Below, one piece after another: positions 1-64,000 of a stretch of DNA of 64,000 nt. Numbering within the stretch: position 1 is the first letter of the stretch; each line of letters begins with the position of its first letter. Origin of the DNA: Aciduliprofundum sp. MAR08-339 (GTDB lineage Archaea; Thermoplasmatota; Thermoplasmata; Thermoplasmatales; Aciduliprofundaceae); contig NC_019942.1 in the NCBI RefSeq assembly GCF_000327505.1, forward strand, positions 682,001 to 746,000, read 5' to 3'. The position numbers and the translations under genes are program-made. The notes under the pieces were generated by a model that worked only from the letters and a program-made list of their open reading frames with translations, was not told the origin of the DNA and did not search any database.

Positions 1-450
1 TCAGAGAAAATATCCCGCGCCAGAGATGTGTTCTTCATAGCCAGGGGCGTAAATTATCCTATTGCCCTTGAGGGAGCGTTGAAGATGAAGGAAATCTCCT
101 ATATCCATGCAGAGGGCTATCCTGCAGGAGAGCTCAAGCACGGTCCCCTCGCACTGATCTCCCAGGGTGTGCCTGTTATAGCCCTTGTTCCAGAGGATAA
201 AACATATAGCAAGATGCTCTCAAATGTGAAAGAGGTAAGTGCGAGGGGGGCCTACGTCGTTGGTGTATCGCCAAGCAAGGATGTGGAAAAGTACGTGGAT
301 ACTCTCCTGAAAGTCCCCGAAACGGATCCATTGCTTTCTCCCTTTGTGAATGTGGTTACTCTCCAGCTTCTGGCCTATCACACAGCCCGGATACTTGGAA
401 GGGAAATTGACAAGCCTAGAAATCTGGCAAAAAGCGTAACTGTGGAATGA
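1..450 (+). CDS. glmS: Glutamine--fructose-6-phosphate aminotransferase, C-terminal part
   Basis: The gene enters from the left edge and only its last 149 codons are present. They form the second SIS (sugar isomerase) domain, which isomerises fructose-6-P and aminates it to glucosamine-6-P with ammonia from the missing N-terminal glutaminase domain. The segment KMKEISYIHAEGYPAGELKHG and the terminal KPRNLAKSVTVE are characteristic of GlmS and include the C-terminal active-site lysine region. It is followed, after one opposite-strand gene, by glmM and a glmU-like gene, so the UDP-GlcNAc route is clustered. Its stop codon abuts the stop of the convergent gene with no gap. Confidence 0.95.
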   Translation, partial: SEKISRARDVFFIARGVNYPIALEGALKMKEISYIHAEGYPAGELKHGPLALISQGVPVIALVPEDKTYSKMLSNVKEVSARGAYVVGVSPSKDVEKYVDTLLKVPETDPLLSPFVNVVTLQLLAYHTARILGREIDKPRNLAKSVTVE

Positions 451-939
451 TCAAAGACCTGCAAAATCTGCAAATCTAATAAAATATCTTGTCTTCTTGC
501 CAGATTTGGTGATGAACCCCCACCGAATTAGTGTGTTTTGAAAATCTTCACATTTTCCGAATTTTTTGCAGGCGTCTTCAAAATCCCTAGAATTTGCCAG
601 AATTTTCAAGAATGTATAGCCAGATCTTCCTAAATTATTGTTGAAATAATTCTCTAGGAAATCTTCGTTGATTTTTCTGGAAAAAATTGCTCCCTTTCTG
701 GATAGTTTGTAGTATGTGTGATGTTTGTGTACCTCGCTTGCCCTCTTGAACCTTGCTCTTGATCTCTTTATTGCAGAGCCAGAATCCCTTTCAAGAATTC
801 CTAGGGATATGAGGTAATTTATTGCCTCTTCAATCCTTTCAAGGTCAACCTGGGTCATTTTCATAATCATCTTTGCGTACTCAACACCTGCCCTTTTTAT
901 ATGAAGAATTATGTAAATTTGAAGAGGAGTCAGTTCCAT
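451..939 (-). CDS. DUF2250-like archaeal winged-helix protein
   Basis: This 162-residue protein begins MELTPLQIYIILHIKRAGVE, which looks like an archaeal DUF2250 winged helix (residues about 1-55, with a turn and a short basic wing). A basic linker KRSRARFKRASEVHKHH follows, and the rest is predicted helical. A DNA-binding or regulatory role is inferred from the fold only. It is divergent from glmM, and a TTTTAAAT-type box on its strand at about 958-966 lies about 24 bases before the ATG, so the transcript is probably leaderless. The family assignment is from memory of the N-terminal pattern and is moderate in certainty. Confidence 0.6.
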   Translation of the reverse strand: MELTPLQIYIILHIKRAGVEYAKMIMKMTQVDLERIEEAINYLISLGILERDSGSAIKRSRARFKRASEVHKHHTYYKLSRKGAIFSRKINEDFLENYFNNNLGRSGYTFLKILANSRDFEDACKKFGKCEDFQNTLIRWGFITKSGKKTRYFIRFADFAGL

Positions 940-985
940 GGTGGATAATGGGAGAGTGATTTAAAATGTTTGGTTCTGCAAATTC

Positions 986-992
986 TTTTATA
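986..992 (+). promoter_or_regulatory. TATA box of glmM
   Basis: TTTTATA is centred about 25 bases before the ATG at 1014. This spacing suits a leaderless transcript and decides the start: the upstream in-frame ATG at 966 lies before the TATA box and would not be transcribed. Confidence 0.6.
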
Positions 993-1013
993 CCCAATAT
1001 CCATTCATTCAGC

Positions 1014-2261
1014 ATGAAATTCTCAGGCTCGTCTGGTATAAGGGCAAGGTGGAGCTCGGAGATTCTTGATATTGCCTATAAAATGGGCTTGTTCCTTGGA
1101 AATATCAGCCAATCCGTGGTGATCGCATCGGATTTTCGTGAAACATCAGATTCTCTTCTCTCCATTCTTTCAGGGGGGCTTATGGCAGGAGGAGCAGATG
1201 TTTATTATGCAGGAAAAGTTCCCACTCCCACGCTTGCCTATGCTGCAAGAAACCACGATGCGGGAGTTATGGTCACAGCATCTCACAATCCTCCAGAGTA
1301 CAATGGGATCAAGTTGTGGAACCCGGATGGATCTGCCTTTACGGATGAGCAGATTTCAAATCTCGCGGGGAAAGTTGTGGAATGGAGCAGGGTTGGAAAA
1401 TGGCATGTGGAAGATGCATTGAATGGGCATTATGAAGCTCTTTTGCGGGAGTTTGGGCACCTGGATTTGAAGGTGGTTATTGATTGTTCAAATGGTGCTG
1501 CAAGTGTTATCTCTCCCTTTATTTTCAGGGAGCTGGGGGCGAAGGTAACCACGCTTAACTGCCACCCTTCGGGCTTGTTTCCTGGACATCCCAGCGAGCC
1601 CAGTGAGGAAAATTTGAAAGATTTGAAGAAAATGGTACTCACCTCACATGCCGATTTGGGCATTGCCCATGATGGAGATGCCGATAGATTTGTGGCAATA
1701 ACTTCCTCTGGAAGGTATCTGAGCGGGGATCACATCCTCGCCATATTTGCCAGGGTACTTGGATTTCGCAAAATAGTTGCTCCGGTGGATTCATCCATGC
1801 TCCTTGAGAATTTTGCAGAGGTTATAAGGTGCAAGGTGGGAGATGCCAATGTATCCTCTGCGATGAAGAAGTTGGGTGTGGAGTTTGGAGGTGAGAACAG
1901 CGGCACGCAGATATTTGCAAAATGGAGATACACCCCTGATGCAATATATGCAGCCTTGAAATTTGCGGAGATTACCTCGAGGGAGGATATAGATGCTGTT
2001 GTGGCCGATTTTCCCAGATACTGCACCTTGAGAAGAAACATATACTATGAAAATCGCAAGGAAATGGAAAGGAAGATAGAAGAAATAATCAAGGATTATG
2101 ATGTTGAGCGTATAGATGGTTATCGTGCTACCCTTGAAGATGGATGGTTCCTCATAAGATTCTCTGGAACGGAGCCAAAGATCCGCATAACGGTGGAAAT
2201 GGAAAACGAGCAAAAAGCGAGAGAGATGATGGATACAATCATTCAAGCGTTGAAACCCTGA
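1014..2261 (+). CDS. glmM: Phosphoglucosamine/phosphohexomutase (GlmM-type)
   Basis: This alpha-D-phosphohexomutase is 415 residues long from the chosen start. The phosphoserine loop TASHNPPEYNG is at about residue 90, the metal-binding loop DGDADR at about 220, the sugar-binding GGENSGT further on, and the phosphate-binding RFSGTEPKIRI near the C terminus. It interconverts hexose 6- and 1-phosphates. Because it lies between glmS and a GlmU-like gene, glucosamine-6-P to glucosamine-1-P is the most likely reaction, although phosphomannomutase or phosphoglucomutase activity cannot be excluded. The start at 1014 gives the expected MKFSGSSGIRA beginning and fits the TATA box. The 3' end overlaps the convergent adenosine deaminase gene by 23 bases. 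Confidence 0.9.
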   Translation: MKFSGSSGIRARWSSEILDIAYKMGLFLGNISQSVVIASDFRETSDSLLSILSGGLMAGGADVYYAGKVPTPTLAYAARNHDAGVMVTASHNPPEYNGIKLWNPDGSAFTDEQISNLAGKVVEWSRVGKWHVEDALNGHYEALLREFGHLDLKVVIDCSNGAASVISPFIFRELGAKVTTLNCHPSGLFPGHPSEPSEENLKDLKKMVLTSHADLGIAHDGDADRFVAITSSGRYLSGDHILAIFARVLGFRKIVAPVDSSMLLENFAEVIRCKVGDANVSSAMKKLGVEFGGENSGTQIFAKWRYTPDAIYAALKFAEITSREDIDAVVADFPRYCTLRRNIYYENRKEMERKIEEIIKDYDVERIDGYRATLEDGWFLIRFSGTEPKIRITVEMENEQKAREMMDTIIQALKP

Positions 2262-3258
2262 TTTTCTCTATGCTCCCGAGCAACTCTTTCTTTCTCTTCT
2301 CAGAGGCAAAACTACCCATTATGGAGTTTTTTGCGAGGTTTATTATATCCCGCTCATTTAGTTTTAGTGCCTTACTCAGTGCAAGATAATTTTCGTTAAC
2401 ATAACCACCAAAATACGCAGGATCATCTGAGTTTATGGTGGCAATTATGCCCGCATTCATAATATTTCTTAGCGGATAATTCTCCAAGGTACGTACAACT
2501 TTCAATTTCAGATTTGATAATGGACAGAGGGTAAAGGTCATTTTTCTCATTCCGAGTGAGCGTAAGAGCGATGGATCTTCAACGGTTCTTATACCGTGAT
2601 CTATCCTGTGCACACCTAAAATCTCAATTGCCTCCCTCACATACTCTGCCGGGCCCTCTTCCCCCGCATGAGCTACCTTTAAAAGACCAAATTTTTCTGC
2701 TTTCTCAAAAACCCTCTTGAACTTTGAAGGAGGATTGCCAAGTTCTGCAGAATCTAGGCCTATAATGTGAATTACATCCAGATACGCCTCTGCCTGGTTA
2801 AGGGTATTTATGGCGTCTTTAACGGGCATGTCCCTTAGAATGGATAGAATTATCTTCCACGATATCCCGCATTTCCTCTCTCCATCCCTCAGGGCCTTGA
2901 AAATCCCTTCAATCATATTTTCAAATTTTACCCCTCTGCGCATGTGTGCCTGTGGATCGAAGGAAAGCTCCACATGCTGAACATTGTTCTCCTTTGCCCT
3001 TTTAATATAATTCCAAGTTAGTTGATAAAAATCATTCTCGTCCCTCAAGACTTTCATGCTCTGATAGTAAATGTTCAGAAAATCCTGTAGATTTTCAAAG
3101 TTATACGCCTTTTTTATCTCCTCCACCGAGTGATAGGGAATGCTCACGTTGTTCTCCTTGGATAATCTGAACATTAACTCTGGCTCAAGAGCCCCCTCCA
3201 CATGTATATGGAGTTCCGCCTTTGGCAGGGTTGCTATGATCTCCTCGATCCTCTCCAT
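2239..3258 (-). CDS. add: Adenosine deaminase
   Basis: This 339-residue amidohydrolase matches the family's usual size. The zinc-binding HxH is at residues 17-19 (LHIHVEGALEP). Further active-site motifs are HAGEEGP at about 197, RIDHGIR at about 219, CPLSN at about 245 and NSDDPAYFGG at about 276. It deaminates adenosine (or a related purine nucleoside) to inosine in purine salvage. A TATA-like box on its strand at 3280-3287 lies 26 bases before the ATG, so the transcript is probably leaderless. Related archaeal enzymes can act on other 6-aminopurines such as aminofutalosine or S-adenosylhomocysteine, so the substrate is inferred. Confidence 0.88.
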   Translation of the reverse strand: MERIEEIIATLPKAELHIHVEGALEPELMFRLSKENNVSIPYHSVEEIKKAYNFENLQDFLNIYYQSMKVLRDENDFYQLTWNYIKRAKENNVQHVELSFDPQAHMRRGVKFENMIEGIFKALRDGERKCGISWKIILSILRDMPVKDAINTLNQAEAYLDVIHIIGLDSAELGNPPSKFKRVFEKAEKFGLLKVAHAGEEGPAEYVREAIEILGVHRIDHGIRTVEDPSLLRSLGMRKMTFTLCPLSNLKLKVVRTLENYPLRNIMNAGIIATINSDDPAYFGGYVNENYLALSKALKLNERDIINLAKNSIMGSFASEKRKKELLGSIEKIRVSTLE

Positions 3259-3279
3259 GGGGATGAAGTATGGAAATCC

Positions 3280-3287
3280 TATAAAAA
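3280..3287 (-). promoter_or_regulatory. TATA box of adenosine deaminase gene
   Basis: TTTTTATA on the minus strand is centred 26 bases before the ATG at 3258, the usual distance for a leaderless archaeal transcript. It is back to back with the box of the divergent GlmU-like gene. Confidence 0.55.
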
Positions 3288-3300
3288 TTTTAGGTTAAGA

Positions 3301-3307
3301 TTTTATA
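3301..3307 (+). promoter_or_regulatory. TATA box of the GlmU-like gene
   Basis: TTTTATA is centred about 26 bases before the ATG at 3330 and supports that codon (MRAFILAAG) over the in-frame ATG at 3321. Confidence 0.55.
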
Positions 3308-3329
3308 GGTTCATGGGATTATGCAAATC

Positions 3330-4532
3330 ATGCGTGCATTCATCCTGGCTGCTGGAGAGGGGACAAGGATGTGGCCCCTGACGGATACAAGGCCCAAACC
3401 CCTGATTCCCCTTGGAAATAAGCCAATAATTGAGCATATTTTAGACGCAATAGTGGATTCTGGTATAAGGGACATATCCATTTTAATCGGGTACGAGGGA
3501 AGGCAAATTGCCGATAGATACGGTTACGAATACAGGGGTGCGCGTATAGATTATGTGTATCAGAAGGAGCGCCGTGGTACGGGAGATGCCGTGCTTTACG
3601 CAGAAAAATACGAGGACGATAGATTTCTCATCGTAAATGGAGATCTCTATTTTGAGAAAAATGCTTTGCGGGAGATTTTGAGTTATAATAATGCACTTTT
3701 GGGTGTGCACAAGGATGATGCCTCCCAGTACGGATTGCTTTTGGGAGGAGAGAATCTGAAAGAGATAAGAGAGAAGGTTCCTGGCTCATCAGGACTGGTG
3801 AATGCGGGAGTTTACGTTTTTGAGCGTGAAATATTCGATTATTTACATAGGGTGAAATTATCACCTCGAGGAGAGATTGAATTCACAGACGCTGTGAATA
3901 TGTTTGCAAAGGAGCATAAGGTGAAAATTGTGAAATACTCAGGACTATGGCTTGATATAGGTATGCCATGGCATCTTTTAGATGCCACAAGGGCTTATCT
4001 GGAAACTTTGGAATGCGGGATTGATGGTTTTGTGGAGGAGAATGTGGTGCTCAAGGGTAAGGTGTGCGTGGGAGAGGGCACAAGAATAATGAGCGGCACT
4101 TACATAGAGGGACCTGTGCTGATAGGTAAGAACTGCAAGATTGGGCCAAATGCCTACATTCGTCCATACACGGTCATAGGAAATGGGGTGCATATTGGTA
4201 ACTCGTGCGAGATAAAGGCATCTGTTATTATGGATAACTCCAAGATACCACATTTCAACTATGTGGGAGACAGTATAATAGGGGAGAGGTGCAACCTTGG
4301 TGCAGGCACGAAAATTGCAAATCTGCGATTGGATGAGAAAAATATAAAAGTTCCCGTAAAGGATAAACTTGTTGACACGGGTCGCAGGAAGCTGGGTGTG
4401 ATAATGGGTGATGATGTTCACACGGGCATAAATGTGAGCATAGATGTGGGCACGATGATAGGAGCGCGAACAGTCATTGGACCTGGAGCGAGGGTCAAGG
4501 GTATTGTTGGCTCAGGAAGTAGGGTTTACTGA
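3330..4532 (+). CDS. glmU: Bifunctional sugar-1-phosphate nucleotidylyltransferase/acetyltransferase
   Basis: The N-terminal half is a nucleotidylyltransferase with the signature LAAGEGTRMWPLTDTRPKPL at residues 6-25. The C-terminal third is a left-handed beta-helix of hexapeptide repeats, like the archaeal Sulfolobus ST0452-type enzymes. The pair of domains acetylates glucosamine-1-P and transfers UMP to give UDP-GlcNAc; the nucleotidyl domain may also accept glucose-1-P with dTTP or UTP. It completes the GlmS-GlmM-GlmU set that feeds the glycan cluster downstream. The length of 400 residues is normal for the archaeal group. The gene symbol is functional, since archaeal forms are not orthologous to bacterial GlmU in every detail. 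Confidence 0.88.
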   Translation: MRAFILAAGEGTRMWPLTDTRPKPLIPLGNKPIIEHILDAIVDSGIRDISILIGYEGRQIADRYGYEYRGARIDYVYQKERRGTGDAVLYAEKYEDDRFLIVNGDLYFEKNALREILSYNNALLGVHKDDASQYGLLLGGENLKEIREKVPGSSGLVNAGVYVFEREIFDYLHRVKLSPRGEIEFTDAVNMFAKEHKVKIVKYSGLWLDIGMPWHLLDATRAYLETLECGIDGFVEENVVLKGKVCVGEGTRIMSGTYIEGPVLIGKNCKIGPNAYIRPYTVIGNGVHIGNSCEIKASVIMDNSKIPHFNYVGDSIIGERCNLGAGTKIANLRLDEKNIKVPVKDKLVDTGRRKLGVIMGDDVHTGINVSIDVGTMIGARTVIGPGARVKGIVGSGSRVY

Positions 4533-4563
4533 AAATATTAATACTCCCTACCAATACTCAAAT

Positions 4564-5304
4564 GTGCAGGGATTGCCCATCTTGTTAACCGGACTATTGA
4601 TCGGGCTTTTATCCGGAATGTTTGGATTTGGAGGCAGCTCCATAAGCACGCCTCTTCTGCGTGTACTCTTTCTCATCCCACCATATTATGCCCTCGCAAG
4701 TCCACTGCCCATGACAGTGTTTTCCTCCAGTGTGGCCACTTACAGGTATTGGAGAGAGGGCCTAGTTGATTGGAGAATAGTGTTCAAACTCCTTGTATTC
4801 ATGATTCCCGGCTCGATAATCGGTGCGTTTCTGACCAAATACATACCTGGCAAGTATTTGATGTTGCTTACAGCGTTATTTTTGATATACATATCCCTTC
4901 GCTTCATATTCAAGAGAGAAAAACGATCAAGGAGAGTTGAGAGTAGGGTTTTGATTTATTTTCTCGGTTTCATCATAGGCCTTCTTTCCGGCCTGCTTGC
5001 AAACGGTGGAGGCATACTGATTGTTCCAATTCTCTATATTCTGGGAGTTGATCTGAAGAGGGCCATAGGATCATCCGTGGCCCTAGTACTTCTGGGTGTG
5101 ATTCCTGCTGTGGTTGTGCACGCTTATCTGGGACATATAGACTGGATGATCACACTTTTTCTATCCCTAGGTGCAATACCCGCCTCTTACATTGGTGCAT
5201 CCCTTACATTGAGGTTTTCCAGAGCAAGATTGAAGGTTCTTTATGGTCTATTTTTGCTCCTGGTATCCATCTACTTCGGTATTTTCGAACTCGTTCACTG
5301 GTGA
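4564..5304 (+). CDS. TauE/SafE (TSUP) family membrane transporter
   Basis: This integral membrane protein of about 246 residues has two homologous halves, each containing a glycine-rich element: GLLSGMFGFGGSSISTPLL near the N terminus and GLLSGLLANGGGILIVPIL near the middle. That is the hallmark of the TSUP/TauE-SafE family of anion (sulfite, sulfonate or sulfur compound) exporters. Eight or so hydrophobic segments are visible. The open frame extends back into the glmU-like gene, but a GTG at 4564 lies about 27 bases after an AATATTAATA box just past that gene, so a leaderless GTG start is preferred. The substrate is unknown. Confidence 0.8.
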   Translation: MQGLPILLTGLLIGLLSGMFGFGGSSISTPLLRVLFLIPPYYALASPLPMTVFSSSVATYRYWREGLVDWRIVFKLLVFMIPGSIIGAFLTKYIPGKYLMLLTALFLIYISLRFIFKREKRSRRVESRVLIYFLGFIIGLLSGLLANGGGILIVPILYILGVDLKRAIGSSVALVLLGVIPAVVVHAYLGHIDWMITLFLSLGAIPASYIGASLTLRFSRARLKVLYGLFLLLVSIYFGIFELVHW

Positions 5305-5349
5305 ACTCTCGGCAAAATAATTTATTATTTGAAAATATTACCCCATAGA

Positions 5350-6645
5350 ATGAGAAGTAATAACAAGCTCCATTTCTGGTCCGTGTTTGCCCTCGGAGTT
5401 GGAGGAATGGTTGGTGGAGGCATATTTGCAGTTCTCGGTCTGGCTGTAGAACTCTCTCATGGGAGTGCCCCCATTGCGTTTTTCCTTGCTGGTTTGGTTG
5501 CCCTTATCACCAGTTATTCCTATTCAAAACTGAGTGTGAGATATCCAACAAGGGGCGGCACCGTGGAATTTCTCAATCAGGCGTATGGTACTGGCATATT
5601 CACAGGTGGGTTAAACATCCTGCTTTATCTGAGTTACATAATTATGTTATCCCTTTACGCCTACGCATTTGGAAGTTACGGTGCAACATTCTTCCCTGGA
5701 AATTATGGATTCTGGAGACATGTGCTAATAACCTTCGTGATTCTTCTGTTCATGGGCATAAACATTGTTGGATCAAAGGCCGTTGGTGAGTCGGAGGAGT
5801 ACATAGTCGGGATAAAACTGTCGATCTTGATATTCTTCATAATAGTTGGGTTCTGGAGCGTTAAGTTTTCAAGGTTGGCTCCAGATACCTGGGTAAATCC
5901 TGTGAATCTTGTTGCGGGCGGTATGATAATATTCCTCGCATACGAGGGATTTGAATTGATTGCCAATACCGCGGAGGATGTGGATGATGTGCATAAAACA
6001 CTTCCCAAGGCATATTATGCATCGGTGGTTTTTGTAATAATACTCTACGTGCTCATAGCAATCGTTGCCGTTGGGAATCTACCTCTCAATGAATTGGTAA
6101 ACGCAAGGGACTATGCCCTGGCAGAAGCAGCCAAGCCGTTTTTGGGAGATGCTGGATTTCTGCTCATAGCCATAGCCGCTCTCCTCTCCACAAGTTCGGC
6201 CATAAACGCCACCCTTTACAGCTCTGCACGTGTGAGCTACGTGATAGCCAAGGATGGTGAGCTGCCAGAAGTATTCGAAAAGAAGGTTTGGCGCAGGCCG
6301 GTTGAGGGGTTGATAATCACGGCAGTGTTAACGATAATCGTTGCAAATTTGTTTGATCTCACAAGCATATCCACCATAGGAAGCTCTGGATTTCTGATAA
6401 TATTTGGCCTGGTGAATCTTGCAAATTTTAAATTGCACGAAAACACGGGTGGTAATCGGGGCATATCCATACTCGGGGCCGCATTGGCATTCTTCGCCGT
6501 GGGGATATTGTTTTTCAATGTGGCCCACAGCAATCCATACGGAGTGTTGATATTCCTTCTCATGGTGGCCCTTTCGTTCATAATTGAGGTCATGTATCGC
6601 AGGATAACCGGAAGGGAATTGAAGTATCTTCTTAGAAAACTATAG
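5350..6645 (+). CDS. APC-family amino acid/polyamine permease
   Basis: This protein of about 431 residues has roughly 12 hydrophobic segments. TM1 carries the APC-superfamily GVGGMVGGGIFAVLG motif, where the unwound helix binds the substrate. A second conserved segment, YEGFELIANTAEDVDD, lies at about residue 205 in TM6 and is typical of the family. It probably imports an amino acid or polyamine by proton coupling; the specificity cannot be read. The ATG at 5350 is preferred to a TTG at 5329 because it directly precedes the basic RSNNK start. The 3' end overlaps the convergent CBS gene by a few bases. Confidence 0.87.
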   Translation: MRSNNKLHFWSVFALGVGGMVGGGIFAVLGLAVELSHGSAPIAFFLAGLVALITSYSYSKLSVRYPTRGGTVEFLNQAYGTGIFTGGLNILLYLSYIIMLSLYAYAFGSYGATFFPGNYGFWRHVLITFVILLFMGINIVGSKAVGESEEYIVGIKLSILIFFIIVGFWSVKFSRLAPDTWVNPVNLVAGGMIIFLAYEGFELIANTAEDVDDVHKTLPKAYYASVVFVIILYVLIAIVAVGNLPLNELVNARDYALAEAAKPFLGDAGFLLIAIAALLSTSSAINATLYSSARVSYVIAKDGELPEVFEKKVWRRPVEGLIITAVLTIIVANLFDLTSISTIGSSGFLIIFGLVNLANFKLHENTGGNRGISILGAALAFFAVGILFFNVAHSNPYGVLIFLLMVALSFIIEVMYRRITGRELKYLLRKL

Positions 6646-7074
6646 ATTGAGCTTTTCCCATACAGCCACAAGTTCTGTGGAGTCAAGGTCTCCTATGACC
6701 TTTCCCTCCCCATCGACCACAGGCAGTTCCCAAATCCTGTAAAGGAACATTTTTTCAAATGCCGTTTTGAGTGTATCCTCTCCTCTCACATATATCGGTT
6801 CTCTCATTATATCCTGAGCCACCGGTTTGCCATCAAATGCAATTGGGAGTTTAAAATCCATGTATTGGGCCGGAATGTAGTTTCTGTAGAGATAGATCAG
6901 CAGGGAATCAATTGTTATTATTCCCAAAAGCTTTCCTTCATTTCCAACCACGTAGATTGTTTTCGTTTTGGGATCCTCAATCATCCTATTCGCGATATCC
7001 TTCAGGGAAGTATTCTCTCCAACAAGCGCCGGCTTTTTTGTTATTAGGTTCATTATATCCTTAACATATAGCAT
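6640..7074 (-). CDS. CBS-domain pair protein
   Basis: This 144-residue protein consists of two CBS repeats, the first starting MLYVKDIMNLITKKPALV and the second around PVAQDIMREPIYVRGEDT. Such pairs bind adenine nucleotides or S-adenosylmethionine and regulate partner proteins. It follows the epimerase gene by a few bases on the same strand, so the two are likely co-transcribed. A GTG at 7083 is an alternative start. The partner is unknown; the convergent permease next door is a possible but unproven target. Confidence 0.82.
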   Translation of the reverse strand: MLYVKDIMNLITKKPALVGENTSLKDIANRMIEDPKTKTIYVVGNEGKLLGIITIDSLLIYLYRNYIPAQYMDFKLPIAFDGKPVAQDIMREPIYVRGEDTLKTAFEKMFLYRIWELPVVDGEGKVIGDLDSTELVAVWEKLNL

Positions 7075-7089
7075 AATTACCACATCCTC

Positions 7090-7968
7090 TCATTTTAAAT
7101 TAATATTTTCCGAGAAGAAGAATCTTCTCAGATCCTCTTTCAGGTTTGTGTGTGGCTCAAATCCCAGATTCCTTGCTCTGGTTATATCTGCATAGGACCT
7201 CCTTATATCCCCATCTCTGGGTTTATCGTGCATTATTGGCACATCCTTGCCACTCAACTCCTTTATCATTTCTGCAAGTTTATTTATGCTTATCTCCCTC
7301 CCTGTGGCGCAGTTGTACACACCAGTGGCCTTTTTCTCCGATACAATTTTTATGAGAGATACCACATCATGCACGTTCACAAAATCTCTGGTTTGCTCAC
7401 CATCTCCATAGATTACAAGGGGCAAACCTCTCTTTGCTCGATCCACGAATATTGAAATTACTCCTGAATACGGACTTGAAGGATCCTGGCGCGGGGAGAA
7501 TATGTTGAAAGGTCTTATGGATGCTACCTTTAATCCGTAGAGCTCACCGTACATCATGGCGTATGTCTCCCCCGTGAGTTTGCTCAATCCATAGGGACTC
7601 TTGGGATTCTTTGGATGCTTTTCATCTATTGGCAAATATTCCGGCTCTCCGTATATGGCGGCGGATGATATGTATATGAAATGCTCTATATCTCTCCTTC
7701 TCGCATATTCAAGAAGGTTCAGAGTGCCGATTATGTTGTTTTCAGCATCGTACTTGGGATTTTCCACACTCTTCACTACACTCACCTGAGCGGCAGCGTG
7801 GATTATCGCGCTTATTTCATAATCCTTCAGAAGAGTGATCAGATCATCTCGTATGTCCCCCACAATATCCGTGTATTTTGATGGCCTAATATCCAGCCCC
7901 ACACTTTCGGGGAAGCTTTCTATCAGGTATGAGCCAAGTTGTCCCGATGAGCCTGTGATTAGGATCAT
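7090..7968 (-). CDS. NAD-dependent sugar-nucleotide epimerase/dehydratase
   Basis: This extended short-chain dehydrogenase has 292 residues. The NAD-binding motif GSSGQLGSYL is at residues 6-15, and the catalytic SSAAIYGE/SPYGLSK pair (Ser plus YxxxK) lies at about 122-150. The conserved RPFNIFSPRQDPSSPYSGVI is typical of UDP-glucose/UDP-GlcNAc 4-epimerases. It most likely makes UDP-galactose, UDP-GalNAc or a 4,6-dehydrated sugar nucleotide for surface glycans. A TTATTAAA box about 27 bases upstream suggests a leaderless transcript. The exact substrate cannot be told. Confidence 0.88.
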   Translation of the reverse strand: MILITGSSGQLGSYLIESFPESVGLDIRPSKYTDIVGDIRDDLITLLKDYEISAIIHAAAQVSVVKSVENPKYDAENNIIGTLNLLEYARRRDIEHFIYISSAAIYGEPEYLPIDEKHPKNPKSPYGLSKLTGETYAMMYGELYGLKVASIRPFNIFSPRQDPSSPYSGVISIFVDRAKRGLPLVIYGDGEQTRDFVNVHDVVSLIKIVSEKKATGVYNCATGREISINKLAEMIKELSGKDVPIMHDKPRDGDIRRSYADITRARNLGFEPHTNLKEDLRRFFFSENINLK

Positions 7969-8117
7969 AGAGGGTTATGTACATAAAGGTTTAATAAAAT
8001 TCTCATCTTCTGCAAAGATTAATATATCAAGTATAGTATATGAGTCAGAATAGCTACTTTGATGAGAGATAGTTCACATCTTTATAGGTTACTCTCAATT
8101 ACAGAATTTATACCATT

Positions 8118-8129
8118 GTTTTATATATT
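8118..8129 (+). promoter_or_regulatory. TATA box of the ABC exporter operon
   Basis: The AT-rich element TTTTATATATTA is centred about 26 bases before the ATG at 8149. It rules out a longer reading of the frame from 8059, whose extra 30 hydrophobic residues do not look like ABC ATPase sequence. Confidence 0.6.
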
Positions 8130-8148
8130 ATTTTTCATTTATGAAGAT

Positions 8149-9006
8149 ATGCATCTCTTAGAACTAATAAACATAACCAAAAACTACAAGAATGTCAGGG
8201 CAGTAGAGAACGTTTCATTTTATATTGATAGGAGCGAGATCTTTGCTCTTTTAGGTCCCAACGGTGCAGGAAAAACCACTATCATAAGAATAATTGGTGA
8301 AGGTTTGGCTCATCAAGGAAAATTGCTTATGGAAGGAAAGAAAATAGAAAGATGGAAAATTGGATATGCTCCTCAGGAGGGGCTTTTATATAGAGATTTA
8401 ACAGCTCAGGATAATATAAAATTTTATGCTCTGGTAAAAAAAGTTTCTATTAAAGAAAGTATAAAAATACTAAAAGATCTTGAGATTCCAAACAAAAAAG
8501 TTCGAGAATTGAGTGGAGGTATGCAAAGAAGACTTAGCATAGCAATAGCACTGCTTGGCAATCCTAAACTTCTAGTGCTTGATGAACCTACAGTAGGACT
8601 GGATGTTGAATCTAGGAGAGAAATATGGAAAATAATAAAGAAAAACAGAGAAGAAGGCAGAGCAATACTTCTAACTACTCACTATATGGATGAGGCAGAA
8701 AAGCTGGCAGATAGAATTGCAATAATAAATGAGGGAAGAATAATAGCCATAGACACTCCTGAAAAACTCAAGAAAATGGCTAGAATGAAAAGCTCAATAA
8801 TAATAAAAGGCAATTTTAGAAAAATACCTTCTGATTTTGTAAGGGAAGAAGATAAGCTCATTAAATTTTCCCAAAACCCTAGAGAAGAGCTGCCAGAGCT
8901 TGTGAAAACACTTTCAAAATTTGGAGAAATTAAAGAGATGTTTGTTAGAGAACCTACCTTAGAAGATGTGTTTTTGAAGTTTACTGGAAGGGGGTTGGGA
9001 GAATGA
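8149..9006 (+). CDS. ABC transporter ATP-binding protein (DrrA/CcmA type)
   Basis: This 285-residue ATPase shows Walker A GPNGAGKTT at about residue 36, the Q-loop in YAPQEGLLYRDLT, the signature LSGGMQRR at about 120, Walker B LLVLDEPTVGLD, and the H-loop in LLTTHYMDEAEK. The C-terminal extension after the nucleotide-binding domain is typical of the DrrA/ABC-2 group that exports lipids, drugs or polysaccharides. The next gene starts within its stop codon (ATGA), so ATPase and permease are translationally coupled. The gene uses AT-rich codons unlike the upstream genes, suggesting acquisition. Confidence 0.93.
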   Translation: MHLLELINITKNYKNVRAVENVSFYIDRSEIFALLGPNGAGKTTIIRIIGEGLAHQGKLLMEGKKIERWKIGYAPQEGLLYRDLTAQDNIKFYALVKKVSIKESIKILKDLEIPNKKVRELSGGMQRRLSIAIALLGNPKLLVLDEPTVGLDVESRREIWKIIKKNREEGRAILLTTHYMDEAEKLADRIAIINEGRIIAIDTPEKLKKMARMKSSIIIKGNFRKIPSDFVREEDKLIKFSQNPREELPELVKTLSKFGEIKEMFVREPTLEDVFLKFTGRGLGE

Positions 9007-10214
9007 GAGGCATATATGCTTTTCTCTGGAAGGGACTTAAAGAGTTCTTTTCATCAAAAGAAGCTGTGTTTTGGGTTTTTATATTTCCCATAATATTTGG
9101 TCTTTTGTTTGCTTCTGTATTTGGCACTCCAACCACACCTCAAAATATTCCTGTAGGTTATATTATATCTCAGCAAAATTCCACACTATCTCAATCCTTC
9201 ATTAAAGGAATGGAAAAAGTGAGCATACAGAACCATACAGTTTTTGAGCTTCATAAATATGCAAATCTAAGTGAAGGAATAAGTGCCATTAAAGAAAGTA
9301 AAATAAAAGCTTTAATACTCTTCAATGAAAATTCTACTGATAATTCAAATAGTAGAAAAATGAACATAAAAATAGTATTTGATAAGAGAGATCTTCATGA
9401 TTATCAGATTGTGAGTGGCTCTGTATTTTCTTATATCTCTTCATTTGAAAATAGGGTGAGAGATTTTCAACTAAATGTGACTGTTAGATATATCCTAGAG
9501 CATGGTAATCTGACTATCTCTGAAAGGATACTAAAATCTCATCTTGAGTCTCTTGCTAATCCAGTAAATTTGAATTTGGAGTATTATACAGGCACTTCTA
9601 ATGTCACATCCAATACAAGAGTTTGGTATGCTACTGCAGCAATTGGTATAACTTTAGTATTTTCTGGAATGACCGGTACTGCTTCTTCAATATCTAGAGA
9701 AATTGAGAGAGGTACTGCAAGAAGATTGACAACTACAAAGACCAGATCTATCGAGATGCTTCTTGGAATACTTCTATACTTTTTAGTAATTCAACTCATC
9801 TCTGCATTCTTAGTGATAATTTCCTTCATAATAGTGTTTAGAGAATGGATATCATTATCTCCTCCAGTGCTGGGAATGATAATAATTGCTGCTTTGAGTA
9901 CGATGGCTATAGGCTTGCTGATTTCTACATTTACAAAAACTCAAAAAGCTGCCAGTGCTGCTGCTAATGCAATAGCATGGCCCATATCCTTCATAACTGG
10001 CATATTTTTTCCCTCATTCTTACTTCCAGATTGGATGAGAGTTATTGGCGATTACTTTCCTGCAAGTGCATTACTTCGGGGAATACGAAAAATAATAATT
10101 TTCAATCAGTCCATAGGTAATTATATGCCCATGATCATTCTGGCAATAATAGTTACAATCGTACTTCTGGTAATAGGAAGCTTTACCTTTCAATGGAGAA
10201 TAAAAAATATATGA
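9003..10214 (+). CDS. ABC-2 type permease
   Basis: This 403-residue membrane protein has one hydrophobic segment at about 18-40, a large outward-facing domain of about 170 residues, and five to six C-terminal membrane segments. This is the ABC2_membrane_3 layout. The segment GIFFPSFLLPDWMRVIGDYFPASALLRGIRK is typical of the family's last loop and is given here only as context. It forms the membrane channel for the ATPase encoded immediately upstream, with a 4-base overlap. The exported substrate is unknown; two T-rich runs lie downstream. Confidence 0.9.
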   Translation: MRGIYAFLWKGLKEFFSSKEAVFWVFIFPIIFGLLFASVFGTPTTPQNIPVGYIISQQNSTLSQSFIKGMEKVSIQNHTVFELHKYANLSEGISAIKESKIKALILFNENSTDNSNSRKMNIKIVFDKRDLHDYQIVSGSVFSYISSFENRVRDFQLNVTVRYILEHGNLTISERILKSHLESLANPVNLNLEYYTGTSNVTSNTRVWYATAAIGITLVFSGMTGTASSISREIERGTARRLTTTKTRSIEMLLGILLYFLVIQLISAFLVIISFIIVFREWISLSPPVLGMIIIAALSTMAIGLLISTFTKTQKAASAAANAIAWPISFITGIFFPSFLLPDWMRVIGDYFPASALLRGIRKIIIFNQSIGNYMPMIILAIIVTIVLLVIGSFTFQWRIKNI

Positions 10215-10332
10215 TTCCTATTAAAATCTCACATACTCATTAACTAACATGCTAGAGTTCTGAGTATAGATTGAATTTTAGAGAATTTCACGCATATACT
10301 TCTATATCTCAACAAGATTTTATTTACTCCTC

Positions 10333-10348
10333 TTTTTTACTGTTTTTT
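10333..10348 (+). terminator. Possible T-rich terminator after the ABC operon
   Basis: Two runs of six T separated by a few bases occur about 120 bases after the permease stop. Archaeal intrinsic termination often occurs at such oligo-T tracts without a hairpin. The evidence is weak because the region is AT-rich anyway. Confidence 0.3.
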
Positions 10349-10414
10349 GGCCTGGGATCAAATAGCATGGTAATGCCCCCAATTACTTATAAGGATTATG
10401 CCTCACGTTTCTCA

Positions 10415-10513
10415 TTATAAAAATACATACCAGAGACCCCACACAACAAATGCCATCCCACATAGAATTGCCTCAATTCCCAGCATTGCTAGGGTTATTT
10501 TCTTCTCTGTCAT
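10415..10513 (-). CDS. Possible 32-residue single-span membrane peptide
   Basis: The short frame begins MTEKKITLAMLGIEAILC and continues as one hydrophobic helix ending GLWYVFL. It has a charged N terminus and a single transmembrane segment, like other small archaeal membrane proteins. It lies downstream of the FkbM gene on the same strand. A purine-rich TTGGGGAAAT precedes the ATG but is a poor Shine-Dalgarno match, and an in-frame longer start (10624) would overlap the FkbM gene. No family is recognised; it may be chance. Confidence 0.3.
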   Translation of the reverse strand: MTEKKITLAMLGIEAILCGMAFVVWGLWYVFL

Positions 10514-10595
10514 ATTTCCCCAAGAGATGAACCTGTGATGAGATGCATGGGGGATTATGGGCAAGGGGGTTAATAAAGTTCTCATTTTATGAATT

Positions 10596-11447
10596 TTAAT
10601 TGATTTCAGCCATGAGTCCACCAATTCCCTCCTGATCTTTTAAATTCCATAGAAGTTTTACTTTGTAGCCACATTTTTCAAATTTCTTTTTTAGAGATAG
10701 AAATCCGCGGTGATATTCAATAACATATCTTGGCACTTTTCTAAGCACTTTACAGGGTACCGAGAGAAGGGAATATTCACAACCTTCACAGTCAAATTTG
10801 GCAATATCTATTTTCTCTTTGGATATAACTCTGGTTACGGATATTCCCCTTATCATGTACTTATTATTTCCTTTTAATCCAACTGTTGTTGTGCCGAGAT
10901 TTTCATATTTCAACTCAATTTCGCCATCTTTATCCGCTACTGCAAAATTGTAAACTTCACCATTTACTTTATTGAGTCTCAGATTCTCTCTTATTATTGG
11001 GATGTTTTCTTTCTGCGCTTCATATATAATTACTTTTCTGGCACCCCATTTTGAAAATAATACAGAAGAGTAGCCAATATAACCTCCAACATCAAGGATA
11101 ACTTTATTACTATAGTCGAATACTCTATAATATTCTTCAAGGCTCTCTTTCAAGACACTTAACTGTATGGGATATGCTCCTATTTTTATATCTTCTTTCT
11201 TTACGTAAACCCTACCTTTACGTACATCAACTATTTTCCATCCACAGTGAGTTATATCTCTCAATCTCCAAAAATCGTTTTTACTTTGTAGGACAATGCC
11301 ACCATCTGTATCACCCTTCATATGAATTCGTGCGGGGTGATTAAAAACAAGTGGAAGCAAGGATAGCGGTTTTTCTATATATCTAACTGAGAAGAATATT
11401 GTGCCCATCAAAGGTATCGGCCCTCTAATACCTGATTGTTCAAGCAT
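10596..11447 (-). CDS. FkbM-family methyltransferase
   Basis: This is a SAM-dependent methyltransferase of about 283 residues. The SAM-binding motif VILDVGGYIGYSSVLF is at about 118-133, the acidic loop IIYEAQKENI follows, and the FkbM-typical FDCEGCEYSLL is near 220. FkbM enzymes O-methylate sugars or lipids; in this setting glycan methylation is the likely role. The start is fixed by a near-perfect Shine-Dalgarno site (GGAGGTGAG at 11452-11460) four bases before the ATG at 11447, whereas the in-frame GTG at 11456 falls inside that site. The following glycosyltransferase gene is on the same strand but about 540 bases upstream. Confidence 0.85.
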   Translation of the reverse strand: MLEQSGIRGPIPLMGTIFFSVRYIEKPLSLLPLVFNHPARIHMKGDTDGGIVLQSKNDFWRLRDITHCGWKIVDVRKGRVYVKKEDIKIGAYPIQLSVLKESLEEYYRVFDYSNKVILDVGGYIGYSSVLFSKWGARKVIIYEAQKENIPIIRENLRLNKVNGEVYNFAVADKDGEIELKYENLGTTTVGLKGNNKYMIRGISVTRVISKEKIDIAKFDCEGCEYSLLSVPCKVLRKVPRYVIEYHRGFLSLKKKFEKCGYKVKLLWNLKDQEGIGGLMAEIN

Positions 11448-11451
11448 AATT

Positions 11452-11460
11452 CTCACCTCC
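11452..11460 (-). promoter_or_regulatory. Shine-Dalgarno site deciding the FkbM start
   Basis: GGAGGTGAG matches eight of nine positions of the archaeal 16S anti-SD complement (GGAGGTGAT) and sits four bases before the ATG at 11447. Confidence 0.7.
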
Positions 11461-11645
11461 GCTTAAAATTAAAAAATTGTTGTGCCCTTAAAAATATATT
11501 GCCCCAGATTGCAGCGGTGATTAAAAAGTGTGAGTTACCATAGTGAGAATCATTCATAAGATTACTCGTTGCAAAGGTATAACTAATTTATTTCTAAAAA
11601 TTTTTTCATCGGATTCCTATGCTCTTTAATCCTCTTAAGCTCAGC

Positions 11646-11810
11646 CTCCAAAGGTTATATTTCCAGCTCTCTATAGTTTTAGGTTTTCAATCTCAGTACT
11701 TATCCCCTTCTTTAACTCTCACGCCCAGTCCCAGTGCAATTCTATTCATAAAGTTAAAGTAGACAACTATGAGTGCAATATACACTTTCCTCCTCAGGAG
11801 GTATTTGAGA
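11646..11810. repeat. 165-bp direct repeat, copy 1
   Basis: This stretch matches 18035-18200 at roughly 85-87% identity by eye, in the same orientation. Both copies include the end of a minus-strand reading frame and about 45 bases beyond its stop (shared TTTTAGGTTTTCAATCTCAG). Both contain the hyphenated palindrome CCTCCTCAGGAGG. Sharing of non-coding flank argues for duplication or insertion of a DNA element rather than protein-level similarity alone. Confidence 0.75.
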
Positions 11811-11857
11811 TAAGAGTTCAAAAGATACCCCTCGAAACCGGAATTTTGAGGATTGGC
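11693..11857 (-). pseudogene. C-terminal relic of an unidentified protein, copy 1
   Basis: This minus-strand frame is open for 54 codons before TGA at 11693-11695, and has no start codon of its own. The residues include YLKYLLRRKVYIALIVVYFN followed by FMNRIALGLGVRVKEG. The same C terminus, with the same frame, occurs at the second repeat copy (18089-18198). The FNFxNRIALGLGV pattern recalls the C termini of some AhpD/peroxidase-related proteins and also of some transposases; I cannot decide between them. Confidence 0.5.
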
Positions 11858-11992
11858 TCAGGATCGCATAATATGTAAATGGCTCAAAGAACAGAAGATG
11901 GAAAGTGAGATTATCAGGTAAACAAACATTTCAAAGGGAGATGGAAGGATTTTACCTTTGTAGTCCAGATAATTACTGTCGTAGTTTTGCAA

Positions 11993-12838
11993 TTAATTGT
12001 CCATATAGGCACTATAGGCAACCCATGCGAATTCATATTTTTTAGGTCCATTTATCGGGAACTCAATCATATTTCTCATCCAAATCTCTTTTTTTCTCTG
12101 CATGTCTATTTTCTTTGATTTTTTATAAGGTGCTCCGGCAACATAAGCCAAAATTTCTAGAGGCATCCAAAATAGATAATAGGTCAGGTCAGAAGATGCC
12201 CATTCTCTCACAATATTAAATCTTAGCTTTAAAGGTATTTCATTTCTAACAATGTATCTATCTCTCTCCGCAATGAATTTTCTCCAGATCATATGAATTG
12301 TGTTTTTTGCTTGTCTCTTTTCGGGTTCGTATGAAATCCAGTTCTCTCCTGTGATCAGTGGACACCATTTAAATGCATTTATCTCAATTAATCTCCACCA
12401 AAGATCAAAATCTTCATTATGTTGTAAATTTCTCCATCCACCCACTTTTTCTAAAAGATGTCTGGGATAGATCCCAGAATAAACTGCCTGCACTGCATAT
12501 TTCCCGTAACCATCCCATCTCTCATAGGCTTTTATGAACTCCCACCATTGGGGATAATATACGGTATCGAGATCTACCTGAATTATGAACTCGCCCTTGG
12601 AATTTTCAAATGCAATCTGTCTGCCCCTTCCACGCTTGCACTTTTCCACTATTATCTTGAAATTGGAGAATCTTTTTTGGTACTCTTTTAGGATTTCCAG
12701 CGTACCATCTGTGGATTTGCTATCCACCACCACAATTTCAAAATCCTCTGGATTTATGTATTTCAGAATTGAATCAAGACTTGATCTTATTCTGGGAGCG
12801 TTGTTATATACAGTTGTACAGATAGAGTATTTTACCAT
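11993..12838 (-). CDS. Glycosyltransferase family 2
   Basis: This 281-residue GT-A enzyme starts VKYSICTTVYNNAPRI, has the nucleotide-binding VVVDSKSTDGT at about 37-47, and the metal-binding DxD-like QVDLDTVYYP at about 92. It transfers a sugar from a nucleotide donor to a lipid-linked or peptide acceptor; the sugar is unknown. No membrane segments are evident. A GGAGG Shine-Dalgarno site at 12847-12851, eight bases before the ATG, supports the start. It is divergent from the next glycosyltransferase gene. Confidence 0.88.
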   Translation of the reverse strand: MVKYSICTTVYNNAPRIRSSLDSILKYINPEDFEIVVVDSKSTDGTLEILKEYQKRFSNFKIIVEKCKRGRGRQIAFENSKGEFIIQVDLDTVYYPQWWEFIKAYERWDGYGKYAVQAVYSGIYPRHLLEKVGGWRNLQHNEDFDLWWRLIEINAFKWCPLITGENWISYEPEKRQAKNTIHMIWRKFIAERDRYIVRNEIPLKLRFNIVREWASSDLTYYLFWMPLEILAYVAGAPYKKSKKIDMQRKKEIWMRNMIEFPINGPKKYEFAWVAYSAYMDN

Positions 12839-12966
12839 TTTTTATTCCTCCGAGTATATCTTAAATTTAGTGTTATCAGCTTTATAACAGGGTAAATAAT
12901 AAATGTTTTGTGAGAGATTATTACAAAATGAAAGGAATATTCAAAACATATAAATAATTGGGAAAT

Positions 12967-14025
12967 ATGAAGAAGATGATGCCTCATATACCTAACTCAT
13001 ATGTTGATAATATTAGAATTGCATTCTTTGGAGAATTGAGTCAAACTTTTACAAAAAGAGATTATGATATATTGAAAAAGCATTATTATTTAGAGGTATT
13101 ACAACCACCTAAAACCAAGAAGGAATGGATGAAATATCCTAAAAGAGTTAAGGATATAGTTAAGAGAAATGATGTGGTATTTGGCTGGTTTGCAGGGTGG
13201 CACACACTACCTGCAGTTTATTATGCAAGAAAATACGGCAAAAAGTCCATTATCGTTGTGGGAGGTTACGATGCTGCTTGCGAGCCTGAGATAAATTACG
13301 GAGCATTTTCAAATTTGAAAGAGAAAATACCTGCAAAATATGTTTTAGAGCACGCAGATTTGCTTCTTGCAGTATCCCAATTTACAAAAAATGAAATAAT
13401 GAAAAGAGTTGGGCCAAGGGATGTGCTCGTGGTTTATAATGGAGTGGATGTTGATAAGTTCAAGTTATCCGTGAGTAAGGATAGGAAGCTGGTAATAACA
13501 GTAGCCTCTGCGAAAAATGATTTACGGAGAATTAAGGTTAAAGGATTGGATACCTTTGTTAAGGCCGCAAAGTACCTTCCAGATACCAAATTCTTAGTTA
13601 TTGGTGTGGATGGCTCTGCAAGAAAATATTTAGAAAATATAGCACCAAAAAATGTAGAGATAATTGGATATATTTCTCGTGATGAAGACCTCGTTAATTG
13701 GCTTCAGAGGGCGAAGGTGATATGCCAGCTCTCCTATTACGAGGCCTTCGGCCTTGCTCCTGCAGAGGGTATGGCCTGTGGATGTATCCCAGTGGTTACC
13801 AAAGATAAATCTGGAATGTCCGAGTTTGTGAGAGAGGTTGGATTCTATGTACCCTATGGTGATCCCAAAGCAACTGCAGATGCCATAAAAAAAGCCGTAG
13901 AAGCACCTCTGGAATGGGGTCTTAGGGCTAGGGAAATAATCGAAAAAGAGTTTTCCATAAAGAAAAGGGAAGAGATATTGATCAAAATAATTAAAAATGT
14001 TTTGTGGGAAAGGGAATCTATTTAA
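12967..14025 (+). CDS. Glycosyltransferase, GT-B fold (family 4-like)
   Basis: This protein of about 352 residues has the two Rossmann-like halves of GT-B enzymes. The C-terminal half shows the donor-binding pattern YYEAFGLAPAEGMACGCIPV with the EX7E-type glutamate spacing. The N-terminal half contains a VVGGYDAACEPE loop. It probably adds a hexose to a lipid-linked glycan at the cytoplasmic face. Several ATGs (12967, 12976, 12979) are possible after a CATATAAATAA box; 12967 is used. The next gene starts one base after the stop. Confidence 0.86.
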   Translation: MKKMMPHIPNSYVDNIRIAFFGELSQTFTKRDYDILKKHYYLEVLQPPKTKKEWMKYPKRVKDIVKRNDVVFGWFAGWHTLPAVYYARKYGKKSIIVVGGYDAACEPEINYGAFSNLKEKIPAKYVLEHADLLLAVSQFTKNEIMKRVGPRDVLVVYNGVDVDKFKLSVSKDRKLVITVASAKNDLRRIKVKGLDTFVKAAKYLPDTKFLVIGVDGSARKYLENIAPKNVEIIGYISRDEDLVNWLQRAKVICQLSYYEAFGLAPAEGMACGCIPVVTKDKSGMSEFVREVGFYVPYGDPKATADAIKKAVEAPLEWGLRAREIIEKEFSIKKREEILIKIIKNVLWERESI

Positions 14026-14026
14026 A

Positions 14027-15280
14027 ATGATAGAATATTCCCACCTGATGAGCAGCAAACTCTTCAGTGATTTGGAAGTGGTAAAGTCCATGTTAGAAAG
14101 AGAGTCTTTGTTTAGCTATGTATTTAAAATACTTTTAATTTCTTTACAATTCATAAGCAGCAAAATTGCAGCAAGCTCGCCCATCTCTAAAAAAGATAAA
14201 AAGATAGTAATTTTCACGAACCTGTATTACACGGGCAATCCACGGGCGGTATATGAGAGGATGCTTGAAGATTCAAAGTTGAGGAAGAAATATGAAATTT
14301 ACTGGATGGCTCCCCAGCTTTCAACCTTTTTTGAATTGAGAAAAAAGAAGTTGCCTGTGCTGTACAAGCATGGATTACTCAGTGTGAAGAAATATATGAA
14401 CGCGGATCTATGGGTCCTTGCGCATAAAGGTGCTTGGAATGTACCGTTCTTCTTGCAATCAAAATACAAATCTTTGCCAAAATTACAGTTATGGCATGGT
14501 GTGGGTCCCAAAGGTATACATAACACCCAAGAAGATTATAAAATTCACAAGGGTTGGTGTGTACCTTCAGAATTTGTGAAGATGCGACATATAAAAATAT
14601 GGAATGCACCTCCTAATAAACTATATGTTACCGGTGAGGCAAAAATTGATCATCTTCTTTATTTACTAAACCTTCCTAGGAGTAAGTTAGTTTCCCAAAT
14701 TAAAACTAAAGTTAAGGTTAATCCAGAATACAAATTTATACTTTATGCGCCCACTTATGATGTGAAAGTATGGCCTTGGGGGAATGTGAAAAAAGGTATA
14801 GATGAATTTTGTGAAATTTTATCAGAAAAAAATGCCTATTTGTTACTTAGATTACATCCATATTATAAGCCCAGTGAAGAATTAAAGAAGATAATTCGAA
14901 AATGTAGAAATATTATTGACGTTTCAATGAGCAAATGTCCGGATACCATGCTTGTATTGGCTGTCTCGGATATCCTTATTACTGACTGGTCATCCATTTA
15001 TACTGATTTTACTGTTTCCCAAAGACCTATAATATTTTTAAATGTAAAGCCTAACTATTATACCGAGCAAAGGGGAGAGTCATTAATACCACCTCATATG
15101 AGGCCAGGAATAATTGTAAATTCGAAAGAAGAGCTATTTGATGCTTTGAGGAATATTTTTGATAATAAATGGTCTTCAGATAAAAAATTAGAGATTTTGC
15201 AATTCATTAAATTGGTACATGGAAAGGTGGATGGTGAAGCATCTAGAAGGGTTATAGAGGTCATAGAAAAAATAATATGA
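14027..15280 (+). CDS. CDP-glycerol glycerophosphotransferase-like (TagB/TagF) protein
   Basis: This 417-residue protein matches the Glyphos_transf family that moves polyol phosphates from CDP-polyols. The N-terminal third includes KIVIFTNLYYTGNPRAVYE. Conserved motifs follow: LPKLQLWHGVGPKG near residue 155, FILYAPTYD near 233, LRLHPYY near 280 and DILITDWSSIYTDF near 315. In bacteria these enzymes build teichoic-acid-like polymers. In this archaeon it implies phosphodiester-linked polyol or sugar on a surface glycan. It is directly downstream of a glycosyltransferase gene and convergent with a LicC-like cytidylyltransferase gene that could make its CDP-activated donor. Confidence 0.85.
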   Translation: MIEYSHLMSSKLFSDLEVVKSMLERESLFSYVFKILLISLQFISSKIAASSPISKKDKKIVIFTNLYYTGNPRAVYERMLEDSKLRKKYEIYWMAPQLSTFFELRKKKLPVLYKHGLLSVKKYMNADLWVLAHKGAWNVPFFLQSKYKSLPKLQLWHGVGPKGIHNTQEDYKIHKGWCVPSEFVKMRHIKIWNAPPNKLYVTGEAKIDHLLYLLNLPRSKLVSQIKTKVKVNPEYKFILYAPTYDVKVWPWGNVKKGIDEFCEILSEKNAYLLLRLHPYYKPSEELKKIIRKCRNIIDVSMSKCPDTMLVLAVSDILITDWSSIYTDFTVSQRPIIFLNVKPNYYTEQRGESLIPPHMRPGIIVNSKEELFDALRNIFDNKWSSDKKLEILQFIKLVHGKVDGEASRRVIEVIEKII

Positions 15281-15283
15281 GGA

Positions 15284-16021
15284 CTAAAATCTTCTTTTTT
15301 TCAGAAGATAATCGATCAATTCCTTATCGCTATGTATATCCATTTCCTGCCACTCAGATTGATTTATCCATATGGGGATAATTTTCTCTCCTTTGGAGGC
15401 CATATAGTTAAACACTTCGAGCCAGAATTTTGAAAGATATTCTTCTTTTCTAACCAAATACTCTAAGGTATTTACGAACTTATTTTTTCCGGTTCCACAG
15501 AATTTTGCAATTCCGGTAGACTCGGCATCAGTTTCATTCACATCTATTTTTTTGCTTACATATTTTATAAAACCATTTTCTATTTTAACTTTCATATCAT
15601 CTGCATCGTAACCATTTTTCTCATCCACTACTAAGAATATGCCATCATTGCCAGCATCGATTAATTTTTTTATCACATCTAATTTGAAGAGATTATCTCC
15701 ATTAGTAACAATAACATCACCTCTGACTTTCAAACTTCCGAACCATAAGGACACCAAGTTGTTGGAGACTTTATAAAAAGGGTTATAGGCAATGTCTACA
15801 AATCCTTCATAATTCCACTCTTTAATTTTTTGCTCTACCTTCTCAGTAAGGTAGCCAGTAACCACAATTACTCTTTCAATTTCAGAGATATTTTCAAATA
15901 TTTTAAGTTGTTTTTGAAGAATTGTTTCACCATCCCACAGTGGCAAAAGAATTTTTGGTGTATCAGCTGTCAAGGGCATCAACCTCTCGCCTCTTCCTGC
16001 ACCTAAAATAATCGCATCCAT
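15284..16021 (-). CDS. LicC-like sugar/polyol-phosphate nucleotidylyltransferase
   Basis: This 245-residue protein opens with the nucleotidyltransferase signature ILGAGRGERLMPLTADTPK. It also has the YNPFYKVSNNLVSLW segment characteristic of phosphocholine and inositol-phosphate cytidylyltransferases, and a TNGDN metal-binding site. It therefore probably makes a CDP-activated polyol or choline-like phosphate. The convergent TagF-like gene 3 bases away is a natural partner. It lies one base downstream of asnB on the same strand, so these two are co-transcribed. The substrate is inferred. Confidence 0.8.
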   Translation of the reverse strand: MDAIILGAGRGERLMPLTADTPKILLPLWDGETILQKQLKIFENISEIERVIVVTGYLTEKVEQKIKEWNYEGFVDIAYNPFYKVSNNLVSLWFGSLKVRGDVIVTNGDNLFKLDVIKKLIDAGNDGIFLVVDEKNGYDADDMKVKIENGFIKYVSKKIDVNETDAESTGIAKFCGTGKNKFVNTLEYLVRKEEYLSKFWLEVFNYMASKGEKIIPIWINQSEWQEMDIHSDKELIDYLLKKRRF

Positions 16022-16022
16022 A

Positions 16023-17915
16023 TTATTCCCCCCAGTTTCTTAGCCATAACTCTAAACTTATTAGCATCCATATTCTCTGAATTACATAATTGTCATGTTC
16101 CATTTTAAATTTGCGGAGAATATCTTTTATCTCATCATATGAAACATATTTTGTGATCTTAGCATTTTTGTTTAGGAGTTCATCTGCATATTTTATTAAT
16201 TTATCTTTCCACTCTAAAAATGGAATTGGGAATCCCATTTTCCTTCTATTTATTATTTCTTCCGGTATTTTTTCTGAGCCTAGTTTTTTAAGAATATATT
16301 TTGGAATGTCATGTTTTTCTGCTATTTCATCACTGGTTTTGGTTTGAGCTTTTATGTAATCCTCCCAAGATTTCCACGGACTCTTAAAGTGATTGGGTAA
16401 ACTAAAAACGAACTCTACAAGCTCATGGTCTAAAAATGGCACTCTACTCTCCACCGCGTTAGCCATAGTAGAGTTATCCACTCTGTTTAATAGAATAGGA
16501 AGATGAGCATTCAAAAAGAAATAGGATAATTTGTGATAATCATCGTGTGCAATTTCATCTAATATGTTATTGAAAATTTCTATATATTCTTCATCTCCTT
16601 TGTGTTTTAGTATTTTTTCGACAATCTCAGGGGGCCAGTATGGGTATCTAAGTAGCAATAGATCTAGAATTGTTGTAATTACCTTTCCACCGTACCTTTC
16701 ATATAACTCTGGCAATTTTTTTCTTAACTCCTCTGGAGAATTCCTCGAGTTTGTAAAAATACGCATTCTTTCCATATCGAAGGGACTTCTGAATATTCTG
16801 TTATATCCATAAAATATCTCATCCGAGCCCTCACCAGAGAGAACTACATACACGCCCATCTTACGTATATACTTGGATAATAAAAATAGTGCAACTTCAT
16901 TTGGTACACCTATTGGCTCATCCTTGATTTTTGCATATTCTTCCATTCCTTTTATATAATCTTCAAAGTCTAAAGCAATATCATGGTGCTCTGCGTTGAT
17001 ATACTCTGCGACCTTGGTGGCATATTCTCCCTCATCAAAGGTACTACCTTTAAACCTTACAGTGAAGGTTATAACCTTATTGGATAAATCTCGCATATAG
17101 GCAGCGATAACACTGGAATCTAGGCCACCAGATAAAATAGCGCCCACCTTTACATCAGCGATCAATCTTCTTCTCACCGATTTTTTTAAAAGTTCATCAA
17201 GGGTAATGAGTGCCTCATCAAATCCCATGGTTTCATACTTAGGATTTGGCTTTAATCTCCAATATCTCCAAACTTTAATAGATCTAGATGTAAGATCAAA
17301 GACCATATTATGGCCTGGTAAGAGTTTTTTAATACTCTTAAATAAAGTTTCTTCCCCCACAACTCCCCTGAACATAAGATAATCTGAGATTTTATTTTCA
17401 TTTATTTGTCTTTTTAATCCGTGTTGAAGAATTCCTTTAATTTCTGAACTAAACACAAGATTTTCCCCATCATAATGATAGTAAAGGGGTTTGATTCCAA
17501 ATCTATCTCTACTCAAAAATATAGTACCTTTTTTCTTATCATAAATTGCAAATGCCCACATGCCATTTAGTTTCTCCACACATTCGTACCCCCATTCTAA
17601 ATAAGCAGCTAATATAACTTCAGTATCACTATGTGTATTGAAAACGTATCCTTTGTTTTCTAATTCACTTCTTATTTCCATGAAATTGTAAATTTCCCCA
17701 TTATATACTATCCATACTTCTTTCTCATCCTTCTTGTATTTCATAGGCTGATGAGCTTTTTTACTGAGGTCAATTATGGCCAATCTCACATGGCCCAAGG
17801 TAACATTTTCATCTGAGAAAATACCTTCATCATCAGGACCACGATGCTTCAGGGCATCATTCATTTTAGATATCAACTCTGTGTTTTTCCAAGTAAATCC
17901 GTTTATGCCACACAT
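16023..17915 (-). CDS. asnB: Asparagine synthase (glutamine-hydrolysing)
   Basis: This 630-residue class-II amidotransferase has the catalytic Cys2 in MCGINGF. The glutaminase motifs LKHRGPDDEG (about 23-32) and YNGEIYNF are present, along with the synthetase pyrophosphate loop SGGLDSS at about 262-268. The C terminus includes ESRVPFLDHELVEF. It converts aspartate to asparagine, but in glycan clusters AsnB-like enzymes often amidate uronic acids or other carboxyl groups. A GTTTATATC box about 27 bases before the ATG implies its own leaderless promoter. It is upstream of and nearly touching the cytidylyltransferase gene. Confidence 0.92.
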   Translation of the reverse strand: MCGINGFTWKNTELISKMNDALKHRGPDDEGIFSDENVTLGHVRLAIIDLSKKAHQPMKYKKDEKEVWIVYNGEIYNFMEIRSELENKGYVFNTHSDTEVILAAYLEWGYECVEKLNGMWAFAIYDKKKGTIFLSRDRFGIKPLYYHYDGENLVFSSEIKGILQHGLKRQINENKISDYLMFRGVVGEETLFKSIKKLLPGHNMVFDLTSRSIKVWRYWRLKPNPKYETMGFDEALITLDELLKKSVRRRLIADVKVGAILSGGLDSSVIAAYMRDLSNKVITFTVRFKGSTFDEGEYATKVAEYINAEHHDIALDFEDYIKGMEEYAKIKDEPIGVPNEVALFLLSKYIRKMGVYVVLSGEGSDEIFYGYNRIFRSPFDMERMRIFTNSRNSPEELRKKLPELYERYGGKVITTILDLLLLRYPYWPPEIVEKILKHKGDEEYIEIFNNILDEIAHDDYHKLSYFFLNAHLPILLNRVDNSTMANAVESRVPFLDHELVEFVFSLPNHFKSPWKSWEDYIKAQTKTSDEIAEKHDIPKYILKKLGSEKIPEEIINRRKMGFPIPFLEWKDKLIKYADELLNKNAKITKYVSYDEIKDILRKFKMEHDNYVIQRIWMLISLELWLRNWGE

Positions 17916-18034
17916 TGCTTGACAATATTAATTAGTGATATAAACTTTTGTTACCTATAAGTAGAGATTCTATAAAAAGCAGTGAGAAACTCTGTACTTC
18001 TAATTTTGTATTTTACAATATTTTTTGTGCAGTT

Positions 18035-18200
18035 CTCCAAAGGTCAGATTTCCAGTTCTCTATAATTTTAGGTTTTCAATCTCAGTACCTATACCCCTTC
18101 TTTAACTCTCACGCTCAGTCCCAGTACAATTCTATTCGCGAAATTAAAATGGAAAGCTATAAGCACTATATACATTTTCCTCCTCAGGAGGTATTTTAGA
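18035..18200. repeat. 165-bp direct repeat, copy 2
   Basis: This stretch matches 11646-11810 in the same orientation, about 6.4 kb apart. Its minus-strand frame ends at TAG 18089-18091 and reads KYLLRRKMYIVLIAFHFNF, clearly the same protein end as copy 1. The two copies end together near 18200, where a different relic begins. Confidence 0.75.
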
Positions 18201-18327
18201 GTTAGAGCCGAGGGTTGCGTGGGCAGCGATAGAAGCTCTACCACTTCTTGGAAGGCTTGATATATTTGAGAAGTTCAAAATCAAATTCATGAGAAGGAGG
18301 AAAAAAATAATACTTAAACCTGTGTAG
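18196..18327 (+). pseudogene. C-terminal relic of a retropepsin-like aspartyl protease
   Basis: A 43-codon plus-strand frame ending at TAG 18325-18327 reads EPRVAWAAIEALPLLGRLDI then FEKFKIKFMRRRKKIILKPV. The LLGRxDIFEKFKIxF pattern is the usual C-terminal motif of small prokaryotic clan-AA (retropepsin-like) proteins. The N-terminal catalytic DTG part is missing, cut off where repeat copy 2 begins. The family call rests on this short motif only. Confidence 0.4.
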
Positions 18328-18344
18328 TAATGTGTTCATCTCTC

Positions 18345-19601
18345 TTATTTGTTTAGTTTCAACAACCATTTCCACAGAGGTACAAAATTTATCTCGCCTT
18401 TCTCTTCGTAATCCCAGGTAATTACCGTTTTGTTCTTGCAATTTAACTCCTCTCCTGCCTTCTCAAGTGCTTTTATCTCTCTTCTCTCAATTTCATCTCT
18501 TCCCGAAGCGTAGGTCACCTGAATCAATTCTTTCATTCTCTCTCTTTCCTTGAGCACAAAATCAATCTCATAATCTCTGGCTTTATAGTAGTATAGCTCC
18601 CATAGTGGATGATAATTCTTTCTCCTCAGGAGGTCTAGGAACACTATGTTTTCCATATATTTACCATAGTCATCAGAGAATTTACCCACCTGGGAGAGAG
18701 ATGGGTCGCAGAGATACGCTTTTCTGGGCCAGCCCTCTCTTAGATGCACCTTTTCATTGTACCTGCGGAGAAAGAATACAGCCACAGTATCTTCAATTTT
18801 GTCCATGTAATCATATAGTGTATTCTTTCCAAACCGTGAACCGCTGCTTCTGAGTTTTTTTGCAATACTATTTATGCTAAACTCCTTTGCAAAGTTTTGA
18901 ATGATATGCATCATCAGATATCTTGCAAGGGTGATGTTTTTCAGATTGTGTCGCTCAACAAAATCCCTGAATAGGATCATGTCCACATACTCTTTCAATA
19001 TTCTCTCTTTATCACTTCCCATCACAATCTCTGGGAATCCCCCCGTATCAATATACTCTCGAAGAACATTTCTTATTCTACTCTCATCATCTCTGGAAAT
19101 TACTCTCCCAATTTTCACTCCTCTCAATTCCATAAACTCTCTGAAACTGAGTGGTAGAAGAATGTACGAATAGGTTCTGCCCCTCAAACTTGTGGCAATT
19201 TCCCGGCTAAGAAGTTTGGAGGAAGATCCAGTGAGATATATCCTGTACTTGCCCCGATCAATGAGACTTCTGACTGCATGCTCCCATCCATGAACGTTCT
19301 GCACTTCATCAAGAAATACTCTCTCCACATTCATGCCTGTTAACTCGGTGAAGAGCCGCAGAATCTCATATATATCTTTTGCCCTTACATCCAGAAGCCT
19401 TATGTCTTCAAAATTAAGATAAAGCGTCCTGTATCTATCATCTCCAATTAACTGATAGAAATAATATGTCTTTCCCACACGTCTCGGTCCGATCACTGCC
19501 ACAGCCCTATCATCTCTAATTCTGAGTTCCCTCTCCACAATATCCGGAGTTGCCCTGTTCAGCCATTCTGTAAGGTAATCACGCACTTCCTTTGAATTCA
19601 T
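18345..19601 (-). CDS. AAA-type ATPase with DUF4143 domain, paralogue 1
   Basis: This 418-residue protein has an N-terminal AAA_14-type ATPase. Walker A GPRRVGKT is at residues 38-45, Walker B RVFLDEVQN at about 115, and sensor YLTGSSSKLLSRE at about 138. The C-terminal DUF4143 module includes YEIDFVLKERERMKELIQVT, an ExD...QV arrangement resembling PD-(D/E)XK nuclease folds. Members are common and multicopy in archaea, and their role is unknown; defence or mobile-element association is often suggested. Its last 70 codons are almost identical to those of the next gene, whereas the rest is divergent. Confidence 0.87.
   Translation of the reverse strand: MNSKEVRDYLTEWLNRATPDIVERELRIRDDRAVAVIGPRRVGKTYYFYQLIGDDRYRTLYLNFEDIRLLDVRAKDIYEILRLFTELTGMNVERVFLDEVQNVHGWEHAVRSLIDRGKYRIYLTGSSSKLLSREIATSLRGRTYSYILLPLSFREFMELRGVKIGRVISRDDESRIRNVLREYIDTGGFPEIVMGSDKERILKEYVDMILFRDFVERHNLKNITLARYLMMHIIQNFAKEFSINSIAKKLRSSGSRFGKNTLYDYMDKIEDTVAVFFLRRYNEKVHLREGWPRKAYLCDPSLSQVGKFSDDYGKYMENIVFLDLLRRKNYHPLWELYYYKARDYEIDFVLKERERMKELIQVTYASGRDEIERREIKALEKAGEELNCKNKTVITWDYEEKGEINFVPLWKWLLKLNK
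18356..18565. repeat. 210-bp direct repeat in ATPase gene ends, copy 1
   Basis: The 210 bases match 19703-19912 with no length difference and roughly 88% identity by eye. They encode the last 70 or so codons of both ATPase genes, but the adjoining sequence on either side is not similar at the same level. This points to gene conversion or modular exchange between the paralogues. Confidence 0.8.
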
Positions 19602-19691
19602 GTATTTACTATAGTGAAATTTTTACTTAAATTTTTCTTTATTGTTGAGAAAATTTTGCAAATATTATGGTGTGCTCTTCCAATGCACCTG

Positions 19692-20957
19692 TCAAAGATT
19701 GGGTTTCAACAACCATTTCCACAGAGGTACAAAATTTATCTCTCCCTCTTCCTCGTAATCCCAGGTGATTATCGTCTTGTTTTTGCAATTCAGTTCCTCC
19801 CCTGCTTTCTTAAGCGCTTTTATCTCTCTTCTCTCAATTTCATCTCTTCCAGAAGCATATGTCACTTGGATTAATTCTTTTATTTTCTCTCTTTCCTTGA
19901 GCACAAAATCAACTTCCCTTTGCTGATGATCCTTCCAGTAATATATTTCCATATCCCTATGCCAGTAACTCTTTCGCCGCATGAGCTCCACAGCAACAAC
20001 ATTTTCCATTGCTCTCCAGATATTGGCAGAGAGGTTGAAGCCCACAACCTTCGCCATTCCCGTGTCCATCGCATATACCTTCTTTGGTGCAAGCATCTGC
20101 TCTTTGAGCTTGTATGAAAAGCGTTCCACAGTAAAAGCCAGATAGGCGTTCTGAATGTAATCAAAATACTTTTTCACCGTATGGGGGCTCTTCACTCCGA
20201 GAACATTCTTGATCCTGTTGAATGATATCTCTCTGCCCGTATTGCTCATCACATACCTCCCAAGGGCTCGGAGAACATGTGGGTACTTAACCCCATACCT
20301 GCCCATTATGTCCCGCTCAACAATGTCCCTGTAATTCTCAGATAGAAACATATTTCCAAGTTTATACGCCAGAGGAAAACCTCCCCTCTCAATGTATTCC
20401 TTCAGATGATCTTTTATCTTAGCCCGAGTTGCCGTGGAGTACGCAGAGCCGTTGATCCCGTTGTACTGCAGAAATTCCCTGAAACTGAATGGGTAGAGCA
20501 TGAAATCAATATGTCTGCCCGTGAGATGCGTGGCAAGCTCCCTGCCCATCAATCTTGCGTTGCTTCCAGTTATTATTACTCTCCTCCCAGTTATTATTCT
20601 CGATACGAATTTTTCCCATCCGGGGATGTTCTGAATCTCATCAAAGATTAATGTGTTCACCACACCCTTGAGGGAATAAACGGCTTCAAGCACTGTATTC
20701 AGTTCCTCTCCTTGCATAGCCAGCCGCTCATCTTCAAAGTTCACATAAGCCACATGCTCACCGTTGGCAAGCACCCACGCAAGAAAGGATTTGCCGCATC
20801 TTCTCACCCCGGTTATTACCAGCGCAACATCTGTGTTTATCATACTCTCCACCACTTCCTTGCACTCCCTTTCCACCACATTTCCCTCGGAAAATCTGCG
20901 GTGCATGTCCTCCTCCCTGTCCACAATCGCCGATTTTATCGTGTCCATGGATACCAT
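19692..20957 (-). CDS. AAA-type ATPase with DUF4143 domain, paralogue 2
   Basis: This 421-residue relative of the preceding ATPase has Walker A TGVRRCGKS near residue 53 and Walker B NTLIFDEIQNIPGW near 105. It also has the sensor ITGSNARLMGRELATHLTGR and a C-terminal DUF4143 nuclease-like module with REVDFVLKEREKIKELIQVT. The ATG at 20957 is chosen because an ATTTATTAATTA element lies about 27 bases upstream of it and the resulting length equals that of paralogue 1; the frame stays open to 21008. The last 70 codons nearly match paralogue 1. Confidence 0.86.
   Translation of the reverse strand: MVSMDTIKSAIVDREEDMHRRFSEGNVVERECKEVVESMINTDVALVITGVRRCGKSFLAWVLANGEHVAYVNFEDERLAMQGEELNTVLEAVYSLKGVVNTLIFDEIQNIPGWEKFVSRIITGRRVIITGSNARLMGRELATHLTGRHIDFMLYPFSFREFLQYNGINGSAYSTATRAKIKDHLKEYIERGGFPLAYKLGNMFLSENYRDIVERDIMGRYGVKYPHVLRALGRYVMSNTGREISFNRIKNVLGVKSPHTVKKYFDYIQNAYLAFTVERFSYKLKEQMLAPKKVYAMDTGMAKVVGFNLSANIWRAMENVVAVELMRRKSYWHRDMEIYYWKDHQQREVDFVLKEREKIKELIQVTYASGRDEIERREIKALKKAGEELNCKNKTIITWDYEEEGEINFVPLWKWLLKPNL
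19703..19912. repeat. 210-bp direct repeat in ATPase gene ends, copy 2
   Basis: This is the counterpart of 18356-18565, in the same orientation and about 1.35 kb away. Both begin at GTTTCAACAACCATTTCCAC and end at the codons for DFVLKE. Confidence 0.8.
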
Positions 20958-21047
20958 ATTGTACTGAAGATGCAAATAATTAATAAATCTTTGCATTTGA
21001 GGTGCCATGTTTCTCGAGCAAATATCACAGAGGGATGAAAATCCTAT

Positions 21048-21314
21048 TCATAGAGGGGCAGGGTTTTTGAGCTCGGCCCCCGTGCCTTCAAGGCCTATCT
21101 TCAAAATCCTCTCTGGGCATAACTCGAAAATGTTTCTTTCTTTATCCTGGAGGATGAGCGAGCCGTTCTATTCTGTGCGGATATGCTCAAATTCATGCTC
21201 TTTGACCATATCTGGAAACTTCGTTGAATCCACGGTCACATGCTCAATGGAGAGCTTTTCGAGCATCTTTGCTATTCTCTCTCTGGTTCCGATTTTTTCA
21301 CCTCCAGGTTGCAC
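21048..21314 (-). pseudogene. Broken small gene with an in-frame TAG
   Basis: A minus-strand frame runs from GTG at 21312-21314 to TGA at 21048-21050 and is interrupted once, by TAG at 21168-21170. The first part reads EKIGTRERIAKMLEKLSIEH and so on up to EFEHIRTE. After the TAG it continues NGSLILQDKERNIFELCPER to the end. Codon use looks protein-like on both sides. A TTTAAATA box lies just upstream (about 21329-21336), and a six-A run near the start (21294-21299) may mark a frameshift. I do not recognise the family. It lies downstream of the coiled-coil gene on the same strand and is best read as a decaying gene. Confidence 0.5.
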
Positions 21315-21370
21315 TCCAGGTCATGCTATTTAAACCCATGGGATAATGGGCATTTTCAGAGGAATGAATC

Positions 21371-22840
21371 TTATGTTTGAGATGATTGTGAGGACGGGTA
21401 ATTTTTCTCATCTTTATGATTCTGTTCCGGGAGGTGGCCATTCGGTATGTTTTCTTGATTTATCTGATTTGCATAAGCGAGAATCTCACCAATACTCTTT
21501 ATCATGGTATCATCTGACTTGGAAAGTATCTCACCCAGGCTTGGTAAAAAGTAATCAAAGAACTTCTCAGAGATATTTTTTATATCTTTGATCTTCTCAT
21601 CCATCTCCCTTTTCATCTCTTCTTTTAGTGTACTCTTCATCTCAGTCATCTCATCCTCTATTTCTCTCCTCATACTCTCCATGTATTTTGGATAAATCCT
21701 GTATCCCCTCTCCTCAAGGCGATTTATGAGAATCTGAGGACTTAGATCCTTCTCCAGGGAGTCGATCTTGTTGCTAACCTTAACAATGGCCTTCGTGCTC
21801 TTTTCATTGAAATCCACAAGATTTTTCACGGTATTTCCTATGAAATTTTCCATACTGCCCATATCCTTTTCCACTTTTTCAACGCGACTCTCCGTAGTAT
21901 TTAACCTCTCCTCAATATTCTGAATTTTGGAACTCAACTCGTTTATCTTTCCAGGGTCTGTAGCATTAACCCTGATTACCTGCGGCTGCTCCTTCTCCTT
22001 GGGTGGTATCTCATCCAGTTCATTCAACGCATACTTTAACTTTGCAAATTCCTTTATGTCCTCCATGAAGGAATCGTGCTCGATTACCGTTATATTTATT
22101 GGTGTGGAAACCTCTCCCGGATCCATATCCTCTGGAGAAACTGTTGCATATACCAGTCCCGTGGCACTTCTGAGATTGATCCATTCACTGAACCTTCTCA
22201 TCTGGGACGGATTGAGCATGCTTAGTACGCCGTTGAGTTGTGTGCTCAACTCGTAGTTAACTGCCTTCAAATGCTTTATTTTTTCATCCTTCTTCTCTAT
22301 TTCTTTCTTCAGAGCCTGGACCTTATCTTCAAGCTCCTGTATTTTGTGCACCTTCTCACTTGCCTCGGTCAGGCTCGCAAGGTACCTCGTTCCGAATTCA
22401 ACGAACTTCTCGGGATCTTCCATTAGCTTACTCATTTTCCTGTGATCGATCCTGGCATTGTGCATCACAAGGAAAAATGCCTGAAAGCCCAGCCCTTCGA
22501 TCACTTGAGACAACCAGAGGTGCTTTCTCTCCATGATCTCCCATTCCTTCGCATAGGACCCGTCAATCGTTGAGGCCAGGAGTGGGTATTTCATCTCCCC
22601 GTAGGCCAGGGTACTTTGCTTGCTGTAGTACGCCTTGCCGTTTATATCTCTGAGCCTTTTTACCACGTAATTCTTCAAATTCTCAAACTCGCTTTTCTTC
22701 ATCCTCAACTCAACCCTCTCGCTCTCCGTTCCGTAGGGAGTGGTGAAGTAGAACCTCGCCACTCCGTTCTTCCACCTGGGCCCTGTGCTTAGGAGGTATC
22801 CTTCCTCGATCAACTCCTCAATCCTATCTGGCACGAACAT
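21371..22840 (-). CDS. Large coiled-coil protein of unknown function
   Basis: This 489-residue soluble protein has no recognised enzymatic motif. The first 160 residues are mixed and include an apparent winged-helix-like start, FVPDRIEELIEEGYLLSTG. Residues about 160-215 form a coiled coil rich in K and E (KIQELEDKVQALKKEIEKKD). A second long coiled coil covers about 290-440 (IQNIEERLNTTESRVEKVEK), and the tail is polar and probably disordered. The ATG at 22840 has a GGTGAT Shine-Dalgarno site four bases before it (22845-22850), and a TATA-like ATATATAATT lies further upstream. It is divergent from the archaeosortase gene. Confidence 0.75.
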   Translation of the reverse strand: MFVPDRIEELIEEGYLLSTGPRWKNGVARFYFTTPYGTESERVELRMKKSEFENLKNYVVKRLRDINGKAYYSKQSTLAYGEMKYPLLASTIDGSYAKEWEIMERKHLWLSQVIEGLGFQAFFLVMHNARIDHRKMSKLMEDPEKFVEFGTRYLASLTEASEKVHKIQELEDKVQALKKEIEKKDEKIKHLKAVNYELSTQLNGVLSMLNPSQMRRFSEWINLRSATGLVYATVSPEDMDPGEVSTPINITVIEHDSFMEDIKEFAKLKYALNELDEIPPKEKEQPQVIRVNATDPGKINELSSKIQNIEERLNTTESRVEKVEKDMGSMENFIGNTVKNLVDFNEKSTKAIVKVSNKIDSLEKDLSPQILINRLEERGYRIYPKYMESMRREIEDEMTEMKSTLKEEMKREMDEKIKDIKNISEKFFDYFLPSLGEILSKSDDTMIKSIGEILAYANQINQENIPNGHLPEQNHKDEKNYPSSQSSQT

Positions 22841-23182
22841 TTTTATCACCCAAAATTATATATCATGCGGACTTTAATAAAACTTTCCATGCTTTGGACT
22901 CGATTCGAGGATGTTCGAGATTTTATTGACTTGCTCTTTTACCTTGTTTTTCTTGGTTTGAGAAAATTCGAGATGCTGGTTCGAATCGAATCTCGGATCG
23001 GATGCTGGAATATGCATTGAAATGCCCTTGTTTGAGAGATTTTTTTCCTTCATGAAGGGGTTTGTGGGGTATATTGGCTTGTATCAAGAAGTTGCGTGAA
23101 AAATTTTCGTGATAAGCTCGGGTTTCGGAAAGGATATCTATCCTGCAAAATCTTAATTTACAACCTGCCCATTTACATTCTA
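22841..23182. other. Divergent regulatory region rich in TTCGA motifs
   Basis: This 340-base gap separates the coiled-coil gene from the archaeosortase gene. TTCGA occurs at 22904, 22914, 22967 and 22980, with an inverted AATCGAA at 22984-22990. ATTCGAGAT (22966-22974) and ATCTCGGAT flank the central site as an imperfect inverted repeat. GATGCTGG is repeated at 22972 and 23001, and a perfect CCTTCATGAAGG palindrome lies at 23047-23058. The density of symmetric motifs suggests operator sites, though no regulator is known. The reading frame at 23096-23182 is considered untranslated. Confidence 0.45.
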
Positions 23183-24100
23183 ATGCTTGATCTCCTACGA
23201 GCGGATGCCTGGGCGCCCGTGATGCATCTCTTCAATCTCACTCAGAAAAAGAAGTTCAGCATATTTTTTTACTCTCTTGTTATCCTTGCATTTCTCTTGG
23301 ATTTCTATGTAATACATTCATCCTTCGGGTTCTTCTCCTATACGCTAATCTTTGCTATATCTGTGATGCTCAATGAGAGAAAATTCTATAAAATTGAGAA
23401 GATTGAAATGTGGGAAGCGTTGCTTGGGCTTTTTATTATAATTTCTTCATTCACTCTTGTCACCCCTGTAAAATGGGTGTTTGTTCCCGGAACTCGTGTG
23501 TTTGGGGTGTTCAACAGCGGAGTTCTGATAATAGGATACTTTGTGATGTTTTATGGATTGAGAAAATATAGGATAATTTTTCCATTTTTAATATTCTATG
23601 GAGCCATGGTGATTCTCAACGGTACTTGGGGATTTGTTGTAAATGATTTCGCTCAGATGTATATAGCACCCATTTCCTCTCATCTAGCATATTCTTTCCT
23701 GAAGCTTCTGGGCTATCCAGTGAGCATCTCGGGCACGACCATAACCATAATAAGTCAAAGGGGCACGCCCGTCTCCGCAACCGTAGCCGGCGCATGCTCG
23801 GGAATTGAGGGTATGACGCTTTCCGCGGTAATGCTTGTTGGATTGCTTATGGGCTCAAAGATGAAGTATGTGTGGCGAGCGCTGGTGATACTCATTGCCG
23901 CTCTCACCATGTTCTTCATCAATGTACTTCGCCTCTTTCTCACATTTATGGCCGCATACTATTGGGGACACGAGGGTCTGAACCTTGCCCATGAGTGGCT
24001 AGGGAATATTCTATTTTTAGTGTTTATTATAATCTATTGGGTAGGAGTAGAGAAAATATTCGTTCTAAGGAGGAATACAAAGTGTTTAAAAGATTATTGA
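23183..24100 (+). CDS. Archaeosortase/exosortase family transpeptidase
   Basis: This integral membrane protein of about 305 residues has around eight hydrophobic segments. The three hallmark catalytic residues are visible: Cys in AGACSGIEGM (about 205), Arg in FINVLRLF (about 250) and His in LAHEWLGNILF (about 270). Archaeosortases cleave proteins carrying a C-terminal sorting tripartite signal and attach them to a lipid in the membrane, typically S-layer or other surface glycoproteins. The start at 23183 is preferred to GTG 23096 because a TTAATTTA box lies about 27 bases before it. A flippase and a GT-C gene follow. No sorting-signal substrate gene is seen in the window. Confidence 0.88.
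   Translation: MLDLLRADAWAPVMHLFNLTQKKKFSIFFYSLVILAFLLDFYVIHSSFGFFSYTLIFAISVMLNERKFYKIEKIEMWEALLGLFIIISSFTLVTPVKWVFVPGTRVFGVFNSGVLIIGYFVMFYGLRKYRIIFPFLIFYGAMVILNGTWGFVVNDFAQMYIAPISSHLAYSFLKLLGYPVSISGTTITIISQRGTPVSATVAGACSGIEGMTLSAVMLVGLLMGSKMKYVWRALVILIAALTMFFINVLRLFLTFMAAYYWGHEGLNLAHEWLGNILFLVFIIIYWVGVEKIFVLRRNTKCLKDY
24066..24073 (+). promoter_or_regulatory. Shine-Dalgarno site deciding the flippase start
   Basis: TAAGGAGG lies eight bases before GTG 24082, inside the end of the archaeosortase gene. It favours this GTG over the longer open frame starting at 23995, and implies translational coupling. Confidence 0.6.
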
Positions 24101-25332
24101 AATTCTTTGGAGTGGATATAGGCGAATTGAAAGCTATATCTGGAATTGCGATTGGAAATGTTATTACCCAAATACTCCGATTTATTTTCTGGTTCATTGT
24201 AGTATGGATGGTAACACCTGAGAAGTATGGATATATACGTTACGCCTTTACCATAGCCAACTTTTTTTTACTACCTGCAGCCTCTGGTTTTCCTGCAGCG
24301 ATTACTAAATTTATTTCAGAGAATTTAGATGATAAGAAAAAGATGAAAATATATGCCTTCCAAACCATTTTTATTGATTTTGTGATGATTCTTATAACAA
24401 CTTCTATAGCCATTGGATTTGGTATTTTTTTACCTTATAACATTCCTATTATAAGTTCTATTTTTATTTTGATAACGGGTTTATATTATTTATATATCTC
24501 TTATATTAGAGGTCTTATAGATGTCAGGAGACTTATAGGATTTGGGGTGAGTGTAAGTGCCTCAAGGGTTGTACTAATTATATTATTCTGGCTTATGAAT
24601 TTACAAAGCATATTTTGGATTTTATTTGCCTACTCACTTCCATTATTCATAGGTATATTGTCTATGGAGCTTTTGAAAGAAAAAACGGTAAAGTTTGAGA
24701 TTTTCCATCTTGATCGTTCTATTCTCCTTGAAATTATAATTTTTGCCGTTCCTGGGATTTTATCTACAACTCTCTGGACTATAACAGGACAAGTAGATAT
24801 TGTTTTTATAAAAAGTTATTATGGATATTCAGTTGTTGGATCCTATTCATTAGCAAAAACTATAACCTCCCTTATAGGATTTGTAAACGGTGCAATTATT
24901 GTGCTTCAAATGCCAAAGGTCTCAAGTTTTAAGAAAAATCACAAATATATTTATAATTATACTAAAAAATCTTTGAAAATTGGATTTTTGGCTACATCTA
25001 TATTTGCAATAATGCTGTATGTTTTTGTAAGATCTATATTTGATTACCTTTTTCCCTCCGCCTATAAAAATTCCATACCATTAATTTATATAATGATTCC
25101 AGGTATGATATTTGCTGGACTTTTTTCCATATTAGCTGCAGATTGGACTGGATATGGAAAACCCATTGAGAATGCAAAAATTATGTTTTTTGGAATGATT
25201 TTTGTAATAGGTTTAGACTTTTTACTAGTACCTCTATATGGTTCTACAGGTGCGGCTGTTGTATACACACTTTCTCAATGTTTTATATTTATATTGATGT
25301 ATATTAAAACAATGAAATATTTTAGAGCATGA
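24082..25332 (+). CDS. Lipid-linked oligosaccharide flippase (Wzx/MVF-type)
   Basis: This 416-residue protein has about 12-14 hydrophobic segments and the polysaccharide-biosynthesis pattern near the N terminus: TPEKYGYIRYAFTIANFFLL, with conserved GFPAAITKFISE. The middle FAVPGILSTTLWTITGQVDI is also typical of MOP-superfamily flippases. It would move the lipid-linked glycan from the cytoplasmic to the outer face. It overlaps the archaeosortase gene by 19 bases and uses a GTG start with a Shine-Dalgarno site, so the two are coupled. The gene is clearly AT-rich. Confidence 0.85.
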   Translation: MFKRLLKFFGVDIGELKAISGIAIGNVITQILRFIFWFIVVWMVTPEKYGYIRYAFTIANFFLLPAASGFPAAITKFISENLDDKKKMKIYAFQTIFIDFVMILITTSIAIGFGIFLPYNIPIISSIFILITGLYYLYISYIRGLIDVRRLIGFGVSVSASRVVLIILFWLMNLQSIFWILFAYSLPLFIGILSMELLKEKTVKFEIFHLDRSILLEIIIFAVPGILSTTLWTITGQVDIVFIKSYYGYSVVGSYSLAKTITSLIGFVNGAIIVLQMPKVSSFKKNHKYIYNYTKKSLKIGFLATSIFAIMLYVFVRSIFDYLFPSAYKNSIPLIYIMIPGMIFAGLFSILAADWTGYGKPIENAKIMFFGMIFVIGLDFLLVPLYGSTGAAVVYTLSQCFIFILMYIKTMKYFRA

Positions 25333-25394
25333 AAGAAATAAATTATAAATATTTATAGTACATGCTAAATTCACAAACATATGAGTGAGTATCT

Positions 25395-27281
25395 ATGAAC
25401 AAGAAAACCGTTTTTATTACCCTTATCGGTATACTGCTTATAGGTATAATGATAAGCACATCTCAGGAATTTCTCTGGGGGGTTGATACAATAGGAGGAA
25501 CTGATGAGTTGCATCACTTTTCAAGGGCATATGCCATAGCGAATAGATGGGTGGATCCTTATCATGAGCCTGATAATCCCAAGTTCTTTGATTTTTATCC
25601 TGCAGGTTTTCATTTACTGTTAGGAGAGTTTATTCTTCTTTCAGGTTTTACATCAGTATATGTACTTTATATAATTTTGAAAATTTTGTACTTTTTGATC
25701 CCAGCCATTATAGTTTTTCTTATAGGAACAAAGGTTGATTGGAAAGTTGGCTTGTTATCGGTGTTTTTCCTAGCCACGTATTTTGAGATTCTGACAAGTG
25801 TTCATAATTACTATATATATGTAAGTACTCCTCAAAATTATCTGAATACAAATTTTATTACTATAACAAGTTTTTTCAGCACAATATTACTCTATTTACT
25901 ATTTATTAAAGCAAGGGATAAAGAGATATTTTTGGGGAGTTTGATTACATTGTTTGGAGTTGTTCATGGAATCTCTCACATAAGCACCTATATAGGATAT
26001 ATATTTAATTTAACGAGCTTTTTGATCATATTTTTTATATATTTTGTTTTCAAAAAGAATTTTACACAATCCATAAAAATGGTTAAACTTCTTCTTTACA
26101 CTTTCCTCTCTCTTCCTCTTTCTTTCTTTATTTATTATTTCCCTATGTACCCGGTAATTTTAAATCCCCCTTATCGATTTAAATACTTTTGGCCCCCTTT
26201 TATACCCCAAAGTTTCTTAGATTATGCACCCCATATTTTTATTATATCTTTAATTTCAATAATCATAATTCTTATCTATTTAACAAAATTTATTCATTAT
26301 TCTAAATATAGAGGATATTTAAGCTTTCCTCGTATTAGTAAATATATCATTTTCATATTTGGGTTACTTTATATAATTTTATATTTAACCATTGTATACA
26401 AAGTTACTACAAATCCAAGGGATTATTCATTTTCGGGGTTCATACTTCTTGCAGGAGTTTTCCCTACTTACTTTCCTCATAGAGTATATTCTTATATTTC
26501 CTTTTTTTCTCTTATTGTTGGATTTTTGATGTTTATCCTATCTGCATTTGTTATAACTTTTTATTATAAAATTATAAATAAAACACATTATTTAAATTAT
26601 ATCCTTATAATGTATATAATATTTTATGTCACGTGGTTTATTTTTGCTATAATTATTCATTATTATGCAGATAGGATAATATATTTTAGATTTTTATTGC
26701 CTTTAGTGTATTCTCTCGCTATATTTCTTGTGTTATCTTTCAAAGTTTTTTCTATAGGTAAGAAAAAAATTGTTAGAAATGTGGTGGTGATTGGGATAAT
26801 ATTCGTTATTTTGTCTACAAATGTTGTTTCTCAAATAGCGAAAGAACCATCAATACGTGAAGAATTTGAAATTCCACGACCTATTAGGGGTTCTGTGTCC
26901 CCACCTTTAATTTATTCTTCTTTGGCAGTTGTAACTAATACATTAACTAAGCCTGGGGAATATGTTCTAGCTTCAGGGGCTACTTTGCCAGCTCTTGCCA
27001 CAACTACCCATATTAAGTTACCTACCTACTCTTATTCTCTAACCTACACAGATCATAGAAATTGGAGTATCACCATAAACGCTTTGAGAGGTAAAAATAT
27101 GAATATCTTCTTTGAAAGATATAATGCTAGGTATTTGATAATAGGATATGGAGATCTAACAATGGGTAGGTACCCTTGGGGTTGGCACACGGCACCTATA
27201 TCCTCATATGATAAAAACCCACATTTGTTGCTGATATATGAAGGTAATGGTGGTGAAAGAATATATTTATGGATAAAATAA
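25395..27281 (+). CDS. GT-C fold membrane glycosyltransferase
   Basis: This 628-residue protein has a membrane segment at about 5-25, then an extracytoplasmic loop with the acidic GT-C motif GGTDELHHFSRAYAI at about 35-49 and FYPAGFHLLLG. Roughly ten further hydrophobic segments follow, and a C-terminal outside domain of about 140 residues ends YEGNGGERIYLWIK. GT-C enzymes use polyprenyl-phosphate-linked sugars and act on the outer face. It is not STT3, since no WWDYG motif is present, so it probably adds an outer sugar to a surface glycan or lipid. It follows the flippase by 62 bases on the same strand. Confidence 0.75.
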   Translation: MNKKTVFITLIGILLIGIMISTSQEFLWGVDTIGGTDELHHFSRAYAIANRWVDPYHEPDNPKFFDFYPAGFHLLLGEFILLSGFTSVYVLYIILKILYFLIPAIIVFLIGTKVDWKVGLLSVFFLATYFEILTSVHNYYIYVSTPQNYLNTNFITITSFFSTILLYLLFIKARDKEIFLGSLITLFGVVHGISHISTYIGYIFNLTSFLIIFFIYFVFKKNFTQSIKMVKLLLYTFLSLPLSFFIYYFPMYPVILNPPYRFKYFWPPFIPQSFLDYAPHIFIISLISIIIILIYLTKFIHYSKYRGYLSFPRISKYIIFIFGLLYIILYLTIVYKVTTNPRDYSFSGFILLAGVFPTYFPHRVYSYISFFSLIVGFLMFILSAFVITFYYKIINKTHYLNYILIMYIIFYVTWFIFAIIIHYYADRIIYFRFLLPLVYSLAIFLVLSFKVFSIGKKKIVRNVVVIGIIFVILSTNVVSQIAKEPSIREEFEIPRPIRGSVSPPLIYSSLAVVTNTLTKPGEYVLASGATLPALATTTHIKLPTYSYSLTYTDHRNWSITINALRGKNMNIFFERYNARYLIIGYGDLTMGRYPWGWHTAPISSYDKNPHLLLIYEGNGGERIYLWIK

Positions 27282-27307
27282 AATATTTTAAATTTTTATT
27301 CAACTTT

Positions 27308-27315
27308 AATTTTTT
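27308..27315 (+). terminator. Possible oligo-T terminator after the GT-C gene
   Basis: An unbroken run of T lies 25-35 bases past the stop and just before the end of the convergent broken gene. It is compatible with archaeal intrinsic termination but sits in a generally AT-rich context. Confidence 0.3.
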
Positions 27316-27368
27316 TATCTTCCTTGATATTTCTTTTCTTATATCATTGCGTTTTACACTTCTTGAAT

Positions 27369-28816
27369 TTATTTCTGCCTCTTTTTAAAAATTGTATACA
27401 ATATATTTCCCTCCATTTGTTTTGGAACAGGAAGATTGAAAATGCGTAATATTGTTGGCGCGATATCATATATATGCGTTTTTAATGAAGTACTTTCTTT
27501 TATTTGCTAACCATAAACAAGAAAAATGCCATTTAAATCATGAAAATTGACGGTTTCTGTAGAGAATATATTGGAAGATATTTTAGGGCTAATAAAATAT
27601 TTTTTATTGGGTAAGAACATAATGATGGGTTTATTGTTTTCATAAAAACCGGTTAAATATACCTTATTAAAAATCTTCTCATTGGTATCGTCCTCTAAAT
27701 CAGTTAATTCTTTTTGAAGTTCATTTATTATATCTTTATTGGGTACGTTTTTTAGATTCATATAAATCCCAAATGAAGATGCTCTAGGCACATAGAACGT
27801 AGTGGTCTCTATATCAATTTCATATCCTGTTCTTATTTTGTAGTTTTTGGCCAGCGTTTTTTTGAATATCCACCTACCTATTTTCCTTATATATTTTATT
27901 TTTAATAAATAATTTACTTTTCCGGAAATTATTAGTTCTTTTCTTTTATCAGTGAGATCAAAAACCTCTTTCATACCATTTTTAGATTTAGGTCTTACTG
28001 AGAGATATTTTTTTCTTCCAAGGCCAGGAATGTATATTAAATATGTATATTAAATATATCCGTAAAATCCATGATCAGAAAGAATGAAAATTAGAGTTTC
28101 CTTGGGTAAGTTAGAAAGAAACCATCCTATATGTTTGTCTATGTTTTTAAAGATATCCAATGCACGAATCGATAGAGGAGTTCTTTTTAGCATATCTCCA
28201 AAATATTTATGAGATATTATATCGCTGGTTATGAAATGTATGAAAAACAAATCCCATTCTTCATTTTTGAAGATATCTTTTCAGCATTCATATGTTCATT
28301 TTCAAATTTTATAAGCTCTTCAATAAGTGCCTTTCCTTCTTTACTAAAATCTGGTTTTACTCTATAGTTATGTTCCTTTACATATTTCCCAGCATATTCT
28401 GGATATGCATATAATTTTGGTGGAAAGAAATCGGGTAGAATTATACTATTGATTTTAAGTGAAGAATAAGATAAAGGTAAGCCTATTAAAATGCATCTAT
28501 ATCAATAATCACTTAATATTTTATAAAATGGTTGAAATTTTAAATCTTGGGTACCTGCTATTCTATTCCTTCCATTCTCAGTTATAATAAAATCATAAAC
28601 ACTCTGTTTCAATGGCGTTGTGCCAGTACCAAAGTAACCAAAGAAGACCATGCTGGACCAGTAATGGGGGTATTGTAGATTTTAAGTATCCATATGCTCC
28701 TCTCCCTTAATTTTGTTAATATTAGGGAGTTCACCATTTTTCACAAGAGTATCTAGCAACCTTCAGGTGCCATCATCTATTCCAATTATCACTATTTTCC
28801 TTGTTTTGTCCATCAT
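27369..28816 (-). pseudogene. Alkaline-phosphatase-superfamily (phosphodiesterase-like) gene, inactivated
   Basis: A minus-strand gene of about 480 codons can be followed in two frames. It starts MMDKTRKIVIIGIDDGT and is broken by TGA right there, then by TAA after GEEHMDT, by TGA after KILSDY, and by a frameshift near 28270. After that, EWDLFFIHFITSDIISH and LIFILSDHGFYGYI continue in the other frame, then TAA (about 28050), and TAG at 27507-27509. The last part, IYDIAPTILRIFNLPVPKQM, ends at 27369. The DHGF motif and the NGIFLVYG and DIAPTIL motifs identify the type I phosphodiesterase/nucleotide pyrophosphatase branch. It was the last gene of the long leftward operon. Five stops and a frameshift make function very unlikely. 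Confidence 0.85.
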
Positions 28817-28838
28817 ATGGAGGATGTAGTAATATAAT

Positions 28839-30146
28839 TTAAAAATTTTCCATAACCCAATTGTACACTGAAATGGTTTTTTCAATAGTTTTCGAAAGAT
28901 TTCTCTCTTTCACTGCAATTTCTCTTGCATTTTTCCCCATCTCATCTCGAAGTTCAGGATGTTTTATTAGAGTTTCTAATGTCTTTGCTAAAACCTCTAG
29001 ATTACCCTTGGGTAGTACTATTCCCCCCTCATTTTCTAACATTTTATAATTTATATTTTGATGATCTTTTACTCTTTTCACAATATTTATTACAGGGATT
29101 CCAGTAGAGAGGGCCTCAATAGTTGAAAAAGATATTGATATTGGATATACACTTTTAATAGAGTCTCCAAGGGAGGGAGTATGTATAATAGAATCAGCCA
29201 CCGGGATATCAGTAAAACTATTAAATGCAATATCTGCAGCAGCGTAATATTTCGGTATGTCATAATGAGATACTGGTCCAGTAAAAATAACATTATTTTC
29301 TACAGAGAGTTCTTTTACAAGATTTCTTAATTCACTTTCTCTTATTCCAGTTCCCACTAACAAGAGATAAATGTTTTTATATTTTTTTAAAATTTTTGAA
29401 AAAGCTTTTATTATCATTTCTATCCTTCTTTCATAGGAAAAGCGACTGGTGGATATTATTACTGTTGCATCATCTGAAATGTTATACCTCTCCCGGATAT
29501 CTTTCCCATTAACTGAGGGTGAAAATAATTCTACATCAACTCCATTGGGTATTAGAAAATTTTTTTTTCTGTATTTTTTAGCTAATTTGTACAATTCCGG
29601 ATCCATGCCTTTTCCAACGGTAATTATTGCATTGGAATTCTTTATACCATATTTCATTTCAGAATAAATAACCTGATCTATTAAATGTTTCCCCCAACTA
29701 TAGTTATAAGTGGAGTTTCTCCTCAATAAACAACCATGAACTGTATAAACCATTTTTGAAGATGAACCAAATGATTTTATTAACCCCGCATCTGAAAAGT
29801 TATTTAAATGGAAAATATCCACTCCATCAAGCTTTTTAGATAATTTTAAAATCAATATGGGTTTTTTGATATACAAAAAAAATAATTTTCCCCAAGAATG
29901 CCTATAGTATACTTTACTTTTGACACTAGTTATCACAAATCTCCCCTTTTTAAAAGATACTTTGTTCTCACCCCATGTACCTATTTTAATAAAAAAATTA
30001 TCATGATGATAATCTATTATATGTCTAAGTAATTCCTGCAGATAAGTGGGTGCACCGCCAATACCATTTCTTTTAAATATCATTAATTCTTTATCTAAAA
30101 ATTGCAAATCCGCAAAATTATCAATTATTCCTAATGTATATTTCAT
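28839..30146 (-). CDS. Glycosyltransferase family 4
   Basis: This 435-residue GT-B enzyme has the acceptor-side loop RNGIGGAPTYLQELL at about 26-40. The C-terminal domain runs from LIPNGVDVELFSPS and includes ISTSRFSYERRIEMIIKAF and LVGTGIRESEL. A 40-residue insertion between AFNSFTDIPVADS and SISFSTIEALSTGIPVIN interrupts the usual donor-binding stretch. It is a retaining sugar transferase for the surface glycan. It lies upstream of the broken phosphatase-like gene by 22 bases and downstream of two more glycosyltransferase genes on the same strand. Confidence 0.87.
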   Translation of the reverse strand: MKYTLGIIDNFADLQFLDKELMIFKRNGIGGAPTYLQELLRHIIDYHHDNFFIKIGTWGENKVSFKKGRFVITSVKSKVYYRHSWGKLFFLYIKKPILILKLSKKLDGVDIFHLNNFSDAGLIKSFGSSSKMVYTVHGCLLRRNSTYNYSWGKHLIDQVIYSEMKYGIKNSNAIITVGKGMDPELYKLAKKYRKKNFLIPNGVDVELFSPSVNGKDIRERYNISDDATVIISTSRFSYERRIEMIIKAFSKILKKYKNIYLLLVGTGIRESELRNLVKELSVENNVIFTGPVSHYDIPKYYAAADIAFNSFTDIPVADSIIHTPSLGDSIKSVYPISISFSTIEALSTGIPVINIVKRVKDHQNINYKMLENEGGIVLPKGNLEVLAKTLETLIKHPELRDEMGKNAREIAVKERNLSKTIEKTISVYNWVMENF

Positions 30147-30220
30147 TTAAAGCCTTAAAAAAAAATACTATTAAAATTTTTCTGAAGATTTTTGATAAAT
30201 CCCTATTTAACAATAATCCT

Positions 30221-31342
30221 TTAGTTTGGATTTAACAACTTTAGATAAATGTTTTTCAATTTTTTAATTACATTACTGCACGAGCACTCTTCAGCTAATT
30301 TTCTAGCATTAAAAGATATTTTTTTTGCCATTTCTTCATCTTTTAATATATCTTTAATGTTAATATAAAAATTTTCTATATCTCCAACTTTAGCAACAAG
30401 TCCATTGATCTTGTGATGTATTAAATATGGTATACCTCCTGCATTAGTAGTAACAATTATAAGACCATTTGAAGCAGCTTCCAATAATGCCATGGGGAAT
30501 ATGTCCATTTCCGAAGTGTTTAAAAAGATATCGGCTCTAGAAAACAAGACATTTAGTTTTTTCCTAGAATCAATAAAGCGTAGTAATTTTACATTATTTT
30601 CTAAACCTAATTTATGTATCATATTAATTATTTTATTTTTATAATTTATATTATCATAATTTCCAATAATTGTCAACTCCGCATTTGGAAAGATGCTAGA
30701 AATTTTGGAAAACACCAATAAGGCATCTTCTATTCTGTATTGGGGGGCCAAATGACGAGCCACTATTATTTTTGGATTTATTTTTGTTCTCAACTTGAAA
30801 TTAAAATTTTCTATATCCACTATATTTGGTACTATATAAGGCCTGACGCCAGCTCTACTTATTTCATCAAGTAGATATTCTGAGAGAATAATATGTGCAT
30901 CTATATATTTAGATAATATTTTTATTATTTTAAAATTTTTTTTGAAATTATTTTTGTTAAGATGATAGGTAACAACCATCTTTTTATTGAATATAAAGGC
31001 ATAAATTGCAGTAATTGCTATTGGCATAATACCCCAATTATTGGATGCATGAACATGGAATATTTGAGAGTCTCTCTTTTTTAGTAGTCTAATAAATAAT
31101 ATTGATGGTTGTATAAATAACTTAAGCAGTTTTTTAAATATATTGTTCGGGAAATAGGGTTTAGAATTTATATCTACAGTATCAACTTCAAAAATAGGGT
31201 CTTTACGTAGGCAATTAATCATATTAGTGGCTGCTACGGAAATCCCTCCCCATTTAATTTTTAAAAGGGGGGCAACTACCGTTATCTTTATTTTATTTGA
31301 GGAATCATTAACTACCTTTTTTGTTTGAAATTTTAAAGCCAT
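30221..31342 (-). CDS. Glycosyltransferase family 4
   Basis: This protein of about 373 residues is a GT-B fold with VAPLLKIKWGGISVAATNMI at the N terminus and IVARHLAPQYRIEDALLVF then ALLEAASNGLIIVTTNAGGI in the C-terminal donor domain. The start at 31342 is chosen because GGTGAT lies four bases before it; the open frame reaches 31381. It overlaps the end of the preceding glycosyltransferase gene by 35 bases, so translation is coupled. It is very AT-rich (many AAA, ATA and TTT codons). Confidence 0.85.
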   Translation of the reverse strand: MALKFQTKKVVNDSSNKIKITVVAPLLKIKWGGISVAATNMINCLRKDPIFEVDTVDINSKPYFPNNIFKKLLKLFIQPSILFIRLLKKRDSQIFHVHASNNWGIMPIAITAIYAFIFNKKMVVTYHLNKNNFKKNFKIIKILSKYIDAHIILSEYLLDEISRAGVRPYIVPNIVDIENFNFKLRTKINPKIIVARHLAPQYRIEDALLVFSKISSIFPNAELTIIGNYDNINYKNKIINMIHKLGLENNVKLLRFIDSRKKLNVLFSRADIFLNTSEMDIFPMALLEAASNGLIIVTTNAGGIPYLIHHKINGLVAKVGDIENFYINIKDILKDEEMAKKISFNARKLAEECSCSNVIKKLKNIYLKLLNPN

Positions 31343-32417
31343 TTTCATCACCCATTGCATTTCGATATACATGAAACACATCTATAGCTATATTTTTCCA
31401 ACTAAAATTCTTAGCATATTCCCTTATTTTATTACGATTCCAATCTTTTTCAAACGCTATCAATATTTTCTCTGCCAAACATTCTGGATCTGCTGGAGGG
31501 CATAGAAATCCATAATCTTCTGAAATTATAATTTCCTCACTTCCTCCGTTAATAGTTGCTACTACCGGTGTTCCAACAGCCATTGCTTCTATTTGCACAA
31601 TTCCAAAGCTCTCACTCAAACTCGGAAGCACAAATAGATCTGCACTATTGTACCATAGAGATAGTTCATCGTTTGGTACAAAACCTAAAATTTTAACAAA
31701 GGAGTCCAAATCGTATTTTGTTATAGAATCCTTAAGATATTTCTCTAGTTTCCCCTTCCCCCCTATGAAACACAGAATATTTTTATTTTTTTCAACTATT
31801 CTTCTAATTGCTTGGATAAGGTAAATATGCCCCTTATATTTCTCCAACATTCCCAAACTAAAGATTATCTTTTTATCAGTTGGAAGATTTAGTAATTCTC
31901 TGGCGTATGTTTTATTAATTATTTTAAACTCTTTTAAATCCACACCATTATATATAACATGTATCTTATAAGAAAATAAATCACCATATACATTTTCTAT
32001 CTCCCGTTTTTGAGCATTAGATACACATATAAAAGAGCTTACGTTTTTAAAAATATAATAAAACAATATTTTGAAGAAAGGGTTTTTTAACTTTTTTCTT
32101 ATATTATATGAAGGATAATGATATGTAATAATAAAATTTACACGCCTTATTTTGCACACAATTGAAATCCAGAGCATCGTAAATAAACCACCAAAATATC
32201 CACTAGGATGCAAATGAACAACCTCATATATATTTGATATCTTAAACACTATTTTCAAAAAATTATGTAAAACTCTATTTTTAAGAGAAGTGAACTTCAA
32301 AGTGAAAGTATCTATTTTCAAATCTGAGATATGCTTTTCTAATGCACTTTTTAAATTTCTAGCATGTGTGGAAACTCCCGAGTTTCTATTGAATGGGGCC
32401 ACCATTAAAATCTTCAT
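31308..32417 (-). CDS. Glycosyltransferase family 4
   Basis: This 369-residue GT-B enzyme begins MKILMVAPFNRNSGVSTHAR, with the glycine-rich acceptor loop. The C-terminal domain carries FSLGMLEKYKGHIYLIQAI and the donor-binding PSLSESFGIVQIEAMAVGTP with the EX7E glutamates, followed by GFLCPPADPE. Its ATG directly follows the stop of the UDP-GlcNAc 2-epimerase gene, with the stretch GGAGGGG just upstream, so it belongs to the same operon. The sugar transferred may be the epimerase product, a ManNAc derivative (inference). Confidence 0.9.
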   Translation of the reverse strand: MKILMVAPFNRNSGVSTHARNLKSALEKHISDLKIDTFTLKFTSLKNRVLHNFLKIVFKISNIYEVVHLHPSGYFGGLFTMLWISIVCKIRRVNFIITYHYPSYNIRKKLKNPFFKILFYYIFKNVSSFICVSNAQKREIENVYGDLFSYKIHVIYNGVDLKEFKIINKTYARELLNLPTDKKIIFSLGMLEKYKGHIYLIQAIRRIVEKNKNILCFIGGKGKLEKYLKDSITKYDLDSFVKILGFVPNDELSLWYNSADLFVLPSLSESFGIVQIEAMAVGTPVVATINGGSEEIIISEDYGFLCPPADPECLAEKILIAFEKDWNRNKIREYAKNFSWKNIAIDVFHVYRNAMGDENGFKISNKKGS

Positions 32418-33512
32418 CTAACCCCTCCAACTCTCCAAAATATCCACTATTACTTTTCCGCTTTTTCCATCTCCAAATATAATTGGAGTCTCTCTCATAT
32501 AATCATATTTTTCTCCATTAAATATTTCTATTATAATGTTTAATATTTTATAAATTTCTCTACCAACCACAATATTGCTCCCAACTTTCACAGTTTCAGG
32601 TCTCTCTGTGTTATCTCTCAAAGTTAGGCATGGGATGTGTAATATATTAGCCTCCTCTTGAATACCCCCAGAATCTGTTAATACTATTTTGGCTTTGGAA
32701 AGAAGCAATAGAAAATCTAAATAACCTAAAGGCTCTATAACTCTTAAATAGGGATTTTTTATAGTTAATCCATACTCCTCAAGTCTTTTCTTGGTTCTTG
32801 GATGCATAGGAAATATGGAAGGATAATGGATTTCATTCAATATTTTAACAATTTTAATTAGATTTTCCTTTTTATCAACATTTTCCTCCCGGTGGACAGT
32901 TACGATTACATATTCTCTCTCTTTCAACCCCAACACATTTAATATATTTGATCTTTTCTTTGCTATTTCTAGGTTTTGATATACTGCATCCACAATAGTA
33001 TTTCCCGTTACGAATATTCTGTTATCAGGTATTCCTTCTTTAATAAGATTTGATTTTGCTACTTCAGTAGGTGCAAATAGAAGATCTGAGAGGTGATCTA
33101 CGATAATTCTGTTTATTTCCTCAGGCATTCTTCTATCAAAACTTCTGAGTCCTGCTTCCACATGACCTACAGGTATGTGTAATTTAGAGGCAGAAATACC
33201 TCCAGCTAGCACTGAATTGGTATCTCCTTCCACTAAAACAATATTTACATCTTCTCTTACCAATATCTTTTCTATCTCCTTTATCATCTCTCCAGTTTGA
33301 GATCCATGGGTATGATATTTTTCTCCTACATTGAGTTTGTATTCAGGTTCTGGAAGTTCAAGATCCTCAAAAAAAACTCTATCCATATTGTATGAATAAT
33401 GTTGTCCTGTGTGAATTATAGAATATTCTATATTTCTTTTTTCTAATTCTCTTATGATGGGAGACATCTTAATTATCTCGGGTCGAGTTCCTAATATAAT
33501 TCCTATCTTCAT
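32418..33512 (-). CDS. wecB: UDP-N-acetylglucosamine 2-epimerase (non-hydrolysing), copy 1
   Basis: This 364-residue enzyme interconverts UDP-GlcNAc and UDP-ManNAc or related 2-acetamido sugars. Conserved motifs are LGTRPEIIKMSPIIREL at the N terminus, HTGQHYSYNMD, LVEGDTNSVLAG, HVEAGLRSFDRRMPEEINR and TDSGGIQEEA. A GGAGGT site lies about eight bases before the ATG. A second copy is encoded at 44535-45599; one may serve the diacetamido-uronic acid pathway and the other plain UDP-ManNAc. It sits between the DUF354 gene and a glycosyltransferase gene in an operon. Confidence 0.92.
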   Translation of the reverse strand: MKIGIILGTRPEIIKMSPIIRELEKRNIEYSIIHTGQHYSYNMDRVFFEDLELPEPEYKLNVGEKYHTHGSQTGEMIKEIEKILVREDVNIVLVEGDTNSVLAGGISASKLHIPVGHVEAGLRSFDRRMPEEINRIIVDHLSDLLFAPTEVAKSNLIKEGIPDNRIFVTGNTIVDAVYQNLEIAKKRSNILNVLGLKEREYVIVTVHREENVDKKENLIKIVKILNEIHYPSIFPMHPRTKKRLEEYGLTIKNPYLRVIEPLGYLDFLLLLSKAKIVLTDSGGIQEEANILHIPCLTLRDNTERPETVKVGSNIVVGREIYKILNIIIEIFNGEKYDYMRETPIIFGDGKSGKVIVDILESWRG

Positions 33513-33530
33513 TTATTTATACCTCCCTTT

Positions 33531-34553
33531 CTAGTGAGGTATTATGTTTTCAATTATATCTTTTACTATATGAGATCTCAATTTGGTATTTATAAAAAAA
33601 TTTTTCTTATGTTTTTCTTTTAAAATTTTTGTCTTTGAAATGACACCATAATAATAGTTTTTTTGAGATTTTAACCATTTTTCAACACTCAACTCTTTAC
33701 CTTTATAGAATGAAAAAACTGTGTTGCCCAATATCCAAGCTTCTCTACTCATTGTACCTCCAGCACCAATAAATATTTTTGATTGTATTAACAAAGACTG
33801 TCCGTCGAGAGGTGTTTTGGGAATTATAATGCCATTTTTAAAAATTTTTTCATATAGTGTTTTCTGTTCAACAGTGCGCGGAAGTACAATTATATGATAT
33901 TTATTTATAATCTGCTCATCAAAAACTAGGTCTTTTAATATTTCTTCTAAAGAATCTCTACCAGAGGTTTCGTATTCGGTTATTAAACCAAATGGCCTTA
34001 CGACGATAATGTCTTTATTTTTTTCTAAATTGAGTTCTTTATAAATATTTTCTTTCAATTCCTCAGACAGGTATATCTGTTCTTCAATACCTCTATAAAA
34101 ATAAACTTTTTTCTCTATGTGTGGAGAAATATTCCCATATATCTTTATTGCTTCGGGCATGTATATCCTATCTGCTAGAGGTAAAGTAAGCAGTAGGGCC
34201 AAAGTGGCAGCATCATTATCAATAAACATAAAAACCTTTTTACCAGCTATTTTTGCAGCTATGGGAGTTGAAATTGCTCGGGATATAACAACAGTTGGAT
34301 TTGTTCTGTATATATACTTAAACATTAGAACAAATCTAATAATATTAAAAACTCCTTTTGAAATAAAACTTTTGTTTGACCTCGAGCCCACAATTTTATA
34401 GGGGAATCCCTTCTTTTTTATTAAATTTATGCATTCTTCGTTGTTTGGTATAACAAACTCTATTTCAAAACCATGCTTTTTTAACTCATTACTGATTGAT
34501 TCATAAAGTTGTATGTCGGGAGGCGTGTATGCATCAAACAATATTTTAGGCAT
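33531..34553 (-). CDS. DUF354-family protein
   Basis: This 340-residue protein belongs to the archaeal DUF354 group, which looks like a GT-B or UDP-GlcNAc 2-epimerase-like fold. Seen are KILFDAYTPPDIQLYESI at the N terminus, SRAISTPIAAKIAGKK and MFIDNDAA in the middle, and IGAGGTMSREAWILG near the end, the usual nucleotide-sugar-binding place. Its activity is not established; a role in assembling a surface glycan is inferred from the operon. It overlaps the dTMP-kinase-like gene by 8 bases. Confidence 0.75.
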   Translation of the reverse strand: MPKILFDAYTPPDIQLYESISNELKKHGFEIEFVIPNNEECINLIKKKGFPYKIVGSRSNKSFISKGVFNIIRFVLMFKYIYRTNPTVVISRAISTPIAAKIAGKKVFMFIDNDAATLALLLTLPLADRIYMPEAIKIYGNISPHIEKKVYFYRGIEEQIYLSEELKENIYKELNLEKNKDIIVVRPFGLITEYETSGRDSLEEILKDLVFDEQIINKYHIIVLPRTVEQKTLYEKIFKNGIIIPKTPLDGQSLLIQSKIFIGAGGTMSREAWILGNTVFSFYKGKELSVEKWLKSQKNYYYGVISKTKILKEKHKKNFFINTKLRSHIVKDIIENIIPH

Positions 34554-35166
34554 TTTTAAAAACCTCCATAATCACCTTTATATTTTTTCCCACAGAGTTT
34601 TTACCTTCTAATATGATGCAATTATGTTTTTTTGCAAATTTTACATATTCATACCTTTCTATCTTTAATTGTTGCTTTCTATAAGTATACGGATCTTCAC
34701 GGTTAATTTGTCTTTTTATAGATTCTTCTTCTGAAATGTCTATAATAAAACAATAATCAGTTTTAAAATTTTCCCATATAGGACGCAGCCATTCTACATG
34801 GTACCCTAAAGCCTTTAATTTAATCTGGGTCGCACATATAAATCTATCATATATCACAACATTCCACCTCTTCCCATCGGGCTGTGTGGAGATGTAAAAC
34901 AGAATATTATCCATCAGTGCTATTATAGGTTTTAATATAGCAGATAATGAAAATGGTTTTGGTTCATAGGGTTTTAACACAGTCTCACGATCTTTATCAA
35001 CTACTTTCCAGTATTTCATCTTCAATTTATCCGCAAACACCCAGTAATGAAATGGTACAATTCTTACCCTATATCCTTTTTTTTCTAACTCTTCCTTAAG
35101 GCGCTTTGATAGAGTGGATTTTCCGGCGCCATCTATCCCTAGTAGAGATATTGTGAAGTTCCTCAT
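34546..35166 (-). CDS. Thymidylate-kinase-like P-loop kinase
   Basis: This 206-residue protein has Walker A GIDGAGKST at residues 10-18 and the DR motif YDRFICATQIK near 105, the position of the dTMP-kinase DRY element. A lid region IKRQINREDPYTYRKQQ follows. A housekeeping Tmk would not normally sit between glycan genes, and the segment FHYWVFADKLKMKYWK is unlike Tmk. It may phosphorylate another small molecule such as a sugar or lipid (inference). It overlaps the HprK-like gene by 4 bases and the DUF354 gene by 8. Confidence 0.72.
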   Translation of the reverse strand: MRNFTISLLGIDGAGKSTLSKRLKEELEKKGYRVRIVPFHYWVFADKLKMKYWKVVDKDRETVLKPYEPKPFSLSAILKPIIALMDNILFYISTQPDGKRWNVVIYDRFICATQIKLKALGYHVEWLRPIWENFKTDYCFIIDISEEESIKRQINREDPYTYRKQQLKIERYEYVKFAKKHNCIILEGKNSVGKNIKVIMEVFKNA

Positions 35167-36221
35167 AAATCAATCACCTTTTTTATGTGATCATAAATTA
35201 GATCTCCTATAAATTTCTCATATTTTAATGGCAGAATGATTTTATATATCTCTTTCGTTTTTATATTTTGTCTCATAATATTTATTACTCTACTCCATAT
35301 ATCCTTTAATGCGGTGTTTGGATTCGCATAAATATAAGCATCTAAAAGTTTTCCAAAATTGTGGCAGGGAACTTCCGAAAATGTATGAGTGGGTGAAATG
35401 TTCATTTCAATTTTTTCACTAATTTCAAGTTTTTTTAAAAAATCTTCTCTAGAAATATTGTCAATAATGAGTTTTTTATTTTGTTTTAGAGATCTTTCAA
35501 TAATATATCCCATCTCCAACTTGCATCCATTATTAAAAATATTTAAATTGTACAACTTCTCATCTCTTGATAGATATTTAAACAACCTTATTTTATTTAT
35601 ACCGTTCACTTCTTCCCTTCCTAAATAATGCAATTTGAATTCATATGATCTAATATTAAAGGGATAGGGGAGAATTTCATTTTCTCCCAGTATAATGTTC
35701 TCATCTCCAAGGAAACCAAAACCTTTTTTGACTAAAACCATAGTAATTGTTGTTTTATACACACCCGCTCTACCAGCAAGTAGAATGCCTTTATTATTAA
35801 ATCCGACACCCCCACCATGAATAAGAATTTTTCCTTTTTTAATAAAAAGTAACCATATTAGTGGTCTTAAAAATATGTTCTGAGTTGCTAATATAGGCCA
35901 CAATCTTCTTAGGCCCTTGGGTTTAGGTTTTATATTTAGAATGATAGGACCCTTCATCTCCAAACCATTTATTTCCACATCATATTTATCATCCCTTAAA
36001 AATAAATAATTCCATTTTATGTAGTATTTTCCGTCCACTATGTATGTATCCTCTATTGAAGGTTTAAAATCACCCACATTTACTATAATGTCCGGTTTTT
36101 CCACGTAATCTACCTTAAAATATTCATATTCTGGATTTAGGTCCCAGAAAAAGTCTTTTTTTTCTTTATTTATCTGAAATTTAATTATATTATGTATGTT
36201 GTAGTGCTCAGTAATACACAT
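35163..36221 (-). CDS. HprK-related P-loop kinase-like protein
   Basis: This 352-residue protein contains the segment ILIHGGGVGFNNKGILLAG followed by RAGVYKTTITMVLVKKG, the pattern of HPr-kinase-related proteins in polysaccharide loci. The Walker A (about 150-158) reads GRAGVYKTT, with Tyr where the glycine before the Lys is usual. The downstream GFLGDENIIL is the expected acidic site. The start ATG 36221 is chosen because a TAATTTATTAATTA box lies about 24 bases upstream, between this gene and the divergent PHP gene; the open frame to 36320 would overlap the PHP gene. It heads the leftward operon. Confidence 0.65.
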   Translation of the reverse strand: MCITEHYNIHNIIKFQINKEKKDFFWDLNPEYEYFKVDYVEKPDIIVNVGDFKPSIEDTYIVDGKYYIKWNYLFLRDDKYDVEINGLEMKGPIILNIKPKPKGLRRLWPILATQNIFLRPLIWLLFIKKGKILIHGGGVGFNNKGILLAGRAGVYKTTITMVLVKKGFGFLGDENIILGENEILPYPFNIRSYEFKLHYLGREEVNGINKIRLFKYLSRDEKLYNLNIFNNGCKLEMGYIIERSLKQNKKLIIDNISREDFLKKLEISEKIEMNISPTHTFSEVPCHNFGKLLDAYIYANPNTALKDIWSRVINIMRQNIKTKEIYKIILPLKYEKFIGDLIYDHIKKVIDL

Positions 36222-36237
36222 GAAATGAAATAATGAT

Positions 36238-36250
36238 AATTTATTAATTA
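36238..36250 (-). promoter_or_regulatory. TATA box of the leftward glycan operon
   Basis: The AT-only element TAATTAATAAATT on the minus strand lies about 24 bases before ATG 36221. It appears to drive at least six overlapping or closely spaced genes down to 30221, and probably the next two. Confidence 0.5.
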
Positions 36251-36296
36251 AGCTTTTTGCCAACGTTTTAATACTCTGGTGTGATTTGGCTATGCA

Positions 36297-36986
36297 ATGA
36301 GAATAGATATGCATGTTCACAGTGAGTATTCCTTTGATTCAAAAATGAAAATAAAGACCATTGCGAAAATAACCAAAAAAAGAGGGTTGGATGGAATTGC
36401 TCTGACTGATCATAACACACTGAAAGGGATTAAAAATGCAAAGGAAACATTCAGAAATTATGGATTAATGCTTATACCTGGAGTGGAGTTAAGAGTTGAG
36501 AAAACAGATTATCTCATTTACTTTATAGAGGAAGAGGCACTTTTAAAGATAAAAGAGGTGAATGATATTATAGATTATGTAAAGGAAAATAATGGGATTA
36601 TTGGAGTGGCTCATCCTTATAGAAGAGGATATAATCTTCCACATAGAAACATTCTTGAGAGATTAGATGTTGTGGAGGTATTCAATGCGAGAAATACTTT
36701 TAATGAGAATGCAATGGCTGAGAATTTGGTGAAGAAACTTAATAAAACTCCAACTGCAGGGAGTGATGCTCATATATATTCGTATATTGGTTTAGGATAT
36801 ATAATTTGTGGAGATGACATTAAAGAATGTTTACTTAAAAATAAGGTGAGAATAGCAGGAGAGTATCCAACTAGATATATGAAGATGCATAATAAATTAA
36901 AGGCTGCACAGTATATGCCCTCCACTAAAAAAAGATATTATTTAACACACCCCTATACAGCATTTAAAAAATTACTTAAAAAATGA
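36297..36986 (+). CDS. PHP-domain metal-dependent phosphoesterase
   Basis: This 229-residue protein has the four PHP motifs: MHVHSEYSFDSKMK at the N terminus, LTDHNTLKG near 35, VAHPYRRG near 103 and GSDAH near 155. PHP enzymes hydrolyse phosphoesters using a trinuclear metal site. In this cluster it could dephosphorylate a sugar or nucleotide; the substrate is unknown. The C-terminal tail is basic. Its stop abuts the stop of the convergent ATP-grasp gene. Confidence 0.85.
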   Translation: MRIDMHVHSEYSFDSKMKIKTIAKITKKRGLDGIALTDHNTLKGIKNAKETFRNYGLMLIPGVELRVEKTDYLIYFIEEEALLKIKEVNDIIDYVKENNGIIGVAHPYRRGYNLPHRNILERLDVVEVFNARNTFNENAMAENLVKKLNKTPTAGSDAHIYSYIGLGYIICGDDIKECLLKNKVRIAGEYPTRYMKMHNKLKAAQYMPSTKKRYYLTHPYTAFKKLLKK

Positions 36987-38183
36987 TTACCTATATTCAC
37001 CTGAAATTGTTCTTTTTCCTTTAAGATAATCTACAAAATATCTTCCAGATGTGATTAATGCTCCAATAACAGGTAGTGGGTCATCTAAATCAATATAATC
37101 ATAATACGTTCCTCTAAACCTGAAAAACTCTTTGAAAACATAAGAGTTGTCCTTTCTTTCTGTTTTAAGTCTAAAATAAAAATTAAGAATATCTCCAGGA
37201 ATAAGCCACCTACAAAGAACACCTGTTTTATACTCCCTTACCATATTCACATCCCCATCTACAGCAAGTTTGTATAGAAGATATGGGAAATCCACACCTG
37301 CATGATAAGCCAATGCCAATGACCCCCAGAACCTGCCATTTATTTCCATAAGCACAGGTCCTTTTTTAGTTAGTTTAAATTCAACCATTGCAACACCATG
37401 CCAGTTTAACTTTTCCAGTAATCTCTTTCCAGCATCTACCATCTCGTCATTTTTTATACTCATCCTTAATGTAGATGGTCCACCAGTAATGGGGTACTCT
37501 CTTAATCTTATATAAGAAAAATATGCTCTCATCTTTCCCTTGTTAAATAGAAATGATGTACCTGCACCCTGTCCTTCTACATATTCCTGAATTAGATAAT
37601 CTTTAACATTTTTTATTTTAGAGAAGAACTTTTCTAAATCTTTATCGTTGTTAATGTAGTTTTTAGTTGTCACATATCTTGTTTTTGCACCTTTTTCTGG
37701 GTCCCAGAGGGTCTGGGATATCGGCTTTACAACTACAGGGTACTTCATATCCTTTTTAATTTTCCTTAAATCCTCTTTATCTAAAGGACGATAAGTTCGT
37801 GGTATTTTAACTCCTACAGAGTTTGCAATTTTTAATGTTTCCCATTTACTTAATGTTTTCATAAAAGTATCAAAATCCACGAATGGAAGACTAGAGTATT
37901 TTTCAATAATATTCTTATTTTTTATGATTGGCAATATTTCAAAATCGTGTACAGGTATAATAACATCATATTTTTTTGATCTAATTATTGAAAGTATATT
38001 GTTAAAAAATGCTATAGGCATTTTTTGAGGATTTGGGTATAAGAACTTATTAGTAGAATATTTTGACAGAGAAGCAGTAGATAATTTAGTGTGGTCTCCA
38101 ACAGATATTTTTAATCCTTTTCTCCCTAAGGATCTCACAATTGTAAGGGTAGCTCTCCTAGAACCACCAGTAACTAATATCAC
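36987..38183 (-). CDS. ATP-grasp ligase
   Basis: This 398-residue protein has a pre-ATP-grasp domain starting ILVTGGSRRATLTIVRSLGR, then the ATP-grasp core. The core includes PVVVKPISQT at about 150, YLIQEYVEGQGAGTSFLFN at about 195 and the metal-binding VLMEINGRFWGSLALAYHAG at about 275. Such carbamoyl-phosphate-synthase-like proteins ligate a carboxylate to an amine. In surface-glycan loci they are suspected of amino-acylating sugars; this is inference. It follows the deacetylase-like gene by one base on the same strand. Confidence 0.83.
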   Translation of the reverse strand: MILVTGGSRRATLTIVRSLGRKGLKISVGDHTKLSTASLSKYSTNKFLYPNPQKMPIAFFNNILSIIRSKKYDVIIPVHDFEILPIIKNKNIIEKYSSLPFVDFDTFMKTLSKWETLKIANSVGVKIPRTYRPLDKEDLRKIKKDMKYPVVVKPISQTLWDPEKGAKTRYVTTKNYINNDKDLEKFFSKIKNVKDYLIQEYVEGQGAGTSFLFNKGKMRAYFSYIRLREYPITGGPSTLRMSIKNDEMVDAGKRLLEKLNWHGVAMVEFKLTKKGPVLMEINGRFWGSLALAYHAGVDFPYLLYKLAVDGDVNMVREYKTGVLCRWLIPGDILNFYFRLKTERKDNSYVFKEFFRFRGTYYDYIDLDDPLPVIGALITSGRYFVDYLKGKRTISGEYR

Positions 38184-38184
38184 T

Positions 38185-39102
38185 TTATATCTCCCCTTTC
38201 ATATATCTCAAATCTGATATTTTAATTATATCCACATCACCTGTAATTACCAGAATATTGGATAAATTTCCCTGGGCAATATCCTTTAATTGAACAACGT
38301 TTATATCATTTTTTCTTGCCCATTCAAGGACCATGCTCAGAGCATCTGAACATATTCTTCCCCTCTCCGGATGTAACTGCAATACTGGAATCCCGCCCAG
38401 ATCTTTTATAATCTCGCACATTTTCACCCATATTTTTCCAATTTTATCACCCCTGTAACCAAGGCGATCCACAAGTATCTCATCATCTGGCAAACTAACG
38501 GGAATTTCCACCAATCCATCATAATTCTCCAATTTCCAGTTTTTTATTGGTTTATAATATTTCAATATTCTCTTAACATTACCATCTACAGGAATGACAT
38601 CAACAAAGAAACTTTTGGAAGAGTCATATAAAAATCGTCTTTCTCTCAATATTCCCAAGATTTCATCGTTTACACTCAGATATGGAGCTCTAAATCCGTA
38701 TAACTCTATCCCAGATCGATAAAATATCTTCCTCCCAGCCACAATATGCTTTTCTATTGTCTCTTTATCAAGATTGGAATAATCCACATGCACGTATCCA
38801 TGCATTGCCCATTCTATTCTCTTATTTCTCCACTCTTTTATAGTATCCACATTCCTTTCAAGAGTCATAGCAGTAATTGGAAAGGTAGAAGAGGCATTAT
38901 AATCCTCCAGAATCTCAATAATTGTGTTAAATGAGGATACAAACCTGTTAAAGGAGTATCTGGAATATATCACTGCACCTCTCTTCAATGTATTTACAAA
39001 TCCTTTTGTTTTGATGGTGTGTATTAAAGATGGCACAAATTGATAAATCTCTACATGTATGAATATTTTTTGCAATTTTATTAACCAAAAATAAAAAATC
39101 AA
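38185..39102 (-). CDS. Polysaccharide-deacetylase-like protein, catalytic Asp motif not evident
   Basis: This 305-residue protein has the NodB-type barrel pattern. IEWAMHGYVHVDYSNL (about 107-122) supplies the two metal-ligand histidines, YGFRAPYLSVNDEIL the RAPY motif, and VLQLHPERGR the late His. The N-terminal SFDDG motif carrying the catalytic aspartates is replaced by YSFNRFVSS, so it may be inactive or use a different mechanism. It resembles proteins encoded with exopolysaccharide genes. It overlaps the AglH-like gene by 4 bases. Confidence 0.75.
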   Translation of the reverse strand: MIFYFWLIKLQKIFIHVEIYQFVPSLIHTIKTKGFVNTLKRGAVIYSRYSFNRFVSSFNTIIEILEDYNASSTFPITAMTLERNVDTIKEWRNKRIEWAMHGYVHVDYSNLDKETIEKHIVAGRKIFYRSGIELYGFRAPYLSVNDEILGILRERRFLYDSSKSFFVDVIPVDGNVKRILKYYKPIKNWKLENYDGLVEIPVSLPDDEILVDRLGYRGDKIGKIWVKMCEIIKDLGGIPVLQLHPERGRICSDALSMVLEWARKNDINVVQLKDIAQGNLSNILVITGDVDIIKISDLRYMKGEI

Positions 39103-40133
39103 AGAATGTGAAGAATATTAGCTATTAGTATGACAATGAATGATATTGCTACCTGGATAAGATATAGAGTTACAACAACTCCTCTCTCAGTGGCATATCC
39201 TCTAATCTTTTTCTGAATGAGAATTGCAAGGTGACATGAATCGTATATTTTATCGTAGGGCATTTCAAGATGCTCTTTTTTATCCGGTATACCAAATGCT
39301 TCTACCTCTTTCATATGATCAAAAAACCTAGCTCTTATAAACAGGATAAAATCCAAGAAATAAAGAGGAAATAATAGAGCACCGAATATTTCCATATTTC
39401 CCAATATGACCAATGCACCTATTAGTGCACCCATTGGATATGTTAGCGAATCACCAGGAAAGATTTTAGCAGGATACCAGTTAAAAATCAAAAAGCCAAA
39501 GAGTGTAGCAACTCCTATGAGTGATATATAGGCAATCCAACTCTCTCTCATCATTACAGCCTGAGCAGCTAGAGTGGCAAAGATTATTATACCCAATCCT
39601 GCTTCAAGGCCATTATATCCAGCCACCATATTAATGGCATTTGATGCACCGATTATTCCAACGGGTACAATTATTAGTGCATAGACCCATAAAGGTATGT
39701 TCCACGAGCTAAAGCTATTATACTGTGGGTATATTAGAACCAATGTCATAAGAGGAAGAGCAAGAATTGAAGATAACACAACTTTTCTTCTTTGTCTTAT
39801 TCCCTTTTTCCATCCAAGAATATCGTCCGTAAATCCGATAAATCCTGCCAGCACAACGGTAGATATCACAGCATATATTTCTGTGAGATGGCTCACAGAG
39901 CCAAAACATGCTTTTAAAAATAAATATAAAAACAATCCAACAGCTAATCCTATTATTACTGCAAAACCACCACCCTCTGCCACTTCAGGATGACCATATT
40001 TATTTAAGTCTTTACCAACAAGTCCAAAATACTTCGCTGCTGGGATCCATCTTTTTGTTAAATACCAAGTAAACAGAAAAGTAGCAACTAGGACTAGTGA
40101 GGATACTAGTATGTTATACATTAAAAAGGACAA
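39099..40133 (-). CDS. aglH: GlcNAc-1-phosphate transferase (AglH/GPT/MraY family)
   Basis: This 344-residue membrane protein has about ten hydrophobic segments. Family motifs are HPEVAEGGGFAVIIGL, GFTDDILGWKKGIRQ with the metal-binding DD, NAINMVAGYNGLEAGLGI, and FNWYPAKIFPGDSLTYPMGA. It transfers GlcNAc-1-P (or a similar sugar-1-P) from the UDP-sugar to dolichyl phosphate, the first step of lipid-linked glycan assembly. It heads a leftward operon with the deacetylase-like and ATP-grasp genes, and is divergent from the UDP-sugar dehydrogenase gene. The symbol is by similarity to methanogen and haloarchaeal enzymes. Confidence 0.88.
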   Translation of the reverse strand: MSFLMYNILVSSLVLVATFLFTWYLTKRWIPAAKYFGLVGKDLNKYGHPEVAEGGGFAVIIGLAVGLFLYLFLKACFGSVSHLTEIYAVISTVVLAGFIGFTDDILGWKKGIRQRRKVVLSSILALPLMTLVLIYPQYNSFSSWNIPLWVYALIIVPVGIIGASNAINMVAGYNGLEAGLGIIIFATLAAQAVMMRESWIAYISLIGVATLFGFLIFNWYPAKIFPGDSLTYPMGALIGALVILGNMEIFGALLFPLYFLDFILFIRARFFDHMKEVEAFGIPDKKEHLEMPYDKIYDSCHLAILIQKKIRGYATERGVVVTLYLIQVAISFIVILIANILHIL

Positions 40134-40299
40134 ATCCCGAGGGTAATATAATTTTTTCGCCGAAGTATTTTAGAAATCAAAAAGAGTTATATGCCAGAAA
40201 AGATAGAAAAATTAAATATCATACTACATCATAAAAAACAATTTCGATAAAAATAAGAATTTAAATAATCAAATTCCATATCCGCTCAAGGTGTTGTTA

Positions 40300-41640
40300 A
40301 TGAATATGCTCAATATCGATCCAGAGCAAGTAAAGAGATTATTCGATAGTGGGGCTTTGAAAATTGCCATTTTTGGTATGGGCAAAATGGGACTACCTCT
40401 CGCCGCGGTTTTTGCAGACAGGGGAGCGAAGGTAATAGGGGTGGATATAGACAAAAATAGGGTGGACATGATAAACGCAGGAGAGAACCCCGTGCCCGAG
40501 GAGCCAGGCCTTGCAGATCTGATCAGTAAGAATGTTGATGCGGGGAGATTGCGAGCAACAACGGACGGCGTGCAGGCGGCAAAGGATGCAGATGTTATGA
40601 TCATACTCGTGCCCACAATGATTGACGATCATGGCAATGTGAATCTCAATCCCGTTTACGATGTTGCCGAAAAAATAGCGAAGGGGCTTGAGAGGGGAAA
40701 CATCGTGATCACTGAAGCAACCATGCCCCCCGGAACCACAGAATCACTTGTTCCTATCTTAGAGAAAAGCGGTTTGAAGTTGGGCGAGTTTGGCCTTGCT
40801 CATGCTCCAGAACGCACCATGACTGGCACGGCAATTCGCGACATAACTGGCCAGTATCCGAAGATTGTGGGTGCAAGTGATGAAAGTACGCTCAACGCAG
40901 TTTCGGCCATATACGAGGTCATCAACAAAAAGGGAGTAATAAGAATGTCATCAATAAAGGCGGCGGAAGCAGTGAAGGTTTTTGAAGGCGTGTACAGGGA
41001 TGTGAATATCGCGCTTGCGAATGAGCTTGCCCTTTTCTGCGAGGAACAGAATCTTGATGCACTGGAAGTATTCAAAGCAGCAAACACACAGCCATACTGC
41101 CACATCCACATGCCCGGCGCAGGCGTGGGTGGGCACTGCATACCCGTTTATCCATGGTTCGTGATGAATCTCTCAAAGAGACACACGCGCCTCATAAGAA
41201 CTGCGAGAGAGCTCAACGACGAGATGCCAGAACACATGGTTGAGCTAACATTGAAAGCCTTAAATGAGAATGGGCTATCCGCAAAGAACGCAAATATACT
41301 GGTTCTGGGGCTCACATTTAGAGGAGATGTTTATGAATTCAGAAAATCTCCAAGCATTCCGTATATAGAGAGAATAAAAGAATGGAGCGAAAATGTGTAC
41401 GTGTATGATCCAGTGTGCTCTGAGAAGGATGCGGAGAGATACGGAGTGAAGTGGAAAGAGGATTTCAGGGATGTAGACATAATTGTGATAATGAACGATG
41501 CAAAGGAGTTCAAAGAGCTTAACCTTGATGATTTGGCAAAAAGTATGAGAAACAAAATCATAGTGGATGGGCGCGGAATAGTGGATAAGGAAAGGGCAAA
41601 ATCTCTGGGATTTGTGTATATGGGAGTTGGTAGAAAATGA
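40300..41640 (+). CDS. UDP-N-acetylhexosamine 6-dehydrogenase (WbpA/WecC type)
   Basis: This protein of about 446 residues has NAD-binding FGMGKMGLPLAAVFADRGAK near residue 26, catalytic-domain motifs PPGTTESLVP and AHAPERTMTG, and the active-site Cys in GAGVGGHCIPVYPWF (about 270). It oxidises UDP-GlcNAc or UDP-ManNAc to the uronic acid. Three overlapping genes follow, together giving a UDP-diacetamido-uronic acid pathway, which favours UDP-GlcNAc as substrate. An ATTTAAATA box lies about 30 bases upstream. TTG 40291 is an alternative start. Confidence 0.9.
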   Translation: MNMLNIDPEQVKRLFDSGALKIAIFGMGKMGLPLAAVFADRGAKVIGVDIDKNRVDMINAGENPVPEEPGLADLISKNVDAGRLRATTDGVQAAKDADVMIILVPTMIDDHGNVNLNPVYDVAEKIAKGLERGNIVITEATMPPGTTESLVPILEKSGLKLGEFGLAHAPERTMTGTAIRDITGQYPKIVGASDESTLNAVSAIYEVINKKGVIRMSSIKAAEAVKVFEGVYRDVNIALANELALFCEEQNLDALEVFKAANTQPYCHIHMPGAGVGGHCIPVYPWFVMNLSKRHTRLIRTARELNDEMPEHMVELTLKALNENGLSAKNANILVLGLTFRGDVYEFRKSPSIPYIERIKEWSENVYVYDPVCSEKDAERYGVKWKEDFRDVDIIVIMNDAKEFKELNLDDLAKSMRNKIIVDGRGIVDKERAKSLGFVYMGVGRK

Positions 41641-42593
41641 AGGTTGTTGTCATTGGTGTGGGTGTTATGGGAAAGAACCATGCTAGGGTTCTAAGTGATC
41701 TTGGACATCTAGCAGGCGTGGTGGACATGGATGAAAACGCTGCAAAAATTGTGGCTACCAGATACGGAGTTGAATGGGGCAGAAGTTTTGAAAATCTGGA
41801 GTTTGATGCTGCCGTTGTTGCTACTCCAACGATAACGCATTATGAACTTGCAAAAAAACTGATCGAAGAGGGAAAGCATGTCCTTGTTGAAAAACCATTT
41901 GTGCACAATGTATCAGAGGGTGAGGAACTCATAGATCTGGCCAGGAATAATAATGTGACTCTTGCAGTCGGTCACATAGAGAGACATAACCCCATGGTAG
42001 AGTTTGTGAAGAAAAATGTGGTTGAAAGGGATGGAATAATCTCAATAGGTGCAAAGCGTGTGAGCAGGTTTCCATCCAGGATAAGGGATGTTGGAGTTGT
42101 TATGGACTTGGGTGTGCATGATATTGATGTTTTGAGATACCTTATGGGTGATATAGTGGAGGTATATGCTCGTGGAGGTAAGATAAAGCATGATAAGTAT
42201 GAGGACCATGCTTCCATACTACTTGGGTTCAGAAACGGAAAGAGTGGTTATATAGAAACAAACTGGCTCACTCCCAAGAAGATAAGAAAACTGTGGATAA
42301 CCACGGAAACCTCCTATGTGGAAGGAGATTATATATCTCAAAGTGTGGAAATCTCATCTGAAAAACTTAGTGTTGATGAGTTCAACACCTACAATCTCGG
42401 TATTGATCTTAACATAAGGAGGATAAACCTGAAGAAAGAGGAACCATTGAAGCGGGAAATTACAGATTTCATAGATGCTATATCTAAGAATGTCCCTCCT
42501 CTAGTATCTGGTGAGGATGGTCTTGCGGCGGTGAAGATTGCAAAGGCAGCTCTGGAATCCATGGAACGTGGAAAGGTTGTTGAGGTGGAGTGA
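41637..42593 (+). CDS. UDP-GlcNAcA 3-dehydrogenase-like oxidoreductase (WlbA/WbpB)
   Basis: This 318-residue Gfo/Idh/MocA protein has NAD-binding VIGVGVMGKNHARVL at residues 5-19, the EKP motif in HVLVEKPFVHN near 85, and the active-site MDLGVHDIDVLRYLMG near 160. In the bacterial wbp/wlb routes this oxidises C3 of UDP-GlcNAcA before transamination. Its start overlaps the stop of the dehydrogenase gene (ATGA), consistent with a shared pathway. Confidence 0.87.
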   Translation: MKVVVIGVGVMGKNHARVLSDLGHLAGVVDMDENAAKIVATRYGVEWGRSFENLEFDAAVVATPTITHYELAKKLIEEGKHVLVEKPFVHNVSEGEELIDLARNNNVTLAVGHIERHNPMVEFVKKNVVERDGIISIGAKRVSRFPSRIRDVGVVMDLGVHDIDVLRYLMGDIVEVYARGGKIKHDKYEDHASILLGFRNGKSGYIETNWLTPKKIRKLWITTETSYVEGDYISQSVEISSEKLSVDEFNTYNLGIDLNIRRINLKKEEPLKREITDFIDAISKNVPPLVSGEDGLAAVKIAKAALESMERGKVVEVE

Positions 42594-42637
42594 GGGCAAA
42601 TGTTTATAATAGTCGCGAATATTGCTACGGAGTGATA

Positions 42638-43204
42638 ATGATGGAATATTACGCACATCCAACAGCAGAAGTAAGCGAGAAGGCAAAAATAGGGAAAGGC
42701 ACGAAAATCTGGCATCAAGCGCAGATACGAGAAGGAGCAATCATAGGTGAAAACTGCAATCTTGGAAAGGGAGTTTATGTGGATTTTGATGTGAAAATTG
42801 GAAACAATGTGAAGATTCAGAACTATGTATCTGTGTATCATGGTGTAGAAATAGAGGATGATGTTTTTGTGGGTCCTGCGGCAGTGTTCACAAATGACAA
42901 GCATCCCCGCGCGTGGCTATGGGACGAAACGAGGTTATGTCACACGAAAATAAGGAAGGGAGCGAGTATAGGAGCAAATGCCACCATTGTATGCGGTGTG
43001 GAGGTGGGAGAGTACGCAATGATTGCAGCGGGAGCCGTGGTGACAAAGGACGTGCCTCCTCACGCTCTCGTGATGGGCGTGCCCGCAAAGGTCGTTGGAT
43101 TTGTATGCGAATGCGGAGAGAAGCTGGATGAGAATTTCAAATGTCCCGCATGTGGAAAAGAGTATCCTGAACTGAAAAAATATGCAAAAGAGGTGAAAAG
43201 ATGA
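42638..43204 (+). CDS. UDP-3-amino-sugar N-acetyltransferase (WlbB/WbpD type) with zinc ribbon
   Basis: This left-handed beta-helix acyltransferase of about 188 residues has the sequence KIGKGTKIWHQAQIREGAII, typical of WlbB/WbpD, with FTNDKHPRA at the active site (catalytic His). The last 40 residues add CECGEKLDENFKCPACG, a four-cysteine zinc ribbon that is an unusual tail for this family. It acetylates the 3-amino group. An ATG at 42638 preceded by GGAGTGAT is preferred over an in-frame GTG at 42590 that overlaps the upstream gene. It overlaps the aminotransferase gene by 4 bases. Confidence 0.87.
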   Translation: MMEYYAHPTAEVSEKAKIGKGTKIWHQAQIREGAIIGENCNLGKGVYVDFDVKIGNNVKIQNYVSVYHGVEIEDDVFVGPAAVFTNDKHPRAWLWDETRLCHTKIRKGASIGANATIVCGVEVGEYAMIAAGAVVTKDVPPHALVMGVPAKVVGFVCECGEKLDENFKCPACGKEYPELKKYAKEVKR

Positions 43205-44271
43205 TACCCATCGCAAAGCCATGGATAGGTGAGGAGGAGAAGAGAGAGGTTGAAAAAGTGCTGGATTCTGGCATGCTCGCCTACGGCGAGTGGGTAAAGA
43301 GATTTGAAAAAGAGTTTGCAGAATACATCGGCGTGAAGCATGCTCTGAGCACAACAAACGGCACGCAGGCACTGATCCTTGCATTAGAAGCCATCGGCGT
43401 GAGAGGAAGAGAGGTTTTAGTGCCAAGCTTCACATTCATCGCAAGTGCAACGAGCATAATTCGGGCAGGTGGAAAGCCAGTTTTTGTTGATGTGGATGAG
43501 AGGACATTCAATATAGACCCTGAAGATGTTCGGAAAAAAATCACTCCTAACACAAAGGCGATAATGCCCGTTCACCTTTATGGGCAGGCGGCAAACATGG
43601 ATGAAATAATGGAAATTGCAGAAGAGAAAGATTTGTTCGTGGTGGAAGATGCGGCTCAGGCGCATGGCTCAGAGTGGAACGGAAAGAAGGTCGGAGGAAT
43701 CGGGCACATTGCCGGCTTTTCATTCTATCCCACGAAAAATATGACCACGGGAGAGGGAGGAATGGTAACCACCAACGATGATGAGCTCGCTGAGAGGGTG
43801 ATAATGCTCAGAAACCATGGGCAGACGCAGAGGTACATGCACGAGGAACTGGGATGGAACTTCAGAATGACAAACATAGCAGCAGCAATAGGACTCGTAC
43901 AGCTCAAAAAATTGGATAAAGCTAACAGTATGAGAAGAGAGAACGCAAAATACTACGATGAAGTCCTTGAAGGTAAGGTTATCACGCCCTTTGTGGACTC
44001 GCACGCAAAACATGTTTATCACCAGTACACCATAAGAGTAAACAACAGAGAATCGCTCATTGCAGAGTTCAAAAAGGAGGGAATTGGATTTGGCATATAC
44101 TACCCAATGGGCAACCACCAGCAGCCAATAATGAAGAAGCTGGGGCATACAGCAAAGCTACCGGTCACAGACCTGCTCTGCAAGGAGGTCATTTCCATAC
44201 CTGTTCATCCCCTCATAAGTGAGGAAGATAGGGAGAAGGTTGCAGAGACAATAATAAACTGCGCAGATTGA
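43201..44271 (+). CDS. Sugar-nucleotide 3-aminotransferase (DegT/WlbC/WbpE type)
   Basis: This 356-residue PLP enzyme begins IPIAKPWIGEEEKREVEKVL. It has the cofactor-binding TTNGTQALILALEAIG at about 52, EDAAQAHGSEWNG with the Asp contacting the pyridine ring near 155, and the PLP-lysine motif FYPTKNMTTGEGGM near 178. It transfers an amino group from glutamate to the 3-keto sugar nucleotide. It is the last gene of the four-gene overlapping run, followed by a convergent 2-epimerase gene. Confidence 0.9.
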   Translation: MIPIAKPWIGEEEKREVEKVLDSGMLAYGEWVKRFEKEFAEYIGVKHALSTTNGTQALILALEAIGVRGREVLVPSFTFIASATSIIRAGGKPVFVDVDERTFNIDPEDVRKKITPNTKAIMPVHLYGQAANMDEIMEIAEEKDLFVVEDAAQAHGSEWNGKKVGGIGHIAGFSFYPTKNMTTGEGGMVTTNDDELAERVIMLRNHGQTQRYMHEELGWNFRMTNIAAAIGLVQLKKLDKANSMRRENAKYYDEVLEGKVITPFVDSHAKHVYHQYTIRVNNRESLIAEFKKEGIGFGIYYPMGNHQQPIMKKLGHTAKLPVTDLLCKEVISIPVHPLISEEDREKVAETIINCAD

Positions 44272-44534
44272 ACGTTGAGCATATAATAAATCACAACAAA
44301 AAGGCTATAACTCTGAGGATTATTTACGGCGTTATTCACGCTCTTGTTTGAAAAATTCACAAATAAGATGTAAGAGGTCTTCATAAAAATAGTTAAAATA
44401 AATTAAATGGTAAAACCCTTTTAATCTCCGTTCCCGTGCTCTGTGTATATTTCCTCAATACTCTTTTTATTCTTATCCATACTTCTTCATGTATTCGGCA
44501 ATATATAAATATTTCTTTCGACAAAAAACGAAAA

Positions 44535-45599
44535 TTATGTTAATTCTCTCACAATCCTCACTGCAGCCTTTCCGTCACCAAATCTATTCTGATGATTCTC
44601 TCCCTTGGGTTCAAATTCTCTAAGCATACTCAATATTTTCGCCTTATCGCTTCCAACGAGCACGTTCCAGCCGTCTTCAAGAGTTTCAACCCATTCTGTG
44701 CTCTCTCTCATGGTTATACATGGAATTTTCAACATATATGCCTCTTTTTGAACACCCCCCGAGTCTGTAAGAATCTTATTTGCATTTTTTTCCAGTACAA
44801 GCATATCAAGATATCCTACAGGCTCTATCAGTTTCACATTTTCACTTTTTTCTACAATCTCGATGAGACCGTATTTTTTCAGCGCTTTAATGGTTCTCAA
44901 ATGAGCAGGGAAAACAATTCTTCCCTCATATTCCATGATTGCTGAAATAATGCTTCTGAGTTTTTCCTTAGAATCTGTATTTTCAGGCCTGTGAAGTGTC
45001 ATAAGTATATATTCCTTAGGCTGAAGATTTAGCTTTTCCATAATACTTGATTTCTTTTCTGCAATTGGCAGATTACGGTAAAGAGCATCAACCATCACAT
45101 CTCCAACAAGATACACCCCCTCTTTTATGCCCTCTTTCTCCAGATTCCTTACCGCAGTTTCCGTTGGTGCAAATAAGATTTTGCTTATGTGATCCGTTAG
45201 CACTCTATTTATCTCCTCAGGCATTCTCCTATCAAAGCTTCTCAACCCCGCCTCCACATGTGCCACGGGAATATGCAATTTCACAGCTGCAAGCGCACCT
45301 GCAAGAGTTGAGTTTGTATCACCGTAAACAAGCACCATGTCTGGCTTCTCGTCAATCAAAACTTTTTCAATCTTTTTCAACATCTCTCCAGTCTGATACC
45401 CATGGGTTCCAGAGCCAACACCAAGATTGTAATCTGGCTGGGGAATATTAAGTTCTTTGAAAAATATCTCATTCATCTCGTAATCGTAATGCTGTCCAGT
45501 ATGAATTACTATTTCATCAAAATGCTTTCTTATCTCCTCGGATACTGGCGCCATTTTTATGAACTGCGGCCTTGCACCCACCACCGTGGCAATCTTCAT
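44535..45599 (-). CDS. UDP-N-acetylglucosamine 2-epimerase family, copy 2
   Basis: This 354-residue enzyme resembles copy 1 (32418-33512), sharing ARPQFIKMAPVSEEI, IHTGQHYDYEMNE, LVYGDTNSTLAG, HVEAGLRSFDRRMPEEINR and TDSGGVQKEA. Because it sits beside the wlb/wbp-like genes it is the better candidate for the WbpI/WlbD step, converting UDP-GlcNAc3NAcA to UDP-ManNAc3NAcA. It is downstream of a glycosyltransferase gene, with a 4-base overlap. Confidence 0.88.
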   Translation of the reverse strand: MKIATVVGARPQFIKMAPVSEEIRKHFDEIVIHTGQHYDYEMNEIFFKELNIPQPDYNLGVGSGTHGYQTGEMLKKIEKVLIDEKPDMVLVYGDTNSTLAGALAAVKLHIPVAHVEAGLRSFDRRMPEEINRVLTDHISKILFAPTETAVRNLEKEGIKEGVYLVGDVMVDALYRNLPIAEKKSSIMEKLNLQPKEYILMTLHRPENTDSKEKLRSIISAIMEYEGRIVFPAHLRTIKALKKYGLIEIVEKSENVKLIEPVGYLDMLVLEKNANKILTDSGGVQKEAYMLKIPCITMRESTEWVETLEDGWNVLVGSDKAKILSMLREFEPKGENHQNRFGDGKAAVRIVRELT

Positions 45600-46696
45600 A
45601 TTTTTCCCTCCTGGTTACTGCTCTTTTCAATATCTTTATATAAATTTATGAGTCTATTTTTTGCGATATTCCAGTTGAAATCTGAATATGCTCTTTCTAT
45701 GTTCTCTTTGAGGTCCATTTTCATAAGATTTAAGGCTGCTTTTTTTATTTCTTCCGGTGTTTGTGAGTTAAAAACTACTCCACATTTATACTTCCTCACA
45801 ATCTCTCCAATTTCTCCATAGTCTAAGGTTATCATAGGTGTTCCAGTAGCAAGCGCCATAAAGAGGGAATTTGGAACACTATAATAGTTGTTTGGTATTG
45901 ATGGGTCTAGTGAGTAATATATTGCATCTGAATTTTTATAAATTTCTGGTATTTTTTTGGGATCCACCTTACCTAAAAATTTGCAGTTACTACATTTATT
46001 ACATAGAGTTTTTACTTCTATTTCTCTTCCTTTATATCCTCCAACGAGTATTTCAAATCTTTCATCATTACAAAATGCTTTTATCATGTCTTCCACGTGT
46101 CTGTCCCAAGTGAGAACCCCTACATATGATATTACAAATTTACCATGGTTATTGGATTGGGTTGCAACACGCTCTTTCCAGTTACCTATAATTATAACTT
46201 TTCTAGCTCCAAATTTTTTAAATCTTGACGCAAGTCTGTTACCCACGGTGATTACTGCGGTGGAATGCTTTGATATAAAAATATCTAATTTTTCAATAAT
46301 TTTTTTAATTATCGGTGGTACTTCTCTGGCGATCATATCTGGATAGCTTTCATGAGAATCATATATTAGAGGAACATTTTTTATTAAGGATATTATAAAC
46401 CCCAGGGGAGCGGTATCCAAGTCGTGGGCGTGTACTACATCAAAATCCATACGAAAGGCTTGAAATAAGGCATGAAGGTAAAACAAGGGCAACTTCAAAA
46501 CTACATCCATTGTTCCATATCTCGCACCAGGCCCTATTCTCACAATTTTGAAATCTCTATCTTCATATTTTTCATATTTTTCCCTATTCCAAGCTATTAC
46601 TGTAACATTGTGACCAGCCTTTACCAGTGTAGTAGCCTCTTTCTCTACTCTTGGATCTGGATTTAGTGGATTTGAGAGAAGCATTAGTATTCTCAT
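45596..46696 (-). CDS. Glycosyltransferase family 4
   Basis: This 366-residue GT-B protein begins MRILMLLSNPLNPDPRVEKE, a start seen in many sugar transferases of N-glycan loci. The middle has DVVHAHDLDTAPLG, and the C-terminal donor domain SVPNSLFMALATGTPMITLD with the expected acidic residues largely replaced. It probably adds the diacetamido-uronic sugar made by neighbouring genes (inference from the operon with the 2-epimerase). It is the last gene of the glycan cluster before the tRNA. Confidence 0.86.
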   Translation of the reverse strand: MRILMLLSNPLNPDPRVEKEATTLVKAGHNVTVIAWNREKYEKYEDRDFKIVRIGPGARYGTMDVVLKLPLFYLHALFQAFRMDFDVVHAHDLDTAPLGFIISLIKNVPLIYDSHESYPDMIAREVPPIIKKIIEKLDIFISKHSTAVITVGNRLASRFKKFGARKVIIIGNWKERVATQSNNHGKFVISYVGVLTWDRHVEDMIKAFCNDERFEILVGGYKGREIEVKTLCNKCSNCKFLGKVDPKKIPEIYKNSDAIYYSLDPSIPNNYYSVPNSLFMALATGTPMITLDYGEIGEIVRKYKCGVVFNSQTPEEIKKAALNLMKMDLKENIERAYSDFNWNIAKNRLINLYKDIEKSSNQEGKI

Positions 46697-46789
46697 TATT
46701 AAAGGTAATTAATTGAGAGTAATTAAATTATCTCCTTAAAGTAGATAGATATGAAGCAAGATAAATTATTCGAGACAATTTATTTGAAT

Positions 46790-46873
46790 GCGGAGGGCCG
46801 GATTTGAACCGGCGAACCCCTACGGGACCAGACCCTGAATCTGGCGCCTTTGACCTAGCTCGGCAACCCCCGC
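46790..46873 (-). tRNA. tRNA-Leu (CAG)
   Basis: This 84-base class-II tRNA has a 5' acceptor GCGGGGG pairing with 3' CCTCCGC, including one G-T pair. The D-loop region is GCCGAGCTAGGTCAAAGGC, and the anticodon stem CCAGA/TCTGG encloses loop TTCAGGG (anticodon CAG). A long variable arm follows, then a T arm with GGTTCAAATCC. CCA is not encoded, as is usual in many archaea, and no intron is seen. It marks the boundary between the glycan cluster and the housekeeping genes, a common integration landmark. Confidence 0.95.
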
Positions 46874-46897
46874 TCTTAGGTGGAATGCGATCCGCCT

Positions 46898-46910
46898 TAT
46901 TTATTTTTTC
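46898..46910 (-). promoter_or_regulatory. TATA box of tRNA-Leu
   Basis: AAAAAATAAATAA on the minus strand is centred about 30 bases before the first base of the mature tRNA, a typical archaeal tRNA promoter position. Confidence 0.5.
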
Positions 46911-46987
46911 CTGAATTTGTGGGTGGACGAAGCGAAGGTTTTATAAGATTAATGTATATTCTATCCATATTAGAATCTCCGTGGGTG

Positions 46988-48418
46988 ATGAATTTGCCTT
47001 TATTTGGTGGTAAGAAAAAAAAGGAATCGAATGTAATTCGCGATTACGAGAGAACCTTACAGGAAGCGAAGGATGCTATGAATAGGGGAGATGATGCAAG
47101 GGCTGAGGTTCTTCTCCGGCGCATAAACAGGTGGGTGACCGAGGACTTTGACAGAATTGAGAAGATGAGTGGAGAAGAGAGGCGGAAAATATCTAGGATT
47201 CTTACAGAGGCTGGAGAAAACATGCTACTCGTGAAGGATCATGATTATGCCATAAAGACTCTTGAAAAGGCAAAGATTCTTGATGATAAGAATGTCCGGG
47301 CCTGGGTGGATATAGGCAGGAACCTTCTGGAGAGAAATGTGCAGATTCCATACGCGGTGGCTTGTTTGAAAGAGGCAGTCAAGATAGATCCAAATGATGT
47401 CGAAGCACACATTCTCCTAGGAGATGCGTTCAGGATTCAGGGACAGATAAAGGATGCCATAGAGACGTACAGAAGGGCTCTGGAGCTAGATCCAAAAAAT
47501 GAAGTGGTTATTTCCAAACTTCTTAAAATACAGCCTGACGATGTTGAGGTTCTCAAGAGTTATGCTGATATTTTGAAGGATAAAGGGGATGAGGAGGAAC
47601 TTTTGAAGGTTTACAACAAGCTCTACTCCCTGACTAGGGATGAGAAGTACCTGGAAGCTGGTCTCGACATAGATCCCGGTAACCGGGATTTGCTTATAAC
47701 CAGGGTGCGTTTCTTGATGGAGGATAACGATCTTGTTGAGGCAAATAGAATTGTGGAACAGTTGAGAAGAGATTATCCCAATGATCCTACGGTGGAGATG
47801 CTGTACGAGGAATTGAGGGGCGTGGAGAAGGAGGAGTACAAGCCAATTGCTGTGGATGAACTGTTTGGTGACCTTGGGATCGATGAAACCCTGTCTGAGA
47901 TATCTGAAGTTGAGGAAATTGCGAATGTGGAAACCGAGTCACCCGGAGAGCAGGTTGTGGAAGAAAAGGAGGAGGAAAGGCCCGAGATTAACCGTGTGGA
48001 TGAATTTTTGAAGTACTTTGAGGAGGACAGGAATAGGGCAAGGGAGTTACTCGGGCAGTTAACCGATGAGGAGTTTATGGAACTGATGGCCAAGGAAGTG
48101 AATTTTGATCTGGCGAATTTCATACTGGAGAATGTGAGTCTCGATAGGGGGAACATGGCACTGGAGTCCATGATAGCTCAGGAGAAGTTTGAATACGCGG
48201 AGAAAATGTTAAATGAAATTCTGAAAAGAAATTTCAAAAATGCAAAAGCGCTCTTCTACAAGGGAAAGCTCATGGCTGCAAAGGGCAATGATATGGGTGC
48301 CAGAAATTTCTTAACCATGAGCGTTAAATTTGATCCATCCATGAAGGAAATGATAAAGAACGACAAGCTGCTGCAAAAGTACGCTGGAGAGGATTGGTTC
48401 AAAAAATTGATATCATAA
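46988..48418 (+). CDS. TPR-repeat protein
   Basis: This 476-residue protein consists largely of tetratricopeptide-like helical hairpins. Clear repeats are NVRAWVDIGRNLLERNVQIP and VEAHILLGDAFRIQGQIKDA (about 110-165), and more lie at the C terminus (KALFYKGKLMAAKGNDMGAR). An acidic linker at about 280-330 (EEIANVETESPGEQVVEEKE) separates the two halves. It probably scaffolds a protein complex. The ATG at 46988 sits about 30 bases after a GTATATTCTAT box, so the longer frame from 46880, which runs through the tRNA promoter, is rejected. Confidence 0.8.
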   Translation: MNLPLFGGKKKKESNVIRDYERTLQEAKDAMNRGDDARAEVLLRRINRWVTEDFDRIEKMSGEERRKISRILTEAGENMLLVKDHDYAIKTLEKAKILDDKNVRAWVDIGRNLLERNVQIPYAVACLKEAVKIDPNDVEAHILLGDAFRIQGQIKDAIETYRRALELDPKNEVVISKLLKIQPDDVEVLKSYADILKDKGDEEELLKVYNKLYSLTRDEKYLEAGLDIDPGNRDLLITRVRFLMEDNDLVEANRIVEQLRRDYPNDPTVEMLYEELRGVEKEEYKPIAVDELFGDLGIDETLSEISEVEEIANVETESPGEQVVEEKEEERPEINRVDEFLKYFEEDRNRARELLGQLTDEEFMELMAKEVNFDLANFILENVSLDRGNMALESMIAQEKFEYAEKMLNEILKRNFKNAKALFYKGKLMAAKGNDMGARNFLTMSVKFDPSMKEMIKNDKLLQKYAGEDWFKKLIS

Positions 48419-49234
48419 TTTTTCCAAATTTTTTGAGTTTATTACCTCTATTCCAAGCTTTTCCAGAATGCCGATTACTTTTTTCTTCTGCTCACTTTTC
48501 AGCCCTTTTCTGTGTATGTACGCATGCCTGCAATTATCACTTTTCTCACAGGCCATTTTTACCACACTCTCATCTATGTATTCAACGGCGTAGGAGGGAA
48601 TCATATGCCCGAATGATATTCTGTATTCTAGGGCAACATCTGTGATACGCGGAACGTAGTGCCCCCCTCCTATCCCAAGTGCCGGCATGTATTTTCTCTC
48701 TTCAAGTTCCAGTATGGTCTTTGCGAGGATCTCTCCAGCCTTGTCGTTGCACCACTCTTCCTCGTTGCTTCCTATCTCTATAAAGAACGTGGGCGTTTCA
48801 AGATAGGGCCCATGATGTGTCGCCTCAAAGGATACGGAGAATTCACTTAAAGTGTTATTTTTCTTCAGAATTCTCAGAGCCTGGGTCATGAGATGTGGAT
48901 TCGTATGCACCACGGTATGCTCCCTCCCTCCAAACCTCGCAGGTCCCCAGTTCCCTATTGGATGCACGGTGAGGCTCTTGATCTCAGCGGCACTTCTATG
49001 CTTTGATGCAACGATTATATTGTTGAACTCTATCCCCAATCTCTCTCGTATGTGCTCATCTATGTTCTCTGCGTAGATCTTCTGAATTTTTAGGTGTACA
49101 AGGTAATATTTTTCGTTTCTGTAAACCGGGAAATTCTGGAACATTCCTATTTTTTTCCAGCCATCCATGGCAAGAAGTTTCTCTCGAATGTTAAGTGATG
49201 CAGCATCGTCCTGCGAGGTCAGTATCAAATCCAT
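48413..49234 (-). CDS. dtdA: D-aminoacyl-tRNA deacylase (archaeal DtdA type)
   Basis: This 273-residue protein matches the DtdA/GEK1 family, which hydrolyses D-amino acids from mischarged tRNA. Typical motifs are SKHRSAAEIKSLTVHPIGNW near 78, ARFGGREHTVV near 100, FEATHHGP near 138 and GIGGGHYVPR near 190. A zinc-dependent mechanism is expected. It follows nreA by 39 bases on the same strand and overlaps the convergent TPR gene by six bases. Confidence 0.92.
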   Translation of the reverse strand: MDLILTSQDDAASLNIREKLLAMDGWKKIGMFQNFPVYRNEKYYLVHLKIQKIYAENIDEHIRERLGIEFNNIIVASKHRSAAEIKSLTVHPIGNWGPARFGGREHTVVHTNPHLMTQALRILKKNNTLSEFSVSFEATHHGPYLETPTFFIEIGSNEEEWCNDKAGEILAKTILELEERKYMPALGIGGGHYVPRITDVALEYRISFGHMIPSYAVEYIDESVVKMACEKSDNCRHAYIHRKGLKSEQKKKVIGILEKLGIEVINSKNLEKL

Positions 49235-49273
49235 AGGCCACGCATAAGCTCAAATTATTTCAAATTTGTGCAT

Positions 49274-50452
49274 TTAAAGGAAATCGTCTATTCTTCTCTG
49301 ATGCTTCAAGTTGTAGGCTATTCTGCTCTTTGCAGGCCATCCATTCATATGCGTTCTTCTCTCCGCGTAGTTTAAGGCATATTCAAGAGTTTCAAATCTC
49401 ATCGGTTTTTTGTACAATGCATGTCTCACCCCCTCCCTTATTACCCATACCCCAAGAGGAAGCCTGTAATCCGGGGTTATCTCCCTGTAAACCAGCACCT
49501 TTGCCTGTCTCCTTCTGGATTGAAGATGCTCGGCAACTGCAAGTCTTGCCGCATAATACGCTCCGGTTATGTTTGAGGCATAGCTCCTTCTACCCTCGTA
49601 GGGCTCGTAATCCTCCTCAACAACGTTGCTGTATGCGTAAATTGCCCCCTTAAGCCAGGTCTCAAGCATCTCAAATTCCCATATGCCTGGAATGAGAAAT
49701 ACATGGAAATCGTTGCCCATAAAGCTCTCGGTGTAGTATTCAACGTCACTCAATGGGCTGTACGTTTTTATGCTCTCCATGAGGATTTTGGAGGATATGT
49801 CGTCCACCGCAGTTATGCTCCATCTGGTGGGTACAAGCTTTCTATCCCTCCCCAATATACCCGATGCCAGAAGCCTTTGCAGATAATCAACCTCGTATCC
49901 ATGTGTGTAGAGTTCTTTGATTGCCAGTTCTGCTTTTAGACGCTCTTCCACAACCATGTCCACCCTTTTAGGTATAGATGGGTTATCAACTATGTCAATT
50001 CTCCTGGGCTCAACTCTCGGTCCTGTGGGGTGGAAAAAATCGTCAAGATTGGCACCACCGTAGAATTTTTCAATCCAGATTTCTGTATCCACGGGCTTCT
50101 GGGACATGGCTATCTCCTGTGAAGTTTCCACAATCTTATCCACCCTTCTCACGTGGACCCTTCTTGATGTTCTCAAAAGGGTGGATGTTTGAGATATTAT
50201 CTCATCAAGGCTCCTACCGTAGAGTTCACGAGTGGAGGAGAATACCTTGCCGTTCTCGGACACAAGGGGCCCCGCATATACGTTTGGATACCCAAACCTG
50301 CCCACAAATACGCTGGGTGGAGAGGGTCCAAAAATTGAGTCTGAACTGATTTTCAGTCTCGGCATTATGCTCTTTGCACTCTCGAGTATCGGGCATTTCG
50401 GCAACCCGCACCAAAGACGCCCCTTGCATCTAACGCACAGATCTCCGAACAC
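49274..50452 (-). CDS. nreA: NreA-type archaeal DNA repair protein
   Basis: This 392-residue protein has the N-terminal zinc-finger pattern CVRCKGRLWCGLPKCPI (four Cys). It then has the conserved PPSVFVGRFGYPNVYAGPL and the C-terminal QRRIDDFL, which matches a PCNA-interacting (PIP) box. Nre proteins contribute to survival after DNA damage and bind PCNA in archaea. A GGAAAATAATAA element about 28 bases upstream of the ATG suggests a leaderless transcript divergent from Sec61 beta. Confidence 0.9.
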   Translation of the reverse strand: MFGDLCVRCKGRLWCGLPKCPILESAKSIMPRLKISSDSIFGPSPPSVFVGRFGYPNVYAGPLVSENGKVFSSTRELYGRSLDEIISQTSTLLRTSRRVHVRRVDKIVETSQEIAMSQKPVDTEIWIEKFYGGANLDDFFHPTGPRVEPRRIDIVDNPSIPKRVDMVVEERLKAELAIKELYTHGYEVDYLQRLLASGILGRDRKLVPTRWSITAVDDISSKILMESIKTYSPLSDVEYYTESFMGNDFHVFLIPGIWEFEMLETWLKGAIYAYSNVVEEDYEPYEGRRSYASNITGAYYAARLAVAEHLQSRRRQAKVLVYREITPDYRLPLGVWVIREGVRHALYKKPMRFETLEYALNYAERRTHMNGWPAKSRIAYNLKHQRRIDDFL

Positions 50453-50528
50453 ATGGTGCTATAATCACCGCTGGATTTATTATTTTCCACACCGAAAACT
50501 TTAAGTTTATGCCAGAAATACGCAAAGC

Positions 50529-50696
50529 ATGGCGAAGAAGAATAAGGGCTCAGGGTTTCAATCTGCAGCAGGTTTGATTCGTTATTTTGAAGAGGAAAAG
50601 ACCAAGGGTCCCAAGATAGATCCCAAACTTGTGGTTTATATGGCCATAATTTTTGCCCTGATTGTTGAACTTGCCAAGGTGTACTGGCCAGCATGA
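50529..50696 (+). CDS. secG: Preprotein translocase Sec61 beta subunit
   Basis: This 55-residue protein starts MAKKNKGSGFQSAAGLIRYF, continues EEEKTKGPKIDPKLVVYMAI and ends in a single membrane span. The motif GLIRYFEEEKTKGPKIDPK before the helix is the Sec61 beta signature. It is the tail-anchored accessory subunit of the SecYE channel. An ACTTTAAG box lies about 26 bases before the ATG. The glycosylase gene begins inside its stop codon (ATGA), so the two are translationally coupled. It is easily missed because of its length. Confidence 0.9.
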   Translation: MAKKNKGSGFQSAAGLIRYFEEEKTKGPKIDPKLVVYMAIIFALIVELAKVYWPA

Positions 50697-51490
50697 TATA
50701 CATTCTGAATTCTCTGGATAGGTGGGAGAAACCCTACGGAATAGATACCGTTGTTGACTTTTCCAGTGGAACTCTGGATTTTGAGAAATTATTGCGTATG
50801 GATATGGAGTCTCGCATTGGTGTATTTCGTCCTTTAGATAAATTGATAAATGCGCTGCTTGACATAAACTACCCCATCATTTACCTTGGGGAGGATGAGC
50901 ACCTTCATCCATCCTACAGATTTTTGCCTCTTCCCGAGGTTTTCTTTCAAAGAGATGCGAGGGATGTTGCCATTGATCTTCTCGGAAAGATCATTCTTCG
51001 CCGTGTAGATGGCAGGCTTCTTATGGGAAAAATTTTGGAGACGGAGGCGTATTATGGACCTGAGGATCCAGCCTCCCGGGCTTACAGGGGTATGAAGAAT
51101 TACAACAGAGGAATGTGGCTTCCAGGTGGGCATATCTTTGTTTATATGGTGCATGCAAACTGGATGTTCAACATAACCACGGATAAGGGGGAGGCGCAGG
51201 CTGTGCTCATAAGGGCCGTTGAGCCTCTGATGGGGCTTGATTACATGTACAAAAGGCGTGGAAGAAAACTTAAGGAACTGTGCAACGGTCCAGGAAAATG
51301 GACCCAAGCGTTTGGGATAGTTAGAAAAATGAATGAAAAACCCCTGGGCGGGGAAATTGTGGTTGTTGAATCACCCTGGCGGGGATTTGATATCAAATCC
51401 TCACACAGAATCGGTGTGAGGGCTGATCTTGGTGAGCCCCTTCGATTTTTCATTCCCTCCAAGTTTGTATCGAATAACAAAATTTTTTAG
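50693..51490 (+). CDS. DNA-3-methyladenine (alkyladenine) glycosylase, MPG/AAG family, with N-terminal extension
   Basis: Residues about 77-265 form the AAG/MPG fold: FFQRDARDVAIDLLGKIIL, the catalytic Glu in GKILETEAYYGPEDPASRAY, GGHIFVYMVHANWMFNIT and LCNGPGKWTQAFGI. It excises alkylated purines. The first 75 or so residues (MIYILNSLDRWEKPYGIDTV and so on) are not part of the usual enzyme and look like a small separate domain. The start overlaps the Sec61 beta stop by 4 bases, so the extension is probably translated. Confidence 0.87.
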   Translation: MIYILNSLDRWEKPYGIDTVVDFSSGTLDFEKLLRMDMESRIGVFRPLDKLINALLDINYPIIYLGEDEHLHPSYRFLPLPEVFFQRDARDVAIDLLGKIILRRVDGRLLMGKILETEAYYGPEDPASRAYRGMKNYNRGMWLPGGHIFVYMVHANWMFNITTDKGEAQAVLIRAVEPLMGLDYMYKRRGRKLKELCNGPGKWTQAFGIVRKMNEKPLGGEIVVVESPWRGFDIKSSHRIGVRADLGEPLRFFIPSKFVSNNKIF

Positions 51491-51557
51491 TTGCAATCTT
51501 TCAAATTTTTACGAAAAACATAAATATTGTTTTTGCATATCGTTAAATGGTGATGGT

Positions 51558-51893
51558 ATGGAACCGGAAAAAACTCTGGAGGAAATAAACGCGTATCTTG
51601 AGAAGTTGGCCAAGAATTATCCTCAGGAAACTGGTGCATTCATGTCCTTTTTGCGTCGCACAATTCAGGAAAAGGCCCTGGATTCAAAGACCAAGGAACT
51701 CATAGCCCTTGCCTTAGGCATAGCGGCTGGATGCGAGTGGTGTATAGTGCTCCATACAAAGAATGCTCTTGAGGCAGGAGCAAAGCCTGAAGAGCTCATA
51801 GAAGCAGGATATGTGGCTGTTCTCATGGCCGGTGGACCTGCGTTGATGCATCTCATACCGCTGATGAAGGCCATTGAGGAGTTCAAAAAGTAA
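51558..51893 (+). CDS. AhpD-like carboxymuconolactone decarboxylase family protein
   Basis: This 111-residue all-helical protein has the redox motif AAGCEWCIVLHTKNALEAGA, a CxxC followed by His as in AhpD-like proteins, then a gap with LIEAGYVAVLMAGGPAL. It is likely an antioxidant or disulfide-reductase partner. The ATG at 51558 follows GGTGAT closely, and a CATAAATATT box lies near 51526. The longer frame from 51429 would overlap the glycosylase gene and is rejected. Confidence 0.85.
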   Translation: MEPEKTLEEINAYLEKLAKNYPQETGAFMSFLRRTIQEKALDSKTKELIALALGIAAGCEWCIVLHTKNALEAGAKPEELIEAGYVAVLMAGGPALMHLIPLMKAIEEFKK

Positions 51894-51924
51894 ATCCTTT
51901 TATCCCTCTTTTTTATTTACCACT

Positions 51925-52434
51925 ATGAAAATTGAAGAGATTTTTCCAGAAGTGAACGAGATAAAGGATGCGGAGCTCAGGGAGAAGGTCATAAAGGTGT
52001 GGGAGTACGCAATTGAGCGTGGAGGATGGAAGGACTTTCCATTGGAGAATATTCCATTTACACTTCTAATAGAAACAGAGAGAAACCTGGTGGAGCATAC
52101 ACGCATGGTGACAAGGATGGCCATGGCCGTTGCCAGAGAGCGTGGAGATGTGCGAATGGATTACATAATTGCTGGTGGGCTCCTGCACGATGTGGCTAAA
52201 CTTCTTGAATTTGAGCACCGAGATGGGAAAGTCGTGAAGAGTGAGTATGGGAAGAGGATAAGGCATCCTGTGGGAGGAGCAATGCTTGCGGAGAAATTTG
52301 ATTTGCCATATGAGATTGCACATATAATCGCGGCCCACTCAAAGGAGGGAGAGTTCGTAACAAGAATTCCAGAAGCTGTGATAATACATCACTGCGATTT
52401 CATAGATTTCCACATTGAAAAGGGAAAACTCTAA
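51925..52434 (+). CDS. HD-domain phosphohydrolase
   Basis: This 169-residue protein has the HD pattern: ERNLVEHTRMVTRMAMAVAR (first His), GGLLHDVAKLLEF (HD pair, near 90) and later ADHxx-type elements AHIIAAHSKEG and HHCDFIDFH. HD proteins hydrolyse phosphomonoesters or nucleotides with a metal centre. The ATG at 51925 lies about 27 bases after a CTTTTATC box, within the gap after the AhpD-like gene. The 3' end overlaps the convergent hydrolase gene by 4 bases. The substrate is unknown. Confidence 0.85.
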   Translation: MKIEEIFPEVNEIKDAELREKVIKVWEYAIERGGWKDFPLENIPFTLLIETERNLVEHTRMVTRMAMAVARERGDVRMDYIIAGGLLHDVAKLLEFEHRDGKVVKSEYGKRIRHPVGGAMLAEKFDLPYEIAHIIAAHSKEGEFVTRIPEAVIIHHCDFIDFHIEKGKL

Positions 52435-53297
52435 AGGGCTCTCACGAAGCCCTCAATTTTTTGAAAGAGGGTTTCTTCGTATCCGTGAAAACTATGATCT
52501 CCGGGCATAATCTCGATTCTCAGATTCCTGCCTTTGTAGGCATTCCTCAATTTTGAGGCGTACCATTCCACACCTCTGGGAAAATATGGATCCTCAGTGC
52601 CAAGAAATATCTGCATGGGCAATTTGACCTGCGAGAATATTTCGAGACCCTCGTAGTTGAACATCCTTGCCTCATAATTTTCACGGGATGCAAAGCTAAG
52701 AAAGCGAGAGGCACTCCAGATCTCTCCTGTCTTCTCATAGAGGGGGATGAGCAGTTTATCTCCATCACCTTTGGATTGCATCTCCCATGCCATTTCAACA
52801 AATTTTTCAAAATCCTCTCCAAGGGAGTTTTTCCAAATTTCATAATCTTCGGCTGGGGATACGTGGATTAGGCTTTTGACCCTTGAATCCCCGCTTTTCC
52901 ATGCGTAGTAAAGTATCTTCTGGCAGCCCGTACTGTGGCCTATGAGGTGGAAGCGTTTGAAACCGAGGGAACTCAGAAAGTCAATGGCTGCCCCGATATC
53001 CTTCTCCAAATCTTCAAATCTTTCAAATGCCGTGCCCATGGTGTGATGTTCCCCCCGCATATCTCTGAAATCCTTAACGATATCCGCCCCACGGATATTG
53101 AAGGAGAAAAATGATATACCCATTTTGGAGAGTTCTCTAGCACCTTTGAGGAAACCCATCTTGTAGAAATTCCCGCCCATTCCGTGAATGAAGAGCACGA
53201 TATCGTCTTTTCCATATTCCATCAGGAATCCAGCAGTTTTCATATCGTCCCTCGTTTTGAAAAAAACCAGTTTTCCATCAAAGGTCTCAAGGCTCAT
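52431..53297 (-). CDS. Alpha/beta hydrolase
   Basis: This 288-residue protein has the oxyanion loop IVLFIHGMGGNFYKMGFLKG at about 34-53, the nucleophile elbow LIGHSTGCQKILYY (Ser near 127) and the late His in MPGDHSFHGYEE. The fold is that of DUF1749-like or serine-esterase hydrolases; the substrate is unknown. The ATG at 53297 is chosen because a TATTATATTT box lies about 26 bases upstream; the frame is open to 53327. Confidence 0.85.
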   Translation of the reverse strand: MSLETFDGKLVFFKTRDDMKTAGFLMEYGKDDIVLFIHGMGGNFYKMGFLKGARELSKMGISFFSFNIRGADIVKDFRDMRGEHHTMGTAFERFEDLEKDIGAAIDFLSSLGFKRFHLIGHSTGCQKILYYAWKSGDSRVKSLIHVSPAEDYEIWKNSLGEDFEKFVEMAWEMQSKGDGDKLLIPLYEKTGEIWSASRFLSFASRENYEARMFNYEGLEIFSQVKLPMQIFLGTEDPYFPRGVEWYASKLRNAYKGRNLRIEIMPGDHSFHGYEETLFQKIEGFVRAL

Positions 53298-53369
53298 ACT
53301 GCCTAATTGGCTCCAAATATAATACATTTTGCGACGATAAGTTTTTTAGGTTTTTTCCCATTTATTCCT

Positions 53370-54005
53370 GTGAACAACGAGGCAATGGTTCATACACTGG
53401 AAATGCACGGATACATAAAGAGCAGGAGAGTGAAAGATGCATTTTTGAAAGTTGATAGAGCGAATTTTGTGCCTGAGGAGCACAGGAGCCACGCGTATTT
53501 TGACGATCCCATTCCCATAGGGCACGCTCAAACCATAAGTGCTCCCAGTATGGTGGCTGTTATGCTTGAACTTCTTGATGTGTTTGAAGGGGCAAAGGTT
53601 CTTGAAGTTGGTACAGGTTCAGGGTATAATGCCTGTCTTATGGGATGCATAGGTGCGGAGGTTTACAGCATTGAGAGAATACCCGAGTTAAGGAAGCTGG
53701 CAAAGAAAAATATGGAAAATTGCCCCTGCAAGGATAATGTGCATCTTCTGTTGGGAGATGGCTCTGTGGGTTACGAAGAGGAGGCACCCTATGACAGGAT
53801 AATAGTTACCTGTGGTGCTCCTGACATTCCGGAACCACTAAAGGAGCAGTTAAAATGCGGAGGCATCATGGTTATACCCGTGGGTGGCACATTCTTTCAG
53901 GAGCTCTACGTGCTTAGAAAGGAGAGGCATGGATGGAGAAAAAGGGTTTGGGGTGATGTGGCCTTTGTGCCCCTGGTGGGAAGGTACGGGCACAGGTGGG
54001 CTTAA
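53370..54005 (+). CDS. pcm: Protein-L-isoaspartate O-methyltransferase
   Basis: This protein of about 211 residues has RVKDAFLKVDRANFVPEEHR near the N terminus, IPIGHAQTISAPSMVAVMLE, the SAM-binding VLEVGTGSGYNACLMG and the late RIIVTCGAPDIPEPLKEQL. It methylates isoaspartyl residues so that damaged proteins can be repaired. The GTG at 53370 is about 25 bases after an AGTTTTTTAG stretch; ATG 53385 is the alternative. The stop overlaps the convergent HAD gene by 4 bases. Confidence 0.9.
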   Translation: MNNEAMVHTLEMHGYIKSRRVKDAFLKVDRANFVPEEHRSHAYFDDPIPIGHAQTISAPSMVAVMLELLDVFEGAKVLEVGTGSGYNACLMGCIGAEVYSIERIPELRKLAKKNMENCPCKDNVHLLLGDGSVGYEEEAPYDRIIVTCGAPDIPEPLKEQLKCGGIMVIPVGGTFFQELYVLRKERHGWRKRVWGDVAFVPLVGRYGHRWA

Positions 54006-54622
54006 TTTCCTTCCAAAATTCTTTTAAGTTCATCTGGGTTATGAACTATGTAATCTGGCTCATATCTTTCAAGAAATTCCTCGCTTCTGAATCCCCATGT
54101 GACCGCCACGCTATTAATTTTCGCATTTTTTGCGGCCATAATGTCCATTTCAGTATCACCCACCATGAACACCCTGTCCCTGCGTTTGCAGTCAGCCATA
54201 TGAATGATTTTGAATATCCCCTCGGCGCAGGGTTTCTTTTTCTCAATGTCATCTGCACCCACGATTATTGGAAAATGCTCAAGCAATCCTAAATAAGATA
54301 GGTCGTAAATTGCGGTTTTTCTTTTCTTTGAGGTGAGTATTGCCCTTCTGAAATTTCCATTCAGGATGCCTTCCATTCCTGGAAACAGCCTTATCTTCCT
54401 CTCCCTATCGGAATAGTAAACTTTGGCAATTTCCCTTTCAACACGCTCATCGTACTCACCAAGCAATTTTTCAAGTAGTTCGCGAAGGGGAAGTCCTATG
54501 TACCTCTCCATGCGCTCCCTATCCAGTTTTAATCCTAGGTTTTCAAATGCCTTTGAGAAAACGGAAAATATCTCGTCCTTGGTGTCTATGAGGGTGCCGT
54601 CAAGATCAAATATCACGAGCAT
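54002..54622 (-). CDS. HAD-family phosphatase (phosphoglycolate-phosphatase-like)
   Basis: This 206-residue HAD hydrolase has motif I IFDLDGTLIDTKDE at residues 4-17, motif II in RAILTSKKRKT, the Lys of motif III in DDIEKKKPCAEGIF and motif IV VGDTEMDIMAAKNA. The cap is an alpha-helical insertion after motif I, as in phosphoglycolate phosphatases and PpaX. The substrate is inferred only at family level. A TTTAATTACT box about 26 bases upstream indicates a leaderless start. Confidence 0.88.
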   Translation of the reverse strand: MLVIFDLDGTLIDTKDEIFSVFSKAFENLGLKLDRERMERYIGLPLRELLEKLLGEYDERVEREIAKVYYSDRERKIRLFPGMEGILNGNFRRAILTSKKRKTAIYDLSYLGLLEHFPIIVGADDIEKKKPCAEGIFKIIHMADCKRRDRVFMVGDTEMDIMAAKNAKINSVAVTWGFRSEEFLERYEPDYIVHNPDELKRILEGN

Positions 54623-54656
54623 CGCTGGCTTATGTGGATTTAGTAATTAAACTCTT

Positions 54657-55382
54657 TCATCTCATGTAAAGCCCGCCATTAACATCAATAGTGGCCCCTG
54701 TTATGTAGGATGAATTCTCGCTGATCAGGAATGCAACGACCTCGGCGACCTCCTCAGGCCTGCCAATGCGTCCCAGTGGAATTTCATGTGCCCTTTCATT
54801 CAACTGTTCAGGGGTGTAATTTGAAATCATATCCGTTTCTATGGTGCCGGGTGCCACGGCGTTCACCCTTATCCCGGGGGCAAGTTGTAGTGCAAGGGAG
54901 TGCATGAGCCCAAGAATTCCCGCCTTGCTGGCACTGTAGGCAACGCTGCTGCTTGAGCCCTTGAACGCCAGTTGAGATGAGACAAAAACAATGGAGCCAG
55001 AGGACATGTGTGGAAGTGCCGCCTTGACGAGGTAGAATGCACCGTTCAGATTTATGTCCATTGTTTTCTGCCAGTCCTCAATGCCCATATCGTAAATCTT
55101 TCTTCTAATGTATATGCCGGCGTTGGCAACCAGTCCGTAGATGGGACCAAAACTTGATGTGAAATCCTCAATCATATTTCTGGTCTCTTCAAAGGAGGCA
55201 ACATTGGCCTGGTAGGCGATTGCCTCACCCCTACCGGTGGAGTTTATTTGCTCAACCACCTGAAGAGCATCTCTCTCGGAATTGTTGTAATTTACCAGCA
55301 CCCTATATCCTCTTTTTCCAAGTTCAAGCGCTATGGAGCGACCTATGCCCCTTGAAGCACCGGTGACAATCACATTCTTCAT
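54657..55382 (-). CDS. Short-chain dehydrogenase/reductase (FabG-like)
   Basis: This 241-residue SDR has the cofactor motif TGASRGIGRSIALELGKRG at about 7-25, NAGIY near 88, catalytic Ser in GSIVFVSSQLAF, YSASKAG (Tyr, Lys) near 150, and a terminal ITGATIDVNGG. It looks like 3-oxoacyl-ACP reductases but archaea have no standard FAS II, so its substrate is probably a different ketone or sugar. It follows the CBS gene by 13 bases, so they are likely one transcript. Confidence 0.87.
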   Translation of the reverse strand: MKNVIVTGASRGIGRSIALELGKRGYRVLVNYNNSERDALQVVEQINSTGRGEAIAYQANVASFEETRNMIEDFTSSFGPIYGLVANAGIYIRRKIYDMGIEDWQKTMDINLNGAFYLVKAALPHMSSGSIVFVSSQLAFKGSSSSVAYSASKAGILGLMHSLALQLAPGIRVNAVAPGTIETDMISNYTPEQLNERAHEIPLGRIGRPEEVAEVVAFLISENSSYITGATIDVNGGLYMR

Positions 55383-55395
55383 ATGTATCCCCCAA

Positions 55396-55953
55396 TCATT
55401 TCATGGAATCAAGGCACTCAGGACACACCAGCATACCGTTGTACATGGTTAGCCTCAGGGAGTACTGTCCGCACACCTCGCATTTTCCTGCGAGATACTC
55501 CTGTGTCCTTTCCTCATCGGAATTTTCGGAGTGTATCTTTGCGTATTCTTGGGCGAGGGCTATGAGATCTGGGGATATGCGCGTTATATCATTTTCTGAT
55601 AGTATGCCCACTATTTTCTCCCCCTTTATGACCGGCAATTTTCTTATCTTTCTCTTCGTCATAATCTTCGCAGCATCCTCAAGACGCTCGTTATGTGGTA
55701 TCATTATGACGGGGCTGCTCATTATCTCCCTGAGTTCTGTGTCTAGTGGCAGTCCTTCGGCCACAACCTTGGTAACAAAATCTCTATCCGTTACTATTCC
55801 CACAATTCTTTTATTCTCCTCGATTAACAGGGTGCTTATGGAGAGTTCACGTAGTATCCTTGCCCCCTCTTCAACGCTCAACTCTCCAGATACGATTTTT
55901 GGATTTTTGGACATTACCTCTTCAACTGTTATGCTCTTCATAGCCCTCGCCAT
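55396..55953 (-). CDS. CBS-domain protein with C-terminal zinc ribbon
   Basis: This 185-residue protein has two CBS repeats (VEEVMSKNPKIVSGELSVEE and LREIMSSPVIMIPHNERLED), each followed by a GIVTD- or GILSEND-type end. The tail has CEVCGQYSLRL and CPECLDSMK, a four-cysteine ribbon. It is probably an adenylate-sensing regulator with nucleic-acid or protein contacts through the ribbon. A TATTTAAACC box about 25 bases upstream supports ATG 55953. Confidence 0.85.
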   Translation of the reverse strand: MARAMKSITVEEVMSKNPKIVSGELSVEEGARILRELSISTLLIEENKRIVGIVTDRDFVTKVVAEGLPLDTELREIMSSPVIMIPHNERLEDAAKIMTKRKIRKLPVIKGEKIVGILSENDITRISPDLIALAQEYAKIHSENSDEERTQEYLAGKCEVCGQYSLRLTMYNGMLVCPECLDSMK

Positions 55954-56033
55954 GAAAATATAGGACTTTGTGGTTTAAATAATTTTTGAGCAAAATTCCA
56001 TCACCGAGTTTTGAGCAGGAAAATTTATATTTC

Positions 56034-56049
56034 ATAAGGTGCACCTTAT
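56034..56049. promoter_or_regulatory. 16-bp perfect palindrome at a promoter (probable operator)
   Basis: ATAAGGTGCACCTTAT is a perfect inverted repeat located between the TATA-like AAATTTATATTT (about 56020-56031) and the ATG at 56053. In a leaderless promoter this is the core region up to the transcription start, where a bound repressor would block initiation. The downstream gene is the hypothetical protein at 56053. The AAGGT half-site cannot be assigned to a specific regulator by eye. Confidence 0.6.
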
Positions 56050-56052
56050 CCT

Positions 56053-56586
56053 ATGGACGGGAAAGTTGATGAGAAGATCCTGATAAAATACGGCCTCACA
56101 GCGATGGATTTTGCCTACCTTACCGATGAGCAGAAGGCCATATTTGAGATGGAAATCGCAAGGAAGAAGGTGAATTTGAGAGTTATGGCTATGCTCAAAA
56201 GGTTCGCCTCAGTGAGCAAGAGTGTTGAGGGAATAACCTCTTACTTGAAGGGATACGATATGGATACCCGCGCAATGCAATGGATAAGGGAGATGTACTC
56301 GGCCACACCACCATCCAGTGGGGAATACAAACTGATTGAGAGTGTGATTCTCAATTACACGAAGGTTCAGATATGGCTTGGAAATTTTTTCTCTCTGGTG
56401 AATTCTTTCAATCACAGCATGAATCTTCGTAGATTGAGTTCAGCTGAAAAAACCTTGAAGAAGATGGAACTGGAGATTGCTAAGGGAAGGAGAGTATTCA
56501 AGGAATTCAACGCATCTCTTAAGAATCTGAAAAACCACGTGATGGGTGAGCGGGAAGAGGAGAAGACCCTACTTTACTTCACTTAA
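56053..56586 (+). CDS. Helical protein of unknown function
   Basis: This 177-residue protein is predicted entirely helical. It has no Cys, no membrane segment and no motif I recognise. It begins MDGKVDEKILIKYGLTAMDF and contains an amphipathic stretch RRLSSAEKTLKKMELEIAKG. The nearby 16-bp palindrome suggests specific regulation. It overlaps the end of the convergent ASCH gene by 18 bases. A DNA- or RNA-associated role cannot be shown. Confidence 0.65.
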   Translation: MDGKVDEKILIKYGLTAMDFAYLTDEQKAIFEMEIARKKVNLRVMAMLKRFASVSKSVEGITSYLKGYDMDTRAMQWIREMYSATPPSSGEYKLIESVILNYTKVQIWLGNFFSLVNSFNHSMNLRRLSSAEKTLKKMELEIAKGRRVFKEFNASLKNLKNHVMGEREEEKTLLYFT

Positions 56587-56886
56587 CTCAAAGATGATCT
56601 GGGTGAATATCTGCTCATCTTCAAATTTTCCGTAGAATTTTTCAAGGGCCATCCTCAATTCATCCCTGCTTTTGAACCCATCAATTTCCGTATCCTCCTC
56701 GCTTATCTCCCTGAACCTTTTGAAGTTCACATCCATTATGGTGGCCACTCCAATCTCCCTATCACCGCAGCGAATGATCACCTTCTCTCCTGGCCTGTAA
56801 TCCTTAATGCCCAATCTCAATGTTGCCCTTTTCTCCCCTTTTCTAATTTTCTCCGTGAAATCTTCGCTGAAATTCAAGTACCTCAT
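56569..56886 (-). CDS. ASCH-domain protein
   Basis: This 105-residue protein starts MRYLNFSEDFTEKIRKGEKR and includes ATLRLGIKDYRPGEKVIIRC, the PUA-like ASCH fold with its GxKxxT-type motif (GEKRAT). ASCH proteins bind RNA or act as small amidohydrolases. The ATG at 56886 is fixed by GGAGGT at 56893-56898 with six bases spacing; the frame is open to 56904. It overlaps the end of tmcA by 44 bases, forming the last gene of the aif1-tmcA-ASCH operon. Confidence 0.83.
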   Translation of the reverse strand: MRYLNFSEDFTEKIRKGEKRATLRLGIKDYRPGEKVIIRCGDREIGVATIMDVNFKRFREISEEDTEIDGFKSRDELRMALEKFYGKFEDEQIFTQIIFELSEVK

Positions 56887-59053
56887 CTCTGTACCTCCCT
56901 CCAATGAATTTGCGCATTATCTCCCTCAACTCAATAACCACGTACGTGCCCCCCTTTCCAATAAGATGCCCGATTTCTTCCCAAGGCCTGTGTTGCAGAA
57001 CCTTACCTGTGAGGATGATCTCCTGCTCCTCGTTCAATTTTGGTCTCTCTCTCAGGAAGAAATATGTGGCTGCAATTTTGTAAATAACGTCAATGGTGAC
57101 CTCATAGTTTCCCGGGCCCCAAGAATAGACGATCAACCTGCGCCAATCCACATCATCAAGTTCAAGGTCCCTTGTTCTTGGGAGAGAGGTTAGAACCATT
57201 CTTGCTATGCTCGGTTCCATATTCCTGTGTATCTCGCTGAGACTGGCTATGAACTTCTCTCCGAACTTCTCCCTTGCCCTCAGCACAGATTCTTCCAGCA
57301 CCTCATTTTTTGGATGTATTATCACTATGGAGTACTCTCCCGTGCTCTCGTTTATCTTGGGGGATATGTGAACCGGATAAAATTCGTTCTTTATCCAGAA
57401 ATTCAGAAGTTTTTCGGTGGCTCCGAATGATGAGCCAATCCAGTCGGCCTGCTCTTCCTTGATGTGCCTGAGCATTGCACTTCCTATGCCCATGTTCATA
57501 AACCGTGGATGCGTGGCAATTCTCACAATCCTGTAGCCAAAGTACTTGCCAAAATCCTTCATTCTGTGGTGCTTTATCATCACGTCCGGAACTATATTGC
57601 CGGGGGGTGTCACTCCGAAGTACATCTCATCAGCAAAGTTCTCAATATTCCCCTCTCTGGCGAGTTGAACAGAGCATATAACATGGTCCTTGTATTCAAG
57701 AGTTCTTATTTCGTGGTTGGGGGCATCACAAAGTATGCCGAAATCATTGGGGTTATTTCTGTAATGGGCAAGCACGAATATCCCGTAGTACTCCCTGAGT
57801 TTTCTCTCATCCTTCATTAGGTCTTCAATGGTGTATTTTCTGTACTCCAATTTATCCAGTTCCACTTTTTCAAGGTCTGGGGGCTCAGAATCCAGAAGCA
57901 AAGTATCAAAGAGCCATCTCTCAATTGGATCGCCCTCTGCGTACCTTATAGGTTCTTGCATCTCAATGAGCATAAGGTTTCTAACTCTTTTTTTCACCGC
58001 ATTCATGAACCTAATGGAGAAAGAACGCCCCGTGCCCTCGTACCCGTGTATTGTTGTGGAATATATGATCCTCTTTGCTTTGAGGTATCTTAAAAGGAGG
58101 GGCACTGGAATGCCCGCAGCTTCATCCACAATAAGCAAATCGTAATTCTTGGGCTCCACGTTTGCGGGTTCCACGTACTCAATTTTGAAGTCTCTACCAA
58201 CAATGCTCTTTCTCCTCTTCCTGATCTTCAAATTTCTAACCCGGGTGGCCATTTCAAAGAATCTGAAGATTTCTCCCACGTTTGATAGGTCCGGTGCAGT
58301 CACACCTATTTTTTTGAATTTTCCCGCGAGGAATCCTGCGGTTATGCCAAGAACACTGCTCTTTCCCCTGCCCCTATCTGCCGTTATAACCATAACTCCG
58401 TGCTTTCCAAGTCTCTCTGCTCCCTGCAGCACCCTTATCTGATCCTGTGTCATGCACATCTCGTATGCCTCTATTGGCAATCTTGCGTTCTTTGGGATTT
58501 TAACCTCGCTCTTCCCTTTCTCGCACTTCAAATGCCCATATTTCCTTATCCTTCCATTCTCCACTATGGCTATGCCTTCGTGCTCTCTCAATTTTCTGAT
58601 GACCCATCTGACGAAGTTGCCCTTCACATCATCCATTGTGTATGGGGGAGTAAGTATGACCTCGTGGAAGAAATTCTGTGTTCTGGGCCAGAGTTCAAAG
58701 GGCGGGGTGAGAAGCACAATAAGTCCACCTCCGTTCACGATTCCTACCAGTTTTCCAAGATCGTTGGGTATGAAGGAGTGGTGGAGATCAAGTGCCAGGA
58801 AATCGTAATTGGTGCCCATGTACCTGTCTGAATTTTTCAGTTCTTCAACCTCTGCAGGCACATGAAAATCGATGTTCTTTGTGAAAACTATCTTTGTGTC
58901 CACAGAAATATTTTCCAGGATTTTTCTCAAAATTTCAATGCCCCCCTCCCTGTCATCGGCCAGCACAAGAAGCCTTCTCTGATTGCATTTTCTTGCCTCG
59001 TCCAAAAGGGATAGGGCCAGATTTACGATCTCCTCCGTGTTTGCGGGATTCAT
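56843..59053 (-). CDS. tmcA: tRNA(Met) cytidine acetyltransferase TmcA
   Basis: This 736-residue protein matches the TmcA/Kre33/NAT10 order. An N-terminal domain contains ALDLHHSFIPNDLGKLVGIV, and a helicase-like ATPase has Walker A TADRGRGKSSVLGI near 225 and LLIVDEAAGIPVPLLLRY near 310. A GNAT acetyltransferase contains RIATHPRFMNMGIGSAMLRH near 520, and a C-terminal tRNA-binding domain follows. It makes N4-acetylcytidine, which in hyperthermophilic or related archaea is widespread in rRNA and tRNA. It overlaps aif1 by 4 bases. Confidence 0.93.
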   Translation of the reverse strand: MNPANTEEIVNLALSLLDEARKCNQRRLLVLADDREGGIEILRKILENISVDTKIVFTKNIDFHVPAEVEELKNSDRYMGTNYDFLALDLHHSFIPNDLGKLVGIVNGGGLIVLLTPPFELWPRTQNFFHEVILTPPYTMDDVKGNFVRWVIRKLREHEGIAIVENGRIRKYGHLKCEKGKSEVKIPKNARLPIEAYEMCMTQDQIRVLQGAERLGKHGVMVITADRGRGKSSVLGITAGFLAGKFKKIGVTAPDLSNVGEIFRFFEMATRVRNLKIRKRRKSIVGRDFKIEYVEPANVEPKNYDLLIVDEAAGIPVPLLLRYLKAKRIIYSTTIHGYEGTGRSFSIRFMNAVKKRVRNLMLIEMQEPIRYAEGDPIERWLFDTLLLDSEPPDLEKVELDKLEYRKYTIEDLMKDERKLREYYGIFVLAHYRNNPNDFGILCDAPNHEIRTLEYKDHVICSVQLAREGNIENFADEMYFGVTPPGNIVPDVMIKHHRMKDFGKYFGYRIVRIATHPRFMNMGIGSAMLRHIKEEQADWIGSSFGATEKLLNFWIKNEFYPVHISPKINESTGEYSIVIIHPKNEVLEESVLRAREKFGEKFIASLSEIHRNMEPSIARMVLTSLPRTRDLELDDVDWRRLIVYSWGPGNYEVTIDVIYKIAATYFFLRERPKLNEEQEIILTGKVLQHRPWEEIGHLIGKGGTYVVIELREIMRKFIGGRYRDEVLEFQRRFHGEN

Positions 59054-59346
59054 TCTATGATCTCAACAACGTATCCCTGGGATTCTAAAAATTTCCTTGC
59101 CCTCTCTCGCTGGTCTCCCTGCAACTCAATGCGTCCGTCCTTCACAGTACCACCAGATGCGGTCTTCTTCCTCAAAGTCCTTGCCATCTCCTTCAGGTCC
59201 ACATCCCTCGGATCAAACCCCTCTATTATGGTCACCGTTTTTCCGTATCTGCGCTTGTCCGTGTATATCTTTATCACTTGCTGCTCCTTGGAAATTTCCT
59301 CCAAGGCAAACAGCTCATCCGGAAGTCCAGTTATAACCTTTTTCAT
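59050..59346 (-). CDS. Translation initiation factor aIF1 (SUI1)
   Basis: This 98-residue protein has the SUI1 core: RRYGKTVTIIEGFDPRDVDL, KKTASGGTVKDGRIELQG and GYVVEIIE. It assists start-codon selection on the small ribosomal subunit. A TTATAAATAA box on its strand about 27-30 bases upstream marks the operon promoter. The stop overlaps the tmcA start (ATGA), so initiation factor and tRNA-acetylase are translated together. Confidence 0.94.
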   Translation of the reverse strand: MKKVITGLPDELFALEEISKEQQVIKIYTDKRRYGKTVTIIEGFDPRDVDLKEMARTLRKKTASGGTVKDGRIELQGDQRERARKFLESQGYVVEIIE

Positions 59347-59502
59347 TACAAATCCTCAAAATGAAATCCCTTATTTATAAGTTTCGTCTGGAGGATTCGT
59401 GCTTTGTTATTTCCCAAATTACTTTGCACTCACATTTGCGCAATGGTTCCTTAAAAAATTTATGGAGAAACAAATTTAATTCTCGGTGCATATATCCTTC
59501 CC

Positions 59503-60216
59503 ATGTACACGCTCCTAGACGGGAAGAGAAGGTATATTGCAAAAAAGAATGGAATGTACCACGTGGGAGATTTTGCCGTCCTGAAGGATTTGAATGAGGG
59601 GGAGATCAAGATAGGCACTAGAAAGTTCTATGTGCTCAGAAGTAATCTTTATGATTATGTTGAAACTATAAACAGGAAGGCGCAGATAATCTCGCTCAAA
59701 GATTCATCCTACATAATAGCCCGATGTGGGATACGCTCGGGTATGCGTGTGGTGGAAGCAGGTGCGGGATCTGGGGCCATGAGCATTGCCCTCCTTTACT
59801 TTGTCCATCCAGATGGAAAGGTGTACACCTACGAACTCCGCGAGGATTTTGCAAAAATTGCAAGGAAAAATGTGGAGCGTGTAGGTCTGGAGGAGAACTG
59901 GGAATTGAAGATTGGAGATGTGAGGTATGATGTTAAAGAGCGGAATTTGGATGCGTTCATTTTGGACATACCCGATCCTTGGAACGCGATTGACATGGCA
60001 TACAGGAGTCTCCGGCCATCAGGATGTGTGACAGCGTATGTACCCACCTACAACCAGCTTGAAAGGGTTTATAGAGAGATGCTCTCACTGAATTTTGTGG
60101 ATTTAGAGGCGTGTGAGATCATAAAGAGAAACATCGTTGTGGGAGAACTTGGAACTAGGCCGGATAACGTGGAGGTGGCTCATACGGGATTTATGGTATT
60201 TGCCCGAAAACTGTGA
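59503..60216 (+). CDS. trmI: tRNA (adenine-N1)-methyltransferase TrmI
   Basis: This 237-residue protein has an N-terminal beta domain (RRYIAKKNGMYHVGDFAVLK). The catalytic domain has RVVEAGAGSGAMSIALLYFV (SAM site) and DAFILDIPDPWNAIDMAYRS near 150, the catalytic Asp region. It makes m1A at positions 57/58 of tRNA. A CAAATTTAAT box about 26 bases upstream supports the ATG. The FtsZ-like gene follows after about 40 bases and may share regulation, but it has its own TATA-like sequence. Confidence 0.9.
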   Translation: MYTLLDGKRRYIAKKNGMYHVGDFAVLKDLNEGEIKIGTRKFYVLRSNLYDYVETINRKAQIISLKDSSYIIARCGIRSGMRVVEAGAGSGAMSIALLYFVHPDGKVYTYELREDFAKIARKNVERVGLEENWELKIGDVRYDVKERNLDAFILDIPDPWNAIDMAYRSLRPSGCVTAYVPTYNQLERVYREMLSLNFVDLEACEIIKRNIVVGELGTRPDNVEVAHTGFMVFARKL

Positions 60217-60254
60217 AAGGTTTAATACTTCAAATTCCATAAAGGTTGGTGGAT

Positions 60255-61028
60255 ATGCTTGCGTTGATTGGATGCGGCGGTGCAGGTTCAAAGTTTGCCT
60301 CCTACGTTGCCAGGTACACTGGGGTAAGGGCAACAACAATAAATGAGCATGCTGCAGACATTGTTGTGGACAAGAAAAAGGTGGAAGCCTATGCCACAGT
60401 GGATAAAAAACTGATAAGTATGGCCTTTCCATGGCTTGCCAGGATTAACAGCCCGTATATTTTTGTTCTTGCAGGGCTTGGAGGAAATCTGGGCACAAAT
60501 CTTGTCAGAATTATTGGAAAAACGAAAAGAAGATCAAAGTTGATTGGGTTATTCACCTTGCCATTCTCCTCCGAGAACAGGGTCAGGAGAGAAACCGCGC
60601 AAGGTGTTCTTGCGGATATTGAAATGTATTACGATATGTACTTCGTGCTTGACAATGATGGCCTTGTGAATTACTATTCCAACATACCAATTACTGCGGC
60701 AATGAGCATACCCACGGAGGTTATGAGGCACATAGTTCTCGATTTCAGAAATATGCTCATAAAGAACATGATGAGCGTTCCCCTTAAAGGAAAACTGGGA
60801 ATTGGAATAGGATTTGGAGCGGGAAAGAACAGGATGGAGGTTGCCATAGAGGATGCCCTTGACTCTCCTTGGATCGATGGGGGAAGGAGAATAATGCTGT
60901 TCAGTGGGGATATAGAACTTGAGGATGCAAAGGTTGCCTCAAGAAATTATAACCCCATATTTGTGGATGTGTATCGCACCCCTGAGTATGGTGATGAGGT
61001 TAAGGTCACCATTATGACCCTCCCATAG
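60255..61028 (+). CDS. Divergent FtsZ/tubulin-superfamily protein
   Basis: This 257-residue protein carries an FtsZ-like order: nucleotide loop MLALIGCGGAGSKFASYVAR at 1-20, a T4-like AGLGGNLGTNL at 73-83, then TLPFSSENRVRRETAQGVLA at 101-120. A T7-like HIVLDFRNML is at 159-168, followed by GKLGIGIGFGAGKNRMEVAI. Compared with canonical FtsZ, the T4 GGGTGTG is altered to GGNLGTN, and the T7 NxDFxD is VxDFRN (one catalytic Asp kept, one changed to Asn). It is shorter than FtsZ and lacks the C-terminal tail. It may bind but not hydrolyse GTP well. The TrmI gene precedes it. Confidence 0.72.
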   Translation: MLALIGCGGAGSKFASYVARYTGVRATTINEHAADIVVDKKKVEAYATVDKKLISMAFPWLARINSPYIFVLAGLGGNLGTNLVRIIGKTKRRSKLIGLFTLPFSSENRVRRETAQGVLADIEMYYDMYFVLDNDGLVNYYSNIPITAAMSIPTEVMRHIVLDFRNMLIKNMMSVPLKGKLGIGIGFGAGKNRMEVAIEDALDSPWIDGGRRIMLFSGDIELEDAKVASRNYNPIFVDVYRTPEYGDEVKVTIMTLP

Positions 61029-61061
61029 GAAAGTTTATCTTTTGCAAGCCCATGCATATTT

Positions 61062-62102
61062 ATGGAAATAATAAGTTTGGATTGGAAAATTTTGGAAATT
61101 CCACTGAAAAAACCTTTTAAGATTGCCTTTGAAACGATGGACACATACAGGGGCGTGGTTGTGAAACTATGCACCGAGGAATTTTGTGGGTATGGAGAGG
61201 CAGTCCCTGCGCCCAGAATAACGGGGGATACCGTTGATTCTGTGGTTTCTGCCCTGAAAAGGTTCAAGCCCATTGTGATCGGGGAGGATGCGTCTGCCAT
61301 TGGAAGAATAATGGATTCTCTAAACTCATCAATTCTTGGTTCACCCAGTGCCAAAGCAGCAATAGATTTTGCGCTTTTTGACATTATTTCGCAGAAAGCA
61401 GGTGTGCCATTGAAGAACCTTCTTGGAGGAAGAAGGGATAGGATTGAGACTTCCTTGACGGTGGATATTGGGGATCTGGAGTATACACTTGAACATGCCA
61501 GAAAACTCATTGATGAGGGAGCTAAAATTTTAAAGGTAAAAATTGGGCTCAATCCGAGGGAGGATGTTGAACGCATTCGTGCCTTACGCAAGATGACCGA
61601 TGTTAAGATTCGTGTTGATGGAAATCAGGGCTATGATCTGAAAACAGCCATAAGGGTGCTCAGGGAGATAGAAAGGTACGAGATCGAGTTTGCGGAGCAG
61701 CCAATCCCCGCAAGCGAGGTTGAGAATCTTAAAATTCTTAGGGAGAGCGTTGAAATTCCTATAGTTGCCGATGAGAGTGTTCACAGGTCCAGGGATGTGC
61801 TTCGCCTTATCGGAAAGGTTGATGGCATAAATATAAAGTTGATGAAGAGTGGAGGCATTCTTGAAGCACTGAGGATGGCATCCATAGCCCGGGCGGCGGG
61901 GATGAAGATAATGGTTGGATGCATGATAGAGACCCAGGTGGGCATATCCGCAGGCACTCATTTTGCCCTTGGCATTGGGGCAGATTACGCAGATCTCGAT
62001 GGGTACTGGGACCTTGCAAAGCAGCCCTACATTGGCATGGAGTATGAGGATGGGTACAACCTGGTTAGGGAGGTACCGGGTCTTGGCATAGAGGTCAGGT
62101 AA
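61062..62102 (+). CDS. Enolase-superfamily dipeptide/N-acyl-amino-acid epimerase (DgcA-like)
   Basis: This 346-residue muconate-lactonising/mandelate-racemase family member has the N-terminal capping domain, then ILKVKIGLNPRED with the KxK base near 149. Metal ligands follow in VRVDGNQGYDL, EFAEQPIPA and IVADESVHRS, and the second base is in GINIKLMKSGGI. Such enzymes epimerise L-Ala-D/L-Glu or, as DgcA, N-acetyl-glutamate. The nearby DUF1611 gene (62924) makes the latter plausible here. An AAGTTTATC box about 26 bases upstream supports the ATG. Confidence 0.88.
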   Translation: MEIISLDWKILEIPLKKPFKIAFETMDTYRGVVVKLCTEEFCGYGEAVPAPRITGDTVDSVVSALKRFKPIVIGEDASAIGRIMDSLNSSILGSPSAKAAIDFALFDIISQKAGVPLKNLLGGRRDRIETSLTVDIGDLEYTLEHARKLIDEGAKILKVKIGLNPREDVERIRALRKMTDVKIRVDGNQGYDLKTAIRVLREIERYEIEFAEQPIPASEVENLKILRESVEIPIVADESVHRSRDVLRLIGKVDGINIKLMKSGGILEALRMASIARAAGMKIMVGCMIETQVGISAGTHFALGIGADYADLDGYWDLAKQPYIGMEYEDGYNLVREVPGLGIEVR

Positions 62103-62844
62103 TTTTTCTTCTCTTCATATGGTAGGAGTGGGGAATGAGCGGATTGGTTTTTGCCTCGTAGATGAATATGTGGGGGTGCCTTCCCTTGAGGTATTCCACG
62201 TAGGCCACCCATTCGTAAATGAGCAGGCGGTACAGTTTTTCAATGTCTCCTTTTATATCTTCGTAATCCTCTCGGGATAGATTTTCAAAATTTGAAATTC
62301 TACGAAGTTCTTCTGTTACGTGCAGAAGATTCCATAGAAGTTCGGTGAAGGTCTCGTGCTCAATTATTGCTGGATTATCCAGAAGGTTTATGGCAAAATC
62401 CTTGTTTTCCAGCAGAAATTTCCTTAGTTCGTAAAGGTTTATTTTCTCCAGTGCAATCTCAAATCTCTTATTTTCAAGTTTTTGTCTGATCCTATCAAAA
62501 TCTTCGTTTCCGAAATTTTCAAGGTTCATCATCTCCCTGGCGATGCTCTCTATGCATTCATCGTACTTTGAGAGGTATCTCAGCAGATCTTTTCCTATTT
62601 CCGCAAAGAAACTTCCAACCACAATGTTGAGTTTTTCAATCCTCTCCGTTCTCTCTCTACGAACCATCAATTTGTTCAGTACCAGGGTGACCAGCAAAAC
62701 GGATATGGGCAGGAATCCTAGTTGGGCCAGAAGGTACCTCTCTATGAAATTCAGATCCCTAAAAAGAAAATAGTTTAGCACGTAGAATCCAAGTGCACTT
62801 ATGATCAGCAGAATGCCCAGTTTCGCTTCAAAACTCAAACGCAT
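62095..62844 (-). CDS. Two-span membrane protein of unknown function
   Basis: This 249-residue protein has two hydrophobic segments, at about 10-30 and 38-58, followed by a long acidic and helical cytoplasmic part. That part is about 190 residues and includes FFAEIGKDLLRYLSKYDECI and EHETFTELLWNLLHVTEELR. No family is recognised. It overlaps the 3' end of the epimerase gene by 8 bases and is divergent from the DUF1611 gene. An AACTATAAAAAC box about 28 bases before the ATG indicates a leaderless promoter. Confidence 0.75.
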   Translation of the reverse strand: MRLSFEAKLGILLIISALGFYVLNYFLFRDLNFIERYLLAQLGFLPISVLLVTLVLNKLMVRRERTERIEKLNIVVGSFFAEIGKDLLRYLSKYDECIESIAREMMNLENFGNEDFDRIRQKLENKRFEIALEKINLYELRKFLLENKDFAINLLDNPAIIEHETFTELLWNLLHVTEELRRISNFENLSREDYEDIKGDIEKLYRLLIYEWVAYVEYLKGRHPHIFIYEAKTNPLIPHSYHMKRRKIT

Positions 62845-62923
62845 CCATGGACCATATTCAACCTTGTTTTTATAGTTTGCGAATGGGCAAATTCATTATA
62901 TACCCGATACCCGATTATCCACC

Positions 62924-63940
62924 ATGAGGCTGGCAATACTGGCCCACGATACCTTTGTGGGATATGGAGGGAAAACAGCGAGGGGTGTGTATTTTTACTC
63001 GCCCAATGAGATTGTTGCCATAGTTGACAGGAGCCATGCTGGTATGGATGCTGCCCAGTTGTTCCCTGGGAGAAGGCACGTGCCCATATACGCGAGTTTG
63101 AAGGAAGTTAAGGATGATTTTGACGTTCTCATCGTTGGCTACTCTCCCATCGGGGGCAAACTTCCAGAGTTTTTCAGGGAGGAGATAAGGATAGCTCTTG
63201 TGAGGGGCAAGACGGTGATTTCCGGGCTTCACGATTTCCTGAGCGAGGATCGGGAGTTTAGTAAACTTGCTGAGGAGTATGGGGCAAGGATATGGGACGT
63301 GCGCAAGCCCCCAGAGAATTTGCGTGTTGCAGATGGAAGTGGAAGAGGAGCACCAACGGTGCTCGTGGCGGGTACAGATTGCAGTGTGGGAAAAATGATA
63401 ACCACCGTTGAACTATACAAGGAATCCAAGTTGCGAGGGTTGAACTCTGCCTTCGTTGCCACGGGTCAGACCGGCATAATGGTCGGCTGTGATGAAGGTG
63501 TTGTTATTGACAGGGTTCCCGGAGATTTTATGGCGGGTGCCGTGGAGGACATGGTGAACAGGCTACGTGATAGAGATTTGATATTCGTTGAGGGTCAGGC
63601 AGATTTGACCCATCCCGCTTACAGTGGAGTGACACTGGCAATACTGCATGGTTCCTATGCCAAGAAGATTATACTTGCCCATGACCCTACCAGAAGGGAT
63701 CATCACCACTATGATGGATATCCAATCCAGCCCCTTGAGAGGAGCATAGAACTCTATGAGAAACTGGCAGAACCCATATCGGGGGGCAAGGTGATAGGGA
63801 TAGCCATCGATGGGGAGCACATGAGTGATGAGGAGATTGAGACATACAAGGAGAAGGTTGAGAGCGAACTGGGTCTGCCTGCTGAAGACGTGCTGCGTTT
63901 TGGGGCAGGCGAGTTCTTTGATAAGATGTTCAAATTTTAA
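62924..63940 (+). CDS. DUF1611 protein (DgcN-like D-glutamate N-acetyltransferase candidate)
   Basis: This 338-residue protein has the DUF1611 signatures: a P-loop-like VLVAGTDCSVGKMITTVELY near 146, then FVATGQTGIMVGCDEGVVID, DFMAGAVED, and EGQADLTHPAYSGVTLAILH near 223. The N-terminal part is a Rossmann-like domain (NEIVAIVDRSHAGMD). DUF1611 members characterised as DgcN acetylate D-glutamate, and DgcA (an enolase-superfamily racemase) converts the product. The matching racemase-like gene is 0.8 kb upstream, so a D-glutamate or related pathway is inferred. A CATTATATACC box about 28 bases upstream supports the ATG. Confidence 0.85.
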   Translation: MRLAILAHDTFVGYGGKTARGVYFYSPNEIVAIVDRSHAGMDAAQLFPGRRHVPIYASLKEVKDDFDVLIVGYSPIGGKLPEFFREEIRIALVRGKTVISGLHDFLSEDREFSKLAEEYGARIWDVRKPPENLRVADGSGRGAPTVLVAGTDCSVGKMITTVELYKESKLRGLNSAFVATGQTGIMVGCDEGVVIDRVPGDFMAGAVEDMVNRLRDRDLIFVEGQADLTHPAYSGVTLAILHGSYAKKIILAHDPTRRDHHHYDGYPIQPLERSIELYEKLAEPISGGKVIGIAIDGEHMSDEEIETYKEKVESELGLPAEDVLRFGAGEFFDKMFKF

Positions 63941-64000
63941 TTCTTCTCCATTTTATGCCTGAAATGGGCGTAAAGGGCATCAAACTGTGCATTCTGCCCC
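63937..64000 (-). CDS. C-terminal end of an unidentified gene
   Basis: A minus-strand frame enters from the right edge and ends at TAA 63937-63939, reading GQNAQFDALYAHFRHKMEKN. It overlaps the end of the DUF1611 gene by 3 bases, as other convergent pairs do in this window. Twenty codons are too few to name a family. Confidence 0.45.
   Translation of the reverse strand, partial: GQNAQFDALYAHFRHKMEKN

Follow-up and report, generated by a model that had tools for sequence, protein, structure and literature searches.

The window analysed in this study, a stretch of 64,000 nucleotides from Aciduliprofundum sp. MAR08-339 (G000:C1:682001-746000), contains three genes on the forward strand that an earlier note on this DNA had already located, namely, those encoding an ArtC-like archaeosortase (305 aa, 23183..24100), a MOP-superfamily oligosaccharide-lipid flippase (416 aa, 24082..25332), and a large protein with many membrane spans and a soluble C-terminal portion (25395..27281). 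The earlier note had recognised the first of these by its Cys, Arg, and His residues and had suggested its classification with the exosortase/archaeosortase HMMs. Both general models matched above their cut-offs, i.e., PF09721 with 73.8 bits (cut-off 25.7) and TIGR04178 with 49.8 bits (cut-off 23), and Cys205, Arg250, and His270 are invariant in an alignment of six related archaeosortases. Among the specific models, ArtC (TIGR03762) scored best with 63.5 bits, which misses its equivalog cut-off of 100. On these profile matches, the protein is an archaeosortase that is closest to ArtC, though it stays under the ArtC equivalog cut-off. It has two possible starts, GTG at 23096 and ATG at 23183, of which the alignment with relatives favours the latter, and no other exosortase-family gene was found in the genome, a single contig of 1.437 Mb. 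AlphaFold models were poor, the alignment depth being too low; a fold search of the PDB gave no match and a PDB sequence search no matching chain.

The identity of the flippase is supported by PF01943 (71.8 bits vs a gathering cut-off of 28.2), which places it among the Wzx/MOP proteins, and by PF13440 (30.5 bits). Its GTG start at 24082 lies within the archaeosortase gene, which ends with its stop at 24100, and the overlap of 19 bases described in the earlier note is thereby confirmed. As read from the sequence, a Shine-Dalgarno motif (AGGAGG, 24068..24073, +) is located inside the archaeosortase CDS, 8 nt before the GTG; GGAG or GGAGG is also found at the archaeosortase/flippase junctions of the related genomes G021, G033, and G039, and not at that of G009. 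As the two genes overlap, there is no room between them for a promoter and terminator, an arrangement that the earlier note had envisaged as speaking against coupling. A scan for promoters and terminators, in which the signals were of the bacterial type, gave no excess over shuffled sequences. Because glycan operons often contain genes that overlap, the overlap alone is weak evidence of a functional connection.

The third gene follows the flippase gene after a gap of 62 bp. Its product had been labelled a GT-C transferase, a label that goes back to the number of membrane spans alone and is unconfirmed: the protein matched no family in Pfam, NCBIfam, or the PDB sequences, and its predicted structure (pLDDT 42) is too poor for use. 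A homolog that is 37% identical is encoded a few genes downstream of the flippase in G009. Inspection of the gap revealed an A+T-rich, TATA-like stretch (25340..25359, +), at which the third gene may have a promoter of its own. With such a stretch in front of the gene, a single transcript over 23183-27281, as the earlier note had expected, is not implied. The surroundings are rich in glycosyltransferases, in line with the description of the region as a glycan locus, and no oligosaccharyltransferase was identified within the window. On the other side, the archaeosortase gene is divergently adjoined by a gene for a coiled-coil protein (21371..22849, -), homologs of which, 25-28% identical, occupy the same divergent position next to the archaeosortase in three genus mates (L046, L047, and L048).

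The targets of the archaeosortase had been expected outside the window, and candidates were indeed found there. No sorting-signal match was obtained within the window, and about ten proteins whose genes lie in other parts of the genome carry a terminal PEF-CTERM-like tail consisting of PE[FL], a membrane span, and RRR. The curated PEF-CTERM model TIGR03024 gave five matches in the genome, one of them over the cut-off, all ending in VPE[FL], a span, and a basic tail; the scores are weak, four of them being 18-23 bits and one 14 bits. A second profile, built from 20 tails from genomes of the same GTDB family, added five more, namely, VPEFTALVPVLAVLIVAIAVRRRH, IPELNYLLILLPLIAAMLLLRRRW, VPELSFGVLVPLLAVAVILYLRRK, VPELNAAYIMVAFIAIVLLFRSRVRG, and IPELNGILLVFLIVLVVYFVRRKR, of which VPELNAAYIMVAFIAIVLLFRSRVRG (E 0.02) and IPELNGILLVFLIVLVVYFVRRKR (E 0.07) are weak matches; the first five tails of this genome are part of the training set of the second profile, and only the five new matches are independent. 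All ten PE[FL] signals are situated at extreme C-termini, and the signal variants seen are VPE[FL] and IPE[FL]. The five proteins matched by TIGR03024 all carry recognisable domains, mostly of the extracellular type, i.e., beta-helix/NosD with fn3, BNR, GH25 (muramidase) with Amidase_6 and SH3, PLD (a PLD-like protein), and pro-kumamolisin with CARDB (a kumamolisin-type protease), and four of the five have N-terminal signal-like hydrophobic segments. The GH25 muramidase family has reportedly been shown to kill bacteria in A. boonei, and its display on an archaeal surface is predicted here. As the substrates were searched for with profiles, proteins with other C-terminal motifs would escape.

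The genome scan for C-terminal sorting signals that the earlier note had recommended, with PGF-CTERM as its example, thus yielded candidate substrates that are PEF-CTERM-like and not PGF-CTERM. The presence of PEF-CTERM substrates in the same genome (five TIGR03024 and five family-profile matches) is what is expected for ArtC. Assignment to Archaeosortase A is not supported, because no PGF-CTERM match over the cut-off and no PS decarboxylase were found in the genome; the single PGF-CTERM match was sub-threshold and not at a C-terminal position, and was discarded.

Within the order, matches to the curated PEF-CTERM model at E<=0.01 are nearly confined to this family, with G005 as the only genome outside it, and in 15 relatives from the order that have no archaeosortase, no more than three matches were obtained, all weak and partial (E at least 0.024). 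The archaeosortase is present in this genome and in G004, G009, G021, G033, and G039, and as a fragment at a contig end in G013. PEF-CTERM proteins also occur in MAGs of the family in which no archaeosortase was detected, as might be anticipated if the PE[FL] tails merely anchored the proteins as stop-transfer segments with a conserved linker, other, unrecognised proteins being the substrates of the archaeosortase. This explanation is quite improbable, because these absences coincide with missing islands: the epimerase of the island is lacking as well in eight of the 11 archaeosortase-negative MAGs, and in the other three it lies on contigs of 4.1-6.2 kb. Overall, the archaeosortase was found in 7 of the 10 genomes with the epimerase vs none of the 8 without it (hypergeometric probability 0.004). 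The absence of the archaeosortase from fragmented MAGs is therefore mostly assembly loss, and a category of genomes with PEF-CTERM but without any archaeosortase was set aside, the gene of G013 being cut by the contig end and the remaining cases being accounted for by the eight MAGs without epimerase and the three with tiny contigs. Furthermore, unrelated proteins share the motif exactly before the membrane span, and in G009 the archaeosortase gene has a PEF-CTERM gene (IPEF...RRLKID) as a divergent neighbour at ~410 bp; both observations speak against mere stop-transfer anchors.

Of the six genomes with an intact archaeosortase gene, five (G000, G021, G009, G033, and G039) show the overlap with the flippase gene, which measures 19-23 bp. 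The exception is G004, where the next gene is a convergent rmlA and a flippase is encoded 3.3 kb away, which indicates that the overlap is not obligatory. The archaeosortases fall into two classes that are 24-26% identical to each other, and the flippases of different lineages share 22-28% identity. Between this genome and G021, identity is 69-70% for the archaeosortases, while no homology could be detected for the flippases (E 0.3). Within the genus, identity to G004 is 77-81% for backbone genes vs only 24-28% for the archaeosortase and its divergent coiled-coil neighbour, whose counterparts occupy the same site. Moreover, the GC content drops at the junction, from 41.6% in the archaeosortase gene to 30% in the flippase gene and beyond. 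Locally, a break in composition and identity is seen at the 3' end of the archaeosortase gene (24000..24100, +), where GC falls from 0.50 to 0.27 and identity to G021 from 0.62-0.80 to 0.38, the identity to the G021 gene collapsing within the final ~80 bp; C-terminal tails diverge fast anyway, so that the exact position of the edge is uncertain. No such GC drop was seen in G033 and G039. The fall in GC suggests that the 3' end of the archaeosortase gene is probably the edge of an exchangeable, low-GC glycan cassette.

The overlap might also have arisen by chance through recombination. In that case, the archaeosortase gene would simply be the outermost conserved gene beside a glycan island that can be replaced and that usually begins with a flippase gene, and the two proteins would act in unrelated pathways. 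The break in GC and identity inside the last ~80 bp of the gene, the non-homologous flippases behind closely related archaeosortases, and the rmlA gene that takes the place of a flippase in G004 are all consistent with such an accident. Against it, a similar overlap recurs behind both classes of archaeosortase, the more distant class relative G373 also has a flippase gene, 45 bp downstream of its archaeosortase, and a flippase overlap of 19-23 bp is not expected to arise repeatedly from random edges. An accidental overlap is accordingly considered somewhat unlikely.

The reading that is thought probable is that of an ArtC-like PEF-CTERM system in which the archaeosortase holds a fixed position bordering a glycan cassette that can be exchanged and has the flippase as its first gene, so that protein anchoring and glycan export would be made together. 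It is most likely that the archaeosortase and the flippase contribute to one and the same cell coat. The archaeosortase, a membrane cysteine transpeptidase, would recognise PE[FL], the membrane span, and the Arg/Lys tail of about ten secreted proteins, and, by analogy with ArtA of Haloferax volcanii, it would cleave at the signal and hand the protein over to an acceptor on the outer face of the membrane. Translation of the flippase may be coupled to that of the archaeosortase via the Shine-Dalgarno site within the archaeosortase gene. With the archaeosortase fixed at the edge, the joint production of surface-protein anchoring and glycan-coat export would survive a replacement of the glycan genes, and anchoring would be tied to an exchangeable cassette.

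The acceptor is known for few archaeosortases and exosortases. For comparison, 70 other archaeosortase loci of Thermoplasmatota were considered, with the next gene classed by a homology test and the set weighted to high-scoring members. The downstream slot holds PssD in 26 and PssA in 6 of these loci, i.e., an archaetidylserine decarboxylase or synthase in 32 of 70, a flippase in one, and another or non-classified gene in 37. A PS decarboxylase was detectable neither in this genome nor in 17 relatives of the family, a marginal 87-aa frame in G004 excepted. The flippase in the slot of lipid enzymes and the lack of a detectable decarboxylase suggest that the acceptor might be supplied by the flippase; it would then be a lipid-linked glycan and not an archaetidyl phospholipid. 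Such an archaeal glycolipid anchor, the logic of which would be comparable to that of the GPI anchor or of bacterial sortase with lipid II, is a speculative and rather unlikely outcome. If it is true, the content of the downstream slot (lipid enzymes vs flippase) would allow the acceptor to be predicted from the genome, and this locus is a case in which that can be tested, as the group includes cultured members.

Alternatively, the flippase may feed N- or O-glycosylation, with coexpression ensuring that substrates receive their glycans no later than during anchoring, and the anchor may be an ordinary archaeal phospholipid. The neighbouring glycosyltransferases fit this explanation; it is weakened by the lack of an identified oligosaccharyltransferase within the window and by the undetected decarboxylase, an enzyme that is implicated in ArtA-dependent maturation in H. 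volcanii. Further points in its favour are that a subfamily of STT3 is named 'archaeosortase A system-associated' (PMC9128505) and that the S-layer glycoprotein of H. volcanii is both glycosylated and a lipid-anchored substrate of ArtA (PMC7157517). Taken together, it is a realistic possibility that falls short of being probable.

The earlier note had regarded the coupling of transpeptidase and flippase as not widely described in archaea. This holds in part: the link between exosortase-family and glycan genes is known, both from bacterial EPS loci (PMC1569441) and from the STT3 family mentioned above (PMC9128505), and a limited literature search found no description of the archaeosortase/flippase gene pair. 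The flippase as overlapping partner, in a slot occupied at many other loci by archaetidylserine enzymes, seems to be undescribed. The kind of system is known; what seems new in it is the flippase next to the archaeosortase, the persistence of this pairing when cassettes are exchanged, and the lack of a detectable decarboxylase. The system most resembles Archaeosortase C/PEF-CTERM (TIGR03762/TIGR03024), which is the best-scoring specific family and matches the PEF, membrane span, and basic tail found in this genome; it differs in its score (63.5 vs the cut-off of 100), in its VPE[FL]/IPE[FL] signals, which mostly lie below the curated cut-off, and in the flippase as overlapping partner. With Archaeosortase A and PssA/PssD of Haloferax and Methanosarcina (PMC7157517), it shares the superfamily, the Cys/Arg/His residues, and a partner that is located directly downstream in many genomes, but that partner is lipid-making (archaetidylserine synthase or decarboxylase) instead of a flippase, and the PS decarboxylase is not detectable here. 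Like the bacterial exosortase EpsH/XrtA in exopolysaccharide loci (PMC1569441), the archaeosortase is an exosortase-family gene in a surface-glycan locus with substrates scattered elsewhere, whereas the present system is archaeal, uses another signal, lacks an outer membrane, and has a flippase start that overlaps the sortase gene.

Divergent from the archaeosortase gene, a coiled-coil protein gene (21371-22849, minus strand) is found in all four genus members, with homologues at the archaeosortase loci of the three genus mates (L046:10896-12028, L047:4806-6125 and L048:3-998). Identity of this protein across the genus is 25-28%, a divergence as great as that of the archaeosortase itself, and in the related genome G004 it is split over two frames. 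It is a possible functional partner of the archaeosortase.

AAA_14/DUF4143 ATPase genes, which share a common C-terminal tail, are grouped alongside the archaeosortase locus in several genomes, e.g., at 18345-19601 and 19692-21008 (both minus strand) in the window, and in the compared stretches L045:13191-19162 and L047:2704-3996, with four consecutive copies in G009. These genes are possibly mobile or island-associated. The archaeal glycan island of the window also includes a TarF-like CDP-glycerol:poly(glycerophosphate) glycerophosphotransferase-like protein (13997-15280; PF04464, 122.5 bits).

One candidate substrate with a PEF-CTERM-like tail is a GH25 muramidase that has Amidase_6 and SH3 domains (L052:1242-3017, at about 504.2-506.0 kb of the contig that holds the window). 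The GH25 muramidase of A. boonei has antibacterial activity (PMC4241558, PMC12352652); the passages found do not mention any archaeosortase-mediated surface display.

Across Thermoplasmatota (L065-L094, L128-L167), the neighbour immediately 3' of the archaeosortase is often the archaetidylserine decarboxylase gene PssD, with a 4-bp overlap, or, where the archaeosortase ORF is long, the synthase gene PssA. A second instance of archaeosortase/flippase pairing, elsewhere in the class, is G373 (L153), where the flippase lies 45 bp downstream of a more distant archaeosortase and a GalU-like gene lies upstream.
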